The notes under the pieces are model-generated. The model was not told where the DNA came from. It did not search any database and saw only the letters and a list, made by a program, of their open reading frames with translations. From the IMG/VR virus record IMGVR_UViG_3300017744_000143, positions 1 through 24,159 of that record: DNA of 24,159 nt. One strand, written 5' to 3'. This stretch comes from a virus. This document shows positions 1 to 24,159 of the stretch, in pieces. Within the stretch, counting starts at the first letter, position 1. The number at the start of each line of letters is the position of its first letter. Both the position numbers and the translations under genes were made by a program.

Positions 1-454
1 CTTGCAGAAGTGCAATGTTCTCAGCATAGTATTTACGTTCTGCTTCAACTTGCTGTGCTTCAGAAGATATTTTCTTTCTATCTTCAGCTACATCTCGCAA
101 TCGTTTCTGTGCAGTTTGCTCTAGTTGATATGATTTAATTAAGTCATCTACAGACACCTCAACTTCTTCACCATCAACTTTTGCTAAATATACAGGGATT
201 TCTTCTTCATCAGATTCTTCATCATACTGTTCACTTTCTTCTTCAGTATCATCATCAGCAGATTGTTCTACAACGTCTACATCTTCTTCAACTTCAGTTT
301 CTTCAGTGGACACATCCTCAATTGGTGTGTCTTCAGACTTTTGAACATCCTCACTTGCCTGAGTAGGGGTGGTATCGTTATTCAAAAGTAAATTTACCGC
401 TGTCTGTGTATCTAGCGGTGTATCAGGATTAGTTCCCTCAGGAATACTACTCAT
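1..454 (-). CDS. Putative capsid scaffolding protein (partial, C-terminus off the left edge)
   Basis: This is an open minus-strand frame from an ATG at 452-454 to the window edge, about 151 codons without a stop. A GAGG ribosome site lies 5 bases before the start. The N-terminal ~85 residues are very acidic and rich in Glu, Asp, Ser and Thr. They are followed by a short ordered segment (YLAKVDGEEVEVSVDDLIKS) and then a charged, helical, coiled-coil-like stretch (QKRLRDVAEDRKK). An acidic disordered head followed by a coiled coil, encoded just after the portal, is the usual signature of internal scaffolding proteins that guide procapsid assembly and are absent from mature heads. The major capsid gene would be expected beyond the left edge. 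The assignment rests on position and composition, not on a conserved catalytic motif. Confidence 0.65.
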   Translation of the reverse strand, partial: MSSIPEGTNPDTPLDTQTAVNLLLNNDTTPTQASEDVQKSEDTPIEDVSTEETEVEEDVDVVEQSADDDTEEESEQYDEESDEEEIPVYLAKVDGEEVEVSVDDLIKSYQLEQTAQKRLRDVAEDRKKISSEAQQVEAERKYYAENIALLQ

Positions 455-472
455 GTTTACCTCATTGTTTGG

Positions 473-733
473 TTATTTTTTACGAACAATGCTATCTATT
501 TGCTTAGTTGCTACTTTACCTGAAGAAATAATAGACTCTATCTTGTCTTCTATTTCTGTCAATGCTCTAAGTAAATAGAAAGCATGTTCTCTACTATCAA
601 CATCATTCAGTTCAGTCTGTGACCAATCTGTGATGTATGATTCTTTCATTACGTCAAATATCTCTTTCAGCAATGGGTTATTTCTTAGGGTTTCAGCTAG
701 TTCACCCTTTATTTTATCTTCATCAAGTGACAT
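473..733 (-). CDS. Small conserved head-module protein (86 aa)
   Basis: An 86-residue, mostly helical protein sits between portal and scaffold genes, 8 bases after the portal stop. It has a KGxxAxxLxxNPLxKEIFD-like start, a central YITDW, and a predicted helix ending in IEDKIESIISSGKVATKQ. Small proteins with this layout (KG..A..LL..P...EAF, Y...W, R....LLRAL, I....GK.A) occur next to portal genes in many podo- and siphoviruses. Their role is not established to my knowledge. No membrane segment or cysteine is present. The ribosome site is not obvious, so translation may be coupled to the portal. Presence is well supported; function is unknown. Confidence 0.7.
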   Translation of the reverse strand: MSLDEDKIKGELAETLRNNPLLKEIFDVMKESYITDWSQTELNDVDSREHAFYLLRALTEIEDKIESIISSGKVATKQIDSIVRKK

Positions 734-741
734 GTTATATT

Positions 742-2847
742 TTATGCTTGTGGTAGGTTAGTGCTAATATTACCACCTAATGCTGACTTTTGCCTTCTTA
801 ACTCTAGTTCAGCTTCAAGTTCTAGTTTTCTTAACTCTAAAGTTCTTTCAAACTTTTCTCTTTCTAGTTCAATCTCAAGCAACATTTTCTCTCTATCAAG
901 TGCAATGTCCGCTTGTAGTTTTTGTCTTTCAATGTCTACTTCCATTGCCATAGCATTTGCACCACTATTATTTTGGGACATTGCTTCTGCTTGTTGTTGC
1001 TGTTGCTGTGAAAGAACTTGGTCAATCTGTTCAGCACTATTAAAGAACTGTGATGTGTCTTTAAATCCTGCCATCTCAATAATCTTAGATAGTGTGTTGA
1101 CATACTGACTTGGTTTAACAACAGGATTATCCATACCTAATGTTTGGATTAACTGTTCTTGTTTACCTGCAACTTGTAGAAGCATTTGCATTTTTTCTTC
1201 TTGCTTACCATTACCAAGTCCAACCTCAATAGAAATGTCAAACTCATTATCAAATGCTCTTGGGTCAATTGACACATACTCATTTCTTATTCTAATTGTT
1301 TTTTCTTTCATCATATGTTTAGAACATAATAATAAAATTAAACTAGCTAAATCTCTGCAACCTGTTTCAGCAAAAACCCTAGCAATCATTTCTGTTTTTA
1401 ACTGCGCCCCTTGTATTGTACTTTGAACTGCTGATGCAGTTGTTGATTGTAGAACCTTAGGGTCTAAACCTAAACTTGCTTTTGAGAAACCTGTTCTTTG
1501 GTCACGAACTTGGTCTATATACTCAAGCATATTGAAACCTGCTGAACCTATTTGTGGAACAGACAATGGTTGTACCATACCCGGCGCTCTCATTCTTACT
1601 ATGCCACCCGGTCTTGAAGATAATAAATCTTCTATGTTTGTTTGACCTTCTACTACAGCAACCCTTGAGTTATTTGTCAAATACAAATTATCAAGAAGTT
1701 GTCTTAAAACTGTGGACTTAATAAGTTGTAAGTCTTTTACCATTTCAGCAACAGATAACCCAACCATTCTATGTGGCATTAATATTGGTGATAAGACACA
1801 AAATGGAATGTGGTCAAATGGCTCATTTTCTAATATGAAGTTTCCCTCACCTATAGAAAGAACACGTCTTAACTCAGGAATACCATCACCATCATAATCT
1901 GCTCTTAGATATATTTCTGTTACTAAGCAATCATGCATACTAGGGTCATTCTTGCTCTCATGTTTAGCACCACCCTCAGTATCTTGGAATCTTTGTTGGA
2001 CTTCCATTTCATTTTCAATTTCAGAATAACCTGAATGTTCAATAATAGTGTCATAGTCATAACCATCATTGACTAAGTCACCTACTTTCATAGTAGTTCT
2101 ATGTGCAACAAAATCTGCTGTTTCTAAATTTACAGTACGTCTTGAAAACAAAAATTCTTCAGGTGGGATATTCATAATTCTAATCTTACCATTATCTTTT
2201 GTTCTTTTAATCTGCACATCATATGTGACAGATAATGGTATTTGATTTTCACCACTTACTATATCTTGGATGTCATCAATGTCTACTTCTTCTTCTGTTG
2301 GAACATCTTGTGATTCACCTACAACCACACCTACTTCATTTGTTGATTGAGAAATCACTTCTACATTAGGGTCATCTAGTAATAATGTTAGTTCAGTTTC
2401 ATCAAGGTCAGTATATTCTTCTTCAACAGTTTCAAGGTTTTCATCATAAAAGACTTTCATAACACCAATCTTAAACAACAAGGCATCTTTGAACCAATTA
2501 TATATATTAACAAAACCTCTGTTTTCACTATTAATAATATAGTTTGTGAGGTCTGTTACTTGTTCTGCTGCCTTGACATCCTCAGGTTGCCTTGCTACAA
2601 AACGTGCAAAACTGTCAGAAGACTGAAAAATTTTCATCAATTGTGGCATGATATACTCTATAGTATCTCTTGTTTCAGTTGCTACAACTTGACTTCTATC
2701 TTCTACTTCATTACCAAAAGGCTCACCTAAATAGTAATCTAATGTTTCTGACCTCTCTGATGCGAACTCAGTATCATAATAATTAACCGCTTCTGTTACA
2801 TAGTCATTAATCAATGCCTTGAAAGAAGCATCATCCATCTTTGCCAT
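742..2847 (-). CDS. Portal protein, P22-like
   Basis: This 701-residue protein matches the size of P22-like portal proteins (about 725 aa). Such proteins form the dodecameric ring at the capsid vertex through which DNA is packaged and ejected, and they bind the terminase. The N-terminal part has the typical YYDTEFASERSETLDYYLG and IEYIMPQLMKIF segments. The middle carries PPEEFLFSR, the DYDGDGIPE loop, and RPGGIVRMRAPG, all common in this family. The C-terminal ~90 residues (after QVLSQQQQQQAEAM) form a long charged coiled coil, as expected for the barrel region. A GGTAAGTAA leader gives a plausible ribosome site. It lies downstream of terL and upstream of the scaffold-like gene, the normal packaging/head order. 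Alternative assignments are unlikely. Confidence 0.9.
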   Translation of the reverse strand: MAKMDDASFKALINDYVTEAVNYYDTEFASERSETLDYYLGEPFGNEVEDRSQVVATETRDTIEYIMPQLMKIFQSSDSFARFVARQPEDVKAAEQVTDLTNYIINSENRGFVNIYNWFKDALLFKIGVMKVFYDENLETVEEEYTDLDETELTLLLDDPNVEVISQSTNEVGVVVGESQDVPTEEEVDIDDIQDIVSGENQIPLSVTYDVQIKRTKDNGKIRIMNIPPEEFLFSRRTVNLETADFVAHRTTMKVGDLVNDGYDYDTIIEHSGYSEIENEMEVQQRFQDTEGGAKHESKNDPSMHDCLVTEIYLRADYDGDGIPELRRVLSIGEGNFILENEPFDHIPFCVLSPILMPHRMVGLSVAEMVKDLQLIKSTVLRQLLDNLYLTNNSRVAVVEGQTNIEDLLSSRPGGIVRMRAPGMVQPLSVPQIGSAGFNMLEYIDQVRDQRTGFSKASLGLDPKVLQSTTASAVQSTIQGAQLKTEMIARVFAETGCRDLASLILLLCSKHMMKEKTIRIRNEYVSIDPRAFDNEFDISIEVGLGNGKQEEKMQMLLQVAGKQEQLIQTLGMDNPVVKPSQYVNTLSKIIEMAGFKDTSQFFNSAEQIDQVLSQQQQQQAEAMSQNNSGANAMAMEVDIERQKLQADIALDREKMLLEIELEREKFERTLELRKLELEAELELRRQKSALGGNISTNLPQA

Positions 2848-2851
2848 TTAC

Positions 2852-3082
2852 TTACCTTTTCTTTTTAGGGTCACGACTAAACTGCTTACCTTTTTTGATA
2901 GATTGTCTTTTTAGTCTTGTTAATCTGTCATATTCTTTTTTTGACATGGCTTGTCTTTTTGCTTTTGGTAAATACTTTTCACCTGTAGCTTTTGACCCTT
3001 GTATTGATGGTTTACCACTTCTAGTACCCCATTCTTCTTTGCCCCATGTTCTTAGTGCAGCTTGTCTTGGTTTGAGTGCCAT
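2852..3082 (-). CDS. Small basic protein, DUF5872-like (tentative)
   Basis: This is a 76-residue, strongly basic protein with no acidic tail or membrane segment. It contains the pattern TWGKEEWGTRSGKPS, then TGEKYLPKAKRQAMSKKEYD, and ends KKGKQFSRDPKKKR. The W..TRSGKPS...GE.YLP pattern is one I associate with small proteins of marine phages and some large viruses (DUF5872 is my tentative label, from memory). Its ATG overlaps the TAA of the upstream 55-aa gene as TAATG, so translation is probably coupled. It ends 4 bases before the portal start. Strong positive charge suggests DNA or RNA binding, perhaps during packaging, but this is inference. Confidence 0.7.
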   Translation of the reverse strand: MALKPRQAALRTWGKEEWGTRSGKPSIQGSKATGEKYLPKAKRQAMSKKEYDRLTRLKRQSIKKGKQFSRDPKKKR

Positions 3083-3249
3083 TACTTACCAACACCTTTC
3101 ATGGCTCTAGTATGTGCTTGAGTAAAAGTCATACCTCTCAGCATATCTTTTCTCATACTATCCATATGCTTTTTGGTGTGAGTGCCTTTTTTCTTATGAT
3201 TGGTTAGAGCATTTTCTTGACGTTTTGTTAATGTCTTTTTCATTGCCAT
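3082..3249 (-). CDS. Tiny basic protein (55 aa), head module
   Basis: This minus-strand frame of 55 codons plus stop begins at the ATG at 3247-3249 and ends with TAA at 3082-3084. Both ends form TAATG overlaps with the neighbouring genes at 3249 and 3082, which strongly supports it as a real coupled gene. The protein begins MAMKKTLTKRQENAL and is rich in Lys, His, Met and Thr, with a second half MRKDMLRGMTFTQAHTRAM that could form one amphipathic helix. It has no membrane segment. Function is unknown. Short proteins with a 'LTKRQ..AL..H..HHT..HM..M...M..G..F..AH..A' pattern look familiar from marine phages, but I cannot name a family. Confidence 0.75.
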   Translation of the reverse strand: MAMKKTLTKRQENALTNHKKKGTHTKKHMDSMRKDMLRGMTFTQAHTRAMKGVGK

Positions 3250-3434
3250 TACTTATACCCTCCACCTTTATTTTTATATTCTTTTGCCAACATTTGTGCT
3301 TTTCTCGCTGACCATTGACCACTTTTACCACCTTTATTACCTGCCATAATCTTATTGAAAAGATTTTTTCTCATAGTAGGTTTTGTGTAGTTACCTGCCT
3401 TGTTGACAGTTGATTTACTTTTTGCCTTTGCCAT
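3249..3434 (-). CDS. Small basic Gly/Lys-rich phage protein (61 aa)
   Basis: This is a 61-residue basic protein. Its core AGNYTKPTMRKNLFNKI is followed by GKSGQWSARKAQMLAKEYK and a GGGYK tail. This layout (NYTKP.MRK..F..I..G.KGGK.GQWSARKAQ..AK.YK..GGGY) is very characteristic of small proteins encoded near portal genes of marine podoviruses and cyanophages. The biochemical role is not known to me. Its TAA overlaps the next ATG as TAATG. Its start lies inside the 3' end of the 38-aa gene upstream (20-base overlap). The strong sequence pattern makes this a real gene despite its length; a virion or packaging role is inferred from position. Confidence 0.8.
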   Translation of the reverse strand: MAKAKSKSTVNKAGNYTKPTMRKNLFNKIMAGNKGGKSGQWSARKAQMLAKEYKNKGGGYK

Positions 3435-3531
3435 ATGACATCTTCTTCATAGATTTCATTGGTTTCTTTTTAGCACCTTTTTTTATAGGCTTCATAGTCA
3501 TTTTTTTTGAATACATTTTCATACCGGGCAT
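3415..3531 (-). CDS. Tiny Lys/Met-rich protein (38 aa)
   Basis: A 38-codon frame starts at the ATG at 3529-3531, preceded 7 bases upstream by AGGAG, one of the best ribosome sites in the window, and stops at TAA 3415-3417. The product starts MPGMKMYSKKMTMKP. By composition it is mostly Lys, Met, Gly, Ser and Pro, with no acidic residue at all. It ends in MSYGKGKK. The frame overlaps the start of the next gene by 20 bases. Comparable ultra-short 'MPGMKMYKKK...' proteins occur in marine phages next to the portal. A DNA-condensing or nucleic-acid-binding role is plausible from charge only. Confidence 0.65.
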   Translation of the reverse strand: MPGMKMYSKKMTMKPIKKGAKKKPMKSMKKMSYGKGKK

Positions 3532-3541
3532 TTGATAACTC

Positions 3542-3751
3542 CTATCTTTTTATTTTATTAAACAATCTTCTTAGTATATAACTTCTGCATAATGATATTA
3601 ATGTAAATATTAAACCAATACTTGCAGCTTCATTAAATGTTGGCTCAAACCCAAAAAAGGGTAAGACCAAAACATTTGATAATACAGCAACAACAAAACC
3701 AACAATGACATTTGCTACACTTTCAATGAAACTAAAAAGTTTGCTTTGCAT
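3542..3751 (-). CDS. Small inner-membrane protein, DUF7220-like
   Basis: This 69-residue protein has two hydrophobic helices, roughly residues 10-32 (ANVIVGFVVAVLSNVLVLPF) and 42-58, and a basic C-terminus (RSYILRRLFNKIKR). The pattern S..ES..NV.VGF.VA..S...V.P.FG......A..IGL.FT..S..RSY.LRR.FN is typical of a widespread small phage membrane protein family that I recall as DUF7220. Its role is unknown; it is not a recognised holin. The start overlaps the upstream stop as TAATG. The stop lies 10 bases before the AGGAG-led 38-aa gene start. Presence and topology are well supported; the family number is from memory. Confidence 0.8.
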   Translation of the reverse strand: MQSKLFSFIESVANVIVGFVVAVLSNVLVLPFFGFEPTFNEAASIGLIFTLISLCRSYILRRLFNKIKR

Positions 3752-4023
3752 TATGTCTTCTTATGTTTATTTGCAAATGTTTTTGCTTGTTGCTTTGAAC
3801 TAAATCCCCATTTTCTAAGTGCAAGGTTTAACCTAGTTGGTCTACCTTTACTATCCAACATAGGACCGGGATTATTACCAAACCTAGCTGCAAAACTTAT
3901 ACGTCTAGGATTTGTACCTTTGTTTATAGGTCTTTGAAGATTACTACCCTCAGTTCTTTTAAAGAAATTACGACCCTTTTGATTAAGTCCACCCTTCTTA
4001 TTCTGAAATGCTTTTTTTACCAT
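3751..4023 (-). CDS. Small basic DUF6321-like protein
   Basis: The ATG at 4021-4023 is chosen over a GTG 18 bases upstream because an AGAGG ribosome site lies 5 bases before it. The 90-residue product has the pattern KKGGLNQKGRNFFKRTEGSN, then NPRRISFAARFGNNPGPM, then KGRPTRLNLALRKWGFSS. This closely follows the small DUF6321-type proteins (GGLN.KGR..Y....G.NL..P......PRR.SF.ARM) seen in marine phages and algal viruses. There is no known enzymatic activity. It is the first gene after a 64-base gap with a perfect -10 box, so it may begin the small-protein/portal transcript. It overlaps the next gene as TAATG. Confidence 0.8.
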   Translation of the reverse strand: MVKKAFQNKKGGLNQKGRNFFKRTEGSNLQRPINKGTNPRRISFAARFGNNPGPMLDSKGRPTRLNLALRKWGFSSKQQAKTFANKHKKT

Positions 4024-4037
4024 TTTTACCTCTGTGA

Positions 4038-4105
4038 CCACCTACAAACAAGAAGTGATAAGTGTGTAAGATTATATATCAGCTTGTGACTTTGTTAGTA
4101 GGTGG
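4038..4105. promoter_or_regulatory. Intercistronic inverted repeat with an embedded minus-strand -10 box
   Basis: The gap between the genes ending at 4106 and starting at 4023 is bracketed by perfect 8-base inverted arms, CCACCTAC at 4038-4045 and GTAGGTGG at 4098-4105. There is also a shorter inner pair, ACAAG and CTTGT. On the minus strand a perfect TATAAT lies at 4071-4076, but the sequence 17 bases upstream of it is a poor -35. It may be a promoter or a processing hairpin for the small-protein/portal operon. It is not a classic terminator, since no U-run follows the arm on either strand. Confidence 0.35.
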
Positions 4106-4375
4106 CTAATCATGTAAGTGGAGTTGATACCCTGTTCTAGGGAATATTGTGTCCACAAATTCTTGTATTTCATATGAAGTCATGTGCTGTGCAACCAACA
4201 TATCATGTGCCAACATACATAATGATGTTGCTATAGTATCACCATCAGCAATATCATCTGTCATTAATTGTGTAATAATATCTGCAAAGAATCTATTGCA
4301 ATCATGCACCTCTTGACCATCTAAGACTTCTTGCAATGATAATGTTTTAATTATGTAGGAGTCTTTTTTGCTCAT
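4106..4375 (-). CDS. Hypothetical protein (89 aa)
   Basis: This 89-residue acidic protein shows no membrane segment and no motif I recognise. It has two likely helices (CNRFFADIITQLMTDDI and SYEIQEFVDTIF) and a His-rich end (YQLHLHD). Its ATG overlaps the TGA of the methyltransferase gene as ATGA at 4372-4375, so it is translated as part of the terL-methyltransferase transcript. Position between DNA packaging/modification genes and head genes gives little functional information. It is probably real given tight packing and the coupled start; function is unknown. Confidence 0.65.
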   Translation of the reverse strand: MSKKDSYIIKTLSLQEVLDGQEVHDCNRFFADIITQLMTDDIADGDTIATSLCMLAHDMLVAQHMTSYEIQEFVDTIFPRTGYQLHLHD

Positions 4376-4899
4376 ACCTCATTACCCCAACAATCCCAAC
4401 CATCAAATCTTTGTCTAGCAAACAATTCTATTTTTTTTTCGTTTTCGTTATATGTTTGTGATATTAGATTGCGAAAAAAATCAGGTTTTTTACTATGGTA
4501 ACTGCGTGGCAATTCCCACCAACAAGAGTCGTTTTTTTTGATTGCCTTTTGCTTACCTTTATAACCAAACAACAGATATTCGGCATTTGTAGTAAATGTG
4601 CCACCTAATCCCAAACCTCTAGGTTTTTTTGTCCAAACAAGGGTTGTTGAATATTTAAACCCCCAATCTCGCATTACATCAAAAGCATCATCTAAGTATT
4701 TATTAATTGTCCACAAGAACAACTTGCAATCTTTATCAGATATATTTTTTACAGGTAATGCTTTAATTTCATCCAATGACATAGTCGGATAAGGCAGTGG
4801 TCTTGTCTTGCCATTACTATTCCAATCACACCCCCTCTTTACTTCCCAAGCAGGGTCTGCATATATAATATTGTATTTTTTATCAGGGAATGGAATCAT
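4372..4899 (-). CDS. MT-A70 family adenine-N6 methyltransferase
   Basis: The predicted activity is transfer of a methyl group from S-adenosylmethionine to adenine N6. The 175-residue product starts MIPFPDKKYNIIYADPAWEV; residues 15-18 (DPAW) are the DPPW-type catalytic motif of MT-A70 enzymes, with Ala replacing the second Pro. Further family signs are PLPYPTMSLDEIKALP, LFLWTINKYLDDA, the WTKK segment, and the C-terminal KIELFARQRFDGWDCWGNEV, which usually closes the cofactor site. The ATG at 4897-4899 is preferred to a GTG at 4908 because it makes an ATGA overlap with the terL stop and follows GGGTGGA. It probably methylates phage DNA to resist host restriction, or mimics host methylation marks. 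Confidence 0.85.
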   Translation of the reverse strand: MIPFPDKKYNIIYADPAWEVKRGCDWNSNGKTRPLPYPTMSLDEIKALPVKNISDKDCKLFLWTINKYLDDAFDVMRDWGFKYSTTLVWTKKPRGLGLGGTFTTNAEYLLFGYKGKQKAIKKNDSCWWELPRSYHSKKPDFFRNLISQTYNENEKKIELFARQRFDGWDCWGNEV

Positions 4900-6296
4900 A
4901 CAATCCACCCATTATTGCCATAATCAATACGTTGGTTGAATTTATAACCTGCACCACTACCTGATGCTCTCACCGCTAAACCTGCAAATGTGAGCATTAA
5001 AGCATCAGCTACATCAGGACTCCTAAAACCTCTTTTCTTCATTTGGTCTTTGGACTCAACTTTGAACTTGCCACTTGAAAGTATTTCATATCTGACATTG
5101 GTAATTTCATTAATGAGTTCATCTTGTTCAGGAATCTTGCAATCTTTTTGCTCTAACCATTCTCTGCATTTGAACCAAAGTTCATCTCTTAATCTCATAT
5201 ATCTGTCTGCCATACTACTTGACTCAGCTACATTAATGCCCCTAGCAGGTAAATCTAACTCTACCAACCTATCAACAACACCTGCACCAAGACCAATACT
5301 ATCTACCAATATCTCTGATGGTCTATCTTTATATGGAGTAGAATCATATTCTGCCATGATAACACCTACAGTTTCCATTAAGTCTTTGCCACCCCAATGC
5401 TTGATAGGTTCAGTGATTACATTGCCTTTTCTTTTGCATAATGCACATCTATCAGAACCATGTCTTGCAATATCAATGCCCCAAATAGGCATGGCTTCTA
5501 TAGGGTCAACTTCTCTGTTGACGGCAGATTCTGCCAATGTTCTTGATATAATAGAGTTATCATCTGTTTCAGGTGGTAAACCTAATACCCTCACTCTAAA
5601 AACATTAGAGTCTTCACCATATTGTTTCTTCATATCCTCAACATATTGAGGGTCAACTGTATCAGCATCTAAGCAAGATACTGTCATTGTTTTCCATGAT
5701 TCAGCATTTTTAGTAAATGAATCATAGAAATAACCTGATGCTCTATTGGGGTTACCAACCATAATAGTCTTTGCACCATGAGTAGACATTGCACCTTGTG
5801 CGACCTCAAATATCAAGTCAGGAACACCTGATGCTTCATCAATAATAAATAACATATTAGGTGAATGGAAACCTTGTAATGCTTCAGGATTTTCACGTCT
5901 ACTTGTTCTTGCCACACAAAATGAGTCAGGAACACTTTTTAAAGTTATCTTATCAGACCTGAACTCAAGTTCATCTTGAAATGCTTTTGGCATCATCTTG
6001 TGCCATTTTTGTATCTCTGACCAAAGTATCTGTTCTAATTGTGATGCTGAGTTAGCGGTACAAGCTACTTTAACAGGATAGCGAGTAGTCAACCACCACA
6101 ATATCACAAAAGATAGGTATGTAGTCTTGCCAACCGCATGACCGCTTCTGATTGAAACTCTATTATTTTTATTTATATTGTTTAATGCTTCTTTTTGCCA
6201 TGCTTGAGGTTCAGCTTGTAATACTGTCCTACAGAACAATACAGGGTCATTCCTCAAGGTAAGAAGTGTATCAACTACATTATTTTTTTCTATCAT
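4896..6296 (-). CDS. terL: Terminase large subunit
   Basis: This is the ATP-driven motor and nuclease that cuts phage DNA and packs it through the portal. The 466-residue protein has an N-terminal ATPase with Walker A SGHAVGKTT at 51-59, Walker B LFIIDE around 149-154 and the coupling motif GNPN at 181-184. The C-terminal RNase H-like nuclease shows Asp in GIDIARHGSD (275), ILVDSIG (332) and RSPDVADALM (428 and 431). The start at 6294-6296 follows GAGGG by 9 bases; that GAGGG is the 3' arm of a hairpin (see 6300-6329). The gene is followed by the methyltransferase with a 4-base overlap. The length is normal for a compact TerL, and I see no intein or frameshift. Confidence 0.95.
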   Translation of the reverse strand: MIEKNNVVDTLLTLRNDPVLFCRTVLQAEPQAWQKEALNNINKNNRVSIRSGHAVGKTTYLSFVILWWLTTRYPVKVACTANSASQLEQILWSEIQKWHKMMPKAFQDELEFRSDKITLKSVPDSFCVARTSRRENPEALQGFHSPNMLFIIDEASGVPDLIFEVAQGAMSTHGAKTIMVGNPNRASGYFYDSFTKNAESWKTMTVSCLDADTVDPQYVEDMKKQYGEDSNVFRVRVLGLPPETDDNSIISRTLAESAVNREVDPIEAMPIWGIDIARHGSDRCALCKRKGNVITEPIKHWGGKDLMETVGVIMAEYDSTPYKDRPSEILVDSIGLGAGVVDRLVELDLPARGINVAESSSMADRYMRLRDELWFKCREWLEQKDCKIPEQDELINEITNVRYEILSSGKFKVESKDQMKKRGFRSPDVADALMLTFAGLAVRASGSGAGYKFNQRIDYGNNGWIV

Positions 6297-6299
6297 AAT

Positions 6300-6329
6300 A
6301 AAAAACCCTCACATTTGCATATGAGGGTT
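6300..6329 (-). terminator. Hairpin with U-run immediately upstream of terL
   Basis: On the minus-strand transcript an 8-base stem (AACCCTCA, 6322-6329, with TGAGGGTT, 6304-6311) and a 10-base loop are followed by six U residues (6300-6305). This is a typical intrinsic terminator shape. It ends only 3 bases before the terL ATG, and its 3' arm GAGGG is the only good ribosome site for terL. It could therefore end upstream transcription or hide the terL ribosome site. Confidence 0.6.
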
Positions 6330-6331
6330 GG

Positions 6332-6416
6332 GAGTAAATTTAATTATTAACTTAATACTAAAATGAAACATACTTTTGGTATGTTAATATATAACCTATA
6401 TTATGCTGTAAAATAA
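6332..6416 (+). other. Candidate leader plus 17-codon micro-ORF (low confidence)
   Basis: Reading on the plus strand, GAGTAAATTT (6332-6341) and TTATTAACTTAA (6344-6355) repeat the leader seen before the plus-strand genes at 17146, 17452 and 7579. An ATG at 6363-6365 then opens 17 codons (starting MKHTFGMLIY) ending in TAA at 6414-6416. A stem (AACATAC at 6367-6373 with GTATGTT at 6379-6385) lies inside it, and a bidirectional terminator follows at 6441-6464. No convincing promoter and no GAGG-type ribosome site are seen. It may be a micro-gene, a small RNA or a decayed gene. Confidence 0.25.
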
Positions 6417-6440
6417 ATCAAGTATTTATTTCAAAAAAAA

Positions 6441-6464
6441 ACCCATCACTAGGATGGGTCTTTT
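6441..6464. terminator. Bidirectional intrinsic terminator
   Basis: A perfect 7-base stem, ACCCATC (6441-6447) and GATGGGT (6453-6459) with the 5-base loop ACTAG, is followed on the minus strand by nine U residues (6433-6441) and on the plus strand by C plus four U. It lies 20 bases after the stop of the minus-strand gene at 6484 and would end its transcript. In the plus direction it could end a transcript of the 6332 leader. Confidence 0.8.
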
Positions 6465-6483
6465 AGGGAGGGTTGTTAGTTGA

Positions 6484-6903
6484 TTAGAATGAATAATCAA
6501 AATACCTAGTTCTGAAACCTAGACCATAACTACCATGACCTTTTACCCATCTCTTAGCTTTTTCAGACCATTCAACAGTATTGTAGATTTTAAAGTCACC
6601 TTTTTCTGTAGTTACAACAGAAGATTTTAAGTATGCTACACATCCATTTAGGTTAGGTGTATATTCATAACTTTGTTCTTCACTCATCCCATTGTTATCA
6701 ATTCTGTTATAATCATCTTCTTGTATTCCAATAATTTCATAACCTTTATTGTTCCAATTTTCATCAACAGAAAACACACTATAAGGGTGTCTGTCTGACC
6801 AACCAAATCTAGTTGCACCTGAACCAACCTCTACTTTGTAGTCAGCAGGGAAACCTGTGTCTTCTATTGTTCTGATTTGTGAAATACTATAATTTTTTTT
6901 CAT
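6484..6903 (-). CDS. Hypothetical protein (139 aa)
   Basis: This is a 139-residue soluble protein with many aromatic residues (YSF, FGWSDRHPYSVF, WSEKAKRWVKGHGSYG, RTRYFDYSF). No signal peptide, membrane segment or recognised motif is present. The start is well fixed: AGGAG lies 8 bases upstream of the ATG at 6901-6903, and a good promoter (TTGACT, 16 bases, TATATT) lies before it at 6933-6960. A strong terminator follows the stop. It therefore looks like an independently expressed single gene wedged between the candidate small and large terminase genes. I do not recognise the family. The promoter resembles those of the early region, so an early role is possible. Confidence 0.7.
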   Translation of the reverse strand: MKKNYSISQIRTIEDTGFPADYKVEVGSGATRFGWSDRHPYSVFSVDENWNNKGYEIIGIQEDDYNRIDNNGMSEEQSYEYTPNLNGCVAYLKSSVVTTEKGDFKIYNTVEWSEKAKRWVKGHGSYGLGFRTRYFDYSF

Positions 6904-6932
6904 TTGTTTTACTCCTAATTAATAATGATACC

Positions 6933-6960
6933 AATATAGCACATCTGAGAATATAGTCAA
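6933..6960 (-). promoter_or_regulatory. Sigma70-type promoter for the 6484-6903 gene
   Basis: On the minus strand TTGACT (6955-6960) is separated by 16 bases from TATATT (6933-6938). The -35 lies in the context ATTTGACTAT, which is shared with the promoters at 16955-16983 and 17380-17408. The ATG follows 29 bases later, with AGGAG before it. Confidence 0.65.
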
Positions 6961-6964
6961 ATAT

Positions 6965-7119
6965 TAATTGTATATTTATTTTTATCCACATTTTTTTATG
7001 AGGGGGGTATCACAATTATCCTACCCCCCCCCATATTTTGCAAGGAGGGGGTATATCATTTTTTTATATATTTTTATTTATATAATTAAATCAATAACTT
7101 ATATGACTACTGAATAGGT
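6965..7119. other. Non-coding AT-rich region with DnaA box and G/C-tract hairpins (candidate replication origin)
   Basis: No gene is seen here. A perfect consensus DnaA box TTATCCACA lies at 6982-6990. Three GC tracts in otherwise AT-rich DNA follow: G6 at 7002-7007, C9 at 7024-7032 and GGAGGGGG at 7044-7051. The C tract can pair with either G tract: 8 base pairs with the first (AGGGGGGTA region, loop of 12), or with the second across ATATTTTGCAA. From 7052 to about 7105 the DNA is nearly pure A/T, as in an unwinding element. Box, unwinding region and structured block suggest an origin, but no initiator binding is proven. Confidence 0.35.
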
Positions 7120-7473
7120 CTAACTATCCTCATCATCTTCAATAATATCATGTTCAATTATTTTATTATGCTCTGCCATCCTCTGCTCTACCTCTTGTAA
7201 GGCAGTGCTGAAGTCATTTCCCACTGATATATTGAGTTCAGCAGGTAAGAATCTAGCAAGATTACCAAGAACTCTACTGACCTGACCTGTTTCAATCATT
7301 TCATCTGCAATTAATTGGGGCAATGGTCTGCCCCTCTTTTCACACTCATCTATTGCTTCTTTAATACTATTTCTTACCAAAATAACTGATGAGAATGTAG
7401 GTGATGTACCTTTTGGTCTTCCTCTTGGTCTTTTTATAATCTGCTTATCATCATTTTTTAATTGTTTAACCAT
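7120..7473 (-). CDS. Candidate terminase small subunit / DNA-binding protein with AT-hook
   Basis: This is a 117-residue protein with a basic N-terminus containing KRPRGRPKGTSP (about residues 14-25), an AT-hook-type minor-groove DNA-binding motif. A helical central part follows (VRNSIKEAIDECEKRGRPLPQLIADEMI), then LGNLARFLPAELNISVGNDFSTALQEVEQRM and an acidic tail (EHDIIEDDEDS). A DNA-binding head, an 'L..L.....P.EL.I...' segment and an acidic end, encoded upstream of terL, fit the small terminase subunit that recognises packaging sites. The family match is by pattern only; it could instead be a regulator. No ribosome site is visible, and the -10 box lies 6 bases from the ATG, suggesting a leaderless mRNA. 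A candidate origin region lies just downstream. Confidence 0.6.
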   Translation of the reverse strand: MVKQLKNDDKQIIKRPRGRPKGTSPTFSSVILVRNSIKEAIDECEKRGRPLPQLIADEMIETGQVSRVLGNLARFLPAELNISVGNDFSTALQEVEQRMAEHNKIIEHDIIEDDEDS

Positions 7474-7479
7474 TTGTAT

Positions 7480-7508
7480 TTTATAATTTAATTTAAATAA
7501 AAAATCAA
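7480..7508 (-). promoter_or_regulatory. Minus-strand promoter, possibly leaderless
   Basis: TTGATT (7503-7508) and TATAAA (7480-7485) are separated by 17 bases on the minus strand. The ATG at 7471-7473 begins 6 bases after the -10 box, so transcription would start at or next to the start codon, and no ribosome site is present. It lies back to back with the plus-strand promoter at 7514-7542, with only 5 bases between the two -35 boxes. Confidence 0.55.
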
Positions 7509-7513
7509 CAGTC

Positions 7514-7542
7514 TTTACAACCTAATTAAATTGGACTATAAT
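7514..7542 (+). promoter_or_regulatory. Strong plus-strand promoter for the 7579 gene
   Basis: TTTACA (7514-7519), a 17-base spacer and a perfect TATAAT (7537-7542) form a near-consensus sigma70 promoter. The leader that follows contains ATTATTAACTTAA (7553-7565), shared with the leaders at 17117 and 17427. It then has GAGG 6 bases before the ATG at 7579. Confidence 0.8.
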
Positions 7543-7578
7543 TATCACAATTATTATTAACTTAAAGTGAGGTACACA

Positions 7579-7842
7579 ATGTTGTTATATCAATATGAGC
7601 AATTTACAATCTTTTTTCAAGAAAGAGAGAAGATGTTTATTTGTTACAAAGACAATCAATTTCATAGACACCAACCCTACCACAAACCTGTCACAACTCT
7701 CTTTCAATTGAAAGATGATGCAATGACATGGTTTGATGAATGGGTAAATAAAAAACCTAAACCTAATTATTTAGTAGCTGATGTTGAGGACTCTGCTCAA
7801 ACAATGGCAAGTTTTAGAAACAGTTTATACACTACTGAATAA
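7579..7842 (+). CDS. Hypothetical protein (87 aa), plus-strand early-type gene
   Basis: The ATG at 7579 is chosen over a GTG at 7567 because GAGG lies exactly 6 bases before it. The 87-residue product (MLLYQYEQFTIFFQEREKMF...) has no membrane segment or known motif. It is rich in aromatic residues and contains TWFDEWVNKKPKPNYLVADV. It is a single-gene unit, with a near-consensus promoter and conserved leader in front and a bidirectional terminator after. Strong, autonomous expression opposite to the flanking operons is typical of early phage genes that act on the host, but no function can be read from the sequence. Confidence 0.75.
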   Translation: MLLYQYEQFTIFFQEREKMFICYKDNQFHRHQPYHKPVTTLFQLKDDAMTWFDEWVNKKPKPNYLVADVEDSAQTMASFRNSLYTTE

Positions 7843-7852
7843 TCAAACCTAT

Positions 7853-7883
7853 AAAAGGGTAGTTCACTCCTAGCTACCCTTTT
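7853..7883. terminator. Bidirectional terminator between convergent genes
   Basis: Perfect 10-base arms AAAAGGGTAG (7853-7862) and CTACCCTTTT (7874-7883) with an 11-base loop give U-runs on both strands. It would end the plus-strand 7579 gene and the long minus-strand early operon. The TAG stop of the minus-strand gene (7874-7876) lies inside the stem. Confidence 0.85.
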
Positions 7884-8191
7884 TCTTTTGGGTAAATAAT
7901 TTCAATCCCCAATCTTACTTGTTCTTCTGACCTTGCTCTATTAATTAATTTACCTTTTGTCCTCTTATGATAACCCTCTTTAGTTACATAATCACACCCT
8001 CTAAAACTTCTTGCCTTTACATCATATGCCTTAAATTCACCTGTAACTCTATTTAATGTGACAATATCTACCATTCCAAGTCCTAGCAATGGTATAAAGA
8101 CAAGCAATTCAGGGTCTTTTGTAAATTCTAATTGCACCTCTAATTCTGCCATTATCCCACTAATTACTTTCTTATTTCTATTCCCCATCAA
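7874..8191 (-). CDS. Small PD-(D/E)XK nuclease-like protein
   Basis: The predicted role is metal-dependent DNA cleavage. The 105-residue protein has the order of a PD-(D/E)XK fold of the small endonuclease type: a helix with Glu (SGIMAELEVQLEF), a strand with Asp (GLGMVDIVTL), then AYDVKARS providing the D-x-K step. Basic residues follow (YHKRTKGKLINRARS). The layout resembles PDDEXK_5-type proteins (G...E..V...L......V..P......DLV......... .QVK). It is the last gene of the early operon, starting in an ATGA overlap, with its stop in the terminator stem. It could be a structure-specific resolvase or a host-DNA-degrading nuclease. Confidence 0.6.
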   Translation of the reverse strand: MMGNRNKKVISGIMAELEVQLEFTKDPELLVFIPLLGLGMVDIVTLNRVTGEFKAYDVKARSFRGCDYVTKEGYHKRTKGKLINRARSEEQVRLGIEIIYPKEKG

Positions 8192-8658
8192 GAAATACCA
8201 AAATGATTAGCAAGGAAGTTTAAAGCATCTCTGAGCCTATTCATGCTAACTCTCCTATTGTGGTACTCCTTAGCATCAAGACTTGTAGCTGTTGACCCCT
8301 CAAACACAACCCACTGCACCACTCTAAACATATTAATTGGTAGCTTACTCATTGCTTTTATGTAATCTGAAAATGCAATATTATCACCATCAAAAGAACT
8401 TATAGAGCCATCAACCTTTGCATCAAACTTCATTGATGATGGTCTAGCACCCTTAGAATGGATTGTTAATAAGTATTGAGCAGTATTATACTGTTTAGAA
8501 TCAATCAAACCTCTTTGATAATATCTATCAATTAAAGTTTGGGACATGATTCTTCTTCTAAGTTTTGAACCTGCTGTTAAACCTGTAGGTTCATCCTTAT
8601 AGATTTCACCACTTACTCTTTCTTCTGTGCCTAAATCTGACTTGATATATTTTATCAT
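8188..8658 (-). CDS. DUF6456-like protein, possible HTH/sigma-like regulator
   Basis: This 156-residue protein contains MSQTLIDRYYQRGLIDSKQY near residue 38 and, at the C-terminus, FRVVQWVVFEGSTATSLDA followed by RRVSMNRLRDALNFLANHFG. The order (L..RY..RG.I...Q..A...L ... ..... V...V.......... R......L..AL..LA.H.G) is like the DUF6456 family of alphaproteobacteria and their phages. Its end resembles a helix-turn-helix of the sigma region 4 kind. A DNA-binding regulatory role is inferred. It is coupled to its neighbours by TGATG and ATGA overlaps in the early operon. The family label is from memory and moderately sure. Confidence 0.6.
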   Translation of the reverse strand: MIKYIKSDLGTEERVSGEIYKDEPTGLTAGSKLRRRIMSQTLIDRYYQRGLIDSKQYNTAQYLLTIHSKGARPSSMKFDAKVDGSISSFDGDNIAFSDYIKAMSKLPINMFRVVQWVVFEGSTATSLDAKEYHNRRVSMNRLRDALNFLANHFGIS

Positions 8659-9047
8659 CAGTCACTAATTGATTTATTCAGTATTGATGAGAAATCAATA
8701 TCTGCTACAGTTTTTCCCTTTTTATTATTTGATGTTTTATCTTGTTGGACATGTTCCATTGACATGCAAGAACCATATAGGCAAAGATAGTTAATACAAT
8801 CAATCAAACTATCCTCATCATAATTGTTCAAATCTAATCTTGCCAACTTCATCTCTGCCATCATCCTAGCTACAGTTGATGGTGTAATTTTTTCACCTGA
8901 TGCAAAACTAAATCTCTTTGCTTTTCTTTGAAACAAATCATAATGTGTTCCATACTCATTACCTCTATCTTTTAAAATAGAAGCACATTGTGTTAAGAAC
9001 TCACTTGGTTCTTTTAACTCTTTATATCTAAAAGGGGACTTCGTCAT
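8658..9047 (-). CDS. DUF6378-like phage protein
   Basis: The ATG at 9045-9047 is preferred over an upstream ATG at 9080 because AAGGA lies about 9 bases before it. The 129-residue product contains ILKDRGNEYGTHYDLF, EKITPSTVARMMAEMKLARL and DSLIDCINYLCLYGS. The series RG.EYG....F......S......ITP..VA.MM...K.ARL.......D..ID...Y is the hallmark of DUF6378 phage proteins, found among replication and nucleotide-metabolism genes. The biochemical role is not established. The gene overlaps the preceding 205-aa gene by 20 bases and the next by TGATG. Confidence 0.75.
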   Translation of the reverse strand: MTKSPFRYKELKEPSEFLTQCASILKDRGNEYGTHYDLFQRKAKRFSFASGEKITPSTVARMMAEMKLARLDLNNYDEDSLIDCINYLCLYGSCMSMEHVQQDKTSNNKKGKTVADIDFSSILNKSISD

Positions 9048-9645
9048 TGAAATAATCCTTATCTTCTTTTGGTTGCACATCTACAACTTTAGCTTCCCTT
9101 ATGTCAGCTTTATCAAGTTGCTCTTTTATCATGGTGGTCATTTTATAATCTCTAACCATTGCCATAATCTCTGACATTGTATAAAAACAATCAATATCAC
9201 TTCTCTTGTTTTTTGCATACAATAATTTATCTTCTTCTTTAATTATTCCTATAGTTTTTCCATCAGCATCACCAACCCAAATTTCAGGTAACTCATACAA
9301 CTTATTATCTTCAACATATTTTCTCATAGCTTCTAATCCCCTTACACAAATTTCTTTTCTCATTGATAATTCTTTGACATAACTTTTATAATTATACTCA
9401 TCCATTCTTTTTATTGTTACAGCAAATTTCATAATTGCTGAATCAAATCTCTCTGCCATATCTTTCTCAACCAAATTAGGCAATCCATTAAATCCATATA
9501 TCTCATCATACTTTTCTTGCAACAATAGATACTGTTCTATGGTGTCCCAAAATGACTGATTTTGATATGCTTTAACTCCTACTCTCTGACCACCTTTTCT
9601 ATCAAAGAAATCATGGTGTTCTGTTCTACCTCTTAACAACTTCAA
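9028..9645 (-). CDS. Hypothetical protein with SSB-like C-terminal tip (205 aa)
   Basis: The start is a TTG at 9643-9645, supported by GAGG 5 bases upstream; no in-frame ATG exists nearby. The 205-residue protein is charged and mostly helical (QNQSFWDTIEQYLLLQEKYDEIYG; AMRKYVEDNKLYELPEIWVGD), with no membrane segment. It ends in DYFNDEVPF, very like the acidic ..DDDIPF tip by which single-strand DNA-binding proteins recruit replication and repair enzymes. The body does not look like an OB-fold SSB to me. It lies directly after a repeat-rich non-coding region and within the replication gene group. A replication-associated partner protein is a reasonable guess. Confidence 0.65.
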   Translation of the reverse strand: MKLLRGRTEHHDFFDRKGGQRVGVKAYQNQSFWDTIEQYLLLQEKYDEIYGFNGLPNLVEKDMAERFDSAIMKFAVTIKRMDEYNYKSYVKELSMRKEICVRGLEAMRKYVEDNKLYELPEIWVGDADGKTIGIIKEEDKLLYAKNKRSDIDCFYTMSEIMAMVRDYKMTTMIKEQLDKADIREAKVVDVQPKEDKDYFNDEVPF

Positions 9646-9836
9646 TTGTACCTCACATACATGTGTGTGTAGTAGTATGTAGTGCTATATATAATATAGC
9701 TACTACACACAACATTACATACACATTTAGCAATACTACAGTCAGTAAGACTTTCAGCTATTTTTCTGCACTTTTTCCACATTTACCATTTTCCTCATTT
9801 TGTAGTAGTAAAAACACCCCTATTTTACTACACACA
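9646..9836. repeat. Non-coding region with TGTAGTAG/CTACTACA inverted repeats and a DnaA-like box
   Basis: This 191-base gap contains no supported gene. Inverted arms GTGTGTAGTAG (9665-9675) and CTACTACACAC (9700-9710) flank an inner palindrome GCTATAT-ATA-ATATAGC (9684-9700). A second pair, GTAGTAAAA (9805-9813) and TTTTACTAC (9823-9831), lies 100 bases away. The GTAGTA core thus appears four times, in both orientations. TTTTCCACA (9773-9781) fits the relaxed DnaA box. No U-run follows either hairpin, so they are not simple terminators. This could be an origin, an operator or a recombination site. Confidence 0.55.
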
Positions 9837-10493
9837 TTAGATAAATAAATCAGGTTGAACTGTCATATCAATGTCAATACATTCATATCTACCATTCTGA
9901 CCTTTTGGGTATGGCTTTAATTCAACTTTCAAATCTTTTATCAACTTTTTTTTATCTCTTTTGGCAGCATTTATATATATATATCTTAATGTTGGTTTCA
10001 TTTTAACCTGCTCTACAATCTTACCTTTTTTGTCTAACCCTCTGCGCATATCATATGATGAACCATCTTCAAAAATAAACTTGGTCTTTGGATTTGACTC
10101 ACCTGTATACAACCAATTTGTTGCCTGATAAATGTACCCATGATGATTATTGTTAGGGTCTGCATATGAAACTAATGCTGTTGGTTTTGGTATTAATTTT
10201 ATGCACTGAGATACAAAATAACTTAATATATTTTTCTCATTTGTTTGATTTATGACTAACCTATTTAATTCAAGAGTTCTCACTTTTATAGTATGAAATA
10301 AACAATCACCATCATTGTAATGGTAGTTTGCTGAACTACCAAATGTGCAAACACCATGAAGTTTGTAATCATTATCTATCAGTCCAAAACAGAATGAAAC
10401 ATTTGTCAGTCTTCTTGCATAATGTTTTTTTAATAACCAATCTTTATATTCATGGTTCTTTAATTCTGTTACTTTGTACTTTTCATCTAACAT
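9837..10493 (-). CDS. Mom-like DNA adenine modification protein
   Basis: This 218-residue protein resembles the phage Mu Mom family, GNAT-fold enzymes that convert adenine in phage DNA to N6-methylcarbamoyl-adenine and so block many restriction enzymes. Visible family features are LLKKHYARRL near the N-terminus, LHGVCTFG around 45-52, LELNRLVI at 74-81, and the signature ALVSYADPNNNHHGYIYQA at about 106-124, followed by TNWLYTG. The C-terminal TLRYIYINAAKRDKKK ... LKPYPK matches the usual 'HRY.Y......K' ending. It lies between the primase-helicase and the repeat region, in the early operon. The start has only a weak ribosome site. No partner regulator (com) is seen. Confidence 0.8.
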   Translation of the reverse strand: MLDEKYKVTELKNHEYKDWLLKKHYARRLTNVSFCFGLIDNDYKLHGVCTFGSSANYHYNDGDCLFHTIKVRTLELNRLVINQTNEKNILSYFVSQCIKLIPKPTALVSYADPNNNHHGYIYQATNWLYTGESNPKTKFIFEDGSSYDMRRGLDKKGKIVEQVKMKPTLRYIYINAAKRDKKKLIKDLKVELKPYPKGQNGRYECIDIDMTVQPDLFI

Positions 10494-10499
10494 AAATAT

Positions 10500-12608
10500 T
10501 CACAACCTGTTTTCCCCTAATGCAATGAACTTAGTTGTCTGACCTTTTCTATATGCTTTTGGGTCTACTCTATGTGCATCAATTGTTTCTTCTCTTAGTA
10601 CATCTTCTTCAATCCACACCTTGAGCATACTAGATACTCTTTTCCTAATTGCAGGTGCATTGATGTCAAAGTCTAAGAAGTCTGCTATGAACTCATGCAC
10701 TGACATCTTGTAATCATTTTTGACTGCTCTGATATTAGTAAGAAGATATATTTGGCAATCTCTAATAGAGTTCATTAAATTGACTATCTTGTCTTTTGAT
10801 ATGCCCTCAAATGCAGATGGTGGTGTGTAACTTTCAATAACAACAACTTCATCATTGTTGGGTAGGAACTCACCTGTCTTTTTATACCAAACTATTTGGT
10901 CAAGTGGTCTTGATAGATTATTCTTACCTGCAGGTTCAATCTTAAAATAATCTACATGATTATCTATAGCTAGTTGCTCACTGACTTCTTTGCTCATTCT
11001 ATTTAACACTCTTGCACTTCTTACTGCACCTATCAGTGAACTACCACCTCTTGCATCTTCAGGTGATACATTAGTTTGGTTTGCTTGTATTTTCCTAGTG
11101 TGATGAACTACCTCAATTGCAATATTACATCTATCTGCTAATTGGCTTAGTGTCTTTGCAAGAGTTCTAAAGTTCTCAACTGACTCTGTAGATGTGTGAA
11201 GATTTGCAAGTGGGTCAAATATCAATAAATCAATTTCTTCAGTCTTAACAAATTCTTCTATTATCTGTATTGCTTCTTCATTAACTGTTCCATACTCACC
11301 AATCATCAATAGTATCTCATGCTCTCTGCCTGATGAGATATATAAGTCATGCAATTCTTCTTGCTTTATCTCATAATGTTGTGCCACTGCATACACTCTT
11401 TTCTGTATCTCTGAATATGGGTCTTCTGAATTATGATATGCAACCTTACATTTCTTTGTTGCCACATTGAGCAAATCTCTATTTGTTGCCATGCAGATTG
11501 CTTCAGTCAGAACTAGGCTACTTTTACCTATCCCACCTTGTGATGCAGTTAAGGAGCAATATCCTCTGATATAATGTTTGTTGCCATACAAGAAATCTGT
11601 CTGTGGTATGGACAAGGGGTCAATAGGTGTCCATCTTCTAAATACAGATGTATCTAGTTTTGGTACACTTGCTGCGCTATTTGTTGTTAAAATTGGTCTA
11701 TTAAACCCCTTGTTTCTTGCACTCTCAATAGCACCATCTATTTCTTTTATAGTTTGGTCTACTGAATATCCTGCTTGTGTTATACCTGTCAGGACACTGT
11801 GTATCTCTGCATCTGATTTATTTCTTGCTACCAATGATGCTACAACTCTTATCATATTGTCATGCCAATAGTTGCCTTGTCTGATATTTGTGAGTGCTTG
11901 TTCTATATCTAACTTCTCAGTTCTATCAAAATCTGTGAAGTTTATATTGTAGTTTTGAGTGATACTTTGGTATGGAAAAGTTTTTTTAAGGGTCTGTATG
12001 GTCTTTAAATCACCCCCAATTTTCACATAACTGCTGATTTCTGTGACTCTACCTCTTTCAAGTTTAGCTTTATTAGGGTAATTGATAGTGCCACCCAACC
12101 TCATAATTCTTGATGGATTGGTCACAACAGGGTCACTCTTTAACTTGTGTGCTATCCCCTTTTGCAACATTGACCATGACTCAAGGTCTGTCATTGGCTC
12201 ATTCAACTCATAATATATGTGACCTCTTTTAGGACTCATACCTGTGTAGACTCCAAAGCTACCTTTAAAATCTTCTTTAAATGATTTGTTTACATTCTTC
12301 ATTGACTCAGTGTCATCACAATCACAAAAGCAAAAGAAACTTCCAATGATGTCTTCATCTCTTGCATAGATGCCGTTGGACTGTGCATTGATTGGATTGA
12401 CTGTAATATATATATTGTATTTTTCTTGATTCAATCTTGTGGCAAATTCCACTGCTTGATTGATTTGTTTGTTTGTATATTTGTGTGAGATGGTGGGTTT
12501 ATTGTCACCTATACATCTGATTTCAAACAGTGCATTTTCATTCAACTCATCCCATCTCTTGGTCAGTTGCTTTAGGTGTGTCACCATATGTTCTGTATGC
12601 AATTGCAT
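10500..12608 (-). CDS. Primase-helicase: RepB-like primase domain fused to RepA-like (AAA_25) ATPase
   Basis: This 702-residue replication protein has two parts. The N-terminal ~200 residues look like an archaeo-eukaryotic-type primase: FFCFCDCDD (92-99) supplies the acidic metal-binding pair, followed by RGHIYYEL and RIMRLGGTINYPNK (167-180). After a linker, a RecA-like hexameric helicase domain shows Walker A GGIGKSS (358-364), Walker B LLIFDPL (461-467), VVHHTRK (500-506) and DARGGSSLIGAVRSARVL (518-534), as in RepA/AAA_25 ATPases. It would prime and unwind DNA at forks. The start has AGGGG 5 bases upstream and lies just after a strong hairpin. No separate DnaB- or DnaG-type gene is present in the window. 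Confidence 0.88.
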   Translation of the reverse strand: MQLHTEHMVTHLKQLTKRWDELNENALFEIRCIGDNKPTISHKYTNKQINQAVEFATRLNQEKYNIYITVNPINAQSNGIYARDEDIIGSFFCFCDCDDTESMKNVNKSFKEDFKGSFGVYTGMSPKRGHIYYELNEPMTDLESWSMLQKGIAHKLKSDPVVTNPSRIMRLGGTINYPNKAKLERGRVTEISSYVKIGGDLKTIQTLKKTFPYQSITQNYNINFTDFDRTEKLDIEQALTNIRQGNYWHDNMIRVVASLVARNKSDAEIHSVLTGITQAGYSVDQTIKEIDGAIESARNKGFNRPILTTNSAASVPKLDTSVFRRWTPIDPLSIPQTDFLYGNKHYIRGYCSLTASQGGIGKSSLVLTEAICMATNRDLLNVATKKCKVAYHNSEDPYSEIQKRVYAVAQHYEIKQEELHDLYISSGREHEILLMIGEYGTVNEEAIQIIEEFVKTEEIDLLIFDPLANLHTSTESVENFRTLAKTLSQLADRCNIAIEVVHHTRKIQANQTNVSPEDARGGSSLIGAVRSARVLNRMSKEVSEQLAIDNHVDYFKIEPAGKNNLSRPLDQIVWYKKTGEFLPNNDEVVVIESYTPPSAFEGISKDKIVNLMNSIRDCQIYLLTNIRAVKNDYKMSVHEFIADFLDFDINAPAIRKRVSSMLKVWIEEDVLREETIDAHRVDPKAYRKGQTTKFIALGENRL

Positions 12609-12623
12609 TATTACCCCTTTGGT

Positions 12624-12656
12624 AGATGGTGGTGTAGGGATGGGACACCACCATCT
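12624..12656. other. Perfect 12-bp hairpin between two early genes
   Basis: Arms AGATGGTGGTGT (12624-12635) and ACACCACCATCT (12645-12656) pair perfectly around a 9-base loop. The hairpin sits between the 201-aa gene's stop and the ribosome site of the primase-helicase (16 bases to its ATG). It is unusually GC-rich for the region and has no U-run on the minus strand, so it is more likely an mRNA processing or stability element, or a translation control element, than a terminator. Confidence 0.6.
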
Positions 12657-12661
12657 GTTCT

Positions 12662-13267
12662 TTAAAATTCACTATCTGCAGGTAAAACTACTACTTCTTC
12701 AGATGTGTCTTTGTTCTTGTCTTGGTCAACTTCAAGTATGAATGGTCTTGTAACCCAATCAATAACTTTCAGTTTTGGCACTACTGTACCCCCTACTTTG
12801 AATTGTAAAGGTTCTGCCTTTTCCATATAAACTCTAGGAAGTTTATCCATTGGTTTACCATTTATTTGTGGACTAAGATGTTTAAATGCTTCTATTACAC
12901 TGACCCCACTTTGTGTCCAATAGAACATCTTATCCTCACCAATGGCAACAGGAATACTGATACCTTGTTTATAATCAGCATCAGGTTTTGGTTTCCAATT
13001 CTTTAGGTCATCATTGAAGACCCAATCAGGTCTACCATTGTCAAACTTTGACCACCCTGTCTTCATGTTATGGATGTCCAATACAACACCTTTATCTTTC
13101 TTTGTGATTGCTGTGACTACTTTCTTTGTGCCATCTTTCAGCTTCACCATAAAAGAAGCAGGTGGTATTTCCATGTCTTGTGTACCCTTAGGTTTAAAAG
13201 ACATGTAACCATCATGCAGACTTTCAGTGGTCTGTTCCTCATTAAATGTTATTTCAAATTTTGCCAT
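12662..13267 (-). CDS. Hypothetical replication-module protein (201 aa)
   Basis: This 201-residue soluble protein is probably mostly beta (PPASFMVKLKDGTKKVVTAI; GVVLDIHNMKTGWSKF; VGGTVVPKLKVIDWVTRPFI). It contains a Trp-rich middle (RPDWVFNDDLKNWKPKP) and ends in an acidic stretch closing with DSEF. Position between the RecB-type exonuclease and the primase-helicase, plus a basic beta-rich body and an acidic phenylalanine-ended tail, are compatible with a phage single-strand DNA-binding protein. I cannot recognise an OB-fold family, however, so this is a suggestion only. It starts by a TAATG overlap with the upstream exonuclease. Confidence 0.7.
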   Translation of the reverse strand: MAKFEITFNEEQTTESLHDGYMSFKPKGTQDMEIPPASFMVKLKDGTKKVVTAITKKDKGVVLDIHNMKTGWSKFDNGRPDWVFNDDLKNWKPKPDADYKQGISIPVAIGEDKMFYWTQSGVSVIEAFKHLSPQINGKPMDKLPRVYMEKAEPLQFKVGGTVVPKLKVIDWVTRPFILEVDQDKNKDTSEEVVVLPADSEF

Positions 13268-14061
13268 TATATGCTCTCTTTCTCTTGGTTGTAAAACTCT
13301 TTCAATTCATTTTCACCTGTCCAATAGAATGTATTGGTTTGTGGTATACATTGTCTTGCTTCTTCAGGTGTAAACTTTTCACAAAACTTATTCATCCTAT
13401 TTACTGTCAATCTTGCTTCTTCCATTAGTTGTGTAACATCCCCATCTTCTTTAAAAGCAAACCCTCTTGGTGTGACATAACAAAACTTAACTGAATGGTT
13501 GCTCTTTGCCATTTGATATATGGCTCTTTGTAATTGGTGGTCATATGACTGTGTTGATGGCATCCTATGAGTTGTCTTCAAATCAATTACTGTACCATCA
13601 GGATAAACCAAATCTAAGAAACCTATGAAGTCAACTTCCCAATCATTGACAGTATCTTTCATTGTGAACTTAATTCTTTCTTGGTCACCATTATCAAACT
13701 CAGGACATCCAAATTCTTCTAGTGCTTCAACTGAGTTTCTAATAAATGGTTCAAGACTCTTGAACTCTTTTGCAATAGACTCATCTGCTATTAATGGAAA
13801 CTTACTAGTAAATCTGCTCTCAGCTAATGTGATTGCTTCATCAATTTCTAAGGTCTTTGTCAATACTTCAACAACTGCTTTTTCAACAATCAGACCTCTC
13901 TGCATTGGTGCAGATGTTTTGGTCTTCATGCCAAACCCATATTTGCAAACAAACATAGGTAAGTCATTTCTAAATTGGTTCAGCTTAGATGCTGACATAT
14001 AAGGTTGTAGTTTGCCCTCAGAGAGGTCACACCACTTCTGTATGCCCTGTAAGTTTTTCAA
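13267..14061 (-). CDS. PD-(D/E)XK exonuclease, RecB/Cas4-like
   Basis: Predicted metal-dependent exonuclease for recombination or replication-end processing. The 264-residue protein has MSASKLNQFRNDLPMFVCKYGFG near the N-terminus, the usual lead-in of RecB-type nucleases. The catalytic part is FIGFLDLVYPDG (Asp150) followed by VIDLKTT (Asp160, Lys162). The QLQRAIYQMA segment gives the Q-x3-Y helix motif (Gln178, Tyr182). The start is a TTG at 14059-14061 with GAGG 6 bases upstream; the first ATG is codon 22 and would remove part of the family lead-in. It overlaps the HTH gene end by 35 bases. Confidence 0.82.
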   Translation of the reverse strand: MKNLQGIQKWCDLSEGKLQPYMSASKLNQFRNDLPMFVCKYGFGMKTKTSAPMQRGLIVEKAVVEVLTKTLEIDEAITLAESRFTSKFPLIADESIAKEFKSLEPFIRNSVEALEEFGCPEFDNGDQERIKFTMKDTVNDWEVDFIGFLDLVYPDGTVIDLKTTHRMPSTQSYDHQLQRAIYQMAKSNHSVKFCYVTPRGFAFKEDGDVTQLMEEARLTVNRMNKFCEKFTPEEARQCIPQTNTFYWTGENELKEFYNQEKESI

Positions 14062-14281
14062 ATTCCCCCTCTTTCTCTAAGATTTCATAGAAGTCTTTCA
14101 TCCTAACTTCACCGCCTGTGTATTGGATAATCTTCTTCATAATTCTTAATGATGGCATCCTAAAATTATAATCAAAAGGGTGTGCAATGTAGTTGTAGAC
14201 AGTTTGTTTGCTGACTCCAATCTCTTTTGCAAATCTGTATGGGGTCATATTTCTCTTGTCTAGATATTCTGATAATCTCAT
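14027..14281 (-). CDS. Cro/CI-like helix-turn-helix DNA-binding protein (84 aa)
   Basis: The ATG at 14279-14281 is chosen because AGAGAG precedes it and the product starts directly with the expected first helix; the longer frame begins at a TTG without ribosome site. MRLSEYLDKRNMTPYRFAKE is followed by IGVSKQTVYNYI, a clear XRE-type helix-turn-helix. PSLRIMKKIIQYTGG and VRMKDFYEI follow, as in Cro-like proteins where 'T.G.V...DF' closes the domain. It sits between the integrase and the exonuclease gene, so it may be a lysogeny or early-gene regulator. No second repressor gene is seen in the window. Confidence 0.82.
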   Translation of the reverse strand: MRLSEYLDKRNMTPYRFAKEIGVSKQTVYNYIAHPFDYNFRMPSLRIMKKIIQYTGGEVRMKDFYEILEKEGEFEKLTGHTEVV

Positions 14282-14347
14282 CTTACACTCTCTTTCTGAA
14301 TTATTAAGGTTACATATAATTTTTGTGGACTTCAAATATTAGTTGAC

Positions 14348-14356
14348 TTATCCACA
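14348..14356 (+). promoter_or_regulatory. Perfect DnaA box
   Basis: TTATCCACA, the consensus DnaA-binding 9-mer, occupies 14348-14356, ending directly at the integrase stop codon. It lies in the 75-base gap (14282-14356) before the HTH gene. The same perfect 9-mer occurs at 6982-6990, also non-coding. I did not notice other perfect copies. Confidence 0.45.
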
Positions 14357-15466
14357 CTAAAAATCAAAACCAAGATTTATCTTGCTGTTCATCTTCACTT
14401 TTAACAACTGACTATTTTGCCAATCTGTATAAAAATCATCTGTTACTTTTGAACCAATCTTATGACCAATTCTCAACTGCAAACCATCATGGTGTGCTTT
14501 TGTATAATCTTCACCAAAACTATCTCTGTAAGAATTGGCATAGTATCTTCTGTAGGCATGAAATGTTAGACCCTTAGGTTTATCACCATGCATGAATGGA
14601 TGTACTTCATGGTCTTTGTACTTATTATAAGTGTCTTTCCAAATCTTGTGATACCACATCAAGGCAGTTGAATAGGATGGTTTATCACCAAACTTAGTAG
14701 TAATGACCCATTGCCATTTCATATTTGCCCTCTTGTCTGACTTACTTGTTGGAGCAATCTCAGTGTGTTTGGATTCAAAGTATTCTCTGTATGATTTGTC
14801 TTTGAGGTATTGTTGCTTCAGAACTTCCATTCTTTTGTCTACTAACTTCTTTTGCTCAAATATCTTTTCTAAGAATTGTGGGTTGATGTCCATTAGTCTG
14901 TGCTTGTCCATACTCTCATCATTTATCTTAAGTTTGCTATTCTTCATTTTAAGCAATGGCTCTTGTGGATTCTTGATGTTGATGTCTGACCACTTCAAGT
15001 CTAATACTTCATTTACCCTACCCCCTGTTATGGTAGATAGTAGAATTAATAGTTTTTGTTGAGGTGTCTGAGCCATCTCAAGAAGTCTTGTGATGGTGTG
15101 ATGTTCTTTTGGTACATCATTAAATGACTCAAAATGTTTCTTATCTCTCTTTTCATATTTTGGGACAGTGTTCAACTTCACTTGATGAAATGGATTATTA
15201 GTAAACTTAACAAGTTGATACCTTATGGCAAAGTCTATAAGTTGTTGCATCTTCTTCTTAACTCTATTTCTTCTATCAACTGATTTGTCTTTTGCAATCT
15301 GCTCAAAGATGTCATCAAGTGCATTGGGGTGTAGTTGACCCCAATCACTTATATGTCCAAAGTAATCTTGTGCAAGTTTGAAGATTGATTTGTCTTCTCT
15401 GTGAGTGAGTGGACTCATGTCCATTCTCTTATCCATAAATTGATTTATAATAGTAGATAAATTCAT
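14357..15466 (-). CDS. int: Tyrosine recombinase / phage integrase
   Basis: This is a 369-residue site-specific recombinase. An N-terminal SAM-like DNA-binding part (FKLAQDYFGHISDW ... KKKMQQLIDFAIRYQLV) is followed by the catalytic domain. The domain has Arg150 in TGGRVNEVLDLKW, a Lys in the beta-hairpin (KMKNSKLK, 173-180), His303-x-x-Arg306 in LTFHAYRR, His335 in RIGHKIG, and the nucleophile Tyr346 in DDFYTDW. The full catalytic set is present, so it should be active. It is translated by a TAATG overlap after the metallopeptidase gene. It suggests a temperate or integrating lifestyle, although no attachment site or tRNA-like sequence was recognised next to it. Confidence 0.92.
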   Translation of the reverse strand: MNLSTIINQFMDKRMDMSPLTHREDKSIFKLAQDYFGHISDWGQLHPNALDDIFEQIAKDKSVDRRNRVKKKMQQLIDFAIRYQLVKFTNNPFHQVKLNTVPKYEKRDKKHFESFNDVPKEHHTITRLLEMAQTPQQKLLILLSTITGGRVNEVLDLKWSDINIKNPQEPLLKMKNSKLKINDESMDKHRLMDINPQFLEKIFEQKKLVDKRMEVLKQQYLKDKSYREYFESKHTEIAPTSKSDKRANMKWQWVITTKFGDKPSYSTALMWYHKIWKDTYNKYKDHEVHPFMHGDKPKGLTFHAYRRYYANSYRDSFGEDYTKAHHDGLQLRIGHKIGSKVTDDFYTDWQNSQLLKVKMNSKINLGFDF

Positions 15467-16104
15467 TAATACAACTCCCTCAACTCTTGCATATTTTCAT
15501 AATCATTTTCATCATATGGTGGATGTGCAACTTCCATCATCTCAGTCTTTTGTTTTATAAATGGGTTCACTACATTAATTCTCATAATTCTATATATCTC
15601 TTGCCATATTAAACCATGAGGTCTTTTCATACTTTTTAATTTAGATTTATCATACTTTTGTGTATTGTAAGAATCATACAAATATTTTGGCAAAAGATGA
15701 CGATAGCTATATTGAATATAATGTGAAAGTTCATGTGCTACTAACAAGAATAAAATGTCCTCATTATCATTAACTTTTATTTGACCTATTTGTGGGTCTT
15801 TGTTGACACTTTTATATTCTATCCAATATTTATGATTAAAATTCCAACAAGTAGTACAAATATTCATCTCATACCTACCTGCATTTGACCTACCATTTCT
15901 TTTGCGATAAAAGGTTGTGTTCAACATAATATTATCTACTACATCTTTTCTTTTTTTTGAAGATGACATCCATGAACTAGTAGGGTAAAACAAGTCCACT
16001 GATTTTTCTACCCATTGAAACTCATGCTTTTTTAAAAAAAGTTCTTTCATTAATGCTGTCACAAAAAATCTTGTAGATTTTTCATAGTCAACTATTTCTA
16101 CCAT
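15466..16104 (-). CDS. SprT-like zinc metallopeptidase
   Basis: The ATG at 16102-16104 is preferred over a TTG at 16119 because it forms a TAATG overlap with the upstream stop and follows GGGAG. The 212-residue product has a zinc-peptidase motif HELSH (124-128) in LLVAHELSHYIQY, and a downstream RPHGLIWQEIYRIMR (161-175) whose His-Gly gives the third ligand as in SprT-like proteases. Two Cys (ICTTCW) lie before the active site. SprT-like enzymes cleave DNA-bound or crosslinked proteins in some systems; phage homologues are little studied. It sits between the ADP-ribosyltransferase-like gene and the integrase. A host-takeover or DNA-protein clearance role is inferred. Confidence 0.72.
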   Translation of the reverse strand: MVEIVDYEKSTRFFVTALMKELFLKKHEFQWVEKSVDLFYPTSSWMSSSKKRKDVVDNIMLNTTFYRKRNGRSNAGRYEMNICTTCWNFNHKYWIEYKSVNKDPQIGQIKVNDNEDILFLLVAHELSHYIQYSYRHLLPKYLYDSYNTQKYDKSKLKSMKRPHGLIWQEIYRIMRINVVNPFIKQKTEMMEVAHPPYDENDYENMQELRELY

Positions 16105-16691
16105 TATCTTAACTCCCAAAATTTTATTAATATTTCTGACTCTTTCTTGTCACCAAAGTAACAAATGCAATCCTCCTTATTGACTGTCTTTGTCCAAAGT
16201 TTTGCATGTGGTTCTCTTTTAAATTCAACTTGATATTCTTCAGTAATTTTCTTGAAGTGTGAATGTCTTTCTAAAAACCATATAGCTACATCTTTGTCTG
16301 TTGTCCAACTGAAGTGTTTGTCACTTACCCCACCTCTGTAGACATCAAACCTATTTGGTAACTTCTTGAATTTGTTTCTGTCTTTCACTGACATCATCTC
16401 ACTAGCATTTGGTAGCTTCAACAAAATTGACCAAAGTGGCATAGCATTATAAGTGAACTCAGTTTCTTGGTAGACATCTGCAACAAACTTCCAATATGAT
16501 TTGCAACCACCTCTTAATAGAAATTTTGTGTCTAAATCAAGCATTTTATTAGTGAGCATAACCAAGTCATTAGGACTAGGCTCATAATAAAATTTGTTAT
16601 GTGACTCCAAAAGAAACTTGAAATATTTATCAAGTTTCTTCTGTTCTGTGTCACTAATTGTTTCACATGAAACATTGTTTAACTTATTCAT
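16104..16691 (-). CDS. Putative ADP-ribosyltransferase-like protein
   Basis: The 195-residue protein shows, in order, the R-S-E layout of arginine-type ADP-ribosyltransferases in its C-terminal half. It has FDVYRGG (Arg119), FSWTTDKDVAIWFLERH (Ser128-Trp-Thr130, matching the S-T-S strand and following helix), LWTKTVNKEDCICYF, and the terminal ESE at 184-186 in KKESEILI, matching the E-x-E catalytic loop. The N-terminal ~95 residues are helical and unfamiliar. Such enzymes in phages (for example T4 Alt and ModA) modify host RNA polymerase or other proteins. It is second in the early operon, directly after its neighbour's TAG stop. The fold call is by pattern only. Confidence 0.55.
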   Translation of the reverse strand: MNKLNNVSCETISDTEQKKLDKYFKFLLESHNKFYYEPSPNDLVMLTNKMLDLDTKFLLRGGCKSYWKFVADVYQETEFTYNAMPLWSILLKLPNASEMMSVKDRNKFKKLPNRFDVYRGGVSDKHFSWTTDKDVAIWFLERHSHFKKITEEYQVEFKREPHAKLWTKTVNKEDCICYFGDKKESEILIKFWELR

Positions 16692-16922
16692 CTACTTGCC
16701 TTGCTTCAATACTATGTATGTCTTAGGACTTGTCTTGTCCAACTTCTTATACATACTGATGCCTGACCTTACCCAATTAGATGACCCAAACCTTATGATG
16801 GCTCTGATGTCATTATCAGGCAAAGATGTTTGCTTCTTGATTTTAGAAAAAGTATCAGCACCATTCTGTATCAATGGCATGACTTCTTCTAATAATAGTC
16901 TTTCTTTAATATGTAGTTTCAT
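16692..16922 (-). CDS. Small winged-helix-like protein, first gene of the early operon
   Basis: This 76-residue basic protein looks like a winged helix-turn-helix: ERLLLEEVMPLIQNG (helix 1), TFSKIKKQTSL (helix 2), PDNDIRAIIRFGSSNW (recognition helix) and SGISMYKKLDKTSPKTYIVLK (wing hairpin). The start has AAGGAG 7 bases upstream and a promoter at 16955-16983. Being the first gene after a divergent promoter that shares a repeated element with the opposite-strand promoter, it is a good candidate autoregulator of the early switch. The DNA-binding call is from predicted secondary structure, not a recognised family. Confidence 0.65.
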   Translation of the reverse strand: MKLHIKERLLLEEVMPLIQNGADTFSKIKKQTSLPDNDIRAIIRFGSSNWVRSGISMYKKLDKTSPKTYIVLKQGK

Positions 16923-16936
16923 ATTAGTACTCCTTA

Positions 16937-16983
16937 AAATTTACTCTTGATAGTAGTTTACGCTATTTTGAAATAATAGTCAA
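16937..16983 (-). promoter_or_regulatory. Early-operon promoter, copy 1 of a repeated promoter/leader element
   Basis: On the minus strand TTGACT (16978-16983), 17 bases, TAAACT (16955-16960), then 2 bases and TATCAAGAGTAAATTT (16937-16952). The surrounding AAAATTTGACTATTAT and the 16-base leader are repeated with identical spacing at 17376-17426 on the plus strand. The ATG of the 16692-16922 gene follows with AAGGAG. A DnaA-like box (TGTGGAAAA, 17000-17008) lies just upstream. Confidence 0.75.
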
Positions 16984-17041
16984 ATTTTATTTTTATATAT
17001 GTGGAAAAACATTGCTCACATTGACTTACAAGAGAATGTAA

Positions 17042-17131
17042 TTTTTTTTTAAAAAAAGTATTGACCTATGTTTTTGCATGGAGTATCTTGTATGCATAGT
17101 CCAAAAAGATTTGGACAATTATTAACTTAAC
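17042..17131 (+). promoter_or_regulatory. Plus-strand promoter with A/T tract, 5' hairpin and conserved leader
   Basis: TTGACC (17061-17066), a 17-base spacer and TATCTT (17084-17089) form the promoter. It is preceded by a T9A7 tract (17042-17057) resembling an UP element. TGCAT and ATGCA arms (17075-17079, 17092-17096) flank the -10 box. The transcript would begin close to a perfect hairpin GTCCAAA-AAGA-TTTGGAC (17099-17116), followed by ATTATTAACTTAACTAAAGG (about 17118-17137), shared with 17427. It may carry operator and mRNA-protection functions. Confidence 0.7.
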
Positions 17132-17145
17132 TAAAGGCGAAACAA

Positions 17146-17361
17146 ATGAATATTTACAAAATGAATCTAGACCAATTAGAAAACCTACACATCAAATTGA
17201 AAAAAGAAAATGCACAAGATTTACTAGAGAGGAAGACTACAATCAATGATGTTAGAGAAAGTCAAATTTCTGATAATATACAATTTCAAATTCGTGTTTA
17301 CAATGTCATAAAACAAAGAAGACAAAATTTGGAATTTTTAAAATCATTGGCAAGTAGATGA
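17146..17361 (+). CDS. Hypothetical helical protein (71 aa)
   Basis: This 71-residue basic protein is almost entirely predicted helix: LDQLENLHIKLKKENAQDLL, then SDNIQFQIRVYNVIKQRRQ and a short end LKSLASR. It has no membrane segment, cysteine or recognised motif. AAAGG lies 8 bases before the ATG, in a leader shared almost base for base with the next gene. It is the first gene of the plus-strand island and has its own promoter, which suggests immediate-early expression and perhaps a small coiled-coil inhibitor-type protein. Function is unknown. Confidence 0.7.
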   Translation: MNIYKMNLDQLENLHIKLKKENAQDLLERKTTINDVRESQISDNIQFQIRVYNVIKQRRQNLEFLKSLASR

Positions 17362-17375
17362 ATAGTATAAAAATA

Positions 17376-17445
17376 AAATTTGACTATTATCCCAAAAGGT
17401 GCTACTCTTTTATCAAGAGTAAATTTATTAACTTAACTAAAGGTA
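17376..17445 (+). promoter_or_regulatory. Promoter/leader, copy 2 of the repeated element
   Basis: AAAATTTGACTATTAT is followed, 17 bases after TTGACT (17380-17385), by TACTCT (17403-17408), then TATCAAGAGTAAATTT (17411-17426), matching the minus-strand promoter at 16937-16983. ACTCTT and AAGAGT (17404-17409, 17415-17420) can form a hairpin that covers the -10 and early leader. TTATTAACTTAACTAAAGG (17426-17443) then repeats the leader of the previous gene. Confidence 0.7.
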
Positions 17446-17451
17446 AAACAA

Positions 17452-17814
17452 ATGATTAATTTAAAACCATATGATATGTATGACTCAAAAACAAAAACTT
17501 TAAGATTCTGTGACTTTCAGCATTATGTTAAACTTAATGCAGAATTTGAAAAACAAGGTTGGACAATAATTGATATTCAATGCCATGATGTTGATGGTAT
17601 GGATTTCAAAAAGAGTAAGTATGTCAATGGAAAAAGATTTGTTGTGTCCCCTAACAAATTAGGAACAGTCAGAATTACAGTAACATGTGAAAAAGATGAT
17701 TGTAAAATTGTTGCAGTTTATGGGTCAAATTATTTACACAAAGATTTTGCAATGTATCAACTTATGAAGCAAGAGGAACAATATTTAAATGAACATGGTC
17801 ACACAATTCGCTAA
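17452..17814 (+). CDS. Hypothetical protein (120 aa)
   Basis: This is a 120-residue soluble protein of mixed strands and helices with no family I recognise. Features are LNAEFEKQGWTIIDIQCHDV, KYVNGKRFVVSPNKLGTVRI and VTCEKDDCKIVAVYGSNYL, ending KQEEQYLNEHGHTIR. Three cysteines are present, two of them in CEKDDC. The start follows AAAGGTAAAACAA and has a promoter and conserved leader; a strong terminator follows the stop. It is therefore an independent or read-through early gene of the plus-strand island. Function is unknown. Confidence 0.75.
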   Translation: MINLKPYDMYDSKTKTLRFCDFQHYVKLNAEFEKQGWTIIDIQCHDVDGMDFKKSKYVNGKRFVVSPNKLGTVRITVTCEKDDCKIVAVYGSNYLHKDFAMYQLMKQEEQYLNEHGHTIR

Positions 17815-17833
17815 AACTTTTATAATTATCAAC

Positions 17834-17863
17834 AAGGGGGTCTTCATAGACCCCTTTTTTTTT
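17834..17863 (+). terminator. Intrinsic terminator
   Basis: GGGGTCT (17837-17843) and AGACCCC (17848-17854) pair around a 4-base loop TCAT, followed by nine U residues (17855-17863). It lies 20 bases after the stop of the 17452 gene and should end plus-strand transcription before the nuclease gene at 17897. Confidence 0.9.
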
Positions 17864-17890
17864 GCTTAAAGAGTAAAAATAATTTATGCT
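17862..17890 (+). promoter_or_regulatory. Possible promoter giving a leaderless mRNA
   Basis: TTGCTT (17862-17867), 17 bases, TATGCT (17885-17890). The match to consensus is moderate. The ATG at 17897 lies 6 bases after the -10 box, so the mRNA would start at or next to the codon. No ribosome site is visible, which supports the idea. The -35 overlaps the U-run of the previous terminator. Confidence 0.4.
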
Positions 17891-17896
17891 AGTCAA

Positions 17897-18322
17897 ATGA
17901 CAAATGGTAGACAAAAAGGTGCATCTTTTGAGAGAAAGATTGGGAATATGTTGCTTGATGAATTGGGGATTAAATTTAAGAGAAATCTTGAGCAATATAG
18001 AACAAAAGATTTGGGGGATTTGATTACAGAAAATAATGATTTTCCATTTGTGATTGAGTGTAAAATTAGGGGTAAGGGAACAACCTACTCAATGGATTGG
18101 TGGGAACAAGTTACTAAGGCAACTCAAGGCACAAACAAAATGCCTGTTTTAATTTATCAATTAAACAGGTCACCTATTAGATGTGTTTGTGACTTGAATG
18201 TCATATTAGAAACTTTTGGGGGTCAGACTATATATCATCAAAACTTGGTTGAATTAACATTTGAAACATTTTGTATGATATGTAGAGAAATGTTAAATGA
18301 TGGGATAATTAGAACAAACTAA
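17897..18322 (+). CDS. PD-(D/E)XK nuclease, Holliday-junction-resolvase-like
   Basis: Predicted DNA endonuclease, 141 residues. The order is characteristic: GRQKGASFERKIGNML (Glu in helix 1), KRNLEQYRTKDLGDLI (Asp), FVIECKIRGKG (E-x-K), then WWEQVTKATQGTNKMPVLIYQ and the strand RSPIRCVCDL. This resembles archaeal/phage Hjc-type resolvases and related 'putative PDDEXK' phage proteins that cut branched DNA before packaging. The second half ends without extra domains. It is the last gene of the plus-strand island and its 3' end overlaps a convergent minus-strand gene by 14 bases. Another possibility is a host-DNA nuclease. Confidence 0.78.
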   Translation: MTNGRQKGASFERKIGNMLLDELGIKFKRNLEQYRTKDLGDLITENNDFPFVIECKIRGKGTTYSMDWWEQVTKATQGTNKMPVLIYQLNRSPIRCVCDLNVILETFGGQTIYHQNLVELTFETFCMICREMLNDGIIRTN

Positions 18323-18464
18323 TAATAATCATCACTAAGAATAAAACACCTACTACTATTAATTTGCCTTTTCTATTCATGTTGCTGTTGCCACAACCAC
18401 ACTTGTCATAAATAGTGCCTATAAATGTTTTAATTTTTGATTTTATATTCTTTAATATTTGCAT
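18309..18464 (-). CDS. Small membrane protein with CxC motif (51 aa)
   Basis: This is a 51-codon frame from the ATG at 18462-18464, with AAGGA 7 bases upstream, to TAA at 18309-18311. The product has a basic N-terminus (MQILKNIKSKIKTFIG), a DKCGCGNSNMN segment with two Cys in CGC, then one hydrophobic C-terminal helix (LIVVGVLFLVMIIISLF). It follows the 119-aa gene by 9 bases and is the last gene of the late operon, converging on the nuclease gene with a 14-base overlap. A lysis or envelope role is possible. Good ribosome site and membrane segment make it likely real. Confidence 0.65.
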   Translation of the reverse strand: MQILKNIKSKIKTFIGTIYDKCGCGNSNMNRKGKLIVVGVLFLVMIIISLF

Positions 18465-18473
18465 TATGAATCC

Positions 18474-18833
18474 TTATTGTAATGGGTTTTGTGAAAGATT
18501 TAATTCTTCCATTTGGAGTTTTAATAATTCCATTTCAGTATCTATTACCGCTATGTTAGTTTTCATTTCTGATATTGACTCATTGATTGTGCCAATCTCT
18601 GTGTTCTTCTCTCTTAGCTTGTCAGATATTTTTTTTGACAATGCTTCTTTATGTAATTCCATTTTTTCATATACGGGCATTAGGTCAACTTCTTGACTTA
18701 TGACATATTCACGACTCTCAAGTTGTGCAATTCTGTTCTCAAAAACTCCGTATGCATAGAATCCTCCGCCTAATACTGAAATGCTGCTGATAACGGTAAT
18801 AAGTGCTGAAAAATGTTGTCTAATTAGTTGCAT
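18474..18833 (-). CDS. Membrane-anchored coiled-coil protein (119 aa)
   Basis: Residues about 8-30 (FSALITVISSISVLGGGFYAYG) form one membrane segment. The rest, from FENRIAQLESREYV to the end, is a continuous charged coiled coil (ALSKKISDKLREKNTEIGTI; MELLKLQMEELN). An N-terminal anchor followed by a long coiled coil is the layout of inner-membrane spanins, but the usual overlapping lipoprotein partner was not found, so this is only one option. The gene overlaps the end of the 501-aa gene by 14 bases. Function is unproven. Confidence 0.72.
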   Translation of the reverse strand: MQLIRQHFSALITVISSISVLGGGFYAYGVFENRIAQLESREYVISQEVDLMPVYEKMELHKEALSKKISDKLREKNTEIGTINESISEMKTNIAVIDTEMELLKLQMEELNLSQNPLQ

Positions 18834-20325
18834 GTTTTATTCTTTCTATCTTTAATAATAACTCATTTTGTTTGAGTCTATTGGTTCTAAGTTTCTTTTG
18901 ATTGATTGCTATAGGGTCAACAATCATAGCTACATTTTGATATAGTTGTCTATTATCTACATATGTAGGTTGAGAAGTATAGATGTTTTGTGGTTTATAA
19001 AAAGGTTTATCAAGTATCATATTTTGACTATTAATAATAACATTAATGTTTTTCAAATCTGCTAAAACAACATCAGAAAATTTGACTTCAACATTTATAC
19101 TAGGCTTATCTTGTACTAATTCAATAGATGGAGTTTCTTCTATATCTATAATTTCTTCAGCAAATGAAACATCATCTTCAATTATAGTTTCCTCTATTTC
19201 TTCTTCAATAACTTCTTCAATCATTGGCTCATAAGGAAACTGCTCTAATTCTTCATCAGTTGGGGTGACATCTTCTTCAATAACTTCTTCAATAACTTCT
19301 TCAATCATGCTGACATTTTCTTGTTCAGGTTCATCAGCAACAATCATTTCTTCATCTTCATAAATCATAGGCAATGGCATTAACATTTCTTCAGGCATTG
19401 GTTCATCAGTATACATGGTCAACATACTATCATCACTATAAAGTTCAATCATTGATGTATCATCATACATTTCCATACCCATATCCATATCCATTGGCTC
19501 ATCAAAAGTTACATCCATATCCATTGGCTCATCTAATTGTATCTCATCAAAACCAAATTCCGTATAGTCTTGTGATAAAAAAAAATCATCATTGAATAAA
19601 ATTTCAGGAGCAATCTCAATTAACATTTCTGTTTCAACAGGCTCTAAAAATATAAAATCAAAATCTTGTTCAAATTGTAAAGACTCAAATGTGATAGTTT
19701 CTTCAATATTGTCTGCTATGTCAGAAATATCATCATCAAATGTCAATGCAAACTCATTGTAAGTAACATAGAGTTCAGGGTTTTTGACATCTGCTCCATA
19801 ATGATATTGTGGTTGGCTTGGTACACTAAATTCCATGCGACTTGTTATACTATAGTTTGTTTCTGTGTTAGGTGGCACAACTATAATGTTTTCAGGACTT
19901 GCCACATATCCACATCCATTCCAACCATTTGCACAAACATCATCTATTGTGATAGTCTGTGTGACTGTTTGACCACTTGATGACTCTATATTCTGTATTA
20001 ACTTTGTGGTCTGCTCGCTGCTGTTCCATGTCCACACATCTGCGGTATAGATAGAAGTGAATCCATCTTGTATTTCAGGTATCAGTAAATGGTCATTTAA
20101 CTGTATTTCACTTTCCACATATTGTCCGTGGACTCCTGCAATAATATTATTCCCATGCCTTGTTGACTGATTACTACCTGTCCAACTCCCGTCTGTAAAA
20201 TCATTGCTTAAAAGGTTCTGTGTTGTCGCACTGTATGCTGACCAAGTACTCGCCAACAATATAATATTGACCATTACACTCAATGAAAGTATTACACCAA
20301 GTATACATATTATTATCTCTCTCAT
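18820..20325 (-). CDS. Large secreted/anchored acidic protein with Glu/Met-rich repeats (501 aa)
   Basis: The protein starts with a signal or anchor helix (IIICILGVILSLSVMVNIILLA). A beta-rich region follows (NLLSNDFTDGSWTGSNQSTR; TADVWTWNSSEQTT; CANGWNGCGYV), resembling carbohydrate-binding jelly-roll modules seen in marine phage surface proteins. From about residue 195 to 400 it is highly acidic and repetitive: two DEPMDMD units, then IEEVIEEVIEE and MIEEVIEEEIEET. The C-terminus turns basic and helical (KKLRTNRLKQNELLLKIERIK). The gene lies in the late cluster next to holin-like genes. Repeat expansion is visible at DNA level (19201-19308 and 19483-19533). The role is unknown; virion-surface or envelope interaction is inferred. 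Confidence 0.72.
   Translation of the reverse strand: MREIIICILGVILSLSVMVNIILLASTWSAYSATTQNLLSNDFTDGSWTGSNQSTRHGNNIIAGVHGQYVESEIQLNDHLLIPEIQDGFTSIYTADVWTWNSSEQTTKLIQNIESSSGQTVTQTITIDDVCANGWNGCGYVASPENIIVVPPNTETNYSITSRMEFSVPSQPQYHYGADVKNPELYVTYNEFALTFDDDISDIADNIEETITFESLQFEQDFDFIFLEPVETEMLIEIAPEILFNDDFFLSQDYTEFGFDEIQLDEPMDMDVTFDEPMDMDMGMEMYDDTSMIELYSDDSMLTMYTDEPMPEEMLMPLPMIYEDEEMIVADEPEQENVSMIEEVIEEVIEEDVTPTDEELEQFPYEPMIEEVIEEEIEETIIEDDVSFAEEIIDIEETPSIELVQDKPSINVEVKFSDVVLADLKNINVIINSQNMILDKPFYKPQNIYTSQPTYVDNRQLYQNVAMIVDPIAINQKKLRTNRLKQNELLLKIERIKHATN
19201..19308. repeat. 12-bp tandem repeats encoding IEEV units
   Basis: The unit TTCTTCAATAAC is present in tandem at 19273-19284 and 19285-19296, followed by the variant TTCTTCAATCAT at 19297-19308. 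One unit plus the same variant also occurs at 19201-19224. They encode the Ile-Glu-Glu-Val runs of the 501-aa protein. Confidence 0.8.
19483..19533. repeat. 30-bp period repeat encoding DEPMDMD units
   Basis: The core ATCCATATCCATTGGCTCAT occurs at 19483-19502 and again at 19513-19532, exactly 30 bases apart. It encodes the two DEPMDMD motifs of the 501-aa protein, a recent in-frame duplication of 10 codons. Confidence 0.8.
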
Positions 20326-20543
20326 ATTTCATCACTTTGTTTCTTTATACATTCATGCCCTATGGTAATTTCCCATTCATTGATACCTAAGGGTTCTATT
20401 TGTTCATACATTTGCAAAGAGTCTGCATAGCCTGTAATCATGCAAGAATAATAATCTGCAAATCTTAAACTATGCTCAATTGGGGGCATACAGTTATCAG
20501 CTACTAAACTGCAAAAATGTATAAATAAAAAATATTTTGCCAT
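20322..20543 (-). CDS. Small Cys-containing late protein (73 aa)
   Basis: This 73-residue protein has a short hydrophobic start (MAKYFLFIHFCSLV) and four Cys (FCSLV, DNCMPP, YYSCMITGY, HECIKK). The order F.....CS.V...C.P.......F.....C...GY..S.......NEW.I.I.H.C is one I associate with small proteins encoded in the late region of marine phages, probably exported and disulfide-bonded. Function is unknown. It overlaps its neighbours by ATGA (20322-20325) and TAATG (20543). Not a recognised lysis protein. Confidence 0.72.
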   Translation of the reverse strand: MAKYFLFIHFCSLVADNCMPPIEHSLRFADYYSCMITGYADSLQMYEQIEPLGINEWEITIGHECIKKQSDEI

Positions 20544-21154
20544 TATCTACCTGTAGAATATTGTATTTGATTGTCCTTATATTCATCCATAATAGTTTTT
20601 CTTTTTATATACTCATCATAGTCAGGTCTTAATTTTGGATATTTTTCAAAAAAGAGTCTACTTCGCTCACCAATTAATGATACTCCACTTTCGTTAACCG
20701 GGCAGTAAGTACCTGCTGCCCACATGCTCGCCCAAACTTTAGGGTCATCACAAATCAAGGCGATTGCTGCCACGCTCATCCCTAAGTCTTTCAACAGCTT
20801 ACTGTTCTTTCTCATTTCGCAGTTTTCATCAGTGTAGGCTTTGCCACCTGAGATACCAAAATTAAAAGTTTGTACTCCGGCTGACACTGACAAACTACAA
20901 GTATCAATGCCATTTGATAATCCGGGTGAACTTGCTGTAGGGGGTGCTGATTGCACATTAGATGTGGAGTTACTTGTTGTACTATTATCTACAGCAGTTG
21001 CTGCAGAATAAGTGTTATTATTGGTGGAATTCATGTCGCCGTCGATAAGCGTGTTTGAGCCTGAACTTGAATTTTGTGTATGCGAATGAGCAATGACAAA
21101 ATTAAAAAAGACAAGGACAAGTATTAGTCCTAAAGTTATCATTATTTTTTTCAT
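20543..21154 (-). CDS. Secreted late protein of unknown function (203 aa)
   Basis: A clear signal peptide (KKIMITLGLILVLVFFNFVIA, then HSHT) begins the protein. A Ser/Thr/Asn-rich low-complexity linker follows (about residues 25-80). The folded part has CSLSVSAGVQTFNFGISGGK, TDENCEMRKNSKLLKDLGM and ALICDDPKVWASMWAAGTYC, giving four Cys. This pattern (G.S.GK..TD.NCE..K.SK.L.DLGMK.AA..L.C.D..V...M..AGT.CP) recurs in marine phages, usually near lysis and fibre genes. Biochemical role is unknown; export to the periplasm is well supported. It is translationally coupled with the holin-like gene upstream (ATGA). Confidence 0.78.
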   Translation of the reverse strand: MKKIMITLGLILVLVFFNFVIAHSHTQNSSSGSNTLIDGDMNSTNNNTYSAATAVDNSTTSNSTSNVQSAPPTASSPGLSNGIDTCSLSVSAGVQTFNFGISGGKAYTDENCEMRKNSKLLKDLGMSVAAIALICDDPKVWASMWAAGTYCPVNESGVSLIGERSRLFFEKYPKLRPDYDEYIKRKTIMDEYKDNQIQYSTGR

Positions 21155-21561
21155 TTTTTAAACTTACTTAATGTGTTAATACCAAAGCTACCACCAACAA
21201 TCGTCAACATGATATACCAAAACATTTCAGGTGCATTTTGTAGTAGTAACCAACCTTTTTCCATGTATGGAGCAGTCCAAGGTGTGAAATGACAAATTAA
21301 AATTCCTGTAAAACATAATGTGAGCCACTCGTCTTTTAAGGAATTTTCACTAGCTTTCACTTGTGCCTTTTTGACTTGTGCTTTTGCCAACTCAACCTGT
21401 TTTGTAACTTCCATAGACTTAATATCTAACTCTTTAGTCGCTTCAATCTCGGCAGCTCTTATAATTTTCTTTTTTTCTATAGCGTGACTTGCTGCACCAA
21501 TAACTTTGTCAGCAACAAGTTTTGTTATGGGATTACTTAAAAAACCTAAAAATGGTAACAT
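21151..21561 (-). CDS. Holin-like membrane protein
   Basis: The ATG at 21559-21561 is selected: GAGG lies 8 bases upstream and it overlaps the previous TAA as TAATG. The 136-residue product starts MLPFLGFLSNPITKLVADKV. A charged helical middle follows (IEATKELDIKSMEVTKQVEL), then two hydrophobic helices: EWLTLCFTGILICHF and MFWYIMLTIVGGSFGI, ending in a basic KFKK. The S.KDEWLT....I.......P region is typical of marine-phage 3TM-type holins that form lysis pores in the inner membrane. No endolysin gene is recognised in the window. Confidence 0.72.
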   Translation of the reverse strand: MLPFLGFLSNPITKLVADKVIGAASHAIEKKKIIRAAEIEATKELDIKSMEVTKQVELAKAQVKKAQVKASENSLKDEWLTLCFTGILICHFTPWTAPYMEKGWLLLQNAPEMFWYIMLTIVGGSFGINTLSKFKK

Positions 21562-21752
21562 TATATTAACCTCGTTAATCCTACTAATATGGCTACGACA
21601 CTCCCAATCCAAAAGACAGTCTTTACTGCTCCTTGTCCAAATGACATCTGTGTTTTTAGCTGAACTATGTCGTTAGAGTTCTTTTCCACGTCTTGATGGA
21701 TATGCTCTAGTTTTTCAGCTAAATATTTTAATGTAATCTCATCATTTGGCAT
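21561..21752 (-). CDS. XhlA-like small membrane protein
   Basis: This 63-residue protein has an N-terminal amphipathic coiled-coil stretch (LKYLAEKLEHIHQDVEKNSN) and a C-terminal membrane helix (AVKTVFWIGSVVAILVGLTRLI). This is the layout of XhlA (haemolysin XhlA, holin-associated) proteins. AGGA lies about 10 bases before the ATG. It is directly coupled to the holin-like gene by a TAATG overlap, so the two probably act together in lysis. The family match rests on layout only. Confidence 0.65.
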   Translation of the reverse strand: MPNDEITLKYLAEKLEHIHQDVEKNSNDIVQLKTQMSFGQGAVKTVFWIGSVVAILVGLTRLI

Positions 21753-21811
21753 GGTTTATAGTTCCTATCTAAGAGATGAATGGGGTCATAGTTTATTGAT
21801 TCAAAATACAT

Positions 21812-22156
21812 TTATACCTCATCCCAAGTTTGTGTTGTTTCATTCCATTCGTAATGTTTACCATCAGTTGGCTCTGTAACAGGGCATACCCATTGACAAG
21901 TGCTTTCGTCTAATGTCCAACTTGCATAAGGTTGTTTTGGTATATAGGCATCTCGTGTAGAATCATAAACACCTTCTATAGTTGCAAAATTCTTTCTTTG
22001 TGTTCCTGCTCTGTAAGTTTCTTTAAATACATCAGATGTGTTGTATAAACTTCTTAAAAAATTACTACCATTTTCCTCTGTATTCCCTATGTCATCTTCA
22101 ATTACATATATTGTTTTCACAACATTAGATGAATCAAGTCTTGCAAAATATTTCAT
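21812..22156 (-). CDS. Tail-fibre accessory protein (cyanophage/pelagiphage type)
   Basis: The ATG at 22154-22156 is chosen because AAGGA lies 7 bases upstream; a longer frame from 22186 has no such site. The 114-residue product contains MKYFARLDSSNVVKTIYVIE, EENGSNFLRSLY, QRKNFATIEGVYDSTRDAYI and PYASWTLDESTCQWVCPV, closing with EWNETTQTWDEV. The series FA.LD..N.V ... G..F...L...........RKN.A.IG..YD..RDAFIPP.P..SW.LDE.T..W ... W is very common in cyanophages and pelagiphages, encoded near tail fibres. It is presumably a structural or fibre-associated protein; its exact role is unproven. It follows the adhesin gene by 10 bases. Confidence 0.8.
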   Translation of the reverse strand: MKYFARLDSSNVVKTIYVIEDDIGNTEENGSNFLRSLYNTSDVFKETYRAGTQRKNFATIEGVYDSTRDAYIPKQPYASWTLDESTCQWVCPVTEPTDGKHYEWNETTQTWDEV

Positions 22157-22166
22157 GTTTTTTTCC

Positions 22167-23006
22167 TTATGCTGTGTAACTGCCACTACCTGTAAACTTC
22201 ACAACAGTTTCACTTCCTGTTGTTGTTACTGTTGGACTACCTGTAGTTGTTCCTGTGTATTGTGATGTTAGCATTCTAATTATTACGACACCATTACCGC
22301 CATCGCCACCATTTGCCGGTCCGTAACCACCGCCACCGCCACCGCCGCCGAGTCCGTCTGTGCCTTGTGTACCTGTGCCACTACCTTGACCACCTGCACC
22401 GCCACCACCTGAGCCACCACTACCTGCGGTAGCTGCTTGTGTACCACCGCCACCACCACCTGCATAGGTTACTGATGAGCCTGTGATTTCATTTGCTAAA
22501 CCATTACCTCCATTTGACGTTCCACCTGCAGAACCTGCACCACCTCCGCCACCTGCTGCCCAATTACCAAATGTACCACTAGAGCCTGAGCCACCATTAT
22601 TACCTTGTCCCCCTGTTCCGTTACCACCCGGTTGGCTTTGGAATCCACCACCGCCACCTGAGCCACCATTTTTACCTGTACCTGAACCACCGCCACCACC
22701 TGTTGCACTAACATCAGAAATATCTGAACCTGATATTGTACTTGCACTCCCATTCCCTGATGGTCTTGTGCCACCTGCTCCAACAGTTATTGTGTAAGTT
22801 GTACCGACAGAAAAGACAATAGCTGTACTACCATAATTTGTGAGCAAACCACCTGCTCCACCACCACCCATAGCACTACCTCCATCACCACCTGCTCCAC
22901 CCCCTGCGACTACAAGATATTCAATGTCTGTAGGTGTACGAGGTGTTGCTGCTGCAAAACCTCTGCTCTTTGCTGACCCTGCACCAATGGTACTTAATAA
23001 TGGCAT
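22167..23006 (-). CDS. Glycine-rich tail/adhesin protein
   Basis: A 279-residue protein whose middle is dominated by Gly-Gly runs. It has the family lead-in EYLVVAGGGAGGDGGSAMGG, then TYTITVGAGG, and, after the glycine sandwich, GGDGGNGVVIIRMLTS. This matches glycine-rich domains of phage tail fibres and adhesins (polyglycine-II sandwiches as in Gp38-type tips), which contact host receptors and diversify quickly. AGGAGG lies 5 bases before the ATG, the best ribosome site in the window. Local G+C is visibly higher than elsewhere because of the glycine codons. No cysteine or membrane segment is present. Confidence 0.82.
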   Translation of the reverse strand: MPLLSTIGAGSAKSRGFAAATPRTPTDIEYLVVAGGGAGGDGGSAMGGGGAGGLLTNYGSTAIVFSVGTTYTITVGAGGTRPSGNGSASTISGSDISDVSATGGGGGSGTGKNGGSGGGGGFQSQPGGNGTGGQGNNGGSGSSGTFGNWAAGGGGGAGSAGGTSNGGNGLANEITGSSVTYAGGGGGGTQAATAGSGGSGGGGAGGQGSGTGTQGTDGLGGGGGGGGYGPANGGDGGNGVVIIRMLTSQYTGTTTGSPTVTTTGSETVVKFTGSGSYTA

Positions 23007-23015
23007 ATTAACCTC

Positions 23016-23945
23016 CTATGCAAATTTACTTTGTGCTGCTAAAACTGTGTATGTAGCAGATGCAGTTTTTATTATGGTGAATGTATAAACATCAATACTA
23101 TTTGCATTTCCTGCTGATGGTGCTGTCCCTCCTGACCATTCAGGTGTAACTGATGAACCATCAATTTGATAGGCATTTAAATAATATGCACTACCACCTT
23201 GTTTCATAAGTATTGCAAATGACATAGACTCACCATTACCCATTGTCGCATTTAAAGTTGTTGAGCCATCACCTCTAAAGTTTATTGTTCTGTTTGCTGC
23301 TTGGTCAACATTAAAAAATGATACAGCTTGTGTAAGAACATCATAATTAATTGTACCTGAAGTGCCACTTTCTACTGTTACTTTCTCTATAGCTTCTGCT
23401 ATTGATGTTGAGCCTGTAACTGTTAAAGCATCGGCTATTGTAATTGAGTTTGCTAATTTATCACCTGTAACTTGGTCATCTGCTATGTGTTGTGTATCAA
23501 TAGAGCCATCAGTATAATGTTCAGAGTTTATTGCATCGTCCGCTATTTTTGTGCCATCTATTGCATCGGCTGCGATAGATGCTGTGTCAACTTGTGCAAA
23601 TGATAATTGTGCAGCACCATCTGTTTTAAGAAAATAATTTGCTGTTCCATCTGCTTGTGGGTGCTTTAGTCCATCAATTACCACGTCGCCGGTGCCGTTT
23701 GGGGTGATAGCTATATCTCCATTTGTATCTGTTGATGTTATGGCATTGGCATCAAGTTGCAAATTATCCACCTTGATTGTACCTAATGATGATGAACCTG
23801 CATTAAGGTCTGCTAAATGACTCATTACTTCCCGGATGGCATTGTTAATTGTACTCGGCGCACACCCCTCGTTTATGTTTACTCCACCCACATCTGTATT
23901 AGAGTTTGCGGTTGCAGAGTAGTCTGATATGGCATCTTTTGACAT
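23016..23945 (-). CDS. Tail fibre protein
   Basis: The N-terminus (ISDYSATANSNTDVGGVNIN, then EGCAPSTINNAIREVMSHLAD) is the standard attachment segment of many podovirus tail fibres. A repetitive beta-helical stalk follows with repeats of ADAIDGTKIADDAIN, DGSIDTQHIADDQVTGDKLA and ITIADALTVTGSTS. The C-terminal region (FFNVDQAANRTINFRG; MKQGGSAYYLNAYQIDG; DVYTFTIIKT) resembles a small beta-rich head. AAAGGA lies 8 bases before the ATG. It is encoded just upstream of the adhesin gene and after the partial virion gene, fitting a tail/fibre cluster. Confidence 0.88.
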   Translation of the reverse strand: MSKDAISDYSATANSNTDVGGVNINEGCAPSTINNAIREVMSHLADLNAGSSSLGTIKVDNLQLDANAITSTDTNGDIAITPNGTGDVVIDGLKHPQADGTANYFLKTDGAAQLSFAQVDTASIAADAIDGTKIADDAINSEHYTDGSIDTQHIADDQVTGDKLANSITIADALTVTGSTSIAEAIEKVTVESGTSGTINYDVLTQAVSFFNVDQAANRTINFRGDGSTTLNATMGNGESMSFAILMKQGGSAYYLNAYQIDGSSVTPEWSGGTAPSAGNANSIDVYTFTIIKTASATYTVLAAQSKFA

Positions 23946-23966
23946 ATTCTTTCCTTTCTATTGTGA

Positions 23967-24159
23967 TTATTTAAATAATTCCATTGTTGGTGCTGTTGTA
24001 TTTTGTGCAGCTACAGAACCTACTACAGATGGAATAAATTGTTGAATTTGACCTGTGAAAAATTGTTGATATTTGGGGTCACGAATTCTATCAATTATTT
24101 GTGGATTAGCTTCAGTTACTAATTCTGCAAGTCTTTGTGATTGTGCAGATGATAATTTA
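23967..24159 (-). CDS. C-terminal fragment of a virion/tail protein (partial, N-terminus off the right edge)
   Basis: An open minus-strand frame of 64 codons enters from the right edge and ends with TAA at 23967-23969. The visible end is helical and Gln-rich (QRLAELVTEANPQIIDRI; QFFTGQIQQFIPSVV) and finishes with PTMELFK. It lies directly before the fibre gene, where internal virion or tail-tube genes are usual. The fragment is too short to name. The frame is supported by its continuity and by the 21-base spacing to the fibre start. Confidence 0.55.
   Translation of the reverse strand, partial: KLSSAQSQRLAELVTEANPQIIDRIRDPKYQQFFTGQIQQFIPSVVGSVAAQNTTAPTMELFK

Follow-up and report, generated by a model that had tools for sequence, protein, structure and literature searches.

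Two inverted copies of a predicted early promoter around a small gene in an uncultured phage

Why would a phage carry the same promoter-like sequence twice, facing outward on opposite strands, with its ends kept to the letter and its centre changed? We addressed this question in a 24,159-base virus record, analysed at its full length and called the window here, which has genes for a terminase, a portal, an integrase, a primase/helicase-like AAA protein and nucleases. We presume that the phage is marine, given where related contigs come from. The features of the locus, with promoter function and +1 read from the sequence, are as follows.

6903–6967, minus strand: P139, a promoter built in the same way (TTGACTATATT, GTGCTATATT, GG, TATCA, TTATTAA, AAAACAAATG)
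14357–15466: integrase gene
16692–16922, minus: first gene after P−, for a 76-aa protein with a winged-helix-like model
16937–16997, minus: left arm, predicted promoter P−
16997–16984, minus: AT-rich upstream block of P−
16983–16978, minus: −35 of P−, TTGACT
16960–16955, minus: −10 of P−, TAAACT
16952–16948, minus: TATCA of P−
16948–16937, minus: predicted transcribed block of P−, AAGAGTAAATTT
17061–17116, plus: third predicted promoter P71 (TTGACC at 17061–17066, 17 nt, TATCTT at 17084–17089), inclusive of the palindrome
17099–17116: perfect palindrome GTCCAAA-AAGA-TTTGGAC, just 3′ of P71
17119–17160, plus: 5′UTR/RBS leader of the 71-aa ORF, beginning TTATTAACTTAACTAAAGG, copy 1 of a 42-nt direct repeat
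17146–17361, plus: 71-aa ORF between the arms, one long predicted helix
17366–17426, plus: right arm, predicted promoter P+
17366–17379, plus: AT-rich upstream block of P+
17380–17385, plus: −35 of P+, TTGACT
17403–17408, plus: −10 of P+, TACTCT, with TGC
17411–17415, plus: TATCA of P+
17415–17426, plus: predicted transcribed block of P+, AAGAGTAAATTT
17425–17466, plus: copy 2 of the 42-nt leader repeat
17452–17814, plus: 120-aa ORF, predicted target of P+
17834–17857, plus: intrinsic-terminator-like hairpin and T run, ending the P+ unit ahead of the RusA-like gene
17869–17877, plus: third AAGAGTAAA, 5′ of the RusA-like ORF (17897–18322)

Two inverted arms with identical ends

The window contains a 61-nt sequence in two inverted copies, at 16937–16997 (minus) and 17366–17426 (plus), with 368 nt between them. 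Aligned without gaps, the arms agree at 50 of 61 positions, and the inverted-repeat score of 72 compares with 23.9 ± 2.9 for dinucleotide shuffles. All 11 mismatches fall inside the central 20 nt, a clustering matched by none of 100,000 random placements (about 2e-5 analytically). The ends are identical, with TATAAAAATAAAATTTGACTATTAT in the first 25 nt and TATCAAGAGTAAATTT in the last 16, and the central 20 nt keep CAAAA and the −10 letters TA--CT. An earlier note on this DNA had described a duplicated promoter-plus-leader element whose identity runs past the promoter boxes while the centre diverges. We found each of its parts (TTGACT, a 17-nt spacer, TAAACT on the minus or TACTCT on the plus strand, 2 nt and the 16-base leader), and the identity extends 9 nt farther upstream than described there.

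AAAATTTGACTATTAT lies at 16988–16973 (minus) and 17375–17390 (plus), and TATCAAGAGTAAATTT at 16952–16937 (minus) and 17411–17426 (plus), 2 nt past each −10; each of these 16-mers occurs exactly twice in the window. The 9-mer AAGAGTAAA has only three copies, in both leaders and at 17869–17877 (plus), all 5′ of gene starts. The internal symmetry of the common blocks is weak: alignment of the −35 block with the reverse complement of the +1 block gives an imperfect inverted AAATTT(g)ACTnTT at p about 0.05. A search for further operator halves across the intergenic region gave no significant site. An assembly artefact is unlikely, given the internal differences between the arms and a flanking gene order as found in relatives; a single contig spans the site, and the near-identical contigs L009, L010 and L014 end before reaching it.

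Promoter anatomy and the make-up of P+

The hexamers of both arms have sigma-70-type spacing (16–18 nt), with TTGACT-17-TAAACT in P−, scoring 9/12, and TTGACT-17-TACTCT in P+. The latter has fewer consensus bases, yet TGN precedes its −10, and P+ thus reads as an extended −10 promoter (TGC-TACTCT). The AT-rich AAAAATAAAA, at about −46 to −37, would occupy the expected place of a proximal UP element. Placed by standard promoter spacing, TATCA would span −4 to +1, that is, the discriminator plus the +1 of a host-type promoter; we infer both promoter activity and these starts.

The same pentamer is found at other promoters of the phage. P139, 5′ of a 139-aa ORF, has the full sequence TTGACTATATTCTCAGATGTGCTATATTGGTATCATTATTAATTAGGAGTAAAACAAATG, which contigs L009, L010 and L014 share unchanged. 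Its TATCA lies two nt past the −10, as in the pair (chance about 0.003 per site), a recurrence consistent with CA at −1/+1. P139 also has GTGCTA, like P+, and the same AAAACAAATG start region. The promoter 5′ of a 91-aa ORF (start near 7580) has TATAAT, immediately followed by TATCA and then TTATTAACTTAA. Because TATCA recurs in this way, the 16-base leader appears to divide into a general start-site motif, TATCA, and a pair-specific 12-nt transcribed block, AAGAGTAAATTT.

Between P− and P+ (17061–17361) lie the third promoter and the 71-aa ORF. That both divergent units have a duplicated promoter and start region is supported, but the promoters are not simply back to back. The palindrome at 17099–17116 may be another operator or a 5′ hairpin. 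In the distant phage L007, an early promoter has a perfect palindrome, ATATCTCAGATAT, directly after TTGACT (about 3997–4018); the same observation covers L002 (about 2777–2805), and the window promoter at 6960 (minus) has a degraded form, ATATTCTCAGATGT, of the L007 palindrome. The L007 palindrome and the degraded window version hint at a common operator class.

On the plus side, the unit up to the strong terminator at 17834–17857 is a single 120-aa ORF, so the RusA-like ORF needs its own promoter or read-through. The 71-aa and 120-aa genes have a 42-nt direct repeat in their 5′UTRs (17119 and 17425). Because this leader repeat begins no more than 2 bases from the end of the arm, we read P+ and its UTR as a mosaic: P+ looks assembled from an arm in common with P−, a core like that of P139 and a UTR in common with the 71-aa gene, the promoter of one gene set being built from its neighbours' parts. 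Neither the 71-aa nor the 120-aa protein had a significant relative in our searches.

Relatives of the locus and candidate regulators

We gathered about 90 loci through searches with the integrase, primase, 76-aa, 195-aa and RusA-like proteins. In L011, L020–L023 and L016, as in the window, the RusA-like gene is divergent from the integrase side, and CI-like plus Cro-like genes lie at this place in L016 and L023 (in L023 by sequence). Since the divergent layout is kept and some relatives have CI/Cro-like genes here, we consider this a control locus.

The element itself was absent from these relatives. No copy was found in 15 related phage records, many of them fragments, with up to 2 mismatches allowed, nor by DNA similarity in related records, nor among 67 loci with a neighbouring RusA-like gene, many again fragments. 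A scan of viral contigs with the combined pattern gave no matches. No inverted promoter copy near the window's score was present in relatives, including 5′ of RusA in related loci, where L021 has an inverted match of 19 nt (p 0.02), and none in other divergent regions came near 72. The earlier note had itself named absence of the 16-base block near promoters of related phages as grounds for giving up its proposal, and absence is what we found. The absence rules out a family-wide element, not a phage-specific one: among the records searched, the duplicated promoter seems specific to this phage, while the divergent gene layout is common to relatives. The sole match in the genome_contigs set, in Helicobacter didelphidarum, was rejected, as its spacing differs, it has no recognised phage context and about one match is expected by chance.

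The 76-aa protein, first in the minus-strand operon, had been proposed as a winged-helix protein and the natural binder of the element. One of five models was confident, with a winged-helix-like shape. There was no match in the PDB at E <= 0.001 and none in Pfam, PHROG or NCBIfam, and the fold is weakly supported. Its homologues at L001, L002, L007 and L008 are 58–59% identical, with a near-identical putative recognition region, and the element is absent at their loci (partial contigs). The proposal is weakened because loci of such close homologues lack the element. The 76-aa gene and a 195-aa gene (phrog_4776), at 16104–16922 (minus), are conserved neighbours in L001 and L002, and in L007 the 76-aa gene is present and the 195-aa gene is not.

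A 102-aa HTH protein was rejected as the binder, being conserved in relatives without the site: the putative recognition helix is unchanged in L024, and neither L023 nor L024 has the element. A small HTH gene at 14027–14335 (minus) adjoins a PD-(D/E)XK nuclease gene and has matches in most RusA-like-bearing loci. No CI/peptidase-type gene was recognised in the window's ORF list, unlike in L016 and L023. The 71-aa protein, a single predicted helix, belongs to no family found in Pfam, PHROG or NCBIfam; its gene is a putative regulator gene by position only.

Explanations for the pair

We lean, somewhat more than evenly, towards a lambda pL/pR-like pair of outward, co-regulated promoters, with one putative regulator and two strengths. 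P− and P+ would be outward sigma-70-type early promoters derived from one duplicated cassette. The common blocks, −49 to −25 (upstream/−35) and +1 to +12, would be putative contacts of a phage regulator that switches both units together, and the differing spacer and −10 cores would give different promoter strengths, as at lambda pL/oL and pR/oR. We infer such a regulator; its sign is most likely repression because the common sites cover −35 and +1. As in lambda, two outward predicted early promoters have the same sequence over −35 and the start region, and promoters flank a small gene in an integrase-bearing phage. Unlike in lambda, the gene between them has its own rightward promoter and a 71-aa product, a single predicted helix that does not resemble CI. 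Lambda operators are tandem 17-bp sites between −35 and −10, whereas here the common blocks flank the core.

Past +1 the arms agree at 11 of 11 bases, although 11 of the 20 central positions differ (a chance of about 1.5e-4 if divergence were equal), and promoter contacts alone do not suffice as an explanation. Drift after one duplication would not easily confine divergence to the core and leave the transcribed block intact; the core may have been replaced through recombination. This last point feeds a rather unlikely alternative, in which a promoter cassette was reused with no dedicated operator: a recent inverted duplication whose core was replaced or diverged, both units needing an early host-RNAP promoter. 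A recent duplication with later P139-like core replacement could give the same pattern, both P+ and P139 having GTGCTA. The mosaic of P− arm, P139-like core and 71-aa leader UTR fits such reuse, and neither TATCA nor an AT-rich upstream block is unusual in a promoter; the post-+1 identity beside a divergent centre speaks against it, as do the spacer parts ATTAT and CAAAA, which are also kept. As no relative searched has the element, conservation lends no support to an operator, and we counted this, like the weak internal symmetry, against the co-regulated pair. It is improbable, in our estimate, that the site is asymmetric and bipartite (around −35 plus the first 12 transcribed bases) and bound by a small regulator such as the 71-aa protein, in an early-gene or lysis/lysogeny switch replacing the CI/Cro pair of relatives.

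A role of the leader as RNA in both transcripts, as an anti-termination site or a stability or translation element, would explain why the first 12 nt of both predicted transcripts are identical (AAGAGUAAAUUU), and read-through control is conceivable as the terminator at 17834–17857 separates the P+ gene from the RusA-like gene. We consider this very improbable: neither leader folds significantly against shuffles (z −0.56 and +1.42), no Rfam family reaches cut-off, both lack the structured RNA of put/nut-type sites, and they resemble no known anti-termination site. Just 12 transcribed nt are common, the UTRs diverge right after the block, and they are short (about 26–37 nt). HK022 putL/putR likewise have matching sequence at the starts of both early transcripts, but their RNAs are longer and form stem-loops, unlike these 12 nt. 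Hence, of the functions suggested for the leader in the earlier note, the operator stays likely; anti-termination and stability do not, 5 of the 16 bases being TATCA at −4 to +1, also present in a third promoter. Least credible of all are inverted recombination sites around an invertible segment holding the 71-aa gene and its promoter P71. It suits this idea that the arms are inverted, with conserved flanks on either side of a centre that varies, and that an integrase gene lies near them (14357–15466), but differing central sequences block strand exchange in known site-specific recombinases, and the arm centres differ; both promoters would moreover be the same after inversion, and no variant orientation was found.

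If the co-regulated pair is real, regulation in an uncultured marine phage group, some members of which have CI/Cro-like genes and others not, can be tied to a concrete site and a defined control locus, and the missing regulator becomes searchable via its binding site. In two reports on mycobacteriophage cluster A, operators/stoperators are likewise short asymmetric sites at early promoters (PMC9283540, PMC6550527). Those sites are described there as numerous genome-wide, whereas here the full block occurs twice and its 9-nt core three times (PMC9283540, PMC6550527).
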